Shown: piece by piece, positions 1 to 45,171 of the stretch
Position numbering within the stretch: the first letter of the stretch is position 1
Layout: the number at the start of each line of letters is the position of its first letter
Assembly: GCA_003597955.1 (NCBI GenBank)
Contig: QZJU01000019.1
Coordinates: 1-45,171, forward strand
Direction: 5' to 3'
Origin: Candidatus Parcubacteria bacterium
GTDB lineage: Bacteria; Patescibacteriota; Patescibacteriia; PEXW01
DNA length: 45,171 bases
Notes under the pieces: model-generated
What the model saw: the letters and a program-made list of their open reading frames with translations, nothing else
The model's database searches: none
Told to the model about the DNA's origin: nothing
Program-made: the position numbers and the translations under genes

Positions 1-2
1 TG

Positions 3-341
3 ATGCGGCCGCATTTCGCCCCGGCCGTGGATGTTTACGAAGAAAAGGACAACGTCGTGGCTGAAATGCCTTTGGCCGGCGTTGATCCGGAAAAAGTGGA
101 GATAACCGTGGAAGACAACATTCTTACTGTTTCCGGCAAGAATGAGCACAAAAGCGAAGTGGACGAAAAGAATTATTACCGCAAGGAAGTCCGTTATGGC
201 GCGTTCAGCCGTTCTGTGGCCCTGCCCAAAGCCGTCAAAGGCGAACAAGCCGAAGCGACTTTTGACAAAGGCATTTTGAAGATAGTTATGCCCAAGGCCG
301 AAGAGGCGAAGCCAAAAACCATCAAGGTTAAGGCTAAATAG
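3..341 (+). CDS. Hsp20/alpha-crystallin small heat shock protein, 5' truncated by window edge
   Basis: ATP-independent holdase that binds unfolding proteins in the cytoplasm and hands them to DnaK/DnaJ, both encoded downstream. The visible 112 residues hold the alpha-crystallin domain: the N-terminal strand AVDVYEEKDNVVAEMPLAGV, the conserved segment VEDNILTVSGK, the FSRSVALP strand, and the typical ending ATFDKGILKIVMPKAEE with the A-x-x-x-x-G-I-L signature. The family is usually about 140-150 residues. The reading frame begins at the very edge and the first ATG sits just before the domain, so the N-terminal arm is probably outside the window and this Met internal. No grpE or hrcA is seen nearby and no CIRCE-type operator was found. 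Confidence 0.9.
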   Translation: MRPHFAPAVDVYEEKDNVVAEMPLAGVDPEKVEITVEDNILTVSGKNEHKSEVDEKNYYRKEVRYGAFSRSVALPKAVKGEQAEATFDKGILKIVMPKAEEAKPKTIKVKAK

Positions 342-360
342 CTTATTTCCCCTTCGTCCT

Positions 361-390
361 CCTAACCAGCCAGAAGTGGCTGGGATAGGG
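361..390 (+). other. Hairpin downstream of hsp20, possible weak terminator
   Basis: A CCAGCC/GGCTGG stem with a six-base loop, extended by CCTA/TAGG, lies 20 nt after the hsp20 stop. No T tract follows, so it could be an mRNA 3' end or processing structure rather than a classical intrinsic terminator. Confidence 0.35.
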
Positions 391-407
391 GGATCATAGG
401 AGATATA

Positions 408-600
408 AAAAGATTGCTTAGTCACTCGCAGACTCGTTCCTCGCAATGACGTAATAAAACATTTTCGTCTTTGCGAACCCCGCATTAGCGGGGTGAAGCA
501 AACTTTCGGGACAGAAAGTCAGGAAGATTGCTTACCTCCGCTAAGGATGACTAAAGAGGAAAGATTGCCACTCTCCCTCCGGTCGCTCGCAATGACAGTT
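408..600. repeat. Intergenic cluster of dispersed 'attgcgag...gcaatct' palindromic repeats
   Basis: At least three degenerate copies of one repeat family lie here: about 411-452 (agattgctt...ctcgcaatgacg), about 469-505 (tttgcgaaccccgc...ggggtgaagcaa) and about 562-598 (aagattgcc...gctcgcaatgac). Each can fold back because gattgc pairs with gcaat. Related copies occur at about 3425-3525, 3858-3992, 10535-10715 and 13610-13665. No gene is supported in the gap; the 74-residue ORF at 599 overlaps the next gene in another frame and is a shadow. Confidence 0.75.
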
Positions 601-669
601 GATAAAATACCGACACCTATACCCTTCAACCATACTTCTGACCACAACTAAACCTAAAACCCTTCAATC

Positions 670-1011
670 ATGCCCCAATTCGCACTCCCAAATTTTTCAC
701 TTCCAAACGGCAAATCCGACAATCTGCGCATGGACGGGCATTGCCCAAATTGCGGAAACCTCTTTGACTTCCGGAAAACTCAAGTCTTGGCCGAAGAGGC
801 CAATTCCACGCTCTTGTTTCTGAAATGTTCCAATTGCGGCGTGGCGGCCGTGGCCACCATGAGCATGTCGCCGCAGGGCTTGCTTTTCCGCGGACTGGTC
901 ACCGATCTGACCGCCCCGGATGTGATGAAATTCAAAGACGCGGAAGAAATCACCAGCGATGATGTCGTGACCGTTCATCAAGCTTTAAATTCCAATTCTT
1001 TAATTAATTAA
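670..1011 (+). CDS. Zinc-ribbon-like conserved hypothetical protein
   Basis: 113 residues, cytoplasmic, function unknown. Two CxxC pairs, CPNCGN near residue 25 and CSNCGV near residue 54, are spaced like a zinc ribbon. The C-terminal half carries acidic segments (KDAEEITSDDVVTVHQAL) resembling the tails of small CPR proteins of unknown role. The gene lies 18 nt before dnaK on the same strand and is probably cotranscribed with it. There is no clear Shine-Dalgarno before the ATG. A role in protein or nucleic acid binding would be a guess. Confidence 0.75.
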   Translation: MPQFALPNFSLPNGKSDNLRMDGHCPNCGNLFDFRKTQVLAEEANSTLLFLKCSNCGVAAVATMSMSPQGLLFRGLVTDLTAPDVMKFKDAEEITSDDVVTVHQALNSNSLIN

Positions 1012-1029
1012 TCTTTTCATTTTAAACAT

Positions 1030-2940
1030 ATGTCAAAAATACTCGGAATCGATTTAGGCACCACCAATTCCTGCATGGCAATAATCGAGGGCGGCGAACC
1101 TAAGGTTTTGGAAAACAAGGAAGGCAACCGCACCACACCTTCGGTCGTGGCCATTTCCAAAACCGGCGAACGGTTGGTCGGCCAGGTGGCCAAGCGCCAA
1201 GCCGTGGTCAACCCAGAAAACACTTTGTATTCCATTAAGCGTTTAATTGGCCGGCGCTGGGACGATGAAGAAGTCCAAAGGGATTTGAAGATTCTGCCTT
1301 TCAAAATAGTTCAGGCCGGCGTGGGCGTGAAGGTCGTAATGCAGGGCAAAGAATACACGCCCCAAGAAATTTCCGCCATGGTCTTGCAGAAAATGAAAGA
1401 AGACGCGGAAACCAAGCTCGGTGAAAAAATTGAAGAAGCGGTGATTACCGTGCCAGCTTATTTTGATGATTCCCAAAGACAAGCCACCAAAGACGCGGGC
1501 GAGATTGCCGGCTTGAAAGTCCGCCGCATAATCAATGAACCGACCGCGGCAGCTTTGGCTTATGGTTTTAACAAAAAAAAGGACGAAAAAATCGCGGTTT
1601 ATGACTTGGGCGGCGGGACTTTTGACATTTCCATCCTGGAAGTCAGCAATGACACGGTGGAAGTGAAAGCCACCAATGGCGACACGCATTTGGGCGGCGA
1701 TGATTTCGACCAGCGGATAATCCATTGGATAATTGAGGAATTCAAAAAAGACCAAGGCATTGATTTAAGCCAGGACCAAATGGCTTTGCAAAGATTGAAA
1801 GAATCAGCGGAAAAAGCCAAGCACGAACTTTCCACGACCACGGAAACCGAAATCAACCAGCCTTTCATTACCACGGACGCGTCAGGCCCGAAACATTTGG
1901 TTTTAAAAATGACCCGGGCGAAATTGGAACAGCTGGTCGGCGATTTGGTGGAAAAAACCTTGGAACCAACCAAGAAGGCTTTAGCTGACGCAGGCCTAAA
2001 AACCTCTGACATTAATGAAGTGGTTATGGTCGGGGGCATGACCCGCATGCCATTGGTCCAAGGCACGGTTGAAAAATTTTTCGGCAAAAAGCCGCACTTG
2101 GGCGTGAATCCGGACGAGGTCGTGGCCATTGGCGCGGCCGTACAAGCCGGAGTTTTGCAGGGCGAAGTCCGCGATGTTTTATTGCTGGATGTTACGCCAT
2201 TGTCATTAGGTTTGGAAACCCTGGGCAGCGTGATGACGCCTTTAATTGAAAGAAACACCACGATTCCCACCAGCAAATCCCAAGTCTTTTCCACGGCCGC
2301 GGACAACCAAACTAGCGTGGAAATCCACGTGCTCCAAGGCGAACGGCCCATGGCCCATGACAACAAGTCCTTGGGCCGGTTCATACTTTCCGGCATTCCG
2401 CCAGCGCCCCGGGGCGTGCCCCAGGTTGAAGTGACTTTTGACATTGACGCCAACGGCATCCTGAATGTCAAAGCCAAAGACAAAGCCACTGGCAAGGAAC
2501 AGAGCATTACCATCACCGCTTCCACGGGTTTGTCCAAGGACGAAGTGGAAAGGATGAAGCAGGAAGCCCAAACGCACGCTGAAGAGGATAGAAAGAAAAA
2601 GGAATTGATTGACACGCGCAACCTGGCCGAGAATTTGGTCTTTACCGCGGAAAAATCCCTGAAAGACGCGGGCGACAAAGTCAGCAAAGATGTGAAAAAG
2701 GAAATTGAAGACAAGATTGAAGCCGTGAAAAAGGTGAAGGACGGGGATGACAAAGACGCCATCAAAAAAGCCTCAGATGACTTAGGCCAGACAATCCAGA
2801 AAATTGGGCAGGCGATGTATGGAAGTCAGCAAGCTGGCAAGTCGGCAAGTTCGCAAGCTGGTGGGGAGGGAGCGAAGAGTGAAGAACCGAAGAAAGACGA
2901 AGGTCCAGTGGATGCGAAGTATGAGGAGGTTAAGAAGTAA
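1030..2940 (+). CDS. dnaK: Molecular chaperone DnaK (Hsp70)
   Basis: ATP-driven Hsp70 that folds and disaggregates cytoplasmic proteins with DnaJ. The 636-residue product is of normal length. The nucleotide-binding domain has the phosphate-1 motif GIDLGTTNS at residues 5-13 and [15 protein letters not shown] near residue 190. The linker region [18 protein letters not shown] near residue 390 leads into the substrate-binding domain, followed by a helical lid rich in Lys and Glu and a C-terminal tail ending EEVKK as in bacterial DnaK. Codon use is strongly biased, as in a highly expressed gene. There is no Shine-Dalgarno before the ATG. The 388-residue antisense ORF across it is a shadow. Confidence 0.98.
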
Positions 2941-3002
2941 TTGTTTTAGAACCTATTACTTATCAACAACAATTAGCGGGGTATATACAGAGAAAGCCAT
3001 CC

Positions 3003-3476
3003 TTGGTTGGCTTGTATGAAAAATTCAAACAACTCACTCTTGATGACCAAATTCTTACGGGGATGATCATTGAAAAAGGCAATGAAGCATATAATTTTAA
3101 TTTGCTTTCACAGAGGTCAATTATTGTTGCAAATGTTTCTGTAGGCAAAACAGAGATACAGATTTTTTTCTTATCGGAACTTAAGAATTATAAAGTAACA
3201 GAAGATGCAGGCATGTTGCACTTTGATATAAGGTTTAGTAATGGTGCTTACGTCAGCGGCAGTATTAGTGGGGTTAAAAATCAGTGGGTAAAGAATTATT
3301 TTGTTTTGCTACCCAAACTTCTCACTTCGTTTAAAACGCGTTTTGAGCCGCCAAGAACTGAGGAATTACCTTCCGCACCCCTAGGCTTTGTTGATAATGA
3401 GCAAACCTCTAATGTAAAAAGCGGGGAGGAAGGATTGCCGCGTGGTCCCGCTATACAGCGGGGCTCCTCGCAATAG
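3003..3476 (+). CDS. Hypothetical protein with a repeat-derived C-terminus
   Basis: 157 residues from a TTG codon; not recognised. The frame stays open upstream to about 2934 and reads a plausible peptide (ITYQQQLAGYIQRKPSL), so the true start may be a rare codon such as ATT nearer dnaK; a GAGGAGGT motif lies at the dnaK 3' end. The core (about residues 20-110) alternates beta-strand-like stretches and looks like a small folded domain. The last roughly 20 residues are translated from a copy of the dispersed palindromic repeat, so the original stop was probably lost and the tail recruited from the repeat. The region is AT-rich compared with dnaK. Confidence 0.55.
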   Translation: MVGLYEKFKQLTLDDQILTGMIIEKGNEAYNFNLLSQRSIIVANVSVGKTEIQIFFLSELKNYKVTEDAGMLHFDIRFSNGAYVSGSISGVKNQWVKNYFVLLPKLLTSFKTRFEPPRTEELPSAPLGFVDNEQTSNVKSGEEGLPRGPAIQRGSSQ

Positions 3477-3525
3477 CGAATTCTACCCCGCCATTGCGAG
3501 CGAAGCGAAGCAATCTTTCAATCAT
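3425..3525. repeat. Two dispersed-repeat copies between the unknown gene and the GIY-YIG gene
   Basis: Copy one (about 3427-3470) runs from ggattgcc to ctcgcaat with an inner CCCGCT/AGCGGG stem. Copy two (about 3494-3518) reads attgcgagcgaagcgaagca and ends just before the GIY-YIG start. The two lie in opposite orientation and form an inverted pair. Confidence 0.75.
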
Positions 3526-3533
3526 TCACGATC

Positions 3534-3830
3534 ATGCGCGATCATCAAGGTTACGTATATATCATGACTAATGCGGGTAATTCCGCCCTGTATGTCGGCG
3601 CGACCAGCGAATTACCTAACCGAGTCTGGCAGCACAAGAAAAAAGCCAACCCAAAATCCTTCACGTCCAGGTATAATCTCACTAAACTTGTCTATTACGA
3701 AATAGCCGATAATATCCTTGCCGCCTACGAGCGTGAACACCAAATCAAAGCCGGCTCTCGCAAGAAAAAGGAAGCGCTTATAGAAAAGATGAATCCAACT
3801 TGGAAAGATTTAAGTGAGGAAATAGAATAA
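3534..3830 (+). CDS. GIY-YIG nuclease family protein (UPF0213/YhbQ-like)
   Basis: 98 residues, the usual size for a single-domain GIY-YIG nuclease. Motifs in order: GYVYIMTN (the GIY equivalent), LYVGAT (the YIG equivalent), a catalytic Arg in LPNRVWQHK, Tyr/Glu in VYYEIADNILAAYEREHQIK, and a C-terminal NPTWKDL as in small GIY-YIG proteins. The family cuts DNA by a single-metal mechanism, but the role of the small stand-alone forms is not settled. The gene is bracketed by copies of the dispersed palindromic repeat (3425-3525 upstream, 3858-3992 downstream), which suggests that gene and repeats spread together. There is no Shine-Dalgarno. Confidence 0.9.
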   Translation: MRDHQGYVYIMTNAGNSALYVGATSELPNRVWQHKKKANPKSFTSRYNLTKLVYYEIADNILAAYEREHQIKAGSRKKKEALIEKMNPTWKDLSEEIE

Positions 3831-3857
3831 AAAACCTCCCCAAAATCAATTCAGCGG

Positions 3858-3992
3858 GTTTTTGTCATTCCGACCGGAGCCCAGCTTTGCGGGGCGGAGT
3901 GGAGGAATCTCGTTAGTACCAACTGAGATTTCCCCGCCTGCCTCGTCGGCAGACGGGCTTCGTTGGCCTTTGGTCGCCTCGCAATGACGGAA
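3858..3992. repeat. Composite dispersed repeat downstream of the GIY-YIG gene
   Basis: Runs from tgtcattccgaccgg through gaggaatctcgtt and gagatttccccgcc to cctcgcaatgacgg. The halves are inverted relative to each other (gaggaatctcg versus gagatttccc; tcattccga versus cgcaatgac). It is closely related to 10570-10710, which also reads gaggaatctcgttngtac followed by gatttccccgcc. Confidence 0.7.
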
Positions 3993-4011
3993 AAATAAAA
4001 AACCCTTTAAA

Positions 4012-4045
4012 ATTTAAAAAAGGTCGCTTATGGATAAGCGACCTT
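4012..4045 (-). terminator. Intrinsic terminator of the 4060-4728 gene
   Basis: Perfect stem AGGTCGCTTA/TAAGCGACCT with a four-base loop, followed on the minus strand by a run of T, 15 nt after the stop codon. Confidence 0.85.
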
Positions 4046-4059
4046 GCAGAATGAAATCA

Positions 4060-4728
4060 TTAAAGTGTTAGCAAAACCTCGGTTTTATCCAAACAGTGCT
4101 TGATGACTTTTGGAAAGTTTTCAACGCGTTTCAGGCGCTCCTCCGGCTTCAGGTTAATCCGCCCGTTGATGTTTTTTATTACATGCGGCGGCGGGTCCGC
4201 AAAGTTCAGCTCGGCTTGGATGCCGAGGAGCTGGATAAAGACCGTAAATCTGGCTGAAAAAATATTTAGTTTTGTTGTGGCGCATTGCCAGATGGTTTCG
4301 GGATTATTCAGCATCGCGGTTTTCTCGTGGTAAATGAACTGAAAAAAGTTCAAAGCGTTGAATTTGCCCGCCAAATCCCATTTTGCGTCAATAAAGTCCT
4401 TAATACGGACGGGCAGGTCTCGCAGACGGTCTGGGGTACAATAGTCGGTGTCAACAAAAATGTCGTCAACCGTGATTGGGATAGCATAACGGGGCATATA
4501 CCACCCTTTGTATTTCTGGATTAGCTTGCAGGCATCCGGCGGGTAGAAATGCTGATTTTGGTAAGTCTTTTCCGCGAGCTTGTTTAAATATTCGTCAAAA
4601 GTTGGTGCTTGACCGCGTGGTTCGCTTTCAGCCAGTGCGCCGGCTTTAAACAAAGCAATGCGAACAAACTCCGGCATATCGACGATGCCAAAACCGCCTT
4701 GGCAAAGGTCAGACAGTTTTTCCCACAT
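4060..4728 (-). CDS. Hypothetical protein, 222 residues
   Basis: Not recognised. I place the start at 4728 (MWEKLSDLCQGG) rather than the 4803 start of the ORF track, because AAGGAG lies six bases upstream of this ATG and the extra 25 codons cover the promoter. The product is soluble, with no signal peptide or membrane span, rich in aromatic residues, and has four Cys scattered without a zinc pattern. The gene is monocistronic: a TTGACA-17-TAAGTT promoter lies about 50 nt upstream and an intrinsic terminator 15 nt downstream. It therefore belongs to the class of self-contained minus-strand modules described in the findings. The strong ribosome site contrasts with the surrounding conserved genes. 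Confidence 0.65.
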   Translation of the reverse strand: MWEKLSDLCQGGFGIVDMPEFVRIALFKAGALAESEPRGQAPTFDEYLNKLAEKTYQNQHFYPPDACKLIQKYKGWYMPRYAIPITVDDIFVDTDYCTPDRLRDLPVRIKDFIDAKWDLAGKFNALNFFQFIYHEKTAMLNNPETIWQCATTKLNIFSARFTVFIQLLGIQAELNFADPPPHVIKNINGRINLKPEERLKRVENFPKVIKHCLDKTEVLLTL

Positions 4729-4774
4729 AAATATCTCCTTTTTAAAGTACTTAGTTTTTCTTTTTAATCCGTAA

Positions 4775-4803
4775 AACTTAGTTGAATTTATACTTATTGT
4801 CAA
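4775..4803 (-). promoter_or_regulatory. Promoter of the 4060-4728 gene
   Basis: On the minus strand TTGACA, a 17-bp spacer and TAAGTT, leaving a leader of about 40 nt that ends in AAGGAGATATTT before the ATG. Confidence 0.6.
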
Positions 4804-4905
4804 ATCCGTTCCGCTTTTTTAATTATTCGCAATGACGGATTTTCTTATGTTAGAAAAATAATGGTAGAATAAGAAAGCAAAAAAAATTAACTAACCTATA
4901 TATTT

Positions 4906-5226
4906 ATGAACCTCAAAGATTTTATCAGCACAACCCTGACGGCTATTGGCCAGGGCATGGACACGGCCAGCAAAACCACAGGCCACCAGTTCAGAATTAC
5001 CACCGATCGGCGGTCGGCAAGTTCTTTCATTGAATTTGATGTGGCCGTGACCAGTGAAAGCGAAAAGCGGGGGAGCGCCGGCATCAAGGTTTGGGTTTTG
5101 GGCGCCAAAGGCGAACGCGGCAAGAAAAGCCAGAATGTCAGCCGCCTGAAGTTTAAAGTTCTTTACAAAGGCAAATTAAAGCTTAGAAAGAAAAAAACCC
5201 CGAATCAAATGATCCGGGGTCGTTAA
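4906..5226 (+). CDS. Trypsin-co-occurring domain 2 (trypco2)-like small protein
   Basis: 106 residues. An N-terminal amphipathic helix is followed by the beta-rich block FIEFDVAVTSESEKRGSAGI and then IKVWVLGAKGERGKKSQNVS, ending in RLKFKVLY. This resembles the trypco2 pattern of a VELEL-VxVT strand, a G-[IV]-x-[FV]-W-V strand, a small Gly/Ser-rich loop and a final hydrophobic strand. In other bacteria such proteins are found near or fused to trypsin-like proteases and appear to be effector-associated adaptors; no protease gene is seen beside this one. The C-terminal tail is basic and its codons overlap a hairpin that acts as a minus-strand terminator. Resemblance is judged by eye. Confidence 0.5.
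   Translation: MNLKDFISTTLTAIGQGMDTASKTTGHQFRITTDRRSASSFIEFDVAVTSESEKRGSAGIKVWVLGAKGERGKKSQNVSRLKFKVLYKGKLKLRKKKTPNQMIRGR
5191..5220 (-). terminator. Intrinsic minus-strand terminator overlapping the end of the trypco2-like gene
   Basis: On the minus strand ACCCCGGATC/GATTCGGGGT forms a ten-pair stem with one wobble, followed by TTTTTTT. It faces away from the plus-strand gene it overlaps, so it serves a transcript coming from 5221-5425. Confidence 0.75.
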
Positions 5227-5425
5227 GGAGCCGAGCGGGCTGTCAATCGACTTTTCTTATTTCACGAACTAGGCTGTTTCAGCTTAAACCACCATTCAGA
5301 ATCAGTCAAGAAAGCCCCCAGACTCATTTTTAGAGTTAGGGGGCGGGAGGGATCGCGCTGGAATGGTCATGGAAACAAACAGCCCCATTCCAAAGATAGC
5401 CTAGCCTTGCTTGAAAAATTGTCAA
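5221..5425 (-). ncRNA. Candidate structured small RNA (unit D)
   Basis: No ORF is supported. On the minus strand TTGACA-16-TAGGCT (5398-5425) could start a transcript ending at the 5191-5220 terminator. Within it are a perfect TGGAATGG/CCATTCCA hairpin, a GCCCCC/GGGGGC hairpin extended by ACTC/GAGT, and a short AGCC/GGCT hairpin. CTAGGCT at the promoter end also pairs with AGCCTAG near 5270 and would enclose the first two hairpins if the transcript started slightly upstream. No match to SRP RNA, tmRNA or RNase P motifs was seen. Confidence 0.35.
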
Positions 5426-5432
5426 ATAAGTT

Positions 5433-5464
5433 TTTTTAAAAAAAGACCCTTTTAAAAAGGGTCT
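5433..5464 (-). terminator. Intrinsic terminator of the 5491-5886 gene
   Basis: Stem AGACCCTTTT/AAAAGGGTCT, perfect over ten pairs, with a T run on the minus strand. Confidence 0.85.
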
Positions 5465-5490
5465 AAAAGAAGCCTTTCGGACGGATGAAT

Positions 5491-5886
5491 TTAACTGTTT
5501 ACTTTAGGCTGAACTTGGTCGCAGGCTTTCCAGTAGGCAATACTGCTCAAAACCCAGCCAGCGAACACCACCAGGATAAAAGTCGGTTTTATCAAACTAG
5601 GCCAGAAATCGCCAAACAGCAAGGGGAAGGAAGTTAAGATAAAAAATAATCCCTGGCAAAAACTAATCAGCTGGGCATAAGGCTTTAGTTGGATCTGGTA
5701 GAATTTGCGCCAGCGTTTCTCAACGCTCAATGAGTAAAGCAGGATTATCAAGCCAATAATTTGAGTGATTGTCGGAGGCGGAAAGAATACGCCGGTAAAT
5801 TCACCTTGGCTAACATAAATCCACCAGGCACTCAAGATTAACAAAAACTGGCCAAGTACATTCATTATTTTCCAAAACGGGTGCAA
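5491..5886 (-). CDS. Four-span hypothetical membrane protein
   Basis: 131 residues, not recognised. Hydrophobic segments near residues 10-25 (FLLILSAWWIYV), 38-54 (ITQIIGLIILLYSL), 72-92 and 98-117 suggest four membrane spans with a basic loop (EKRWRKFYQIQLKP) on the cytoplasmic side. I keep the TTG start at 5886 because AAGGAGG lies four bases upstream; the ATG seven codons later has no ribosome site. A possible TTGACA -35 lies at 5947-5952, overlapping the T tract of the preceding terminator. The gene sits alone between its own terminator and the small-RNA units. Confidence 0.6.
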   Translation of the reverse strand: MHPFWKIMNVLGQFLLILSAWWIYVSQGEFTGVFFPPPTITQIIGLIILLYSLSVEKRWRKFYQIQLKPYAQLISFCQGLFFILTSFPLLFGDFWPSLIKPTFILVVFAGWVLSSIAYWKACDQVQPKVNS

Positions 5887-5950
5887 TTCTCCTCCTTATT
5901 TGTCAAAATACTATTTTAACCAACCTTAAACCCAAAGACCCAGATTTGTC

Positions 5951-6085
5951 AAAAAAATAAGCCCCGAACCAGGTGGTTCGAGGCAAGGAATGAAAATCAC
6001 AGGAGCCTTTTGAGGCGATATTACTGCATTAATTTCAACATTAATTTCAAAAGGTTCCTAACGGAGTATGGCCTATTTTTTAAAA
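5951..6085 (-). ncRNA. Candidate small RNA with terminator (unit C)
   Basis: On the minus strand a GGAACCTTTTGA/TCAAAAGGCTCC helix (eleven pairs, one mismatch) encloses a TTAAT/ATTAA hairpin formed from the direct repeat TTGAAATTAATG x2. It is followed by a GCCTCGAACC/GGTTCGGGGC terminator with a T tract at 5951-5984. No ORF and no good promoter are evident, so it may be processed from unit B read-through. Confidence 0.35.
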
Positions 6086-6088
6086 TAT

Positions 6089-6213
6089 AAAAAAAGTCCC
6101 GAAACCTATTAGATTTCGGGACACCCTAATAGGAGGGGACTCCAACCGGGAGGCTGGCTGATGTACACAATACTTGAGGGTATTGCCTTTAAAAGAGCTA
6201 TTGAAATCGCCAG
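6089..6213 (-). ncRNA. Candidate small RNA (unit B)
   Basis: A strong minus-strand promoter (6220-6248) predicts a start near 6213, and the GTCCCGAAA/TTTCGGGAC terminator with T tract ends the unit at about 6089. Internal stems: AATAC/GTATT and CCAGCC/GGTTGG. The last 80 nt, from TGTGTAC to the terminator, align with unit A. No ORF longer than a few codons carries a ribosome site. Confidence 0.5.
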
Positions 6214-6219
6214 GTTTTC

Positions 6220-6248
6220 AGCATAAAATAAGTTTTTAAAAAAGTCAA
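6220..6248 (-). promoter_or_regulatory. Promoter of small-RNA unit B
   Basis: TTGACT, exactly 17 bp, TATGCT on the minus strand. It lies directly downstream of the unit A terminator. Confidence 0.65.
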
Positions 6249-6263
6249 TTTTTTGGCGGCAAA

Positions 6264-6341
6264 TAAAAAAGTCCCGAGACCAAAATAGATCTCGGGACGA
6301 CCAAGAGACGGGGATCGCAACAGGGCGAACTCTAGTACACA
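6264..6341 (-). ncRNA. Candidate small RNA (unit A), paralogue of unit B
   Basis: From TGTGTAC at 6341 to the GTCCCGAGA/TCTCGGGAC terminator with T tract at 6264-6298. A weaker promoter, TTGCAA-18-TAATCT (6345-6374), precedes it. A TCGC/GCGA hairpin enclosed by AGAG/CTCT is conserved in position with the CCAGCC/GGTTGG hairpin of unit B. Upstream 6375-6477 contains only AT-rich leader of the DUF3467 gene. Confidence 0.45.
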
Positions 6342-6477
6342 GTAAGATTAAAGATCAATTCTTAATGGTTGCAAATCAAATATAGTACAAATGTTGGAAA
6401 TTGGTAAATGTTTGGGAACTAATGCAGAAAATCCAGAAAAGCCTTACAATAAACTTAATTCTTAATTATTAAAACTT

Positions 6478-6771
6478 ATGAACCCACAAACCCAGCAGAT
6501 TCAAATAAAAGTCGATGACGCCACTTTAAAAGGCGTTTACGCTAATATGATGGGCGTTGCCCACACCAAGGAAGAATTCGTCTTGGATTTCATTAATATC
6601 TACCCGGCCCAAGCCACAGGCGTGGCTACGGCGCGGGTGATTGTCTCGCCCGGACACATGAAAAGGATTTTAAGCGCGATAAAGGACAACATTGAGAAAT
6701 ACGAAAAGAATTTTGGAACCATCAAAGCCGCAGACGCGCCCGCCAGCGGAGAAGTCGGGTTTAAGGGGTAA
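6478..6771 (+). CDS. DUF3467 family protein
   Basis: 97 residues, close to the usual length of DUF3467 proteins. The diagnostic core is present: an initial QIQIKVDD strand, YANMMGVAHTKEEFVLDFIN, a conserved ARVIVSPGHMKRIL strand-helix, and LKDN-type ending IKDNIEKYEKNFG. The family is widespread in bacteria and of unknown function; it is thought to be a small cytoplasmic dimer. There is no Shine-Dalgarno; the 5' region is A/T-rich with a TACAAT element near 6445. Confidence 0.85.
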   Translation: MNPQTQQIQIKVDDATLKGVYANMMGVAHTKEEFVLDFINIYPAQATGVATARVIVSPGHMKRILSAIKDNIEKYEKNFGTIKAADAPASGEVGFKG

Positions 6772-6830
6772 AAGCATGAGTCATGAAGAAAAATAGATCC
6801 CGAAACGAGTTCGGGATGACAATTGAAAAA

Positions 6831-8030
6831 ATGCCAGAATCAAAATCAACTTTAGCGCCAACAAACGCTGAATTAAAAAATCCGGAAACGAAAAAGTCCA
6901 GTTTTGACTGGAAAGTTTTGATTTTGGGCATTGTGCCACTAATTTTCGCCGGAGTTTTTTGGTGGACCCTGGACATTGCTTTGCAGCAAAAAATCGTTGG
7001 TTTGCCGCCCGTCAGCCAAGCCTGGCAGTTTTTGATTGCCTTATTCTTTTTCTGCATGACCCTGGCTTTGTTCGGCGTTTTTGCCATGGCCCGGACGCGC
7101 AAGCATTTTTGGCAAACTTTGGTTTTGGCATTCTTGGCTTCGATTATCCTGGTGGTTTTTTTCCCGCACCGCTGGGCTAGCTTGGCCGCGGCTGGCGCCG
7201 CGTTTCTAGGCTTCACCATCTGGGCCTGGAGCATTGCCGGCGATGTCCAAGCCCGCATAAAATTCCAGCCGCAGTTCACCATCCACGCGGGTTTTGGCAC
7301 AGGCTTATTTTTGCTATTGATCAGCCTTTCCCTTTGCTACTATACCTCGTTGGGCAACACGCGGGAAACCACGGAGCAGGTTAGGCAGAATTTAATCACC
7401 GCTACCGGCAATGGGATTAATATCGTGCTGGATAACCAAATTCCAGGCTATCGCAGTAGCATGAGCTTGGACGAATTTTTAAGCTTGGTGGCCACGGATA
7501 AATTCGGTGAATTGATCGTGCCGGAAATCACCAAAACTTTGGATTCGGACCAAGCCAAGGAAAACGCCTACAAACAAATAATTTCTGAATTGCGGAAAGC
7601 CAATCCCGCTTTTGAAAATCCGGAAACGACCGACGCCATTCAGCAAAAATTGGATGCGGAAATTTCCGCGGAACAGCAAGCTTTGCAAGAAGCGGCTTTA
7701 AACCAGCTTTCCGAAGTGCAAAAACAGCTCTTAACCGAAGCGCGGCGGGAATTTTTGGTCACTTTTAAGATTGAAGCCACAGGCGCGGAAAGCATGAATG
7801 TAATTTTGGAAAAAATCCTGGAGCAGAAAGTCGGTCAGTATGTGGACCCTTACGAGCGTCTGATCCCGCCCATCCTAGCCTTGTCTTTTTTCTTCATTAT
7901 TGAGATCATCAGTTTTGTTTACCGCTATTTGATTTTCGCTTTGGCGCCGATTGTTTCCTGGGTTTACCTGAAAATGGGCTTGATGCGACTCCGCCGCGTT
8001 CAAACCGAGGTGCAAAAGTTGGAAGTCTGA
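6831..8030 (+). CDS. Multi-span membrane protein with a soluble helical domain
   Basis: About 399 residues, not recognised. Five hydrophobic segments lie in the first third (for example VLILGIVPLIFAGVFWWTL and TLVLAFLASIILVVFF). A soluble Gln/Glu-rich domain of roughly 190 residues with coiled-coil character follows, and then two closely spaced spans near the C-terminus (LSFFFIIEIISFVYRYLIFAL). The ORF opens at 6783, but its first 11-16 codons are a copy of the dispersed repeat (gatcccgaaacgagttcggg), so I prefer the ATG at 6831; 6816 is possible. The stop is three bases before dnaJ, so the two are probably cotranscribed. A membrane scaffold or sensor is possible but unproven. Confidence 0.7.
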   Translation: MPESKSTLAPTNAELKNPETKKSSFDWKVLILGIVPLIFAGVFWWTLDIALQQKIVGLPPVSQAWQFLIALFFFCMTLALFGVFAMARTRKHFWQTLVLAFLASIILVVFFPHRWASLAAAGAAFLGFTIWAWSIAGDVQARIKFQPQFTIHAGFGTGLFLLLISLSLCYYTSLGNTRETTEQVRQNLITATGNGINIVLDNQIPGYRSSMSLDEFLSLVATDKFGELIVPEITKTLDSDQAKENAYKQIISELRKANPAFENPETTDAIQQKLDAEISAEQQALQEAALNQLSEVQKQLLTEARREFLVTFKIEATGAESMNVILEKILEQKVGQYVDPYERLIPPILALSFFFIIEIISFVYRYLIFALAPIVSWVYLKMGLMRLRRVQTEVQKLEV

Positions 8031-8033
8031 CCT

Positions 8034-9152
8034 ATGGCTAAAGATTATTACCAAATTTTGGGAGTTTCCAAAAACGCCACGGCTGACGAAATCAAGCGGG
8101 CTTTTCGGAAAAAAGCCCACGAACATCATCCCGACAAAACTCACGGCAACGAGGAGCGTTTTAAGGAAGTCAATGAAGCTTACCAAGTTCTATCCAACCC
8201 GGAGAAGCGCAGCCAGTACGACCAATTCGGCACGACCTTTGACCAAGCCCGTAGGCAAGGTGGCGAGCCAGGAGGAGGTTTTGGCGGTTTCGGGGATTTT
8301 AGCCAAGGCGGGTTTCAGCAGGGCAACGTGGACTTTGGCGATCTGGGGGATATTTTTGGCGACATTTTCGGCTTTGGCTCAAGCGGCCGCCAAAGGAAAC
8401 GGCGGGCTCGGAGCGGCCAGGATATCCAGGTTGATTTGCCTCTGACTTTTCGGGAAGCGGTTTTTGGCGCGGAAAAATCTTTTGAATTATTTAAAAATTC
8501 TGTTTGCGAAAACTGCGGCGGTTCCGGCGCCGACCCAGGCTCAAAAATGCAAACCTGCTCCACCTGCAAAGGCCAAGGCCAGGTGCAAAGAGTGGTAAAC
8601 TCTTTTTTTGGACAAATCGCGCAAACCACAGTTTGCCCGGCTTGCGAAGGCCAAGGGCAAATCCCCACGGCTAAGTGCCGAAATTGCCGGGGCAGCGGCC
8701 GGATTAAAAAGACCTCGGTCATAAAAGTTTCGGTGCCGGCTGGCATTGATGACGGCGAAACCCTGCGTCTGGCCGGCCAGGGCGAGGCCTCGGAAAAAGG
8801 CGGGACACCGGGGGATTTGTATTTACGAGCCCGCGTCCAGCCCGACCCAAGGTTTGTCCGAAAAGGCGCGGATATTTTCAGCGAAGTCAATATTGGCTTT
8901 CCGGCGGCTGCTTTGGGCACGAGAATCGAGGTGGAAACTTTGGATGGTCCAGTGGTAATGAAAATTCCGGCTGGCACGCAGTCAGGCAAAGTTTTTCGTT
9001 TGAGCGATAAAGGTGTGCCGCATTTGCGCAAGCGCGGTCGCGGCGATCATCTGGTGACGGTAAATGTTTTAACGCCCACCAGGTTGCACGGCAGGCAGAA
9101 GAAGTTACTGGAAGAACTTGCTGATTTACAGGGGCATGGCGTTGACGAGTAA
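8034..9152 (+). CDS. dnaJ: Chaperone protein DnaJ (type I Hsp40)
   Basis: Cochaperone that stimulates DnaK ATPase and delivers substrates. 372 residues, normal length. The J domain holds the HPD motif in HHPDKTHG near residue 30. A Gly/Phe-rich stretch covers residues 75-120. Four zinc-binding CxxCxGxG repeats follow: CENCGGSG, CSTCKGQG, CPACEGQG and CRNCRGSG. The C-terminal substrate-binding domains carry GDLYLRARVQPDPRFVRKG. It starts three bases after the preceding membrane protein and is 5 kb from dnaK, so the two are not in one operon. There is no Shine-Dalgarno. Confidence 0.97.
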   Translation: MAKDYYQILGVSKNATADEIKRAFRKKAHEHHPDKTHGNEERFKEVNEAYQVLSNPEKRSQYDQFGTTFDQARRQGGEPGGGFGGFGDFSQGGFQQGNVDFGDLGDIFGDIFGFGSSGRQRKRRARSGQDIQVDLPLTFREAVFGAEKSFELFKNSVCENCGGSGADPGSKMQTCSTCKGQGQVQRVVNSFFGQIAQTTVCPACEGQGQIPTAKCRNCRGSGRIKKTSVIKVSVPAGIDDGETLRLAGQGEASEKGGTPGDLYLRARVQPDPRFVRKGADIFSEVNIGFPAAALGTRIEVETLDGPVVMKIPAGTQSGKVFRLSDKGVPHLRKRGRGDHLVTVNVLTPTRLHGRQKKLLEELADLQGHGVDE

Positions 9153-9242
9153 GGAGGAAGAGAGCCTGTATATGTCCTTGATCAATTTGACAATCACAAC
9201 CGCGGTGGTAGTTTGAAAGCAAACAAACATGAGGTGCTCTTT

Positions 9243-9452
9243 ATGAAACATAGATGCCGGGGCTTGATTGCTATACTGCTTGGCGTTGCGATCCCCGTTA
9301 CTCTCTGCCGTGTTCTGGGAGTCATGCCAATGGTGGTAATCGTTATCTTTATTCTTGCCCCAGTGCTCGTGATCATTATTAGCGTGCTCGTTAGGCGGAT
9401 GAATCGTCAAGTCTCGCAAATAACTAATAAAGAGGCCGCCGGCCGCAAGTAG
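9243..9452 (+). CDS. Small two-span membrane protein
   Basis: 69 residues, not recognised. I start at the ATG at 9243 (MKHRCRGLIAILLG), preceded by GAGGTG at the right distance, rather than the track's 9213. Two hydrophobic spans, IAILLGVAIPVTLCRVLG and VVIVIFILAPVLVIIISVLV, are separated by a very short turn, leaving basic termini in the cytoplasm. The gene has its own downstream terminator, so it is a self-contained module inserted after dnaJ. Confidence 0.5.
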   Translation: MKHRCRGLIAILLGVAIPVTLCRVLGVMPMVVIVIFILAPVLVIIISVLVRRMNRQVSQITNKEAAGRK

Positions 9453-9468
9453 CCCGCACTTGGATGTT

Positions 9469-9508
9469 CACCCTGTACCGACATTGGTTGGTATAGGGTG
9501 CTTTTTGT
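9469..9508 (+). terminator. Intrinsic terminator after the small membrane protein gene
   Basis: CACCCTGTACC/GGTATAGGGTG stem (eleven pairs, one wobble) followed by ctttttg, 17 nt after the stop. Confidence 0.85.
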
Positions 9509-9775
9509 TCAGGAAGATATTCACGGCGTTTGCTTTTTAAGCCAGGCGTAGCGATGTGTGTTTATCAAGAAACGACATTTTACGATCTTCGCAATTCTAT
9601 TTTAGGCCGAAATCCACAAAGAGCGAACTGTTCGGTCTTCAGGCGACTGAGATTGGTTATGATATAACAAAGTTGAAGCCGTTTCTTGGCCGTCTGAATT
9701 TTTATATGACCGTGATATGTCACCGTTGTCTGCAAATTAGCGTGATCCACGGGGTGCGGAGACGGTTTGTGATAG
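9509..9775 (+). other. Gene-free stretch, possible degraded zinc-ribbon gene
   Basis: No convincing gene. The 77-residue ORF at 9556 has no ribosome site. Pieces in two frames, one ending MTVICHRC and another ending AETVCDSCGKLKK after an in-frame TAG, look like parts of a broken CxxC protein. Read as decayed coding sequence with low confidence. Confidence 0.2.
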
Positions 9776-9804
9776 TTGTGGGAAGTTGAAAAAAATGGTA
9801 TAAT
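9776..9804 (+). promoter_or_regulatory. Promoter of the 9838 membrane protein gene
   Basis: TTGTGG, 17 bp, TATAAT, leaving a leader of about 27 nt without a Shine-Dalgarno. Confidence 0.6.
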
Positions 9805-9837
9805 TCATTTAGACAAAATAAATAACCCCCCAAATTG

Positions 9838-10401
9838 ATGGATATTAACGCGGCTGCCACTTCAGTCCAAGGCCTCTTTGCCGGACTTAATTGGTCACAA
9901 CCCAGTTGGGACCTGTTTATAATAATGTTTTTCGTGATCGCCGCTTTTCTTTACGGTTTGTCTTTGGGCCGGGATCGGATAATCGTCATAATGGTTTCCA
10001 TTTACATGGCGTTGGCGGTGGTGAACACCGCGCCGTTTTTGACCAACACCGTCATTACCCTGCAAACGCCCTTTGTCATTAAGATCAGCGTGTTTCTGGG
10101 CGTTTTTGTGGCTTTGTTTTTCCTGCTTTCCCGCTCGGCCTTGTTAAGGACCATTGCGGCCTCGGAAGCGCAAGGCAAATGGTGGCAGGTTTTGGTTTAT
10201 TCCATATTGCACGTGGGTTTGCTGGTCAGTGTGGTTTTGAATTATTTGAATCCTGAAGCCGTGGCCAAGCTGGCGCCCTTAACCCAAAAGATTTTCGCTT
10301 CGCCAAACGCCAAGTTCATTTGGATCATCGCGCCTATCGTGGCCATGATTTTATTTGGCGGCGCCGCGGCGGAAAAGAAGAAATATAAGTACGAAATATA
10401 A
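9838..10401 (+). CDS. Conserved hypothetical membrane protein, four to five spans
   Basis: 187 residues starting at the ATG at 9838; the TTG one codon earlier in the track is not needed. Hydrophobic segments: LFIIMFFVIAAFLYGLSLG, IIVIMVSIYMALAVVNTAPF, FVIKISVFLGVFVALFFLLS, VLVYSILHVGLLVSVVLNYL and FIWIIAPIVAMILFGGAAA, ending in a short basic tail KKKYKYEI. The early membrane arrangement is loosely like the colicin V production protein (CvpA) fold, but no diagnostic motif is visible. Similar proteins seem common in CPR genomes, function unknown. Monocistronic, with its own promoter. Confidence 0.7.
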   Translation: MDINAAATSVQGLFAGLNWSQPSWDLFIIMFFVIAAFLYGLSLGRDRIIVIMVSIYMALAVVNTAPFLTNTVITLQTPFVIKISVFLGVFVALFFLLSRSALLRTIAASEAQGKWWQVLVYSILHVGLLVSVVLNYLNPEAVAKLAPLTQKIFASPNAKFIWIIAPIVAMILFGGAAAEKKKYKYEI

Positions 10402-10410
10402 GAAATTCGG

Positions 10411-10530
10411 CGAGGAAACCTACGGTTTCCTCGTTCGATACCACTCCTTCCCTAAGTAGAGTCACTTCGTCAGGGCTCGGTTTGGGTACCCACGAGACCC
10501 TAAACCTCGCCCTTCCTCGTGATTTTTTAT
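10411..10530 (+). repeat. Hairpin-rich 3' region with probable terminator, shares an element with 13754-13791
   Basis: A perfect CGAGGAAACC/GGTTTCCTCG stem at 10411-10433 is followed by a CACGAG/CTCGTG stem (10491-10521) and ATTTTTTATTT, which probably ends the upstream transcript. The complement of 10418-10456 matches 13754-13791 (taaggggaagtgtgg...cgaggaaaccgaaggt), so this is a second small repeat or RNA element. Confidence 0.5.
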
Positions 10531-10534
10531 TTCT

Positions 10535-10715
10535 GTCATTGCGAGGAGTCGTGAGGGGAATCTTGGACGGTTCCGTAGTATTGTCATTCCGAGCGAAGTC
10601 GAGGAATCTCGTTTGTACTAACCCAGATTTCCCCGCCTGACGCTCCTCGCGGAACTATGGCGGTCAGGTCCATGCGACCTCAGAGACTTAGGCCTTAGTC
10701 GAAATGACAACAAAG
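10535..10715. repeat. Dispersed palindromic repeat, composite copy
   Basis: Contains cattgcgaggagtcgtgagg, cattccgagcgaagtcgagg, gatttccccgcctg and gtcgaaatgac modules. It is the closest relative of 3858-3992 and shares attcctcgacttcgctcggaa with 13625-13650 in the opposite orientation. No gene here. Confidence 0.7.
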
Positions 10716-10732
10716 GTGCAGGAGGGGTCAAA

Positions 10733-10763
10733 TAAAAACCGCCTAACATTTTGTTAAGCGGTG
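10733..10763 (-). terminator. Intrinsic terminator of the 10774-11145 gene
   Basis: ACCGCTTAAC/GTTAGGCGGT on the minus strand followed by TTTTATTT, directly after the stop. Confidence 0.85.
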
Positions 10764-10773
10764 GGGTTGTTAT

Positions 10774-11145
10774 TTAATGTATTATTTGGATGGTACCGTT
10801 TTGATGGATATCAAGGCAGTACCTTAAGATATTATGGCGCATATTAGAAACTACAATCCTAAGTAAGCCATCATCATTTTTCTCTGTAGGTAGACTGAAA
10901 ATTTGATCCGCCCCAGCCAGCTCGTAATAGCATAGCGGTCCAGACATATTTTCATGTTGTAGACTTACATGCATGATAATCCCATCCAGGCTAAACTCGA
11001 GATAAAGTCCGCTCATACCCTCAACTGGCCGACGATAACCCTTAGTAAGCATATTCGAGGAATTCGTTGGAAGGTTAAAGAACGTTTCAACTGCATTTTG
11101 GAAATCTTTCCAGCTTTTTACTTCGAGCAATTCTACTTGTGCCAT
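10774..11145 (-). CDS. Hypothetical protein, 123 residues
   Basis: Not recognised. Soluble, no signal peptide or membrane span; an N-terminal helix (VKSWKDFQNAVETFF) is followed by mostly beta-strand-like sequence. The start is firm: AAGGAGG lies eight bases before the ATG. The gene has its own TTGACA-17-TAACCT promoter, a leader of about 35 nt and its own terminator, the same construction as the genes at 4060, 5491 and 30495. Its promoter overlaps that of cysS on the opposite strand. Confidence 0.65.
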   Translation of the reverse strand: MAQVELLEVKSWKDFQNAVETFFNLPTNSSNMLTKGYRRPVEGMSGLYLEFSLDGIIMHVSLQHENMSGPLCYYELAGADQIFSLPTEKNDDGLLRIVVSNMRHNILRYCLDIHQNGTIQIIH

Positions 11146-11184
11146 TTCGTTGACCTCCTTAATGTTTGTTTTGAGATTCTGAAA

Positions 11185-11233
11185 AGGTTAGCATTCTGAA
11201 AAACTTTTGTCAAGCACAAGGTCTTGCTACAAT
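11185..11233. promoter_or_regulatory. Divergent overlapping promoters of the 10774 gene and cysS
   Basis: Minus strand: TTGACA (11208-11213), 17 bp, TAACCT (11185-11190). Plus strand: a -35-like TTTTGT or TTGTCA around 11205-11212 and TACAAT at 11228-11233. The two -35 regions physically overlap, so the polymerases probably compete. Confidence 0.55.
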
Positions 11234-11242
11234 GTATTTATT

Positions 11243-12616
11243 ATGCCACTGAAGCTTTTTAACACCCTTTCCCGAAAAATTGAGGAATTTCAGCCGATTC
11301 GCCCGCCCAAGGTGGGCTTTTACGCCTGCGGACCCACGGTTTACGACCGGGCTCACATTGGAAATTTGCGCGCTTACATTTTTGAAGATATTTTGCGCCG
11401 GACTTTGATTCACAATGGCTGCCAGGTCAAATTGGTCATGAACATTACGGATGTGGGGCATTTGACCTCTGACGCGGATGAAGGGGAGGACAAGTTGGAA
11501 AAGGGCGCTAAAAGGGAAAATTCAAGCGTGTTTGAAATAGCGGAAAAATACACCCAGCTTTTTAAGCAGGATCTAAAAGCCCTGAATATCGCCGAGCCGG
11601 ATGTTTGGCTGAAAGCCACTGATCACATCCCCGAACAGATTGAATTGATAAAAAAATTGGAAGCCAAAGGCTTTACTTATAAGACCTCCGACGGAATATA
11701 TTACGACACCAGCAAATTTCCGCATTACGGAGATTTAGCAAAACTGAATGTCAAAGGCCAGAAAGAGGGCGCTAGGGTTGAAGTTAACCAAGAAAAAAGA
11801 AACCCTACGGATTTTGCTTTGTGGAAATTTTCGCCCCAAGGTCAAAAAAGGCAGATGGAATGGGAAAGCCCCTGGGGCGTGGGTTTTCCCGGCTGGCACA
11901 TAGAATGTTCGGCCATGAGCATGAAAGCCTTGGGCGAAAGTTTCGACATTCACACGGGCGGGGTTGATCATATTCCGGTTCACCACACCAATGAAATCGC
12001 GCAGAGCGAAGGTGCTACTGGCAGGCGATTCGTGAAATACTGGCTGCACAATGAATTTTTGTTGGTTGATTCTGGAAAAATGGCCAAGTCAGCCGGAAAT
12101 TTTTTCACCCTTGACGATTTGCAAGAGAAAGGTTTTTCACCCCTTAATTACCGTTATTTTGTTTTAGGCGCGCATTACCGCAGCAAACTAAATTTTACGC
12201 TTGAGGGCTTGAAAGCCAGCCAGAACGCGCACGAAGAATTAGTTAACCGATTAGCCAATATGCCCAGTGAAGCCAAGATCGGCTGTGCGGATTTCGAAAA
12301 TAATTTTTTTGAAGCGATAAATAACGATTTAAATACGCCCCAGGGTCTGGCCGTAATGTGGGAAATGCTGAAAAGCGACAATCCTGATTCAGCCAAAAAA
12401 GCCAGTTTGCTAAAAATGGATGAAATTTTAGGTTTGGGCTTGGCTAAAGTTAACCCCATCAAAATCCCGAAAGAGATAAAAGAACTGGTTGAAAAGCGAG
12501 AAGTCGCCAGAAAAAATAAAGATTTTAAGTTAAGTGATGAGATTAGAAATCGAATTGTGGAAAAAGGCTTTCAGGTTGAGGACACGGAAGGCGGACCATT
12601 GGTTAGGGTAAGATAA
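11243..12616 (+). CDS. cysS: Cysteinyl-tRNA synthetase
   Basis: Charges tRNA-Cys in the cytoplasm. 457 residues from the ATG at 11243; the longer TTG start of the track lies in the promoter. Class I signatures: [13 protein letters not shown] is the HIGH motif and KMAKSAGN the KMSKS motif, with Ala for the usual first Ser. Zinc ligands are visible as Cys in [19 protein letters not shown] and [11 protein letters not shown]. The C-terminal helical domain ends in [20 protein letters not shown], typical of CysS. TACAAT is only nine bases before the ATG and no Shine-Dalgarno exists, so the mRNA is probably leaderless. Followed after five bases by the dus gene. Confidence 0.97.
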
Positions 12617-12621
12617 GTCTC

Positions 12622-13581
12622 ATGAAAAATTTTTGGCAAAAACTTTCCAAGCCGATTTTGGCTTTGGCGCCCATGGCCGGAGTGACGGATTCGGCTTTCC
12701 GGCAAATGTGCAAAAAAGGCGGGGCAGATGTCTTGTACACGGAATTTGTTTCCACAGACGCCATTGTTTATGAAAGCAAAAAGACCTTTGAAATGCTGAA
12801 GTTTTCCAAAATGGAAAAACCCGTAGTCGTTCAGATTTTCGGCAAAAACCCCGACCACTATTTCAAAAGCGTGAAAGTTTTAAGCGAGCTGGGTTATGAC
12901 GGGGTGGACATAAACTTTGGCTGCCCGGCGTACAAAGTCGTCAAAAGCGGCGGCGGCGTAAAATTGATGCTTAATTTGGATTTGGTGAAAGAATTGGTCC
13001 AGGCGGCGTGCGAGGCCGCCAAAATACCCGTGTCGATAAAAGTCCGGGCCAGCATAACTGATAAGGCAACCCAGGCAAAAATCACTGCCAATGACTTGCT
13101 GGAAAAGATTAAAGGCTTGCCGATTGCCGCAATCATGGTGCATGGCCGTTCCTTTGAGCGGCCTTTTGACGGCCAAGTTGACATTGAAGCCATAACCAAA
13201 GTCAAGCGGGTCTTTTCAGGTATTACTTTGGCCAACGGCGGTGTTTATTCGCCCGACGCTGGCAAAGCCTTGCTTGTGCAAACGCAAGCTGACGGACTGG
13301 GCATTGCTCGCGGCGCTTGGGGCCGGCCGTGGATTTTTAAACAAGTTAAGGATTTTTTGCGAACCGGCCAGTACAAAATTGTTGATTGGCCAGAGATAAA
13401 AAAACAAATGCTTGAACACGCTGAGCGCGCATTACAAAGCAAGGGCGAACATGGTTTAGTGGAATTACGAAAGCAATTAGCTTGGTATGTGAAAGGCCGG
13501 CTAAATGCCGCGGAAATGCGCGCAAAACTGGTCCGGGTAAATACATTACTAGAGGTACAAGATATTTTGAAAAAGTATTAA
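12622..13581 (+). CDS. tRNA-dihydrouridine synthase (DusB-like)
   Basis: FMN enzyme that reduces specific uridines in tRNA with NADPH. 319 residues, normal length. A TIM-barrel start LALAPMAGVTDSAFRQMCKK, a GADVLYTEFV motif, catalytic Cys in NFGCPAYKVVKSGGG, substrate/FMN motifs VSIKVRA and MVHGRSFERPFDG, then LANGGVYS and GLGIARGAWGRPWIF, which bind the FMN phosphate. The C-terminal helical domain (ELRKQLAWYVKG) recognises tRNA. DusB, DusA and DusC cannot be separated by eye; the general form fits DusB. Cotranscribed with cysS. Confidence 0.93.
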   Translation: MKNFWQKLSKPILALAPMAGVTDSAFRQMCKKGGADVLYTEFVSTDAIVYESKKTFEMLKFSKMEKPVVVQIFGKNPDHYFKSVKVLSELGYDGVDINFGCPAYKVVKSGGGVKLMLNLDLVKELVQAACEAAKIPVSIKVRASITDKATQAKITANDLLEKIKGLPIAAIMVHGRSFERPFDGQVDIEAITKVKRVFSGITLANGGVYSPDAGKALLVQTQADGLGIARGAWGRPWIFKQVKDFLRTGQYKIVDWPEIKKQMLEHAERALQSKGEHGLVELRKQLAWYVKGRLNAAEMRAKLVRVNTLLEVQDILKKY

Positions 13582-13810
13582 AAAGACAAAGCGCGGTTTT
13601 TATTTTTGACCACTGGTGTCAGCGAGATTCCTCGACTTCGCTCGGAATGACAATACCACGGAACCGTTCAAAGTTCTCTCACAAAAAATAACCATCGCAA
13701 GGAAGAAGGAGCATCAAACTTGCTTTGTGCGACGATTGACGACGCGATTCAACTAAGGGGAAGTGTGGCACCGGGCGAGGAAACCGAAGGTGTCCCACCC
13801 GAATGAATAC
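13582..13810. repeat. Gene-free region with dispersed repeats
   Basis: Holds an inverted partial copy of the 10535-10715 repeat (gcgagattcctcgacttcgc at about 13622, and caataccacggaaccgttc matching gaacggttccgtagtattg) and, at 13754-13791, the element shared with 10418-10456. No ORF with coding character. Confidence 0.65.
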
Positions 13811-13844
13811 AAAAACTTGACTCCCTATTTGAAGTCAAGTTTTT
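13811..13844. terminator. Bidirectional intrinsic terminator
   Basis: AAAAACTTGACT/AGTCAAGTTTTT is a perfect twelve-pair stem with T runs on both strands, between convergent transcripts. A further AAGCTTTT/AAAAGCTT hairpin at 13866-13884 lies nearer the minus-strand gene. Confidence 0.8.
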
Positions 13845-13898
13845 GGGTTAACCTCTTCTAACTTTAAGCTTTTATTAAAAGCTTTTTGAGGTTTGTTT

Positions 13899-14348
13899 TT
13901 ATTTTACCAGCGTGTTTGCTACAGCTTCAACGCTGAAATCTCCAGTGCCAGCTTTGGTGACATTCACATAAACCGCACCGCCCCAACTGGCCGGAATGCT
14001 TTTGCCGGCGCAAGTTGCGACTTTGGTGTTCAGGTCTTGCAGTTTGGTGGCGTCGTATTTGTTGACGATGTCCGTAACTTTTTGAGTCGCGGTTTTCTTG
14101 GCGTCAGCTAAAGTACCGGCGTTGTCAGCCTGCACATAACCAACCAAGCAACCTTTACTGGCTGCCCAAGCGCCATTTGTGTAAACCGTAGAAACCAGTT
14201 CTTGATCTTTCTTTTGAAAAGAGGCAAGATTTTGGCCAAAGCCTTCGGAAGCGTTGCTGATAGTCCAGACAAAGAAGATGCCAAGCAAGAACACGAAAAC
14301 AAAAGTTAGCACTAGCGCGACTGGCGATCCATAAGGCATTTTTTCCAT
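13899..14348 (-). CDS. Single-span membrane-anchored protein in the CorA-like/AAA+ operon
   Basis: 149 residues from the ATG at 14348, preceded by a GGGGGTGA ribosome site; the GTG three codons upstream is less likely. An N-terminal span (VALVLTFVFVFLLGIFFVWTI) is followed by an extracytoplasmic domain of about 115 residues with two Cys (KGCLVGYVQ and VATCAGKS) that could form a disulfide. The N-terminal MEKMPYGSP has no lipobox. It is last in the operon, 34 nt after the AAA+ gene. The domain is not recognised. By position it could be a substrate or partner of the anchored ATPase, which is inference only. Confidence 0.6.
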   Translation of the reverse strand: MEKMPYGSPVALVLTFVFVFLLGIFFVWTISNASEGFGQNLASFQKKDQELVSTVYTNGAWAASKGCLVGYVQADNAGTLADAKKTATQKVTDIVNKYDATKLQDLNTKVATCAGKSIPASWGGAVYVNVTKAGTGDFSVEAVANTLVK

Positions 14349-14382
14349 AATTCTCACCCCCTTTCTTAAATTAAAGAAATCA

Positions 14383-15345
14383 TTATTTATTAGTGGTTTT
14401 TATTGGGCTTTCTTTTTGCGGCAGTTCAACTAAATTATCGACGATTAAGCGCAAATCTTCAAGTGTGACCTCGCCAACGAATTGGTCGCCTTTGCCAGAT
14501 TCCACCTGGGTCAGATGTACCCGGGAACCGGCTTCGTCCATTATGTCAATGGCTTTATCGGGGAAAACCCGTTCCTTTAAATGCTTGTGCGCCAGCAGGA
14601 CGATAGCTTCCAGAATTTGATCAGAATACTTAACGTGGTGGTAAGCTTCGTATTTGGCCCGTAAGCCTTTCAGGATCCCCAAGGTCTGATCCGGAGTGGG
14701 CTCCTCTACGATAATTGGCTGGAAGCGTCTTTCCAAAGTTTGATCTTTTTCCACATATTTTTGGTATTCTTCCATGGTCGTGGCGCCTATAACCTGAAGT
14801 TCGCCGCGAGCCAAGGCTGGTTTCAAAATGTCTGCGGCGTCGATTGCGCCCGAAGCTTCGCCAGCTTCAGCTAAAGTGTGGATTTCATCAATAAACAAAA
14901 TTATGTGCCTTTGCGCGGCAATGATTTCATCAACCAGAGTCTTTAAGCGTTTTTCAAATTCTCCACGGTATTTGGTGCCGGCCACAAGTCCAGAGAGATC
15001 CAAAGCCAAAATCCTTTTGCTCTTTAAGATTTCTGGAACGTTTCCATGTGCGAGTTCGTTGGCTAATTCTTCCACGATCGCAGTTTTGCCCACGCCGGAC
15101 TTGCCGATGAGCACCGGATTGTTTTTTGTGCGCCTGGAAAGAATTTCAATCACCCGGTAGATTTCGTGCTTGCGGCCGATGACCGGGTCCAGTTTTCCGG
15201 CTTTGGCCAAAGCGGTCAGGTCTTTGGAGTAAAGTTCCAGAATTCGGCCAGTGACCAAAGATCCGCTTTCAGTCTGCTTGCGCAAAAGGACTAAGACGAA
15301 AGCTAAAATCGCAACAATAATTACGCCCAGCAGGGTGGTGTTCAT
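14383..15345 (-). CDS. Membrane-anchored AAA+ ATPase with a single Clp (ClpA/ClpB D1-type) domain
   Basis: 320 residues: an N-terminal span ([17 protein letters not shown]) and one AAA+ module of ClpA/ClpB D1 type. Motifs: the start of D1 ([20 protein letters not shown]), Walker [10 protein letters not shown], pore-loop-like [12 protein letters not shown], Walker [11 protein letters not shown], sensor region [15 protein letters not shown] with Arg fingers in LERRFQPI, and sensor-2/small-domain text [18 protein letters not shown]. The Clp N-domain, the ClpB middle domain and the whole D2 are missing, as is any ClpP-binding loop, so it is not a normal ClpB or ClpA. It probably forms a membrane-tethered unfoldase or remodelling ring. 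Its ATG overlaps the stop of the 50-residue gene (ATGA). Confidence 0.85.
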
Positions 15346-15494
15346 ACCTTAAGTTTCCAAATGGTGGTGAAAAGCGTGAAAACCAAGAGTCCGCTGCCCA
15401 TAACCACCATGGCCGCAAGTTTATAACCCACAGCCAGTTTTAGTTCATAAGCGGTTTGGGTTTTTACCAAGTTTTTTATTTTTGGCTTTTCCAT
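15342..15494 (-). CDS. Small membrane protein, 50 residues, translationally coupled to the AAA+ gene
   Basis: Absent from the ORF track because of length. Reads [20 protein letters not shown] at the N-terminus, then a single span of about 22 residues ([19 protein letters not shown]) and ends TTIWKLKV. Its TGA overlaps the ATG of the AAA+ gene by four bases, and it begins nine bases after the CorA-like gene, so it fills the gap exactly and is very likely translated. Basic and amphipathic N-terminus inside, short C-terminus outside. It may be an adaptor or assembly subunit for its neighbours. No family recognised. Confidence 0.65.
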
Positions 15495-15503
15495 ATTTAT
15501 ATT

Positions 15504-16439
15504 TTAAATCCAGCGCATTTTTTTGAAAATTGCCACAGCGCTCGTGCCAATCAAGAAGAGGATAAGTATAAGTAGATAAAATCCAAATTGCATTTCTACA
15601 AGTGGGGTGTTCGGAAGCCGGGCGGCAAAAATCGTTACGGCCAAGGTCAGGGTGAAAATCACGACCGAAATTGTAGTATAAGTTTTCATGATGTCGTTCA
15701 AACGGAAAGAAATCAGCGATTCGTTGGTGGCCTGGAGGGCTTCCACCGCCTCCTTGAACGCTTCCAAGTGATCCCAAATTTCTTTGGACTTTTCCACGGC
15801 GTTAGAAATAACGGCATCGCTTTGGTTTTCAGGCACGAGTTTCAAAAGCCGGTTAGCCGGGCTTAATTTTTTTATGGTATTTTTGTGAGCCTGCATGATT
15901 TTCCGGAAATCCACGATATTCCGCCGGGAAATCAAGATTTCTTGCACCATGGATTTTTCCTGGCCGCGGAAAATCAGCTTTTCAATCGCGTGTAAATCCA
16001 AGGACATGTGATCCAACATTGGCATGCAGGCGTTCAGCTGCTGGGTGATAATGTCAGCTAGCAAAAGTAAAGCATTACTCTTGGTGAGGGAGCCGGATTG
16101 GCTGTGCGCGAGGAAGTCTTCGAACATTTTATTGACCACGGGCAGCTTGCCGTCATGGGTTGTGATCAGATAATCTTTGCCGATAAAGAAATCAATTTCC
16201 GAAGACTCGATTTCCCTGGTTTTGCGGTTGTAAACCGGGAAAAGCAAAACCAAAAAGGCGTAAGAAGGGTAAATCTCCAGTTTGGGTCTTTGGCCGGTAG
16301 TAATACACTCTTTAATATCCAGAGCATGGAAGTACGGAAAATTCTTCCTCAAATAGTTTATTTCAGGCGTGTCATCAGCCGTTGCGCCTGTAATATAGAT
16401 CCAACGACAATTTGAAACCTTGGCTTCACGAATCGGCAT
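15504..16439 (-). CDS. CorA-like transporter family protein lacking the GMN motif
   Basis: 311 residues with CorA architecture: an alpha/beta cytoplasmic domain (residues 1-150, with DYLITTHDGKLPVVNKMFED), long stalk helices (LHAIEKLIFRGQEKSMVQEI; EIWDHLEAFKEAVEALQATN) and two C-terminal spans (ISVVIFTLTLAVTIFAARLP and FGFYLLILILFLIGTSAVAI) ending in the basic KKMRWI. CorA channels carry Mg2+ or other divalent ions as pentamers with a Gly-Met-Asn selectivity motif after the first span; here that place reads ARLPNTPLVEMQF. Ion specificity or channel function may therefore differ. It is the first gene of a four-gene operon with an anchored AAA+ ATPase and is preceded by a 200-nt structured leader. 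Confidence 0.85.
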   Translation of the reverse strand: MPIREAKVSNCRWIYITGATADDTPEINYLRKNFPYFHALDIKECITTGQRPKLEIYPSYAFLVLLFPVYNRKTREIESSEIDFFIGKDYLITTHDGKLPVVNKMFEDFLAHSQSGSLTKSNALLLLADIITQQLNACMPMLDHMSLDLHAIEKLIFRGQEKSMVQEILISRRNIVDFRKIMQAHKNTIKKLSPANRLLKLVPENQSDAVISNAVEKSKEIWDHLEAFKEAVEALQATNESLISFRLNDIMKTYTTISVVIFTLTLAVTIFAARLPNTPLVEMQFGFYLLILILFLIGTSAVAIFKKMRWI

Positions 16440-16639
16440 AAAAAGTAGTGGTTTTTATTTTTGTTGGGATTTTGTTTTATCCGCCTTCGCAGGAAACCCC
16501 GGGTTTACCCGTGGATGAATGCGATTGAGAGCGCTGCGGCGGATGTCACTTCCCAAGCGCGGCGGATAACCCGCCGAAACATCTGTGCGTAGGCGGGTAT
16601 TTATGCAGGTGCCACGGACTAGCCCGTAAGGCTCCATTT
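16440..16639 (-). promoter_or_regulatory. GC-rich structured 5' leader (or leaderless upstream ORF) of the CorA-like operon
   Basis: About 200 nt between a strong promoter and the first ATG, clearly richer in G+C than the flanks. Minus-strand helices: CCGTGG/CCACGG enclosing most of the leader, CCCGCC/GGCGGG, GCGCT/AGCGC, and AGCC/GGGCT at the 5' end. GGCGGG can pair with CCCGCC or GGCGG with CCGCC, allowing two alternative folds. The same DNA also encodes a 60-codon ORF (16455-16637) whose ATG lies eight bases after the -10 box. Either a regulatory RNA, perhaps metal-responsive given the CorA-like gene, or a repeat copy. No known riboswitch recognised. Confidence 0.4.
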
Positions 16640-16645
16640 AACTAT

Positions 16646-16674
16646 ATTTTAGCACGATTTGGGATTTTTTGCAA
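16646..16674 (-). promoter_or_regulatory. Promoter of the CorA-like/AAA+ operon
   Basis: TTGCAA, exactly 17 bp, TAAAAT on the minus strand. Upstream of it, 16694-16723 holds a strong TTTAGGTATAACC/GGTTATGCCTAAA hairpin; the rest of 16724-16840 shows nothing recognisable. Confidence 0.65.
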
Positions 16675-16840
16675 GTTTCTGTCTTAATAAAATTTAGGTA
16701 TAACCTTTGGGTTATGCCTAAAACCCGAAACCATCATTTTTAAGGGTTATGCGGCCAGTCGGGATGTGTAAAAGTTTTGTTGTCAGCGCTCGCTTTGGAA
16801 ATGAAAAAAAATTTTCAATTCGCTCGTTTCGTTTGGCAAT

Positions 16841-16872
16841 AAAAAACCGGCAATTCATTTTTGAATTGCCGG
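16841..16872 (-). terminator. Intrinsic terminator of the lipoprotein operon
   Basis: CCGGCAATTC/GAATTGCCGG perfect ten-pair stem with a T run on the minus strand, directly after the stop of the second lipoprotein gene. Confidence 0.88.
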
Positions 16873-16877
16873 CAGAA

Positions 16878-17309
16878 TCAATACGCGTCTCGCCAGGTTC
16901 TCACCGTAAAAGTGAAAATTTCGGTATCGGCATAGCGGTTGTCACCAGCCCAAGCCGAAGTAATTTCGCACCTGATTTCGTGGTCACCGTTTGCCGGATT
17001 GCCAAAATGAAAGCGCGGGCCGTTTTCTCGGAGAATACCATCCACAAACCATCGGATTTCTGAAACATAGGTGGATTGTTTTAAGCCTGTTTCATAGAAG
17101 ACAACCAGCCCGCCGGCTGAAGTTGGCCAGAGCAAGGTGGAGTTATCCAGAATCTGTCTGGGCGTTCGGCCTGGCCCTTCAACCATGACCCCGCCACCGG
17201 CCGGCCGATCCGAGCGCTGGCCAGAGATTCCGCCCTGAACCGTCCAACTGGCGCAACCTATGAAGCTTAAACAAAGAATGACGGTTAAGAATATAATCAG
17301 AGTTCTCAT
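16878..17309 (-). CDS. Putative lipoprotein, second of a pair
   Basis: 143 residues. A signal peptide MRTLIIFLTVILCLSFIGC ends in a lipobox (FIGC) whose Cys would be lipidated and exposed outside. The mature part is Gly-rich near its start and then beta-rich with an Ig-like feel (SEIRWFVDGILREN; GDHEIRCEITSAW; IFTFTVRTW), perhaps a PKD/Ig-type fold. GGAGG six bases upstream gives a good ribosome site, and the ATG overlaps the upstream gene by four bases (ATGA), so the pair is coupled. Function unknown. Confidence 0.7.
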   Translation of the reverse strand: MRTLIIFLTVILCLSFIGCASWTVQGGISGQRSDRPAGGGVMVEGPGRTPRQILDNSTLLWPTSAGGLVVFYETGLKQSTYVSEIRWFVDGILRENGPRFHFGNPANGDHEIRCEITSAWAGDNRYADTEIFTFTVRTWRDAY

Positions 17310-17719
17310 TTGCAGCCTCCAGTCAACTCTGACACGATTAGAGTCGTGTCGTTTTTGTATACTTCATACGGTCCGTAGAAAAATGGCCCGTAAGCCAGAT
17401 TGATGCTGACATACTGGACGGGCGAAGGCACGCCGATTTGGACCGCGCTATTCACCAGGTCAAAATCTTTAGTCGCCGGCTGGGTGGGCGCGGGCACTTG
17501 GCTAACAGTGATTCTCCCGCCGCATAAGTATAAACCGTCGGCAGTCTGGAATTTGACCGTGAACCAGTCCCGAGGGAAATTTCGGTTTGAATCGAATTTC
17601 ATTCGAACATCCAGGCTTCCGCCCTCAACGAAGTATTCGGGATGATTAAAAGGTGCACAACCCATGAATCCAACGCCTAAAATTAAGACGCATATTGCGA
17701 ATTTAAAGAACAGTTTCAT
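17306..17719 (-). CDS. Putative lipoprotein, first of a pair
   Basis: 137 residues. Signal peptide with lipobox VGFMGC at residues 16-21 and an immediate Ala-Pro after the Cys, so outer-surface anchoring is expected. The mature domain is beta-rich (GSLDVRMKFDSN, WFTVKFQTADGLYLCGGRIT, QYVSINLAYGPFFYGPYEVY) and has two further Cys, one close to the C-terminus. Not recognised. A TTGACA-17-TAGTGT promoter lies upstream with a leader near 40 nt and an AAGGCAGG site, the style of the self-contained minus-strand modules. The two lipoproteins probably work together. Confidence 0.7.
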   Translation of the reverse strand: MKLFFKFAICVLILGVGFMGCAPFNHPEYFVEGGSLDVRMKFDSNRNFPRDWFTVKFQTADGLYLCGGRITVSQVPAPTQPATKDFDLVNSAVQIGVPSPVQYVSINLAYGPFFYGPYEVYKNDTTLIVSELTGGCK

Positions 17720-17757
17720 GTTTACCTGCCTTATTTTTTGGTTTTTATTATCGACTT

Positions 17758-17786
17758 ACACTATCACCAAAAACCTAATTTGTCAA
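17758..17786 (-). promoter_or_regulatory. Promoter of the lipoprotein operon
   Basis: TTGACA, 17 bp, TAGTGT on the minus strand; faces the divergent methyltransferase gene. Confidence 0.6.
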
Positions 17787-17815
17787 GAGCTAAATAAATC
17801 AGTTAAGCTAAACAC

Positions 17816-18328
17816 ATGTGGTTTTGGCTTATCTTTATTGTGGCGTTGTTTGTTTTGGGCACGATGGCCTGGGCAGGTTTGAAGGCCGCGCCCTGGGTGC
17901 CAACGCGTTCGGCGGATTTTGAAAGAATACTTAAGCTCGCTGAAATAAAAGCCGGACAGACAATTTTTGAGTTGGGCGCAGGCGAAGGCCGGTTGTTGAA
18001 AGTTTTCAGCCAGACTCCGGCCGCCAAAATAATCGGTTACGAAATTTCAATCCTGCCTTTTTTGATTGCGCGATGGCGGTGCCGGAAATTGGGACATAAG
18101 GTCGAATTAAAGTTTAAGGACTTTTTTCAAGCGCCCTTTGCCAAGGCAAATGTGATTTTTTGTTTTTTGACACCAACGGCAATGCGAAAACTTAAAACAA
18201 AATTTGAGGCCGAGTGTGAGCCGGGAACCCAAATCATTTCTTATGCTTTCAGCGTTCCGGGCTGGAATGCCGATGCTGTTGACAAACCTGGCGCTAAAGA
18301 CATTGGGATTTATAAATACACGATTTAA
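17816..18328 (+). CDS. Membrane-anchored FAM173-like class I SAM-dependent methyltransferase
   Basis: 170 residues. An N-terminal span (FWLIFIVALFVLGTMAWAGL) is followed by a linker (APWVPTRSADFERILKLAEI) and a short Rossmann methyltransferase. Motif I is FELGAGEGRLLKV, motif II IIGYEISILPFLIARWR, a post-II strand KVELKFKDFF, and then VIFCFLTPTAMRKLKTKFE and IISYAFSVPGW. This order, including the anchor, the GYE-acid and the final [FS]-x-x-P-x-W, matches the FAM173 family, whose animal members are membrane-bound protein lysine methyltransferases acting on the ATP synthase c-ring and the ADP/ATP carrier. The bacterial substrate is unknown. Monocistronic, with a strong terminator. Confidence 0.75.
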   Translation: MWFWLIFIVALFVLGTMAWAGLKAAPWVPTRSADFERILKLAEIKAGQTIFELGAGEGRLLKVFSQTPAAKIIGYEISILPFLIARWRCRKLGHKVELKFKDFFQAPFAKANVIFCFLTPTAMRKLKTKFEAECEPGTQIISYAFSVPGWNADAVDKPGAKDIGIYKYTI

Positions 18329-18337
18329 ACCCGCTTG

Positions 18338-18395
18338 ACCCCGCACCACCCTGCACCGAAATGGTGCAGGGTGGTGCGGGGTTGACTGGTTTTTC
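18338..18395 (+). terminator. Long perfect hairpin with T tract
   Basis: Two 20-nt arms (ACCCCGCACCACC... and its exact complement) around GAAAT, followed by a short T run at 18390-18394. It ends the methyltransferase transcript; its right arm abuts the -35 box of the next gene. Confidence 0.75.
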
Positions 18396-18410
18396 CGCGT
18401 TTGGTAAATT
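18382..18410 (+). promoter_or_regulatory. Promoter of the 18445 gene
   Basis: TTGACT, exactly 17 bp, TAAATT, with a leader of about 28 nt and no Shine-Dalgarno. Confidence 0.65.
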
Positions 18411-18444
18411 AAGTCCATCAAACAAACCGTTTAATTAAACAAAT

Positions 18445-19119
18445 ATGACAGACCAAAACACAGATCCAATTATGCAAGTTCGACAGTTGCTGGCTGAAGC
18501 CAAAGCTTCCATTCAGTCGGCTGAATTTATTTTGGGCGAAAATTCGGAATTGCCTGGCAAAAAAATTAATGTCAACGCGCAAGCGCGCAAAGAAGGTTCA
18601 GTATCAGTGGAAGGCGAAAACCGGGTAATTGAAGGTATTTTTGACGGTCAGCACATGGTCGGTCCGGACGGCAAGCAGTATTCCGTGCCGGCGAACTATG
18701 CTTCCAAATCCAAGCTGGTGGAAGGCGACAAGTTGAAGCTGACGATTACGCCGGACGGCGCTTTTATTTATAAGCAGATCGGTCCGATTGATCGCGTTCG
18801 CGTGGTTGGTAAGCTGGTTCGGGACGAGCAGACGGATGAATTTCAAGTTGTGGCCAATGGCGCGCCTTACCGGGTTTTGCTGGCAAGCATAACTTACTTT
18901 AAAGGTGATGCCGGCGATGATGTCGTGATTTTACTGCCAAAAGACCACCAAGCGAAATTTGCAGCCGTGGAAAATATTATAAAGCGAGTCCCCGGCCAGG
19001 AGCCCGTGGAAGCCGTGGCAGCAGAAGTTGTGGAAGGCGATTCAGGCGAAATCCTGCTTGAAGTAAAAGCTGGGGAAGTGGAAACGCCAGAAACTCAGGA
19101 TAAAATTGACGAAATTTAA
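18445..19119 (+). CDS. Conserved hypothetical cytoplasmic protein, 224 residues
   Basis: Soluble and acidic, no signal peptide. An N-terminal helix (VRQLLAEAKASIQSAEFILG) precedes two small beta-barrel-like units (ENRVIEGIFDGQHMVGPDGK through VEGDKLKLTITPDGAFIYKQ; VRVVGKLVRDEQTDEFQVVA through YRVLLASITYFKGDAGDDVV) and a C-terminal acidic tail. The helix plus acidic linker recalls L7/L12-like architecture, but L7/L12 signatures are not present. Probably a CPR-type family of unknown role. It has its own promoter, and codon use suggests good expression. Confidence 0.7.
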   Translation: MTDQNTDPIMQVRQLLAEAKASIQSAEFILGENSELPGKKINVNAQARKEGSVSVEGENRVIEGIFDGQHMVGPDGKQYSVPANYASKSKLVEGDKLKLTITPDGAFIYKQIGPIDRVRVVGKLVRDEQTDEFQVVANGAPYRVLLASITYFKGDAGDDVVILLPKDHQAKFAAVENIIKRVPGQEPVEAVAAEVVEGDSGEILLEVKAGEVETPETQDKIDEI

Positions 19120-19122
19120 AGC

Positions 19123-19587
19123 TTAACGCTTTTTCTGCCGCCGGCTTTTCACGCCTTCGGAAATCAGCCAAAAGCACAAAACCGTTCCGCTGATGATGGG
19201 CAAATCCGGCGGCAGGCGATAGCCATGGCCGTTGCCCCAGAGCGTGACTAGGGCGACCAGAATAATCAGCGTGAACATCCAAAGCAGGACAAAAAGTTCG
19301 CCGCGCAGGCCACGGCTGGCGTATTTTTTCTGCATCCTTAAAATTTCTTTATCGCCCACATAGGCGCCGACCAGCGTAAGGTATAAAGTCGAGGCCAGTG
19401 TGGGAACGCGAATTTGGCTTTTTGAAAAAAATTCCAAAATCAGCCAGCCCCAAACGATAAGTGTGTAGGCATTCAAAAAATAAATGAAAGCTTTTACTCG
19501 GTGAATCATTTTTTCAAAACTTGCTTGGGTTTCTTGGGAAAGTTTAGCGTCAACAAGCCGCCGTGTCAATAAATCTAGCACCTTCAT
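19123..19587 (-). CDS. Hypothetical membrane protein
   Basis: 154 residues, three or four spans: FIYFLNAYTLIVWGWLILEF, STLYLTLVGAYVG, LFVLLWMFTLIILVALVTLW and LPIISGTVLCFWLISEGV, with basic ends (MIHRVK near the front, KSRRQKKR at the back). The cytoplasmic loop DKEILRMQKKYASRGLRGE is conserved-looking. Not recognised. Its stop lies three bases from the convergent 18445 gene, and it is divergent from the SOD gene about 100 bp away. Confidence 0.65.
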   Translation of the reverse strand: MKVLDLLTRRLVDAKLSQETQASFEKMIHRVKAFIYFLNAYTLIVWGWLILEFFSKSQIRVPTLASTLYLTLVGAYVGDKEILRMQKKYASRGLRGELFVLLWMFTLIILVALVTLWGNGHGYRLPPDLPIISGTVLCFWLISEGVKSRRQKKR

Positions 19588-19629
19588 ACGAGTTATTCTT
19601 ACACAGGTGTTGGATAAACTAATACTAAT

Positions 19630-19658
19630 TTGACATGAGTTAAAGCCTTGTTTATACT
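19630..19658 (+). promoter_or_regulatory. Promoter of the superoxide dismutase gene
   Basis: TTGACA, 17 bp, TATACT. The leader begins with the palindrome TTAAAGCTTAAGCTTTTAA, a possible operator or 5' hairpin, and no Shine-Dalgarno follows. Confidence 0.7.
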
Positions 19659-19690
19659 GTTAAAGCTTAAGCTTTTAATATAAATATTTT

Positions 19691-20302
19691 ATGTCTAAAT
19701 CTTTTGTCACCCCGCCCTTGCCTTACGCGTATAATGCCCTGGAGCCGTACATTGACGCAGAAACCATGAAATTGCACCACGACAAGCATCACGTGGCTTA
19801 CACGACAAAGCTAAACGCGGCCTTGGAAAAATACCCTGCCTGGTTTGACAAATCGGCCGAAGAAATTTTGACTGACCTGGTTAAAATCCCCGAAGACATC
19901 CGAGCGCAAGTCAGGAATTTTGGCGGCGGACATGTTAACCACGCCATGTTTTGGGAGGTTATGGCTCCTGACGCGGTCGGCAAACCGTCAGGCGAGTTGC
20001 TAAAAGCCATTGAAAAAGATTTCGGCAGCTTTGAAGAATTCCAGATTAAATTTGAAGATGCGGCCAATACTCAGTTTGGTTCAGGTTGGGCCTGGTTGAG
20101 CGTGGCTGATGGTAAACTTCTAGTGGAAAAAACCGCAAACCAGGATTCGCCATTGACTTTAAGTCACCGGCCAATTTTGATGCTGGATGTTTGGGAGCAC
20201 GCTTATTATTTGAAATACCGAAACATGCGTCAGGATTATGTGAAGGCTTTTTGGAATGTTGTGAACTGGCAGGCCGTCATGGCGAAATTCAAAAGCGCTT
20301 AA
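19691..20302 (+). CDS. sodA: Fe/Mn superoxide dismutase
   Basis: Converts superoxide to oxygen and hydrogen peroxide in the cytoplasm. 203 residues, full length. Metal ligands are visible: His in MKLHHDKHH near residue 29, His in GGGHVNHAMFWEVM near residue 80, and Asp and His in LDVWEHAYYLKYRN near residue 166. The GGGHxNHxxFW form and GSGWAWL favour a manganese or cambialistic enzyme over strict iron. No signal peptide. A consensus promoter with a palindromic leader suggests regulation. The last 14 bases overlap the convergent methyltransferase gene. Confidence 0.95.
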   Translation: MSKSFVTPPLPYAYNALEPYIDAETMKLHHDKHHVAYTTKLNAALEKYPAWFDKSAEEILTDLVKIPEDIRAQVRNFGGGHVNHAMFWEVMAPDAVGKPSGELLKAIEKDFGSFEEFQIKFEDAANTQFGSGWAWLSVADGKLLVEKTANQDSPLTLSHRPILMLDVWEHAYYLKYRNMRQDYVKAFWNVVNWQAVMAKFKSA

Positions 20303-21008
20303 AGATCGAAACCAAATTATGCCCGAATAACCAACTGGTTTTTTGGCCTTTTTTGGTGGCGTATTGTCTTAGGGTTTGTAAGCCGGAAGATTCGGCTAAT
20401 TTTTTCAATTCCCAAAAAGTAAAGCCGTGCAGGTATCTTTTGCCGATTATTTCGCCATCGCTGTTTTTCCAGTATTTAAAAACATCACCAAAATCAAGAG
20501 GCAGGCCTTGGAAAATTTTTTTCAAACATATGCGCAATTGCCCGCGCCACCAGCCAACTTGCCACAAATTCCAATTTAACAGAATCAGGAGTCCGTCCTT
20601 TTTTAAAACTCGAGCGAGTTCTCGCATGGCCTGGTGTCGATAAATATCAGAAGGAATATGGTGCAAGGTCGCCAGGCACAAAACAACATCAAAAGTTTGG
20701 TCCGGATATGGCAAGGCAAGAATTGAAGCGGTTTGGAAGCGCTGATTTGGAAATTTCTGTTTTGCCAAGCCGACTAATTTCGGGCTAGAGTCAATGCCCC
20801 AGTATTCCACCGGCTTATTTTTCAATAATTCCAAAAATCGGCCATTTCCGCAGCCCGCGTCTAACACTTTATCCCCGGCTTTGATATACTCCAAAAAGTC
20901 TTGGAAGTCTGGCCAGTTAAAATGCCGGGTTTGCGAAAACTGCTCGGCGATCGTCTCATAGACTTTTTGGTTATCAGCAATTATTCTATCGGCGAATTCT
21001 TTATTCAT
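20289..21008 (-). CDS. Trm9/ALKBH8-like tRNA wobble-uridine methyltransferase (probable)
   Basis: 239 residues, class I SAM-dependent methyltransferase. The N-terminal VYETIAEQFSQTRHFNWPDF is the signature Y-x-x-I-A-x-x-F-S-x-T-R-x-x-x-W-P of Trm9/ALKBH8 enzymes, which methylate 5-carboxymethyluridine at tRNA position 34 to mcm5U. Motif I VLDAGCGNGRFLELL, motif II YWGIDSSPKLVGLA, motif IV FDVVLCLATLHHIP, and the family-typical AMRELARVLKKDGLLILLNW follow. The C-terminal half is longer than in a minimal Trm9. It is head-to-head with elp3 with only five bases between start codons; Elp3 makes the cm5U substrate. No Trm112-like partner is seen beside it. A different small-molecule methyltransferase remains possible. 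Confidence 0.75.
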   Translation of the reverse strand: MNKEFADRIIADNQKVYETIAEQFSQTRHFNWPDFQDFLEYIKAGDKVLDAGCGNGRFLELLKNKPVEYWGIDSSPKLVGLAKQKFPNQRFQTASILALPYPDQTFDVVLCLATLHHIPSDIYRHQAMRELARVLKKDGLLILLNWNLWQVGWWRGQLRICLKKIFQGLPLDFGDVFKYWKNSDGEIIGKRYLHGFTFWELKKLAESSGLQTLRQYATKKGQKTSWLFGHNLVSIFKRF

Positions 21009-21013
21009 AATTC

Positions 21014-22633
21014 ATGAAAAATCCCAATTTAATTAAAACTATTAGCGCGCTGTTAAAATTTTCTCCGACTTCGGAAGACGAGTTGCACCAGGCCAAGCGG
21101 GCGATTGCCAAGCGCTTTGAATTGGCCATGCCAACCAACGCCGGTTTGCTTAAAGCTTATCGGCAATACTTAAAACAGACAAATGTTAAGCCTAATCAGG
21201 CTTTGTTAAATGTGCTTAAGCGTCGGTCGATTCGGACGCTTTCGGGCGTGGCTCCGATTACCGTGCTGACCAAGGCTTACCCCTGCCCCGGCCGATGCGT
21301 GTATTGTCCGACGGAAATCCGAATGCCCAAAAGCTATTTGGCTTCCGAACCGGCGGCGCAAAGAGCCGTGCAAAACCACTTCGATCCTTTTCGGCAAGTG
21401 AAAAGCCGGATTGCCCAATTGGAAAAAAACGGTCATGTGGCGGATAAAATCGAATTAATTGTTTTAGGCGGCACTTGGTCTTTTTATCCGGAAAAATATC
21501 AAAATTGGTTTATCAAGAGATGTTTTGACGCGGCAAACGGGAAATCCAGCCTAACTTTGGCGCAGGCGCAGAAACTTAACGAAACCGCCAAGCGCCGGAT
21601 TATTGGTTTGACTTTGGAAACCCGGCCGGATTATGTCACCAAAGCCGAGCTTTGGCGCATGCGCGAGCTTGGCTGCACCCATGTGCAGATCGGCGTGCAG
21701 TCTTTGGATCAAAAAGTTTTGGATCTGAACAAGCGCGATGATTCGATTGTTAACATCGGCCGCGCCATGGGTTTACTGAAAGATTTTGGGTTTAAAATAA
21801 CTTTTCACATCATGCCAGGCATGCCCGGCGCCACCCCAGCTTCCGACCTGAAAACTTTTAAAAAATTGTTTTCTGACCGACGTTTCCAGCCGGATATGCT
21901 GAAAATTTATCCGACGGTGGTGATTAAATCCGCCTTGCTTTACCAATGGTGGCGCACCGGCAAATACAAGCCTTATACCGATGTAGTCTTGCAGAATTTG
22001 CTGGTGCGGATTAAAAAATTGATTCCGCCCTATGTCAGGATCAATCGCCTGATTCGCGACATTCCAGGGCCAGACATTATTGACGGAAATTTAGTGACGA
22101 ATTTGCGCCAGCGCTTGCGGGCCCAGGGCGTAATCTGTCAGTGCATTCGCTGTCGAGAAGTCCGGGGTGAAAAATTTTCAGAAAAAGATTTGACCTTAGT
22201 CAAAAGGTCATATCCAGCAAATCAAGGCCAGGAGTACTTTTTGAGTTTTGAAAGTCGGGATCGAAGAAGGCTTTTTGCGTTTGTGAGGTTAAGACTGCCG
22301 GATAAATTTAAAAAACCCGCTAAAAAAGTTAGATTAATTAGATTTTTTGATAAAAAGGAGATCACGGCTGAAACCCAAACCCGAGCCTTCGATGAAAAAA
22401 CAGCATTAATTCGAGAACTGCATACCTATGGTGAGCTGATGCCGGTTGGCTCGGGGCGAAAGGCTGTGCAGCATATCGGTTTGGGCAAAAGACTGATGCG
22501 GGCCGCGGAAGATTTGGCCAAAGCCAAAGGATTCGAGAGAATCGCCGTTATTGCCGGAATTGGGGTGAGGGAGTATTACCGAAAACTGGGCTATAATGAT
22601 GAAAAAACTTATGTTGTCAAACCTTTAAAATAA
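21014..22633 (+). CDS. elp3: Elp3-type tRNA uridine(34) carboxymethyl-forming radical SAM/acetyltransferase
   Basis: Installs the carboxymethyl group on wobble U34 of tRNA from acetyl-CoA. 539 residues, full length. The N-terminal tRNA-binding region includes RRSIRTLSGVAPITVLTKAY. The radical SAM cluster motif CPGRCVYCPTE is near residue 90, followed by LGGTWSFYP and LTLETRPDYV, QIGVQSLDQKVL and FHIMPGMPG. A Cys-rich zinc site CQCIRCREVRG lies near residue 375. The C-terminal GNAT domain shows IRELHTYGELMPVG and QHIGLGKRLMRAAE for acetyl-CoA, then YYRKLGY. The enzyme is usual in archaea and eukaryotes and known in some bacteria including CPR. Divergent from the Trm9-like gene. Confidence 0.95.
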   Translation: MKNPNLIKTISALLKFSPTSEDELHQAKRAIAKRFELAMPTNAGLLKAYRQYLKQTNVKPNQALLNVLKRRSIRTLSGVAPITVLTKAYPCPGRCVYCPTEIRMPKSYLASEPAAQRAVQNHFDPFRQVKSRIAQLEKNGHVADKIELIVLGGTWSFYPEKYQNWFIKRCFDAANGKSSLTLAQAQKLNETAKRRIIGLTLETRPDYVTKAELWRMRELGCTHVQIGVQSLDQKVLDLNKRDDSIVNIGRAMGLLKDFGFKITFHIMPGMPGATPASDLKTFKKLFSDRRFQPDMLKIYPTVVIKSALLYQWWRTGKYKPYTDVVLQNLLVRIKKLIPPYVRINRLIRDIPGPDIIDGNLVTNLRQRLRAQGVICQCIRCREVRGEKFSEKDLTLVKRSYPANQGQEYFLSFESRDRRRLFAFVRLRLPDKFKKPAKKVRLIRFFDKKEITAETQTRAFDEKTALIRELHTYGELMPVGSGRKAVQHIGLGKRLMRAAEDLAKAKGFERIAVIAGIGVREYYRKLGYNDEKTYVVKPLK

Positions 22634-22726
22634 ATTTATACTTTAGGGTAGTAGTTTATTAAAATTTGGCGGCCGCCGAAAAAAGTAGTTTATTTTGAAG
22701 ATTTCAACATTAACACAAAAAGGCCT

Positions 22727-24439
22727 ATGAGAAGACTTCTCATTGCAGTCGCAGCTTGCGGACTGTTTTTTATTGTCAAGCCAGCTTTGGCCGCTAACGG
22801 CACTATCAGCGGCACTGTCACCCATGCCGTTGACGGCACACCAGTCGTTGGTATTTGGCTTTCAGCAACAAACATAAGCACCTCGGCAACAACATACGTT
22901 TATGGTACTGGCGCTGATGGTTCGTACAGTCTTTCGCTAGCCCCAGGCACATATGATGTTTCGACTTACACTTCCACATCCGAAGAGCCGGGCATGCAAT
23001 TTATCAGAAAAACTATAACTATTACTCTTGCTGACAGCGAGGTGCGGCCTGGTCAGAATTTTTCCTTAAACCGGCGGGGTTGGTTTATCGGCACTGTGTA
23101 TTCATCTGACGGGGTAACGCCCGTGGCCGGCGCTGCGATTACAGCTTCCAACGCCAGCGGGTATCTTTCTGGTTATGGTTCCACAATATCTACCTCAACG
23201 GGCTCTTATGTCCTGGCTCCAGCCCCCACGGATACCACGGCTTCCGCCACGGGCAGTTATAATTTCACTATTACCAAATCTGGCTACTTTGCCGCGCAGA
23301 TTACCGGAGTCGCGCTTAGCGCCAATGACGCTGCGGTGACGCGTAATGTCACGCTGACCCCGGCCAGCACGATTTCCGGAACAATAACGGATTCAAACGG
23401 CGCCGTGCTTGCCGATGCCACAGTCACGCTGACACGAACCGTCGGCTCGCAGACCGGATTAGCTTACGCGGCAGTCACGGACGTTTCGGGAAATTATTCA
23501 GTTTCTATTTTTGACAATTACTATTACAACGGAACCGCTATCGGTGAATATTCCATTTCAGTAAGCAAAAGCGGTTATGTCTCCCGATCGGGGACGGTTT
23601 CGATCGATGCTGACGCCTCGGCCGTGAGCGGGAAGAACTTTGCCATGAAACTCGGCAAGACTTACAGCGGCAGCGTTTTGGTAAAAAGCGACAATGCGGC
23701 CTTAGCCAGTGCGACTGTGAATCTTTATAAGCGGAACAAAGCCCGCAGTGAAGTGCCGGATTACATTGCCACGACAGACAGCAGCGGCGCCTTTTCCATC
23801 ACGGGCATTGCATCGGGAAACTACCGGGTGAGGGTCACGCGGAATAAATATGTGAACATCGTTACGGATTTGTTGAGCATAAAGAAAGACATTTCTGGTG
23901 CCGTATATAAGATGGAAGCCGGCGGCACGATTTCCGGACAGGTTTATACCGGCAACCGAGTCGGCGTAGACGGCGCCTCAATTGGCGTCTATGCTTTGAA
24001 AAATGGAAAGCAGGTGTCTTACACATCCGTGTTGGCAGATGATCAAGGCAATTATACCGTCAGCAGCCTGAAGGCCGGCACCTACCGTTTGAGAATTAGT
24101 TCCACCGACAATGTGACGCAATTAGCGAATGTGGCCGTTAAGGTCGGCAGGACATCAACGAAAAACATTAAAATGGTCGCCGCCGGTTCGATTTCCGGAT
24201 TTTTGACTGATCGGGAAACTGGTTTGCCAGTAGGCTATACGATCGTACGCGTCGTCGGAACGGCCATTACCGGCATTTCTGATATAAACGGTTATTATGT
24301 CATTGATGGCATTGCCCCGGGCAGGCGAAAGATCAGCGTAATGAGCTATTACTATGACATTACCAGCTGGAGCAATATCACAGTGAGGTCAGGTAAGATT
24401 ACTTCGGGTATTAACTTTGCTCTGAATCCAAAACAGTAG
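22727..24439 (+). CDS. Secreted carboxypeptidase-regulatory-like repeat protein
   Basis: 570 residues. Signal peptide with probable cleavage after KPALA, then about six beta-sandwich repeats of the carboxypeptidase regulatory-like type, each starting with a GTISGTV-like strand followed by PVxGAxVxA: near residues 25, 114, 213, 303, 395 and 488 (for example GTISGQVYTGNRVGVDGASI, GSISGFLTDRETGLPVGYTI). Repeats carry the G-x-Y-x-[IV]-x-x-[LI]-x-x-G-x-Y-x-[LV] ending. No C-terminal span or sorting signal is seen, so the protein is likely released or loosely attached. Such repeats usually mediate adhesion or binding. A direct repeat gtagtttatt occurs twice upstream. AAAGG before the ATG is a weak ribosome site. 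Confidence 0.85.
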   Translation: MRRLLIAVAACGLFFIVKPALAANGTISGTVTHAVDGTPVVGIWLSATNISTSATTYVYGTGADGSYSLSLAPGTYDVSTYTSTSEEPGMQFIRKTITITLADSEVRPGQNFSLNRRGWFIGTVYSSDGVTPVAGAAITASNASGYLSGYGSTISTSTGSYVLAPAPTDTTASATGSYNFTITKSGYFAAQITGVALSANDAAVTRNVTLTPASTISGTITDSNGAVLADATVTLTRTVGSQTGLAYAAVTDVSGNYSVSIFDNYYYNGTAIGEYSISVSKSGYVSRSGTVSIDADASAVSGKNFAMKLGKTYSGSVLVKSDNAALASATVNLYKRNKARSEVPDYIATTDSSGAFSITGIASGNYRVRVTRNKYVNIVTDLLSIKKDISGAVYKMEAGGTISGQVYTGNRVGVDGASIGVYALKNGKQVSYTSVLADDQGNYTVSSLKAGTYRLRISSTDNVTQLANVAVKVGRTSTKNIKMVAAGSISGFLTDRETGLPVGYTIVRVVGTAITGISDINGYYVIDGIAPGRRKISVMSYYYDITSWSNITVRSGKITSGINFALNPKQ

Positions 24440-24464
24440 TTATTCAATAAAAAAGGAGTGCGAG

Positions 24465-24512
24465 ATGCTTGATTGTTTCAGTTGTGGTATTGACCTTACT
24501 GGGGATTTGTGA
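24465..24512 (+). CDS. Possible 15-residue ORF with a strong ribosome site
   Basis: AAAAGGAG lies six bases before the ATG; the peptide MLDCFSCGIDLTGDL contains a CxxC. It lies between the repeat protein and the bidirectional terminator. It may be a short functional peptide or the surviving head of a lost zinc-ribbon gene. The strength of the ribosome site is the only real support. Confidence 0.25.
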   Translation: MLDCFSCGIDLTGDL

Positions 24513-24574
24513 AGTGTTAAGCTCAGTAATTAGAAAACCTAAGCACGGTTAGGAACCAAATAGTTGGTTTTTAA

Positions 24575-24606
24575 AAAGCGTTCCATTATAATGAAACGCT
24601 TTTTAT
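24575..24606. terminator. Bidirectional intrinsic terminator
   Basis: AAAGCGTT/AACGCTTT outer stem with inner CATTATAATG, flanked by A and T runs, between the convergent repeat-protein and Nudix genes. Confidence 0.85.
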
Positions 24607-24621
24607 CTTCACGAATTTTGT

Positions 24622-25131
24622 TTAGGCGAATATGGTCACGGTTTGCCTGACCTCTTCAGGAATGCCCAAGATGCACGGGTATTTTTTGACTTCTTCGGCA
24701 TCCACCCAGGCGTAATCAGTAAAAGCGCCCGCTTCAGGTTGGACATCCCCGGATTTATATTTAGCGGCGAATTTCACCAAAATCACTGGAATGCCGTCTG
24801 GCCTGATAAAAGCCACGCTGTTTAAATAGTGGAGCCGATCTTCAATTTCCACGCCAGCCTCTTCTTTAACTTCCCGTTTTAACAGCTCCTCGACTGTATT
24901 TTCAAAATCCAAAACTTCGCCGTTTAGCCGTGTGGGGTGGTTTAAATCCAAATCTTGCCATTCCAGTTTCCCGCCCGGCACGGCGTACTTGCCAGGGTGG
25001 ACTTTTTCCGTTTCCGATCTTTTCAAAACCAAGCATCTTTTATCGGCTGCGCGGTAAACCACGACATTGGCGACAAAATAAAATAATTTGTTGGTTTTGG
25101 CTTTGTCCAAGCTGATTTTTTTAGCAGGCAT
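24622..25131 (-). CDS. Nudix hydrolase
   Basis: 169 residues. Nudix enzymes cleave nucleoside diphosphates linked to other groups. The box is present as PGGKLEW, an insertion of about 20 residues, and then VEELLKREVKEEAGVEI, with the metal-binding R-E-x-x-E-E core intact; the insertion between the Gly-rich start and the helix is longer than usual. Preceding strand FVANVVVYRAADKRCLVLKR and following SVAFIRPDGIPVILVKFAA complete the fold. Substrate cannot be read from sequence. No Shine-Dalgarno. It lies downstream of, and probably cotranscribed with, the 25143 membrane protein gene (11 bp gap). Confidence 0.9.
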   Translation of the reverse strand: MPAKKISLDKAKTNKLFYFVANVVVYRAADKRCLVLKRSETEKVHPGKYAVPGGKLEWQDLDLNHPTRLNGEVLDFENTVEELLKREVKEEAGVEIEDRLHYLNSVAFIRPDGIPVILVKFAAKYKSGDVQPEAGAFTDYAWVDAEEVKKYPCILGIPEEVRQTVTIFA

Positions 25132-25142
25132 GTTAAAAATAT

Positions 25143-25430
25143 TTATTTTTTAGCCCAGTGCTTTTCGATATAAACCATTTTCCACCAGAATCTGCCAAGC
25201 CAAAAGCCTCCGGCTAGACCCAGGAGGATTAAGCCAATCTGGAGCGCTGGCGGCAAGGCGCAGCCGCCGTACCAGGTGACAACCCTTTGGTTTTGCTCGG
25301 ACCAATTTAAATACCAGGCTTCAATGCCCGCGTGGGCGAGCAAGCTTAAAAGCCCGCCTAAAATGGTTGTAGCCAGCAAATAGATGCTGTGTTTTAATTT
25401 AGTGACTTTTAGGTTTGGAGATAGAAACAT
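25143..25430 (-). CDS. Small two-span hypothetical membrane protein
   Basis: 95 residues, with spans LLATTILGGLLSLLAHAGI and LQIGLILLGLAGGFWLGRFW joined by an extracytoplasmic loop of about 25 residues (WSEQNQRVVTWYGGCALPPA). Such double-span proteins with a GGCxLPPxLQ loop are common near CPR genes, function unknown. Upstream 25431-25656 contains no supported gene; the 66-residue ORF at 25409 overlaps and lacks a ribosome site. Confidence 0.65.
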   Translation of the reverse strand: MFLSPNLKVTKLKHSIYLLATTILGGLLSLLAHAGIEAWYLNWSEQNQRVVTWYGGCALPPALQIGLILLGLAGGFWLGRFWWKMVYIEKHWAKK

Positions 25431-25656
25431 ATATTGATTAAAGTTTTTAGTAAAAGTTTTGTGTCAAAAAGCAAGAATAAGTGTCTTAAATTAAGCAATC
25501 GAATTTTATCTCTTTTTTGGTCCCCGGCAAAATGAAGCCTGCAGTGAGAAACGAGCTGGCTCCGATTACTGGACGACGTTAGAAACGTGATTATAAGTGG
25601 AAAGTCCAACTTTTGCTTCCAAAAGTTGCATGTTTAATCACTGCAACACTAAACTA

Positions 25657-26023
25657 CTACACAAGCTCTAAGCCAACCGTTCGATATTTACAATCGACTG
25701 TAGCCTTGTAGCCAAACTTTGAAAGAAAACTGATGCCAGCTAATGGCACCCCTTCTTGTATTAATACTTGAATTAGATTAACCCTTCCTTCCATTGCAGC
25801 AAAAGCAATCGCAAAAGGCGCGTTAACCGTTTGCCCATTTGCAATTGTTACTGGCGTAACTCCACCAACTAGAAGTCCAAGTTCTTGCGCCATTTTAGGT
25901 GTCACCTGCAAGTCCCCTGTGAATCCAGTATCAAGTATGACAAGAGGCGTTTGCACTGCCCGCCCCCAGGCAATGACCGTTGGTATTTAAGGGTGTATTT
26001 TTGTCGAAAAAACCCCTAAGCAT
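25657..26023 (-). pseudogene. Retropepsin-like clan AA aspartic protease, frameshifted near its N-terminus
   Basis: The track shows only the in-frame part from a GTG at 25956. The catalytic motif ILDTGFTGDLQV, the strand pair AMEGRVNLIQVLIQEG and the second-half Gly in LAGISFLSKFGYKATVD fit single-domain clan AA proteases of bacteria. The missing N-terminus exists upstream in another frame: ATG at 26023 reads MLRGFFDKNTPL, and after dropping one A at about 25987 it continues IPTVIAWGRAVQTP into the protease. So the gene carries a single-base frameshift, real or a sequencing error in a short A run. Its ATG overlaps the stop of the 26016 gene by eight bases, so the pair is coupled. No other defect is seen. 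Confidence 0.7.
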
Positions 26024-26300
26024 TTCCGCTCAACCCAAATGACCTTGCCAAAGTTTCGGCGCTCTCAAAGCCAATCTTGACTACATAGAATACTTTATCG
26101 GGGTGATTTTTCCTTGCCAGCTCTAGTGCTTCAGCGCTTGTATTCCCAAGATACGTATTTTCAGAATCTATATCTATTGCTAAAAACTTCCCATTTTCCT
26201 TGGGTTCAAACTGCACTTTTACTTTTTGGTATATTGCCGCCCCTTTTTCGGCAATTTTTTGAATATCTGCCTTTTTTATCAATTCTTGGCTATCAGTCAT
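26016..26300 (-). CDS. Small partner protein of the retropepsin-like protease (DUF5678-like)
   Basis: 94 residues from the ATG at 26300; the longer track ORF reads into the recombinase remnant on the other strand and is not credible there. Sequence: an N-terminal helix IQKIAEKGAAIYQKVKVQFE, then ENGKFLAIDIDSENTYLGNT, AEALELARKNHPDKVFYVVK and IGFESAETLARS. This K-[FY]-[LV]-A-I-D...G-x-[TS]-x-x-E-A-x-x-x-A-x-x-x-[HP] pattern matches small bacterial proteins that precede clan AA aspartic protease genes, as here. The gene pair behaves like a mobile two-gene cassette, toxin-antitoxin-like in form; function unproven. TATATT twelve bases before the ATG suggests a near-leaderless transcript. Confidence 0.6.
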   Translation of the reverse strand: MTDSQELIKKADIQKIAEKGAAIYQKVKVQFEPKENGKFLAIDIDSENTYLGNTSAEALELARKNHPDKVFYVVKIGFESAETLARSFGLSGNA

Positions 26301-26420
26301 AGACAAATGGAATATACCATGGATTAGGGTTTTAACATACTGAAAATGCCGCCGGTATTGTTTGCCCAACGGCTGCTCCCACTCGTCGAAAAAGTGTCTT
26401 AATTTTGGGGGTCTTGACAG

Positions 26421-27269
26421 GTGCAGGCGCTCCTCGGCCGACCGTCCCAGGAACGCATGCAGAAGCACGAGTTCGCCTTCCGCGGTCCTATCCGGTGCGG
26501 GGAGTGCGGTGCCATGGTGACGGCGGAAGCGAAAAAGAAGCGGCTGGCGAATGGCACGGTGCAGCGCTACGTCTACTACCACTGCACGAAGCGCCGGAAC
26601 CCCACCTGCTCCCAGCGCTCCATTGAGGAAGGGACGGTGAAAGAGCAGGTTGCGACGCTGCTGGAGACGTTGGAAATCTTACCCGACTTCAAAGACTGGG
26701 GACTTGCTCGGCTGAAGGAGATGCACAAGCAGGAGGTGAAGGACCGGGAGCACATCTACGGCAGCCAGCGGCGCGACTACGAAGCGTGCGTGCAGCGGAT
26801 TGACGGCCTCGTCGAAATGCGTGCCAACAAGGAAATTGACGCGGTGACCTTCCAGGAGAAGCAAGCGAAGCTGCTGCACGAGAAGGCGCAGCTCCTCGCC
26901 CTGCTCAAGGATACAGACCGTCGCATTGAGAAGTGGCTGGAGGTAGCGGAAAAGGGCTTCAATTTCGCTGACCGGGCAGAGTACGCCTTTACCCACGGGA
27001 GCCTGGAAGCCAAGAAAGAGATATTTTCCCAGCTAGGTTCGAACTACGTGCTCAAGGACGGAAAACTGACGATTTCCCCGGACATTCTCCTCGTTGCCAT
27101 TAAAAAGTTGAGTAATGCCGTGCATCCCGCTATGTTCAAGTTAGAACCGCAGAAGCAGACCGTCGTTGCAGCACAAAACAGCGCTTCAATGCCGCTTCGT
27201 ACAGATTGGTTCCGGGACTTGGATTCGAACCAAGATATTCAGGTCCAGAACCTGAAGTCCTACCATTAG
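26421..27269 (+). pseudogene. Large serine recombinase, C-terminal remnant
   Basis: Only the C-terminal part of a large serine recombinase remains: a zinc beta-ribbon domain (GPIRCGECGAMVTAE, then YYHCTKRRNPTCSQRS) and the coiled-coil region (VQRIDGLVEMRANKEIDAVT; EKQAKLLHEKAQLLALLKDT) followed by AFTHGSLEAKKEIFSQLG. The N-terminal resolvase domain with the catalytic Ser is missing; an in-frame TGA lies just before 26421. GC content and codon use (gcg, ctg, acg) are far higher than in neighbours, pointing to transfer. The last 20 codons (WFRDLDSNQD...) are translated from the tRNA-Gln gene in reverse, so the element probably integrated there. Confidence 0.85.
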
Positions 27270-27280
27270 ACGATCCCGGA
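27207..27280 (-). tRNA. tRNA-Gln (anticodon CTG)
   Basis: Minus strand: acceptor TCCGGGA pairs with TCCCGGA, D arm GTCTAATGGTAGGAC, anticodon arm TCAGG-TTCTGGA-CCTGA with CTG at 34-36, T arm TTGGTTCGAATCCAAG, discriminator A, and CCA encoded. It starts four bases after the dnaX stop and is probably cotranscribed with dnaX. It overlaps the end of the recombinase remnant. Confidence 0.93.
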
Positions 27281-27284
27281 ATAA

Positions 27285-28814
27285 TTAACCTTCGAATGCG
27301 TTGACAATTTTATCCCAAAGCTGATCCGCGGAGTTTCTAGGGCCGCTTTTGGTTTCCTGCGATACCGGCTTTGGCGGATAGGAATTTTGACTTTTCAAAT
27401 TAACATTGTCAAGTCTGGCGTTTAGGTCTAATTCCAGAATAACCTTGGCTTTTTTGCCGATTATGCTTTTGGCGGCTTCGGCCAAAAGCGCTCTTGCCTT
27501 TGGCGCGTTTAATTTTTCGACATGCAAAGTAAAAGGGCAGACGATCTGAAGCTCATCCTGGCTTAAACTTTTCGGCCGCACCATTTTTAAAGACAAAGCC
27601 AAAGCTGGCGCTTTCCGGCTGACTTCCTCCATCATTTGTTCCCAAATTTGAATCAAATTTAAATCAGCCGCCGCATTTTCGGTCTGCGTTTCAATCGGTT
27701 TGGTTTTGCTTTCCGGCAGGGGGTCGGGAGTTTGTGTTCCGAGTTTTTCGGAAGTTGATTCAATCACCGCCAGTTCCAAAGGCAATTGCGGCAATGGGCT
27801 GGCTAAGATGTATTGTTGGATGCTCAAAAAGATTTCCAAAAGCTTGACGATTTTTAGGGGAGTAAAAGCATTTAAGGCTTCAGCTAAATTTGGCTGCATT
27901 TGCGGCCGAAGATTCGGGCTTACCACCCGGTAAAGCAAACCATCTCGCAGTGTCCGAATTATATCGTTGCGGTAGGCTTCCAAATCAATGCCATTTTCAA
28001 CTTGGGCGCTTAAATTTTTTAATGCCGCAGCACGGTCATTCGTCAAAATCGACAAAATTAACTGCTCAACTGCGGCTTGGTTGGAACGCGGCAAAACCAA
28101 ATCCGCTTGCTCAAGGGTTATCTTTTTTTCGCCTAAAGCAAAGACCTGGCCCAAAACGCTTTCTGCATCGCGGCTGGAACCATCAGCCAGTCGGACGATT
28201 TCCTCAATCACATTGTCGTCAACCGTGAAGTTTTCCTGCTTAACAATCATTCGTAATCTCCTCGCCAGGGCTTCAGCCGGAATGCGATGGAAGTCGAATT
28301 TTTGACAGCGCGATTGGATGGTTTCCGGAACTTTGTGGATTTCGGTTGTGGCGAGCACGAAGAGCGCATGGGCAGGCGGCTCTTCCAAAGTCTTCAACAG
28401 GGCATTAAAAGCCGCCGTAGAGAGCATATGCACTTCGTCGACGATAAAGACCTTGTATTTCAAATTCGAAGGCGTAAAGCGGCTATGTTCAATGACTTCT
28501 CGGATGTTGTCTACGCCAGTGTAAGAAGCCGCGTCAATTTCCAAAATATCCAAAGCCCGGCCCTGGGTTATGCTCATGCAGGCTTCGCATTGGTTGTCGG
28601 GTTCGCCGTTTTTTGGCTTGAGGCAATTTATAGCTTTGGCCAACAGCCTGGCTGTGGTGGTCTTGCCCACGCCCCGCGGTCCGGAAAAAAGATAAGCATG
28701 GGAGATCTGGCTTTTTTGGATTTCGCTTAAAAGCGTGTGAGCGATATGCTCTTGGCCGATCAGGTCGGCAAAAGTCTGCGGACGGTATTTCCGGTACAAA
28801 GTATTAGAGCTCAT
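27285..28814 (-). CDS. dnaX: DNA polymerase III subunit gamma/tau
   Basis: Clamp-loader ATPase that loads the sliding clamp and organises the replisome. 509 residues. Start YRKYRPQTFADLIGQEH, Walker A GPRGVGKTTTARLL, zinc-binding Cys set NCLKPKNGEPDNQCEAC, Walker B VFIVDEVHMLS, sensor TTEIHKVPETIQSRCQKFDF with the Arg finger, and domain III in residues 240-370. The C-terminal third is less conserved and shorter than in E. coli tau. TAAAAT lies nine bases before the ATG with a TTCACT -35 and no Shine-Dalgarno, so the mRNA looks leaderless. Followed by tRNA-Gln. Confidence 0.96.
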   Translation of the reverse strand: MSSNTLYRKYRPQTFADLIGQEHIAHTLLSEIQKSQISHAYLFSGPRGVGKTTTARLLAKAINCLKPKNGEPDNQCEACMSITQGRALDILEIDAASYTGVDNIREVIEHSRFTPSNLKYKVFIVDEVHMLSTAAFNALLKTLEEPPAHALFVLATTEIHKVPETIQSRCQKFDFHRIPAEALARRLRMIVKQENFTVDDNVIEEIVRLADGSSRDAESVLGQVFALGEKKITLEQADLVLPRSNQAAVEQLILSILTNDRAAALKNLSAQVENGIDLEAYRNDIIRTLRDGLLYRVVSPNLRPQMQPNLAEALNAFTPLKIVKLLEIFLSIQQYILASPLPQLPLELAVIESTSEKLGTQTPDPLPESKTKPIETQTENAAADLNLIQIWEQMMEEVSRKAPALALSLKMVRPKSLSQDELQIVCPFTLHVEKLNAPKARALLAEAAKSIIGKKAKVILELDLNARLDNVNLKSQNSYPPKPVSQETKSGPRNSADQLWDKIVNAFEG

Positions 28815-28823
28815 AGTGGCTAT

Positions 28824-28852
28824 ATTTTACTCCACTTAAAATCATTAGTGAA
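28824..28852 (-). promoter_or_regulatory. Promoter of dnaX
   Basis: TTCACT, 17 bp, TAAAAT on the minus strand; the predicted start is one or two bases from the ATG. Confidence 0.6.
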
Positions 28853-28937
28853 GCGCTTTAGTTATGGTGCAATAATTCCCAATCGAATTCGGGGTTTTTG
28901 GCGGTTTTTTTAAAATATGTTAGCCTGTATTCTGCCT

Positions 28938-29939
28938 ATGAAAATAATTTTAGCCAAACCCAGAGGTTTTTGCGCGGGCGTTGACCGGGCGATCGACACC
29001 GTTGAATTAGCTTTGGAACTTTTTGGCAAGCCGGTTTATGTCAAGCATCAGATTGTCCATAATACCCATGTCGTCGCTGCTTTGGAAGCCAAGGGCGCAA
29101 TTTTTGTGGAATCGGTTTTGGAAATTCCCAAAAAATCAGTTTTGGTTTTTAGCGCGCACGGCGTACCGCCGGAAGCTTGGCAGCAAGCCCGCGCCAGAGA
29201 ACTGGAAGTAATTGACGCGACTTGCCCTTTAGTCACGAGAGTGCATTTTGAGGCTAAGAATTTCAGTCGCAAGGGTTACGATATACTTTTAATTGGTCAT
29301 CGGGGGCACGTGGAAGTTGTCGGAACCATGGGCGAGGCGCCCGGCAAAATTCAATTAGTCAATGATGTCAACGAAGCAAAAAAAATTCAAGTTAACAATC
29401 CTGACAAACTGGTGGTTTTGAGCCAAACCACTTTGAGCCTGGATGACACGGCAGAAATTTTAGAAGTTCTAAAAAGCCGGTTTCCAAAATTAGAAACGCC
29501 GCCAAAAGGGGACATCTGTTACGCAACAACAAATCGGCAAGCGGCAGTTAAGGCTTTGGCCAGCAGAGCGCAAGTAATTTTAGTGGTCGGTTCCAAGGAA
29601 AGTTCAAATGCGAATCGCCTGCGTGAAGTCGCCGAAGTTGCCGGTGCTAGGTCTTGGCTGATTAACGATCCCGGGGAAATTAAAACAGAATGGCTTGAGG
29701 GTGCAGAGAGTATTGGGATTACTTCTGGCGCTTCGACACCCGAAGATATTTTTGAAACCGTCGTGGCGACAGTTCAAAGGTTAACAAAAGGTGAAGTCGT
29801 CGAATTGGAACATTTGCGCGAAGGGGTCTGGTTCGCTTTGCCCGAAACGATTTTGAAATCAGCCAAGGACAAAAACTTGGGCGGTGCAATTTTAAAAAAG
29901 CATGAAATTGCTAAGCAAGCTAAAATGACGGTAAATTAA
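28938..29939 (+). CDS. ispH: 4-hydroxy-3-methylbut-2-enyl diphosphate reductase
   Basis: Last step of the non-mevalonate (MEP) isoprenoid pathway, producing IPP and DMAPP with a [4Fe-4S] cluster. 333 residues from MKIILAKPRGFCAGV; the track start seven codons earlier lies in the promoter region. The three cluster Cys are in GFCAGVDRAI, DATCPLVTRVH and DICYATTNRQ. Substrate residues appear in HQIVHNTHVV, GHRGHVEVVGTMGEA and SSNANRLREVAE, with GITSGASTPEDI near the end. Many CPR lack this pathway, so its presence with uppS and uppP suggests local synthesis of the lipid carrier. The next gene, an Fe-S assembly protein, begins four bases after the stop. Confidence 0.96.
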   Translation: MKIILAKPRGFCAGVDRAIDTVELALELFGKPVYVKHQIVHNTHVVAALEAKGAIFVESVLEIPKKSVLVFSAHGVPPEAWQQARARELEVIDATCPLVTRVHFEAKNFSRKGYDILLIGHRGHVEVVGTMGEAPGKIQLVNDVNEAKKIQVNNPDKLVVLSQTTLSLDDTAEILEVLKSRFPKLETPPKGDICYATTNRQAAVKALASRAQVILVVGSKESSNANRLREVAEVAGARSWLINDPGEIKTEWLEGAESIGITSGASTPEDIFETVVATVQRLTKGEVVELEHLREGVWFALPETILKSAKDKNLGGAILKKHEIAKQAKMTVN

Positions 29940-29943
29940 ATTT

Positions 29944-30246
29944 ATGGTGACCAAAGCTCAAGTGCAGAAAATCTTAAGAACCTGTGATGATCCCGAATTA
30001 GGCGTCAATGTCGTGGACCTTGGCCTAATTTATGATATTCAAATTTCCAAAAAAGGCTTCGTTAAGGTAATCATGACTTTAACCACGCCTGGTTGCCCTT
30101 TGTTGGACTATTTCGTTGACACGACAGCCAGCAAAATTCGGGGTTTAAAAGGGGTAAAAGACGCCAAAGTGGAAATTACTTTTGATCCGCCTTGGGATAA
30201 ATCCAAGATGACAAAAATTGCTAAAGACCAGTTAGGCTTGGATTAA
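29944..30246 (+). CDS. MIP18/SufT-like iron-sulfur cluster assembly protein (DUF59)
   Basis: 100 residues, a typical size. MIP18-family proteins help insert or carry Fe-S clusters. Conserved features: TCDDPELGVNVVDLGLIYDI, the reactive-Cys motif TTPGCPLLDYFVD, and the closing VKDAKVEITFDPPWDKSKM. It directly follows ispH, whose product needs a [4Fe-4S] cluster, so a dedicated maturation role is a reasonable inference. Elp3 in this window also needs such a cluster. There is no paaD-type catabolic context. Confidence 0.92.
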   Translation: MVTKAQVQKILRTCDDPELGVNVVDLGLIYDIQISKKGFVKVIMTLTTPGCPLLDYFVDTTASKIRGLKGVKDAKVEITFDPPWDKSKMTKIAKDQLGLD

Positions 30247-30274
30247 AAACCCCCGCTTTTGTGGAAAAGCGGGG
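30245..30274 (-). terminator. Intrinsic terminator for the minus-strand 30284-30752 module
   Basis: CCCCGCTTTT/AAAAGCGGGG ten-pair stem with a T run on the minus strand. It can also serve weakly for ispH on the plus strand. Confidence 0.8.
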
Positions 30275-30283
30275 AATCATAAG

Positions 30284-30394
30284 TTATTTATCCAATTTTT
30301 GGTCAAGTGAGCAGTCTGTTGTTGGGGTTGCTTTTGGCGGCGCCTGCTGGTCTTCAGTTTCATCTCCGAGCGGGTATCTGCCAGCTTGGATCAT
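30284..30394 (-). CDS. Possible 36-residue ORF, coupled to the preceding short ORF
   Basis: Starts with ATG overlapping the upstream stop (ATGA) and ends just before the terminator. Reads MIQAGRYPLGDETEDQQAPP and onwards, hydrophilic and Pro/Thr-rich. It may form one protein with the 30391-30447 ORF if a frameshift separates them. Support is positional only. Confidence 0.35.
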   Translation of the reverse strand: MIQAGRYPLGDETEDQQAPPKATPTTDCSLDQKLDK

Positions 30395-30447
30395 TCGGCT
30401 GATCCTTCTTTGCCACTTTTTTGTTTTTGAACATCTGGACTGTACAC
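30391..30447 (-). CDS. Possible 18-residue ORF with a strong ribosome site
   Basis: AAGGAGG lies four bases before a GTG; the peptide MYSPDVQKQKSGKEGSAE is basic and disordered-looking. It lies 47 bp after the 30495-30752 gene in the same orientation. The ribosome site is as strong as at the genes at 10774 and 30495. Confidence 0.35.
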   Translation of the reverse strand: MYSPDVQKQKSGKEGSAE

Positions 30448-30494
30448 TTTTCCTCCTTGCTAGAAGTAAGTTTTGGGTAAATAGGGCAAACTAA

Positions 30495-30752
30495 TTAGTC
30501 TGCCGGGGGTTTGGGGGTGGGTAAACTTGGCCCGAATTGAATTTGGTCGCGTTTAGCAAGCTCTTGGGCTCGCAAGTTGTAAATGCTGGTTGGATCAATG
30601 ACCCTAGGCGGGCCAATGATAGGCAAAGGCAATTGTGGTCCCGGATTCTGGGCAATCAGCATTGACGGATAAGTGTCTCCATCCATGATTGGTTCAGATT
30701 CGAGCGAACCTTGGGCATTGCCTAACTTTTTCCTTAACCAACTAAAGGCCAT
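30495..30752 (-). CDS. Small Pro-rich hypothetical protein
   Basis: 85 residues from the ATG at 30752 (MAFSWLRKKLGNAQG), which has AAGGAGG four bases upstream; the track start 12 codons earlier is not needed. After a short amphipathic helix the sequence is low in structure and Pro-rich (NPGPQLPLPIIGPPRVIDPT; GPSLPTPKPPAD). No membrane span or signal. A TTGACA-17-TAGACT promoter with a leader of about 50 nt and a downstream terminator mark it as another self-contained minus-strand module. Not recognised. Confidence 0.55.
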   Translation of the reverse strand: MAFSWLRKKLGNAQGSLESEPIMDGDTYPSMLIAQNPGPQLPLPIIGPPRVIDPTSIYNLRAQELAKRDQIQFGPSLPTPKPPAD

Positions 30753-30809
30753 GCTTCCTCCTTGATTTTGAAAGTTCAAAACAGCCAAGCTTTGGTTTTT
30801 AGATTTATA

Positions 30810-30838
30810 AGTCTAGCCTAATAATGAAAGAATGTCAA
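30810..30838 (-). promoter_or_regulatory. Promoter of the 30284-30752 module
   Basis: TTGACA, 17 bp, TAGACT on the minus strand, followed by a leader ending in AAGGAGG. Confidence 0.65.
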
Positions 30839-30920
30839 TCCAGCACCACTTTCCGGCGAAGCGTTTACAATTGGACCAAGATATTCAATCAGGTAAATAA
30901 CTTTTGTTAAAATTTAAGAC

Positions 30921-30962
30921 TTTTAGCGGAAAGAGGTGCGGGGTCAACCCCAGACGCTAAAA
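30921..30962. other. Two-step hairpin upstream of the ZIP gene
   Basis: Outer stem TTTTAGCG/CGCTAAAA encloses GGGGT/ACCCC. Contains gaggtgcggggt, similar to part of the 18338-18382 hairpin. Its role is unclear; it lies just upstream of the ZIP promoter. Confidence 0.4.
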
Positions 30963-30996
30963 TCACCATAAAAAATTCTTATGCTATAATTATAAC

Positions 30997-31746
30997 ATGA
31001 CAACAATTTGGCTATTTTCGATTTTGAGCGTCATTTTTATAAGCTGCGTTTCTCTCGTTGGAATTTTTACATTGTCATTTCAAGAAGCCAAGCTAAAAAA
31101 GTGGCTGCTGTATTTAGTGAGTTTTGCCGCAGGCGCAATGTTGGGTGACGGTTTTATTCATTTGTTGCCTAAAAGTTTGTTGGAAAATACTAAATCCGAA
31201 GCCGTCGGCTTTTCGATCCTAATTGGGATTGTTTTGTTTTTTATTCTGGAAAAAGTGATTTTTTGGAGGCATTGTCACCAACCGACAACTGAAAAGCATG
31301 TGCACAGCTTTGGCTTGATTAATTTAGTGGGGGATGGTTTGCATAATTTTATAGACGGCATAATTATCGCCGCCAGTTTTTTGGTGAGTCTGCCTTTAGG
31401 TTTGGCCACCAGCATCGCTGTGCTCGTGCATGAGATCCCCCAAGAGATTGGAGATTTTGGAGTTCTATTGCACGCCGGTTACACCAAGCGTCAAGCTATT
31501 TTTTACAATTTTTTGTCGGCCGCGGCCGCGCTTTTTGGTGCGGTGATTACCCTGATTGTCGGCGCTGGAGCCGAAGGTATCGTGAGCTTTCTGCTGCCTT
31601 TAACCATTGGCGGTTTTATCTACATTGCCGCGGCAGATCTTTTGCCGGAACTGCATAGGGAGAAACACACCGCCGAATCTTTTTTACAGTTGTTTTTCTT
31701 CCTGTTGGGTATCGGTTTGATGGCCCTGCTTTTATTACTCGAATAA
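30997..31746 (+). CDS. ZIP family metal transporter
   Basis: Imports zinc or other divalent metals through the membrane. 249 residues with about eight spans. Diagnostic metal-site helices: DGLHNFIDGIIIAASFL (HNFxDG, span IV) and VLVHEIPQEIGDFGVLLHAG (HEIPQExGDF, span V). A His-containing loop (WRHCHQPTTEKHVHSF) lies between spans III and IV, as in the family. The region after span V, YNFLSAAAALFGA, also matches. TATAAT lies six bases before the ATG with an extended -10 TGC, so the transcript is leaderless or nearly so. Convergent with the phosphomannomutase gene 27 bp away. Confidence 0.93.
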   Translation: MTTIWLFSILSVIFISCVSLVGIFTLSFQEAKLKKWLLYLVSFAAGAMLGDGFIHLLPKSLLENTKSEAVGFSILIGIVLFFILEKVIFWRHCHQPTTEKHVHSFGLINLVGDGLHNFIDGIIIAASFLVSLPLGLATSIAVLVHEIPQEIGDFGVLLHAGYTKRQAIFYNFLSAAAALFGAVITLIVGAGAEGIVSFLLPLTIGGFIYIAAADLLPELHREKHTAESFLQLFFFLLGIGLMALLLLLE

Positions 31747-31773
31747 CATTTTAAAATTTCGGGAAATTCATTT

Positions 31774-33120
31774 TTAGGAAATCGCAACGCTTTTAATAAA
31801 ATCAATCACTTCTTTGTGTTTGTCCGATAAAATTTTTTGGGTATCGCCCTCGACCGTGATTCTTAAAAGCGGTTCGGTATTGGAAGGCCGGACATTCACC
31901 CACCAGTCTGGGTATTCAATGGTCACCCCGTCCAATTCGTCTTGGCGGCCGTCTTGATATTTTATCTTCACCGCTTGGATGACTTCGGGAATGTTTTTGA
32001 CCACGATATTGGTTTCGTCAGCTCGGAAATAGGGATTTAAGCCTACAATAATTTCCGAAAGCTTTTTGCCTTCCTGGGAAATAAGCATTAGCAAAATCAA
32101 AAAAGAAATAAAACCCGAATCGGCGTAAAAATTATCTCGAAAGCTGTAATGGGCTGAAACTTCTCCGCCCATTATTCCGTTGTGATCACGTAGGCCGTTG
32201 GCGACATTCACAAAACCAACGGCGGTGCGGATTGGCCGGCCACCCCATTCTTTTATTCTTTGCGGTACGGCTTTACTGCATATGGCATTGTAGGCAATGC
32301 CGGCGCCCGGATTCCTTTCTAAAAAATACTTCGCCAAAACCAGCAAAGTTGTGTCGGCCCTAACAAATTCGCCTTTTTCGGTGACAAAGAAAAGCCGATC
32401 GGTGTCACCGTCCATGATAACACCAAAGTCCGCCTTGGTTTCCAAAACTTTAGCCTTGATTTGCGTCTGTGATTCAGGCAAAAGGGGGTTGGAAGGGTGG
32501 GCGGGAAAATTGCCGTCCAATTCAAAATTTATTGGGATTAATTGACAGGGCAGCTTTTCAAAAATCAAAGGCATTACTTTGCCGGCCATGCCATTGCCGG
32601 CGTCAACCACGATTTTAAAAGGCTTGATTTTGGAAATCTCGGTGAAAGCAAAAATGTGTTTTAGGTAGTCGGGCCAGAAGTCTTTTGGCGAAATTTTGCC
32701 GGGGACGGTCATGGCGAATTCCCGATCTTTAATGTATTCGTAAACTTCTTGACCCCGGACAATCCTTAGGCCATCCCGAAAAACCGTCATTTTTATACCA
32801 TTGTATTCTTTGGGGTTATGGGATGCGGTAATCATAACTCCGCCGTCGTATTTAAAGTGGCCAGTAGCAAAGTAGACCATGTCAATTGGAACTTGGCCCA
32901 AGTCGTGGATTTCCACGCCTTGGCTGGCCGCGCCTGCCATGAATCGCTCGGCCAATTTCGGAGAGCCAATTCGCATATCTCTGCCGACCACGATTTTTTT
33001 GGTTTTGGTTAATTGCGCGTAACCTTGGCCGACCACATAAGAAGTTTCGGGGTTAAGTTCGTCTGGATAGATACCGCGGACATCATAAGCTTTAAAAATT
33101 TTTGGGTTTAAGTTTGCCAT
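31774..33120 (-). CDS. Phosphomannomutase/phosphoglucomutase
   Basis: Interconverts hexose 1- and 6-phosphates for surface polysaccharide and nucleotide-sugar synthesis. 448 residues, full length. Motifs: FKAYDVRGIYPDELN at the start, catalytic phosphoserine in TASHNPKEYNGIKM, metal loop DGDTDRLFF, sugar-specificity loop GGEVSAHYSFRD, and phosphate-binding RPSNTEPLLRITVE. The GGE-x-S-x-H-Y loop fits dual-specificity PMM/PGM enzymes of the AlgC/ManB type. No Shine-Dalgarno. It probably supplies precursors for the cell envelope along with the undecaprenyl genes nearby. Confidence 0.95.
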   Translation of the reverse strand: MANLNPKIFKAYDVRGIYPDELNPETSYVVGQGYAQLTKTKKIVVGRDMRIGSPKLAERFMAGAASQGVEIHDLGQVPIDMVYFATGHFKYDGGVMITASHNPKEYNGIKMTVFRDGLRIVRGQEVYEYIKDREFAMTVPGKISPKDFWPDYLKHIFAFTEISKIKPFKIVVDAGNGMAGKVMPLIFEKLPCQLIPINFELDGNFPAHPSNPLLPESQTQIKAKVLETKADFGVIMDGDTDRLFFVTEKGEFVRADTTLLVLAKYFLERNPGAGIAYNAICSKAVPQRIKEWGGRPIRTAVGFVNVANGLRDHNGIMGGEVSAHYSFRDNFYADSGFISFLILLMLISQEGKKLSEIIVGLNPYFRADETNIVVKNIPEVIQAVKIKYQDGRQDELDGVTIEYPDWWVNVRPSNTEPLLRITVEGDTQKILSDKHKEVIDFIKSVAIS

Positions 33121-33232
33121 TTTTTATATTGTTAAATTTTCAAAGTTAATCAAACTAAGACTTTTAGCCTAAATAATTATTTAAGTGAATTATAACCCAC
33201 AAGAAAAAATTTTTCCAAAGGTCTGTAGGCGA

Positions 33233-34162
33233 TTATTTATTAATTAAAAATTCAGTAAGCACAAAAAAGATCCAAAAAGCTACAAGCATTAAACTCTCCC
33301 TTTTTGATAGAGTTCGGCCGGTCCGCATGAAATGAAACAAAATAAACGCGGCCACAACCATAAACACGCCGGTGGAATAGATGATTTTTTGAGGAAAGGA
33401 GAAAGGATTTAGCAACGCGAGAATGCCAACCACTATGGTGGCATCGGCTAAAACCGTGCCAAGCACATCGCCGACGGCCAAAGAGTCGGCGCGCTGTTTA
33501 ACGGATCGCAAGGAAAAGAAGAATTCTGGCATGGTCGTGCCCAGGCTGACAATTAACATGCCGATAATAACCGGACTGACTTCAAACGAGCGGGCGAGCG
33601 AAGTTGCTGAAGTAACTGTGAAATGTGAGCCGGTTAACAACACCGCCATACTAAAAAGCAAAAGAAAGAAATTTTTCAGTTTGTTTTCCGCGTTGTCAAA
33701 AGATTTTCTGCCGTCAACTCCGTTTTGAAGGGAGATGTAATAAAATACACCGCCAGCGAGAATTAGCGCCAAGCCGTCAATGCGCGAGAAATTGCCGTCC
33801 AAGCCTAGGATTAACGGCAATAACAATAAAAATGGATAAACACTGTGGTGTTTTAGGATTTTGCTTTGAATTTTTAGTCCCCGGCTAGTCAAAAGAACAA
33901 TTACGGCAAAAACCAAGGTTAAATCCGCAATATTTGAGCCGAAAAGCATGCCTAAACCGAAAGCGGGGACGCCTTGAATGGCAGCATTTATGGAAATGAA
34001 AGTTTCCGGCAAAATTGAAATTATGGCGACGACGATAAAGCCGATTGTGTATTTTGACAATCTAAAACTTTCAGCTAAACGCGCGGCGAATCTCGTGGCC
34101 AGGGTAGCGCCCTTGATTACCAAAAAGAGCGAAACGCAGAAGATGAATAAGTTCGTTAGCAT
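33233..34162 (-). CDS. Calcium/sodium antiporter family protein (CaCA, YrbG-like)
   Basis: Membrane exchanger of cations for Na+ or H+. 309 residues from MLTNLFIFCVSLFLVIKG at 34162; the track start lies 47 codons upstream inside a GC-rich repeat. Two alpha-repeats are visible: VVAIISILPETFISINAAIQ with GSNIADLTLVFAVI, and IVSLGTTMPEFFFSLRSVKQ with GDVLGTVLADATIVVGI. The second repeat reads GDVLGT where the first has GSNIAD. About ten spans. No Shine-Dalgarno. Substrate (Ca2+ or another cation) is not certain. Confidence 0.92.
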   Translation of the reverse strand: MLTNLFIFCVSLFLVIKGATLATRFAARLAESFRLSKYTIGFIVVAIISILPETFISINAAIQGVPAFGLGMLFGSNIADLTLVFAVIVLLTSRGLKIQSKILKHHSVYPFLLLLPLILGLDGNFSRIDGLALILAGGVFYYISLQNGVDGRKSFDNAENKLKNFFLLLFSMAVLLTGSHFTVTSATSLARSFEVSPVIIGMLIVSLGTTMPEFFFSLRSVKQRADSLAVGDVLGTVLADATIVVGILALLNPFSFPQKIIYSTGVFMVVAAFILFHFMRTGRTLSKRESLMLVAFWIFFVLTEFLINK

Positions 34163-34194
34163 ATTCAGCAATACTTTTTTATTTGATCGGGGAT

Positions 34195-34330
34195 CCGGCC
34201 TGCCCGCCACCCGCCCGAACGACTGAAGTCGTTCAGTCGGGCGGGTCGCTGCGCTTAGGCGCGGCAAGGCGGGGACTTGTTCCGCCATGGGGCGGGATGC
34301 CATCTACTTTTTCGATTTCATTAGATGGCG
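34195..34330. repeat. GC-rich inverted repeat next to tRNA-Pro
   Basis: CCCGCCCGA/TCGGGCGGG (34210-34218 and 34237-34245) encloses ACGACT/AGTCGT, forming a cruciform. The surrounding 130 bp are much richer in GC than the neighbouring genes and extend the antiporter ORF in an unlikely way. No gene is supported. Confidence 0.6.
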
Positions 34331-34377
34331 GTAAACCCTCAACCCGTGCGTCCCATAATGCGCTAGTTTTTGTGAAC

Positions 34378-34453
34378 TGGTCGGAGTGGTGGGACTTGAA
34401 CCCACGGCCTCAGCGACCCGAACGCTGCGCGCTACCAACTGCGCCACACTCCG
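34378..34453 (-). tRNA. tRNA-Pro (anticodon CGG)
   Basis: Minus strand: acceptor CGGAGTG with CACTCCG, D arm GCGCAGTTGGTAGCGC, anticodon arm CAGCG-TTCGGGT-CGCTG with CGG at 34-36, T arm GTGGGTTCAAGTCCCAC, discriminator A, CCA encoded. The plus-strand ORF at 34183 that reads across it (EWWDLNPRP...) is the usual antisense translation of a tRNA. Confidence 0.95.
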
Positions 34454-34480
34454 TTATCATAAATCGAGATTATCTATATA

Positions 34481-34509
34481 TTGACGAAATGTCAAAGTCG
34501 GGGTAAATT
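34481..34509 (+). promoter_or_regulatory. Promoter of uppS
   Basis: TTGACG, exactly 17 bp, TAAATT. The ATG at 34517 is seven bases after the -10 box, which predicts a leaderless mRNA. The TTG start proposed by the track is the -35 box. Confidence 0.7.
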
Positions 34510-34516
34510 AAGATTT

Positions 34517-35218
34517 ATGTTAAACACCAAACAATTAGCTGTGCCTCAACATATCGGTTTTATAATGGACGGCAATCGCCGTTGGGCTAAAGAACGCGGT
34601 TTACACACGCTCGAAGGCCATCGGCGCGGCTATGACAATATAAAGAAAGTCTTGCAATGGTGCATTGATCGCGGCGTTAAAGTCGTTACGGTTTATGCGT
34701 TTTCCACGGAAAATTGGAATCGGCCGAAGAATGAAGTTAAATATCTGATGAGGTTATTGGCTTGGGCGTTTAAAAAAGAATTGATCGACTTGCAAAAGAA
34801 GAATGTTAAAGTGAATTTTTTCGGACGCTTGGAGGGTTTGCCGAAAAATGTCCAAAAGGAACTACTGGTGTTGCTTGAGAAGACTAAATATAATACTAAA
34901 GCGGTTTTGAATTTGGCAATCAACTATGGTGGCCGCGCCGAAATTCTTGACGCAATAAAAAAACTGATGAAAAAAAGTGCCGAGGCTTTTCAGCTGACTG
35001 AATTGAATTTCAGGAATTTTTTGTATAACAGCTCTGTACCTGATCCTGATCTTATAATTCGGACGTCTGGTGAACAGCGGCTCTCTGGGTTTTTGCTGTG
35101 GGAGGCGGCTTACGCAGAATTGTATTTTACCAAAAGGAAATGGCCGGAATTTTCTGAAAAGGACTTGGATGTCGCGATTGAAGATTTTGCTCAGCGGAAA
35201 CGGAATTTCGGAGCCTAG
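34517..35218 (+). CDS. uppS: Undecaprenyl diphosphate synthase (cis-prenyltransferase)
   Basis: Builds the C55 lipid carrier for peptidoglycan and surface glycans from FPP and IPP. 233 residues. Signatures: HIGFIMDGNRRWAKERG with the catalytic Asp, GHRRGYDNIKKVLQWC, VVTVYAFSTENWNRP, LNLAINYGGRAEI, and PDPDLIIRTSGEQRLSGFLL followed by the conserved Trp-Glu near the C-terminus (LLWEAAYAELYFT). IPP would come from the pathway ending in ispH in this window. Start chosen from the promoter position; no Shine-Dalgarno. Confidence 0.96.
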   Translation: MLNTKQLAVPQHIGFIMDGNRRWAKERGLHTLEGHRRGYDNIKKVLQWCIDRGVKVVTVYAFSTENWNRPKNEVKYLMRLLAWAFKKELIDLQKKNVKVNFFGRLEGLPKNVQKELLVLLEKTKYNTKAVLNLAINYGGRAEILDAIKKLMKKSAEAFQLTELNFRNFLYNSSVPDPDLIIRTSGEQRLSGFLLWEAAYAELYFTKRKWPEFSEKDLDVAIEDFAQRKRNFGA

Positions 35219-35247
35219 GGGATTATTAGAAAGCCTGCGTTCAGCCT

Positions 35248-35277
35248 TTGGCTAAAAGCCAGGGCTTTTGTTATAAT
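35248..35277 (+). promoter_or_regulatory. Promoter of the 35296 operon
   Basis: TTGGCT, 18 bp, TATAAT, 18 bp before the ATG. Read as the start of the three-gene run to mutM. Confidence 0.6.
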
Positions 35278-35295
35278 TTTAAGGCAAACGAATTT

Positions 35296-36297
35296 ATGAT
35301 CAGCCACCCCTTACTTCAACCAAAAAGAACTTCCTTACAAACCAAGATCGCGAATCTGGCGCAGGACGTTTCCACGCGGGAACCAGACGAGCTGGATAAG
35401 CCTTTAAGTATTTACAATAAAAATTGGGTATTGGTGATGACGATTTTCAGCCTGATTTCGGTTTTGGCGTTTATGTTGGTGCCTGTCATTACGCTGACTA
35501 CAGGCGAATCAACCACAAATTTTTTGGAGAATGTCAAAGATTTGGTTAATTTTGGCGCGCCGACTTTGCTGATCGTTGCCATTTTAGTTGGCACCACAGG
35601 TTATTTCGGTTATTCAAAAATCGCCTGGTGGCTAAGTTTTGGTTTTTGGGTGAGCATAGCGGTTTTGATAATCAATATTACCACCGGAGTAAATTGGCTA
35701 AACTTCGGCATTTTTTGGATAATCATTGGCACTTTGGTCGGAGTTTTACTTGGCTCGATTTTTGAACTGATTACCGCGTTCCGGCACCATCGGGAAACCT
35801 TTATTAAAGTTCTGTTGTTCATCGGTATCTTAGCTACAGCCGCGGCAAGTTTCGTTTCCATTCAAAACGGCTCCAAAAAAAGCGTTTTAGCGATTACTTT
35901 AGAAGAAGCGCAAAATCGGCTGGATTACGCGATTTTCAAACCCACCGACATTCCCGACCGCTTCAGCATCTACCAACCTTTTGTTTATGTCTCCAGGGAT
36001 AAGCTGCACATGTATTTTGGCGATGACCCTTATCCGCCGCCGCCAGTAATTGAATTTTTAAAGGGCTTGGAGGTGGTGGAAACGAAAGGAGTGGGGCAGT
36101 TACCCGAAGAATATATCAGCGATTATTCCAAAGTCATGATAAATGGTTCCGAGGGTCGCTATAGGGAAGATCGCGGTCGGACAATCGTCGAGTGGCAACA
36201 AGACAACACTTACATCATCGTAGCAAGTTATAGCCCCATCAACGGCAAAGAATTGCTGGACTTCGCCAGGTCTTTCGTGCCGCTTTACGCTCCTTAA
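35296..36297 (+). CDS. Membrane protein with C-terminal DUF4367-like extracytoplasmic domain
   Basis: 333 residues from the ATG at 35296 (MISHPLLQPKRT), 18 bases after the -10 box; the longer track ORF begins inside the promoter. Four spans lie in residues 45-200 (MTIFSLISVLAFMLVPVITL; FGAPTLLIVAILVGTTGYFG; WWLSFGFWVSIAVLIINITT; FGIFWIIIGTLVGVLLGSIF) and another at KVLLFIGILATAAASFVSIQ. The C-terminal domain outside (SKVMINGSEGRYREDRGRTI; QQDNTYIIVASYSPINGKEL) matches the DUF4367 style seen in anti-sigma-like and stress proteins. Role unknown. First gene of an operon with a CBS protein and mutM. Confidence 0.75.
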   Translation: MISHPLLQPKRTSLQTKIANLAQDVSTREPDELDKPLSIYNKNWVLVMTIFSLISVLAFMLVPVITLTTGESTTNFLENVKDLVNFGAPTLLIVAILVGTTGYFGYSKIAWWLSFGFWVSIAVLIINITTGVNWLNFGIFWIIIGTLVGVLLGSIFELITAFRHHRETFIKVLLFIGILATAAASFVSIQNGSKKSVLAITLEEAQNRLDYAIFKPTDIPDRFSIYQPFVYVSRDKLHMYFGDDPYPPPPVIEFLKGLEVVETKGVGQLPEEYISDYSKVMINGSEGRYREDRGRTIVEWQQDNTYIIVASYSPINGKELLDFARSFVPLYAP

Positions 36298-36301
36298 ATA
36301 T

Positions 36302-36745
36302 ATGCGATTGAGAGAAGTGATGACCCACAAGGTATTTTGTCTGCAAGCAGACCAAGACATAAATTCGGCGATACATTTTTTCGCCGAGCACAAAATTACA
36401 GGCGCACCGGTGCTGGAAAAAAAACAGGTGGTGGGAGTTCTTTCTGAAAAAGACATTTTTCGCGCGCTTTACCCGAGCGTAGCTGAATTTTATGAAAACC
36501 CGGAACTCTGGATGGAAGAGGTCGAATTGGAAGCTAACGCAAAATCCATTTTGAATCAGCCGGTGAAAATTTATATGTCCAAAAATCTGATTTGCGCCAC
36601 GCCTGACACTCCGGTAATGCAGGCTGGTTCAATGATGTTGGCTCACCGGGTTCACCGCATTTTAGTCATGGATGCCGAAAAATTAGTGGGAATCGTTACA
36701 CGGGCGGAAATTTTTCGGAATTTGTTTCGACTTTATTCTAAGTAG
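36302..36745 (+). CDS. CBS domain pair protein
   Basis: 147 residues made of two CBS motifs, residues 1-60 (VMTHKVFCLQADQDINSAIH; ITGAPVLEKKQVVGVLSEKD) and 80-147 (YMSKNLICATPDTPVMQAGS; HRVHRILVMDAEKLVGIVTR). Such pairs bind adenosine nucleotides and sense energy state. There is no attached catalytic domain. It starts five bases after the DUF4367-like gene and ends two bases before mutM, so it is in their operon. Confidence 0.9.
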   Translation: MRLREVMTHKVFCLQADQDINSAIHFFAEHKITGAPVLEKKQVVGVLSEKDIFRALYPSVAEFYENPELWMEEVELEANAKSILNQPVKIYMSKNLICATPDTPVMQAGSMMLAHRVHRILVMDAEKLVGIVTRAEIFRNLFRLYSK

Positions 36746-36747
36746 TT

Positions 36748-37662
36748 ATGCCTGAACTGCCAGAAGTCGAAACCGTCGTAAAGGGCCTGCGGTTTTTGGT
36801 CGGCAAGAAAATAAAAAATATTTTAGTGACAAAGCCTAAGCTGGTCTCGGTCGGGCCGGAGGTTTTGAGTCCCAAACGCGTTCACGGTCATCGACAGGTT
36901 AGGGAATTCGTCGCGGCGCTGAAAGGCCGGCGGATTTTAAAAGTCGCCCGGCGGGCGAAACTAATAATTATTGAGCTGGATGAAGATTGGTGGCTTTTGG
37001 TGCATTTAAAAATGGCCGGCCAGCTGATCATCCAGAAAGCCAAGCAGAAACGACTTTTGGTAAGGCTTTTGAATTCGCCCACGGCGCCATTGCAAGCCTT
37101 GCCCGGCAAACACACGCACATTGTCATAGAATTTTCTGACGGGACGAAACTTTTTTACAACGACATTCGGATTTTTGGCACATGGCGGGCGGTCAAGGCC
37201 AAAGATTTGGGCAAGGTAGATGACCTGCAGGGTTTTGGGCCCGAACCTTTGGCTAAAAATTTTACACCAGCGCTTTTAAGAAGCCGGTTGCTAAAAAGGC
37301 CAAACCTGAAAATCAAGCAAGCGCTAACCGAGCAAAGTTTATTGGCCGGCGTTGGCAACATATACGCGGATGAAACTCTTTTTGCCGCAAAGATCCGGCC
37401 GCTTAGGCAGGTAAAGAAGCTTCAGCGTCAAGAATGGCCTAAGCTTTATCAGGCCTTGCAGAAAGTTTTAAAGAAGGCCATTCTCGAGCACGGCTCTTCA
37501 GTGGGAGATTTTATCCAGACCAACGGCCAGCCTGGAAATTTTGGGAATTTTCACAAAGTCTACGATCGCAAAAACCAGCCTTGTCGAGTTTGCAAGACCC
37601 TGATTAAGAGAGTTACTCTTGGTGGCCGCAGCGCGCATTTTTGTCCGCACTGCCAGAGATAG
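36748..37662 (+). CDS. mutM: Formamidopyrimidine-DNA glycosylase
   Basis: Removes oxidised purines such as 8-oxoguanine and nicks the site. 304 residues, slightly longer than usual because of an insertion after the first domain (KQKRLLVRLLNSPTAPLQ). The catalytic PELPEVETVVKGL begins at Pro2, the Lys of VHLKMAGQLI matches the conserved site, LLAGVGNIYADETLFAAKI is the helix-two-turn-helix region, and the C-terminal zinc finger CRVCKTLIKRVTLGGRSAHF ends CPHCQR. Consistent with an oxygen-exposed life, like the SOD. Third gene of its operon; convergent with the PAP2-like gene. Confidence 0.96.
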   Translation: MPELPEVETVVKGLRFLVGKKIKNILVTKPKLVSVGPEVLSPKRVHGHRQVREFVAALKGRRILKVARRAKLIIIELDEDWWLLVHLKMAGQLIIQKAKQKRLLVRLLNSPTAPLQALPGKHTHIVIEFSDGTKLFYNDIRIFGTWRAVKAKDLGKVDDLQGFGPEPLAKNFTPALLRSRLLKRPNLKIKQALTEQSLLAGVGNIYADETLFAAKIRPLRQVKKLQRQEWPKLYQALQKVLKKAILEHGSSVGDFIQTNGQPGNFGNFHKVYDRKNQPCRVCKTLIKRVTLGGRSAHFCPHCQR

Positions 37663-37738
37663 TTGTGGTCTGGAGTTTTTTGGTGTGGGGAGCCGTATCG
37701 TCAACGGCGTAGTCTAGATGGTGAAGGCGGGCAGGATT

Positions 37739-38161
37739 CTAGAAAAGTTGAGCCAGCATTCCAACGATAATGCCAATCAACGAGCCGACGATGATTTGAC
37801 TGGGCGTATGGCCCCAGCGTTCAGAAAGCAAAGGGTAAGTTTTGGCTTGAGCCTGGGGGTGTTCGCGAACCAGGCGGTTTAAAATTTTGCTGTGCACGCC
37901 GATCTCATATCGAAAGCCCATGGCGTCTCTGACCGTAAGAATCGCCAGGACCAAAGCGATGGCGAAAGCCGCCGAGCTCCAGCCTTCTTGATAACCAGCC
38001 ATGGTGGCCAAGCAGGCCACAAAAGCGGCATGGGACGACGGCATGCCGCCGTAACTGTCCCAAATGCGTTTAAGATCCAAATTGCCTTTAATCTTGTCAA
38101 CGGATAATTTCAGGATTTGGACCCCAAGAGCGGTTAATATTGGTATAATAACTATTCCCAT
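37739..38161 (-). CDS. Divergent PAP2 family protein (DUF212)
   Basis: 140 residues, four spans. Conserved segments of the DUF212 family are all present: GGMPSSHAAFVACLATMAGY, VRDAMGFRYEIGVHSKILNR and ERWGHTPSQIIVGSLIGIIV. The family resembles PAP2 phosphatases but lacks the classical first motif, so its catalytic activity is uncertain; a role with undecaprenyl or other lipid phosphates is inferred. It is divergent from uppP with only 14 bp between start codons, which supports a common theme. Confidence 0.9.
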   Translation of the reverse strand: MGIVIIPILTALGVQILKLSVDKIKGNLDLKRIWDSYGGMPSSHAAFVACLATMAGYQEGWSSAAFAIALVLAILTVRDAMGFRYEIGVHSKILNRLVREHPQAQAKTYPLLSERWGHTPSQIIVGSLIGIIVGMLAQLF

Positions 38162-38175
38162 ACTTTTTAGGATAT

Positions 38176-38991
38176 ATGGACATTATACACGCTTTTATTT
38201 TAGGTGTCGTGCAGGGTGTGACCGAATTCCTGCCGATATCCAGCTCCGGTCACCTTTTATTTTTTCACGATGTGCTTAATTTTGACATGGCAGACAGCCT
38301 CAGCTTTGACGCGGCTTTGCATTTAGGCACGCTCTTGGCGCTGATATGGTTTTTTTGGCCAGAGGTGAAAAAAATTCTCAAGGGTTTCTTAGGTTCCTTC
38401 GTAAAATGGGAAGTGAGAACAGATGAGAATCAAAAGCTAGCCTGGTTGGTGATTTTGGGTGCGATTCCCGCTGGACTCTCAGGTTTGCTTTTGGAAAATT
38501 GGCTGTCAGAAAACACGCGCAACCTTTGGCTGGTGGCCGCAACCTTACTCTTTGGTTCTGGAATATTTTGGCTGGTGGAATATTGGTCAAAACGGAAAAT
38601 TCAAACCCCGGAAATTTCTTTTCGGACTTCGTTAATCGTCGGCTTGGCCCAAGTTTTGGCTTTAGTCCCAGGAATTTCCAGATCCGGCGCGACCATTGTC
38701 GCCGGCCTTTTTCGAAAATTGGATCGGGCAAGCGCGGGTCGTTTTGCTTTTTTGATCTCTCTGCCCGTAATTGCTGGTGCCAGCCTGCTAAAACTGACCG
38801 AGATCGCCAAAAACGCGCCAATCGGACAGGAGCTTGTAGCTGTGGTTGTGGGCGTATTGGCTTCCATGCTGGCCGGGTATCTGGTAATCAAATATTTTTT
38901 GAAATTTTTACAAAAACATTCACTTTCGGCTTTTGCCTGGTACCGGGTCTTAGCTGCGCTGGTCATCGCTGTTTATTTATTAACCAGTTAA
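38176..38991 (+). CDS. uppP: Undecaprenyl-diphosphatase UppP (BacA)
   Basis: Recycles the lipid carrier by dephosphorylating undecaprenyl pyrophosphate at the membrane. 271 residues, eight spans. Active-site motifs: VVQGVTEFLPISSSGHLLFF near the N-terminus (E and the following PISSSGH) and ALVPGISRSGATIVAGLFR near residue 165. HLGTLLALIWFFW fits the family. Located with a PAP2-like gene and 3 kb from uppS. The weak AGGA before the ATG is the only ribosome signal. Confidence 0.97.
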   Translation: MDIIHAFILGVVQGVTEFLPISSSGHLLFFHDVLNFDMADSLSFDAALHLGTLLALIWFFWPEVKKILKGFLGSFVKWEVRTDENQKLAWLVILGAIPAGLSGLLLENWLSENTRNLWLVAATLLFGSGIFWLVEYWSKRKIQTPEISFRTSLIVGLAQVLALVPGISRSGATIVAGLFRKLDRASAGRFAFLISLPVIAGASLLKLTEIAKNAPIGQELVAVVVGVLASMLAGYLVIKYFLKFLQKHSLSAFAWYRVLAALVIAVYLLTS

Positions 38992-39002
38992 AAAATTTTT
39001 TA

Positions 39003-39035
39003 AAACCCCTGAACTTTGAATTTCAGGGGTTTTTC
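39003..39035. terminator. Bidirectional intrinsic terminator
   Basis: AAAACCCCTGAA/TTTCAGGGGTTTT stem with T runs both ways, between the convergent uppP and Ig-like genes. Confidence 0.9.
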
Positions 39036-39037
39036 GT

Positions 39038-40345
39038 TTAAACGGGTTTTTGATCAGGCGGTCCGGAATCTTTAAGCTCCACGCGCTGATAGTAAACGCT
39101 GATGAAAATAACGCTTATGCCTAAGACCGTCCAAGGCCACCAGAGGTAAGTGTTGTTGCAAAAAAGCTGGGAATAGATCAGTAACAAGCCCAGCGTCAAA
39201 ACGCCCGGTGCAACCCACCAGAGTTTGAAAGGTTTTTTGATCAACCAAGTAAAGTAAGCGGCCAGAGCGATAATTTGTAAAAGCAGAATGATAATGGTCC
39301 AGGGGTGGGCGATGTTTTTACAATTTTCGACTGGCGCAGTTGACTGCAAACTATTTGAATTTTCAAAATTCTCAGTCACCGGGACTTTTTCGATTTCTTC
39401 AGCAGACACGCGGGGAGCGCGAGCAATGGTTTTGGGTTTTTGCACGGAAACTATTTCGTCAGTTGTCTCTGTGGCGCTGGGCTCAGCGCCGTTAACTATA
39501 ATGGAAACAATTGTTCGTTCGCCCGAAACTTCGGCGATTAAATTTGTTTGACCGGGTTTTAAGGCTTTCAGTTTTCCATCCTTTGAAACTTTAGCCACTT
39601 TTGGGTTTGTGGTCTGCCAACTTACATTTGTTGTTATCTGATTGCCGGCGGCGTCCGTGGCCTTTGCATTGAAATTAAATTGATCGCCAATGTCCAAATT
39701 TACTTTCTCGCCCGGCGTTATCTCCAAATTTTTTACCGAGCCCGGAGTGACCGTAACGGGAAAACCGGCGGTCTGGCCTTGGAAGCTTGCGCTGACTTGC
39801 CAATTGCCGACTGAATGCGGCTGATAACCTTCTGCGGTAACTTGGCCAGAGGGATCGGTTGTGGAAAAAACTGATTCTTTTGTCACATCCCAGCTATTGC
39901 CATTGCTGTCCAAAGCATAAACCCGAATTGGCAAAAAACCGTCAGTCGGCAGGCTGGCCTGGACAGGCAGGATATTTAATTTACTTATGGGCCCATGGGT
40001 AATGCTAATGCTGGCCGTGGCGCTTAAACCCTGGTAAAGGCCAGTCAAAACCCATGTACCTTGGGCTATGGCGACAAATTCGCCCCTTTGACCTGGAATT
40101 CCAGTAAAGCCGCCTCCTGGCAGCTCAAATCTGGCTTTTTGGGTTACATCAGCGCTTGTACCGTCGTTATACAGGGCAGTTAGGGTGAAAACTGCTGTTT
40201 GGCCGGAAACCAAGCTAAGTTGGCCTGGAGACAGGCTAAGGCCGGTCAAAACCGGGCCTTCAGCAGCAAATGCCTGGTTTATGGGTAGAATTATCAAACC
40301 AAGGCTAAGGCAGGACGCAAGTAAGATGCTTTTAAGTTTTCGCAT
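39038..40345 (-). CDS. Secreted Ig-like (Big-type) membrane-anchored protein
   Basis: 435 residues. Signal peptide ending INQAFA|AEG, then three Ig-like units: LTGLSLSPGQLSLVSGQTAV (residues 32-115), LNILPVQASLPTDGFLPIRV (122-207) and LEITPGEKVNLDIGDQFNFN (212-290), the last with the bacterial Ig-2 pattern (VSWQTTNPKVAKVSKDGKLK). A Thr/Pro/Glu-rich linker and three C-terminal spans follow (WTIIILLLQIIALAAYFTWL; LWWVAPGVLTLGLLLIYS; WPWTVLGISVIFISVYY). It is therefore fixed in the membrane with the Ig part outside, likely in adhesion or envelope structure. TATAAC lies seven bases before the ATG, suggesting leaderless mRNA. Confidence 0.85.
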   Translation of the reverse strand: MRKLKSILLASCLSLGLIILPINQAFAAEGPVLTGLSLSPGQLSLVSGQTAVFTLTALYNDGTSADVTQKARFELPGGGFTGIPGQRGEFVAIAQGTWVLTGLYQGLSATASISITHGPISKLNILPVQASLPTDGFLPIRVYALDSNGNSWDVTKESVFSTTDPSGQVTAEGYQPHSVGNWQVSASFQGQTAGFPVTVTPGSVKNLEITPGEKVNLDIGDQFNFNAKATDAAGNQITTNVSWQTTNPKVAKVSKDGKLKALKPGQTNLIAEVSGERTIVSIIVNGAEPSATETTDEIVSVQKPKTIARAPRVSAEEIEKVPVTENFENSNSLQSTAPVENCKNIAHPWTIIILLLQIIALAAYFTWLIKKPFKLWWVAPGVLTLGLLLIYSQLFCNNTYLWWPWTVLGISVIFISVYYQRVELKDSGPPDQKPV

Positions 40346-40352
40346 GGGTTTT

Positions 40353-40461
40353 GTTATAAAAAAAGGCTAATAGTCGTCAAAAATCTTAGGAAAATCTTGA
40401 GAAAACCTTTTAATCGAGGTTTTCGGAATTTTCGAATAATTTTTGCTTACTATTAGCCTTT
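40353..40461 (-). promoter_or_regulatory. Promoter of the Ig-like gene with a large inverted repeat
   Basis: Minus strand TTGACG (40375-40380), 16 bp, TATAAC (40353-40358). A perfect 13-bp inverted repeat, AAAGGCTAATAGT (40362-40374) and ACTATTAGCCTTT (40449-40461), places its left arm inside the promoter spacer; an AAAACCT/AGGTTTT hairpin lies between the arms. The rest of 40462-40672 has no gene or clear signal. Confidence 0.5.
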
Positions 40462-40672
40462 AAGGATTTTTTGAGGCTTTTTGGGGATGTGATTGATGGA
40501 GATTTATACTCCAGAAGGAACAAAGGTTTTTGTCAAGTTTATTTTGGATTTTTTGAAAACACTTAAGAGCTTTTGCCCCTCCTTTGGCAAATGTACAAAA
40601 TTTAATTAGTTTTGGTTTTTGTGAAAATAGATTAGCAAAGATACGGCCATTGGTCAAAATCCCGGGATTTGT

Positions 40673-42148
40673 TTAAACCGAAAACCAGATTTTGCCCAAA
40701 ACCTTGACTGCGGGCGCGATTTTTTGCAAAAAGTGGAATTTCATAAGTAAAAACCCAGAAGCAATGGCGATAACCGCCAATGTTTGGCCAATGATATGGG
40801 CGTGCTGGACGCGGATTTTTACGAAGATGTTGATTGCCAAGGCAATAGCCAAGAACAACAAAACGCCTAGGTAGAAATTATCCACAAAATTCATTAGCTT
40901 GCTGACAATGTCGTTGGGCGCTTGTTTGGTGACTTCCTGGCTGATGATTTCTGGGGTTGAGGCTGTTTCCGGAACTATCGGGGCACCAGCTTGAGTTTCA
41001 ATTTGCGGTTCTTGAACTTGCGCCACTGCCGTGGGTGCGACCGTGTTAATTTCAAAATCCACGACGGTATTTGGCACCTGCGTGCCGTCGGCTGTAAACA
41101 AAGAGAATTTTTCAAGATTTGAACCGGCCTGGTCTGGCGCTTTTATTTTCCATTCAAAACGCGTTACACCCTTAGGCGCGACCTCAGTTTCCAAACTGGC
41201 GATTGTAGATTTGCTTTCCCAGCTCGCATCAGCCAGTGCCGATTCGCGTTGTTTCGGTTCTGTGGTTGCAAGTTTTAAACTCTCGGGTTTCCATGCCGAA
41301 TCGCCGGTGTTTTTGAATTCGGCCCAGACTTCCACGGCAGCGCCCGTAAATAATGTGAATTTTTCTTGGCTCTGCTGGATAAAATCGCCTTTGGGCAAGG
41401 CCGTGACCTCGGCTTGCACCTTTGGTTGAGTGGAAGGTTTAGGCGCGGTTGAAGTTTGTTTGGGCGGAGCAGTGGTTGCGACCTTCTTGGGTTTTGGCGT
41501 GGTCACTTTGGCTACCGGAGTTTTTTTGGCAACTTGGGTGCCGAACATTTCCACCAGCACAGTGGTTTCCACGCCGTCCATGGCGCCGGTGACCACGGCC
41601 ACGCCGATTTCCTTGTAGCGTTTGTTCAAAATGTTTTCGCGGTGAGAAGTGCTGGCCATAAGCGCGCTATGGGCGGCTTCAGGCGTGGTAAAGTCAATGG
41701 CCAAGTTTTCGCCGGCCACAGCGTAGTCGTAGCCCGTTGAATCAATCCATGTCCAAAAGCGCTTGCCTTCGGGTGTAGTGTGGGCAAAATAATTTTTGGA
41801 AAGCATGTCTTTGGCTTTATTCAGAGCAGCCTGGACCAGCTTAGGATTGGATGTTAATGCGTTCAATTTTGAATTCTGGCGGGATTCATTGGTTAAACTG
41901 ATTATGGTGCTGGCCGTGTAAGCTGCATATTCGGCTTGATTGGGGAAAGCCGCAAACAGAAAAACCGCACTTGCGATTTTTGCGGAAATCAAAATATAAG
42001 CATAAATTTTTAAAGCCCGAGTCCGTAAAGCGTGCGGCTGGTGGTTGTTGCCTTCATGCGGAATAAACCAGTGTTTCGCGTGATGTTTTACGCGGTGAAT
42101 CATACGCTTGGGCAAAGGGTTGTCATTGGAATTTTTTTCGGTCTTCAT
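40673..42148 (-). CDS. CAP-domain (SCP/PR-1-like) surface protein with an NBR1-like Ig domain
   Basis: 491 residues. A basic N-terminus (HRVKHHAKHWFIPHEGNNHQ) precedes a span (IYAYILISAKIASAVFLFAA). The CAP domain follows, with LTNESRQNSKLNALTSNPKL, NYFAHTTPEGKRFWTWID, YAVAGENLAIDFTTPEAAHS, STSHRENILNKRYKEIGVAV and VLVEMFG, which keep the His/Glu residues of the family. A Lys/Thr/Pro linker leads to an Ig-like unit (VEVWAEFKNTGDSAWKPESL ... FEWKIKAPDQAG) of NBR1 type, and two C-terminal spans end the protein. It has its own consensus promoter with a leaderless start. Bacterial CAP proteins are secreted and often act on envelope or lipids; the exact role is unknown. Confidence 0.9.
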   Translation of the reverse strand: MKTEKNSNDNPLPKRMIHRVKHHAKHWFIPHEGNNHQPHALRTRALKIYAYILISAKIASAVFLFAAFPNQAEYAAYTASTIISLTNESRQNSKLNALTSNPKLVQAALNKAKDMLSKNYFAHTTPEGKRFWTWIDSTGYDYAVAGENLAIDFTTPEAAHSALMASTSHRENILNKRYKEIGVAVVTGAMDGVETTVLVEMFGTQVAKKTPVAKVTTPKPKKVATTAPPKQTSTAPKPSTQPKVQAEVTALPKGDFIQQSQEKFTLFTGAAVEVWAEFKNTGDSAWKPESLKLATTEPKQRESALADASWESKSTIASLETEVAPKGVTRFEWKIKAPDQAGSNLEKFSLFTADGTQVPNTVVDFEINTVAPTAVAQVQEPQIETQAGAPIVPETASTPEIISQEVTKQAPNDIVSKLMNFVDNFYLGVLLFLAIALAINIFVKIRVQHAHIIGQTLAVIAIASGFLLMKFHFLQKIAPAVKVLGKIWFSV

Positions 42149-42156
42149 AACACATT

Positions 42157-42185
42157 AGAATATCACAAAATACCCTTTAAGTCAA
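42157..42185 (-). promoter_or_regulatory. Promoter of the CAP-domain gene
   Basis: TTGACT, exactly 17 bp, TATTCT, with the ATG eight bases further. The predicted start lies next to the ATG, so the message is leaderless. Confidence 0.7.
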
Positions 42186-42260
42186 GTATAATGGGTGAAT
42201 AAGCGGGTTAGCAAGTTTTTTTGCTATTGCGAAGTGCCCCCGTCCCGTAATGAAAATTGA

Positions 42261-42980
42261 TTAAAGCAATTCCCCAATCACCACCAGCCTTTCCTTAGTT
42301 GAAAACAATGGATGGCAAGTAAAAACCGTGAGCTTGGGTTCCTGCGTGGGTTCGGCAATGTCCGTGTTTTGGCGCGGGACGATTTTGATCTGCCCAACGC
42401 GATAGTCATATTCCTTGCCTTGCCAGTAAACAATCATAATGTCACCGACGCTAAGCTTGTCCAACAAGTACAGGGTCAGATTTGAAGGCGGGCGGTAGCG
42501 AAAGCGGTGGGCGGAGAGCACGGTGTTGCCGCCGATTTTCGGCGTCGAAGAATTCGGAATTCGCCAGGCGCCACGGTTTAAAGCAGAATTTTCATTCTGG
42601 CCTTCAACAATTGGTAAGTTCACTCCGATTTTGGGAATAACTAATCTATTATCCGGCGGCCGGGAACGGGAAATGACTCTTGCCTTAACGCGCTTTGCGC
42701 TGGTTGAGGCGTTTATATTTTGAGGTTGATTGGTATTATTACTGGCTTGGTCTTGTGTTTCAAATGCTGAAACTGCAATTGTGCCGTCAGGCGCTATCAG
42801 ATTGCTTTCGTAAGGAAACACCGGTTCCTCGGCACTGGAAACTGGACCGGTTAGGTAATAGCGAACAATTGGCCAGAGCGGGTAAGTTAAGATTATAATG
42901 CCGGCCGCAATCAGAAGAAGGCCCGCCCAAAGGGCGGGCCCTCTCTTTCTTGGTTGACTCGTTGTTTGAAAGTCAACCAT
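42261..42980 (-). CDS. Sortase family transpeptidase
   Basis: 239 residues. A Lys/Arg-rich start and one span (LWAGLLLIAAGIIILTYPLW) anchor it with the catalytic part outside. Sortase core: RLVIPKIGVNLPIVEG, GNTVLSAHRFRY with the catalytic His, KLTVFTCHPLFST with the catalytic Cys in a T-C context, and Arg in KERLVVIGEL. It resembles class E/F enzymes of Gram-positives and CPR. It lies six bases after the DUF11 surface-protein gene, which ends in a probable sorting signal, so that protein is its likely substrate. A Gly/Ser/Asn-rich linker separates span and core. Confidence 0.93.
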   Translation of the reverse strand: MVDFQTTSQPRKRGPALWAGLLLIAAGIIILTYPLWPIVRYYLTGPVSSAEEPVFPYESNLIAPDGTIAVSAFETQDQASNNTNQPQNINASTSAKRVKARVISRSRPPDNRLVIPKIGVNLPIVEGQNENSALNRGAWRIPNSSTPKIGGNTVLSAHRFRYRPPSNLTLYLLDKLSVGDIMIVYWQGKEYDYRVGQIKIVPRQNTDIAEPTQEPKLTVFTCHPLFSTKERLVVIGELL

Positions 42981-42986
42981 TAACTT

Positions 42987-45171
42987 TTACGCCAAATTAT
43001 CAGCTTGGTTCCGGCGGCGGATTAAGACATAACCGAGGACGATTAAGCTTAAGCCTAAAGCCGCGATACCGGCGTCAGTCAAACCTGCGCCCGTGTCAAC
43101 GGTTTCCGCCAAGACGCGACCGCGCTTGACTTCAACCGGAGCGCTGGCGACTAAGCGGCCGTGATTGTCAGCTGTGACGATAGCCACATTTTCGTAATCG
43201 CCGGCTGGCACGCTGGCGCCAACTTTAACCTGGTAATTCACCGTTTTGGTTTCGCCAGGATTGATGTCGCCAATTTGCCAAGACTTAGTGGTTTCTTCGG
43301 TATTGAAGAAGGTGAAGCCTAACGGCATAATGTCTTCAAGTTTGACATTCAAGGCAGCGCCCGTGCCGGTGTTCTTGATTTCAACTGTGTAAGTGAGGAC
43401 ATCATTCGGTGCGGCCGTGGTTTTGTTCACGGATTTCTTGAGCTGCAAAATCGGCTGGGTTTGCTCGCCCAAAACTTTGGGCACTTTGACTTCCACTGTT
43501 ACTTTGGTGGAAACTTCAGCCGCATTGTCAGCTTTGGCCTTGGCCATGTTGTCGTAATCGCCGGCCGTGGCACTGGGCGAAACATTGACCGCGTAAGACA
43601 CGGTTTTTTCTTCGCCCACCGCAAGGTTGCCTAAACTGAAAGTCTTGGTTGAGACGCCGCCATCAACAAAGGCAAAGCCGGCTGGCAAAGTGTCGGTTAA
43701 GGTGACATTGATTGCCGTGTCAGTGCCGATATTTTTGACCTTAACTGCATAAGTTACGGGATCGCCGGGATTTACAATATTTGCGCTCACCGTCTTGGTG
43801 ATTTGCAATTGCGGAGCGGTTGCGGCTTTGACATCTGCCTGGGCAAAGAGCGGATCAACTTCTGCGCTTTGGATTTTTGCCACATTCGGGATCACAGTTC
43901 CGTTTGGCACGGAAATGTCGGTTTTAACGACCAAGGTCAAAGTCCCGTTCTCGCCTGGGTTTCGATTGCCCAGATCCCAAGCCACGGAGCTGACTGGTGT
44001 GCCAGTCTGGCTCATATTGCAAGTGCCGGCCGTGGTGCCGCAACTCATAGAAACATAAGTGGTGTTGGCTGGGATCGGGTCAGTCACCAAGACGTTTGTG
44101 GCTTGCGAATTGCCAGCCACTGACCAGGTAATAGTGTATGTGACATCTTCCAAGCCGCCGACAGTTGCCGGGTTAGCCGTCTTTTCAATACCCAAGGTTG
44201 GCGCGGCGTGGACCGTGGTTGTAATGTCGTCTTTGTCGCACTTTTGTCGCCTCAAGTCTTCGCCATTGGAGAAGAACGGTTCGCCATCAGGAATTTCACC
44301 CAAACCGCAGATGTTTCCTGTGTTGGAAATTACAGTTTGGTTTGGCAGGGGACTGTTGACTTTTACGGTCAAGGTCACTGAACCGTTGGCGTTAGGATTA
44401 AAGCTGCCCAGATTCCATCTGACCGTGTTGCCGTCTAGGAAACCGCCATCGGAAGCCGAAACAAAAGTGGTGTTCACTGGAATTTCATCAAAGAGGTTGA
44501 CTTCCACGGGCGTGTTGCCGGTGACAGACCAGTTAAGTGTGTAAGTCAGGTTGTCGCCCGCTTCCACGATTTCTTTGTCCGCGGTTTTTTCAATGTCAAC
44601 ATTAAATTCATTTTTTCGGTTCCAGAAATCGTAGGACGGCGCTTCGCCATAGCCCGTGCCTGAAGTCACCACGACAGTGTGGTAATTCGGATCAACGGGC
44701 TGCATTTGGGTCCAGCCATACATCAGGTTTTCATAAACCTTGTAAGTACCTGGCAGAAGGCCGGTGAATTCATAATAACCATCTGGCCATTCGCCCGCAC
44801 CCGTGACGACGCAGTTTTCCTGCGGCTGAATTGTAAGCTCTTGGATAACCCGATCAAGCACAATTTGTTGTTTGACTAGGCAGATGGTCCAACCGTCCAA
44901 GGTGTTTTCAGTGTTCCAGTCATATTTGTAGCCGGTGATGCGGCCGTTGTGGAAGTTGGCGAATTCTAAGTTTTGGTTTTGGCCAGAGCTGGCATTTACC
45001 ACATAGTTATTCGGTTCAACCGGATAGGTTTGCGTCCAGCCGTCCTGGTTGGCTTCGGAAACAGTGTATGATCCTGGCCCCAGGTTGCTGAAGGTCGTGC
45101 AACCTTCAACCGTGGATTGGCTGGTTTGATTCAGATTAATCTGCCAGCCGCCTTCGCCTGTGTACAGCGGG
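42987..45171 (-). CDS. Large surface protein with SdrD B-like and DUF11 repeats, 5' end outside the window
   Basis: The reading frame stays open to the window edge, beyond the 45002 start of the track, so the protein is larger than 728 residues. From the N-terminal side: two SdrD B-like units (SNLGPGSYTVSEANQDGWTQ; LLPGTYKVYENLMYGWTQ), then four DUF11 units (VDIEKTADKEIVEAGDNLTY; LGIEKTANPATVGGLEDVTY; LQITKTVSANIVNPGDPVTY; LQLKKSVNKTTAAPNDVLTY). The end has ETVDTGAG, a hydrophobic span (AGIAALGLSLIVLGYVLI) and RRRNQ: a cell-wall sorting signal with VDTGA where LPxTG is usual. The adjacent sortase probably attaches it. Likely an adhesive or surface-layer-like stalk. Confidence 0.9.
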   Translation of the reverse strand, partial: PLYTGEGGWQINLNQTSQSTVEGCTTFSNLGPGSYTVSEANQDGWTQTYPVEPNNYVVNASSGQNQNLEFANFHNGRITGYKYDWNTENTLDGWTICLVKQQIVLDRVIQELTIQPQENCVVTGAGEWPDGYYEFTGLLPGTYKVYENLMYGWTQMQPVDPNYHTVVVTSGTGYGEAPSYDFWNRKNEFNVDIEKTADKEIVEAGDNLTYTLNWSVTGNTPVEVNLFDEIPVNTTFVSASDGGFLDGNTVRWNLGSFNPNANGSVTLTVKVNSPLPNQTVISNTGNICGLGEIPDGEPFFSNGEDLRRQKCDKDDITTTVHAAPTLGIEKTANPATVGGLEDVTYTITWSVAGNSQATNVLVTDPIPANTTYVSMSCGTTAGTCNMSQTGTPVSSVAWDLGNRNPGENGTLTLVVKTDISVPNGTVIPNVAKIQSAEVDPLFAQADVKAATAPQLQITKTVSANIVNPGDPVTYAVKVKNIGTDTAINVTLTDTLPAGFAFVDGGVSTKTFSLGNLAVGEEKTVSYAVNVSPSATAGDYDNMAKAKADNAAEVSTKVTVEVKVPKVLGEQTQPILQLKKSVNKTTAAPNDVLTYTVEIKNTGTGAALNVKLEDIMPLGFTFFNTEETTKSWQIGDINPGETKTVNYQVKVGASVPAGDYENVAIVTADNHGRLVASAPVEVKRGRVLAETVDTGAGLTDAGIAALGLSLIVLGYVLIRRRNQADNLA

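Follow-up and report, generated by a model that had tools for sequence, protein, structure and literature searches.

In the mycobacteriophages BPs and Brujita, which display integration-dependent immunity, integration truncates the gene that contains attP and thereby switches its function. Self-disrupting recombinases have been stated to be exclusive to archaea (PMC8371274), and serine recombinases that insert at tRNA genes have been called rare, the examples being phiRSM1 and the mycobacterial AICEs (PMC3218068), or unknown (PMC4383910). For the serine integrase of LI, the zinc-ribbon motif is shifted by 5 bp toward the centre of the site in attB (PMC3783163).

The locus described here lies on a stretch of 45,171 nucleotides (the window) from a contig of a Candidatus Parcubacteria bacterium. 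It probably represents a decayed integrative element of a large Patescibacteria family, which its large serine recombinase (LSR) placed at the 3′ end of tRNA-Gln(CTG), with attP in the reading frame of the recombinase, the native tail of the enzyme stranded at attR and an internal deletion that came later. The window itself holds only this decayed member. The attachment sites, their spacing, the in-frame tail and the recurrence of the arrangement across the family have been established computationally. A literature search, with subscription journals mostly outside its reach, returned no published account of a tRNA-targeting LSR family in Patescibacteria.

The recombinase remnant and the ends of the element at tRNA-Gln(CTG)

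The remnant corresponds to approximately the 3′ third of an LSR gene (Table 1). The ORF at 26421–27269 on the forward strand matches the recombinase zinc ribbon (PF13408, E 3.7e-10) and aligns with full-length LSRs of 500–570 residues from residue ~263 onward, starting one residue before an invariant Gln. The zinc ribbon and the coiled coil by which an LSR is recognised are both present, followed by the C-terminal region, and the catalytic and recombinase domains are missing. The Resolvase-type catalytic domain (PF00239), present in the relatives, was not found in the window, and a search of the whole genome for the missing domain, as had been proposed, located it only in three other LSRs on contigs C2 and C16, with no orphan N-terminal half. 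The final 21 codons of the ORF (27207–27269) run antisense to tRNA-Gln(CTG), and the frame closes inside the tRNA at 27269. The GC content of 26420–27206 is 58.1%, well above the 45–46% of the flanking host DNA. The original prediction, made from the letters of the DNA, had described a zinc-ribbon and coiled-coil remnant of elevated GC with its last codons antisense to tRNA-Gln, and agrees with these results; intact frames occur solely in other elements (~43% identity or less), and none of the relatives carries the same truncated gene, so that neither of the two observations that would have spoken against the prediction was made.

Table 1 Features of the decayed element in the window.
Feature	Position	Strand	Basis
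Distal attachment site attR: core TGGCTCC, 14 nt, zinc-ribbon motif GTTAGAAa	25557..25590	+	PWM
Predicted orphan codons of the native C-terminal recombinase tail at attR, WLRLLDDVRNVIISGKSNFCFQKLHV with stop	25557..25637	+	In frame once LSR and attR are joined; tail motif
Retropepsin-like aspartic protease gene, putative element cargo	25657..25956	-	ORF; DTG motif; homologues
Small partner gene of the protease cassette	26016..26300	-	ORF; protease and partner segment kept as a unit elsewhere
Internal junction, cassette side / LSR at the residue-263 equivalent	26415..26420	.	Stop, start of homology, GC step
3′ fragment of the LSR gene	26420..27269	+	PF13408; alignment to intact LSRs
Internal motif 1, GGTTCGAAC, coding for G-S-N	27036..27044	+	Codon constraint across relatives; 171 nt before the tRNA 3′ end
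Internal motif 2, AGTTAGAAC, coding for the K-L-E-P region	27139..27147	+	Codon constraint across relatives; 68 nt before the tRNA 3′ end
attL core TGGTTCC, reading the tRNA-Gln end GGAACCA (3′ strand of the acceptor with discriminator and CCA) in antisense	27207..27213	+	Comparison with attR
tRNA-Gln(CTG), predicted integration target	27207..27280	-	ARAGORN

The distal end of the element was located with an attR position weight matrix (PWM) built from 16 arms of other elements, the window being left out. The site at 25557 has the highest score on either strand of the window (14.2; next 11.3), ranks first among the sites to the left of the LSR and lies on the strand predicted for it, and its combined score of 22.2 was not equalled in 12 Mb of random dinucleotide-Markov sequence. 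The core, TGGCTCC, differs from the 3′ end of tRNA-Gln, TGGTTCC, only in the discriminator base, and the arm motif has a single mismatch, in its last position. Elsewhere in the genome, the pattern TGGNTCC-N12-16-GTTNGAAC has no further exact match. At the opposite end, the antisense T-arm ATTCGAAC at 27223 matches the attB type of the zinc-ribbon motif, 9 nt from the core as against 14 nt in attP. The locus therefore has the layout of a tRNA-borne island, with an intact tRNA-Gln at one end and a displaced 3′ fragment at the other, a fragment of just 7 nt that is identified by the arm motif adjoining it. The decayed element is thereby predicted to span 25557 to ~27213, or ~1.65 kb, at the 3′ end of tRNA-Gln(CTG).

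The scar at tRNA-Gln that had been foreseen is borne out by intact relatives with an LSR-into-tRNA junction and by the distal site at 25557, where the second copy of the tRNA 3′ end that had been anticipated as an att site is matched by the 7-nt core with its arm. The idea that the recombinase gene abuts att needs amending: an att site does lie at the gene end, but attP is apparently inside the reading frame, and codons antisense to the tRNA would replace a native tail. An empty tRNA-Gln site could not be read in the few relatives available, a family of four genomes in which the tRNA-Gln(CTG) neighbourhood was not recovered; the incomplete genome of the sister species is without dnaX and tRNA-Gln(CTG).

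Two further observations concern the window. The attR site has the discriminator G73 (25560), as does the tRNA-Gln(TTG) of the source genome, whereas tRNA-Gln(CTG) now has A73 (27210), so that integration seems to have changed the discriminator base of tRNA-Gln(CTG). Elsewhere, positions 22727–24439 encode a secreted-looking protein of 570 residues with carboxypeptidase regulatory-like repeats (PF13620, six stretches).

Recombinase junctions, attachment sites and motifs across relatives

A class-wide search found a relative of the window LSR fragment in 204 of 381 genomes. Nearly all of the 28 best full-length relatives (L020–L047) end inside a tRNA gene in the antisense direction. At 80 loci from named genomes, the best LSR overlaps a tRNA at its 3′ end in 51 cases and has its stop inside the tRNA in 48; several of the remaining loci either have tRNA-derived tails, with a group I intron interrupting the tRNA (RF00028 in L128), or are cut off by the end of the contig. 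After removal of duplicates, 82 distinct junctions, mostly from Patescibacteria, show an LSR ORF ending in or just past an antisense tRNA, with 75 stops inside the tRNA and 23 isoacceptors represented, Asn, Gln and His being the commonest. The overlap is far beyond chance, since the relatives repeat it again and again. The source genome itself has an intact LSR on C2 that ends inside tRNA-Leu(CAG) and one on C16 that ends inside tRNA-Lys(TTT), and the sister species likewise has an LSR ending inside tRNA-Lys(TTT). LSR pairs of at least 80% identity share the tRNA isotype in 16 of 16 cases, and pairs of 60–80% identity in 27 of 55 (chance 17%), which indicates that targets switch as the LSRs diverge.

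With the window protein as query, no close relative was found in viral contigs; a family profile yielded 26 viral loci, mostly distant, and plasmid and phage collections contained distant LSRs only, at about 27% identity or less. Outside Patescibacteria, distant LSRs on a Legionella adelaidensis plasmid (L205), a Neochlamydia plasmid (L206) and a gut phage contig (L207) have tails resembling antisense tRNA, including WLPGQDLNL, LDSNQRRP and EEDSNFHD, and are without the two internal motifs described below. In a second LSR class (L138, L148, L168), the motif spacing is 101/110 in place of 103/88, and the gene end lacks a tRNA. Group I introns sometimes split the targeted tRNAs, as at L128 (4679–4975, RF00028), and the tails of L101, L130, L090 and L172 contain antisense sequence similar to that locus. 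A LOOT RNA (RF03000) is found at L092 (12680–12797) and L131 (2440–2561), a few kb from LSRs with an attP tail; placing LSRs of this kind in 23S rRNA or tmRNA genes found no support in Rfam.

Some LSRs that are not joined to a tRNA share an arm after the same core, TGGCTCC-N14-GTTMGAAC. When the core and arm pattern was sought upstream of the tRNA-joined LSRs, the predicted strand had it at 14 of 81 loci and the control strand at none, and with the PWM 20 of the 81 loci, the window and the C2 element of the source genome included, scored above the maximum of all 81 controls, with elements of ~5–16 kb; attR was not found for most loci, where the contig or the examined flank was often too short. 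The gap between core and arm is 14 nt wherever the core starts at the annotated CCA end of the tRNA. In the C2 element of the source genome (C2:~90252–95223), attR lies 4.97 kb from the LSR that ends in tRNA-Leu(CAG). At L089, three attR-like sites stand in tandem upstream of the LSR, at distances of ~6.1, 6.8 and 8.7 kb; near-identical host-like hairpins precede two of the sites, a pattern that suggests serial insertions at one tRNA-His.

The position of the crossover is narrowed by the loci L020 and L092, whose LSR proteins are 91% identical and whose DNA is identical through TGGCTCC, after which tRNA-Asn follows in L020 and the attP arm in L092. The predicted crossover core, bounded by this natural attL/attP pair, is the 3′ end of the tRNA. 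The zinc-ribbon motif follows the core by 9 nt in the tRNA, as antisense T-arm, and by 14 nt in attP and attR, so that, as in an LSR att pair, its distance from the core is 5 bp shorter in attB than in attP; the motif spacing is 103/83 in tRNA-joined LSRs and 103/87–88 in attP-tailed ones. Since the motif shift is 5 bp, as in the LI integrase, the arrangement fits a serine integrase that would use the tRNA T-arm as a half-site with crossover in the acceptor stem. No inverted motif can be recognised in the left half-site of attP; the GGTTMGAACC within the gene was considered for this role and rejected, being in the wrong orientation and, at 69 nt, too far away.

Two motifs inside the gene, starting 171 and 68–69 nt before the tRNA end and 103 nt apart, match the attP and T-arm motif in the same orientation and are constrained in codon choice. 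The LGSN codons read GGTTCGAAC, with Gly as GGT in 54/61 (23% elsewhere in the genes), Ser as TCG in 50/52 (14% elsewhere) and Asn as AAC in 44/45 (46% elsewhere). The DNA for RLEP is GGTTMGAACC, with Arg as AGG or CGG in 41/41 (23% elsewhere), Phe at this site as TTC in 16/16 and Glu as GAA in 66/67 (61% elsewhere). The control protein motif YYxC is without such codon bias. We infer that the internal motifs are additional zinc-ribbon binding sites. The LSR codons before the tRNA also contain an antisense terminator, a hairpin followed by a T-run, that beats synonymous shuffles at 31 of the 82 junctions (p ≤ 0.05; ~4 expected), especially where the CCA is encoded; the terminator in the window is weak (p 0.05). 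The element supplies both CCA and discriminator to the tRNA.

The intact elements carry varied cargo that includes restriction-modification, Pycsar, MmeI, EcoRI methylase, AbiEii, SocA-like and other defence genes; DUF5659 occurs in 7 of the 116 proteins scanned, and the cargo of the C2 element includes a DnaD-like helicase loader. Small GIY-YIG nuclease genes were observed at the 5′ end of LSR-targeted tRNAs at L074 and L081 (both tRNA-Asn), L077 (tRNA-Met) and, decayed, L078 (tRNA-Trp), and likewise at L209 in the sister species (tRNA-Gln TTG). At the first four loci the nuclease gene abuts the intact tRNA, and a 16–24 nt copy of the 5′ part of the tRNA followed by a hairpin is found on the far side; judged by this arrangement, the unit is a homing-like one inserted into tRNA genes. 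The LSR side was also searched for simple direct repeats (at least 14 nt) of the tRNA 3′ end as att sites; it has none, and the repeats detected on the tRNA 5′ side are those of the GIY-YIG cassettes.

The predicted native tail and alternative readings of the scar

The LSRs of 18 elements were joined in silico to their own attR arms at the core, with only these two ends used. The join keeps the frame and yields a predicted native tail of ~25 residues, "W..VVDDVRT...YIYIPN", examples being WLSIVDDVRTAMKEDFYIPNTKNVLITN in L077, WYRVVDDVGTAIRQFDGYIHIPQLESVRQS in L088 and, in the window, WLRLLDDVRNVIISGKSNFCFQKLHV, which matches the motif in part only and has no YIYIP. The phase of the tail is consistent wherever the CCA anchor is clear. 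In the integrated state its place is taken by tRNA-antisense codons, W-LRG-xDSNPRP. In the AlphaFold model of the L092 protein, the usual LSR layout with the coiled coil is seen and the native tail has low confidence (pLDDT below 60). As a conserved tail continues in frame after the join, and as natural attP-tailed LSRs show the same location of the site, attP appears to lie within the LSR gene, and integration would exchange the C-terminus of the enzyme.

It is improbable that these are ordinary tRNA-targeted elements in which the LSR gene merely lies beside att, with incidental read-through into the tRNA and the attR arm and no selected tail. One frame of the tRNA antisense strand is indeed free of early stops, and GTTMGAAC, the attP motif, by itself encodes V-R-T regardless of any need for a tail. 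Conservation, however, extends past this DNA motif: 11 of the 18 elements have the YIYIPN-like motif in frame, whereas none of them has it in either of the other frames, and its frequency in random segments is 0.5%; it is the frame and random controls that carry the argument, the pattern having been written after the tails were seen. The mean tail length of 20.6 codons in frame, compared with 14.6 and 4.1 in the other frames, also argues for a selected tail. The remaining alternatives concern the break within the window, where a TGA in the LSR frame at 26415–26417 is followed by LSR homology from ~26420 and the GC content steps from 41.8 to 58.1% at ~26418. The break, expected near 26400–26420, is real in the given contig; the accompanying claim that it brought the protease cassette next to the remnant did not hold, since with attR at 25557 and attL at the tRNA the cassette (25657–26300) is placed inside the element and the break becomes internal.

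That the cassette instead entered the scar afterwards as an independent insertion, or is host DNA lying between the LSR fragment and a decayed attR, with the loss of the LSR a separate event, is unlikely but deserves the most attention among the alternatives. The cassette segment, at 41.8% GC, differs from the LSR fragment, its protease has homologues of 59–73% identity in scattered genomes of the class, and protease and partner are conserved as a unit in other genomes with no LSR beside them within the flank examined; the cassette was also considered as the usual cargo of LSR elements, a proposal dropped because the other elements examined do not have it. It nevertheless sits exactly between attR and attL, and the cargo of intact elements is likewise varied. 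An assembly chimera at ~26418 would be in keeping with a MAG-like contig, a sharp GC step and the frequent ending of LSR genes at contig edges in related genomes, yet there is little probability of it, as attR is found 0.86 kb to the left of the break with the strand and the core expected of it, so that both sides of the break should belong to one tRNA-Gln element. Least probable is that the truncated LSR has been kept as a working protein, such as a DNA-binding regulator of the att sites: its 260 codons are open, the zinc ribbon and coiled coil are complete and both internal DNA motifs are kept, but no relative shares the truncation, and other truncated copies are in many cases at contig edges.

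Proposed mechanism and comparison with known systems

For the preferred reading, a decayed element that was inserted at tRNA-Gln(CTG), the following course is proposed. In the predicted free circle, the LSR ORF would run in frame through the core, antisense to the last ~7 nt of the tRNA, into the ~25-residue tail W..[VL][VL]DDVRT.... The integrase would recombine the core with the tRNA 3′ end, with the T-arm (TTCGAA) as a zinc-ribbon half-site 5 bp closer than that in attP. The tRNA would remain intact after integration because the element provides the CCA and, in many members, an antisense terminator within the recombinase codons; the LSR would then end in tRNA-antisense codons and its native tail would be stranded at attR. 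In the window copy, an internal deletion, presumably a single one, would later have removed the catalytic part of the LSR and left the protease cassette with the two att ends.

The exchange of the tail may alter the activity or directionality of the enzyme. A more far-reaching proposal, which we hold only tentatively, is that a widespread bacterial family has evolved a self-switching tRNA-targeted serine integrase module, in which a selected tail is swapped and sets directionality or locks the element in, with an array of zinc-ribbon-like sites (-171, -69, +15/+20). If true, the array would be an accessory architecture of a kind not known for serine integrases, enzymes prized as tools for their short and simple att sites. 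The family would be the first shown to have attP in its own gene, a universal tRNA T-arm half-site and a C-terminus that changes on integration, and would offer a testable mechanism of directionality, a bacterial counterpart of the archaeal suicidal integrases and numerous new integrases whose targets, at the 3′ ends of tRNAs, can be predicted. It would also explain the movement of defence and restriction cargo among Patescibacteria.

The Patescibacteria LSRs resemble the A118/LI, Bxb1 and phiC31 serine integrases in domain order and, in intact relatives, in the catalytic Ser motif, with profile matches in the PDB to the A118 integrase (4kis) and the SPbeta integrase, and they share the 5-bp shift of the zinc-ribbon motif between attP and attB with the LI integrase (PMC3783163). 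Unlike in those enzymes, attP appears to lie inside the ORF, a tRNA T-arm serves as the likely half-site and the gene contains two extra motifs; solved structures offer nothing equivalent to the C-terminal region past profile position ~478. Insertion of a serine recombinase at a tRNA gene is shared with phiRSM1 (tRNA-Ser) and the mycobacterial AICEs (tRNA-Leu), a comparison on tRNA targeting alone, but whereas those cases are reported as rare, tRNA insertion prevails in this class of Patescibacteria. In BPs and Brujita, in contrast to the present family, the truncated gene is that of the repressor, and the integrase is a tyrosine recombinase. The closest parallel in layout is offered by the archaeal suicidal tyrosine integrases of SSV1, pTN3 and pT26-2, in which the attachment site also lies inside the integrase gene and integration disrupts the gene; the enzyme of Patescibacteria is, however, a bacterial serine recombinase and not an archaeal tyrosine recombinase, and here the C-terminal tail alone appears to be exchanged.
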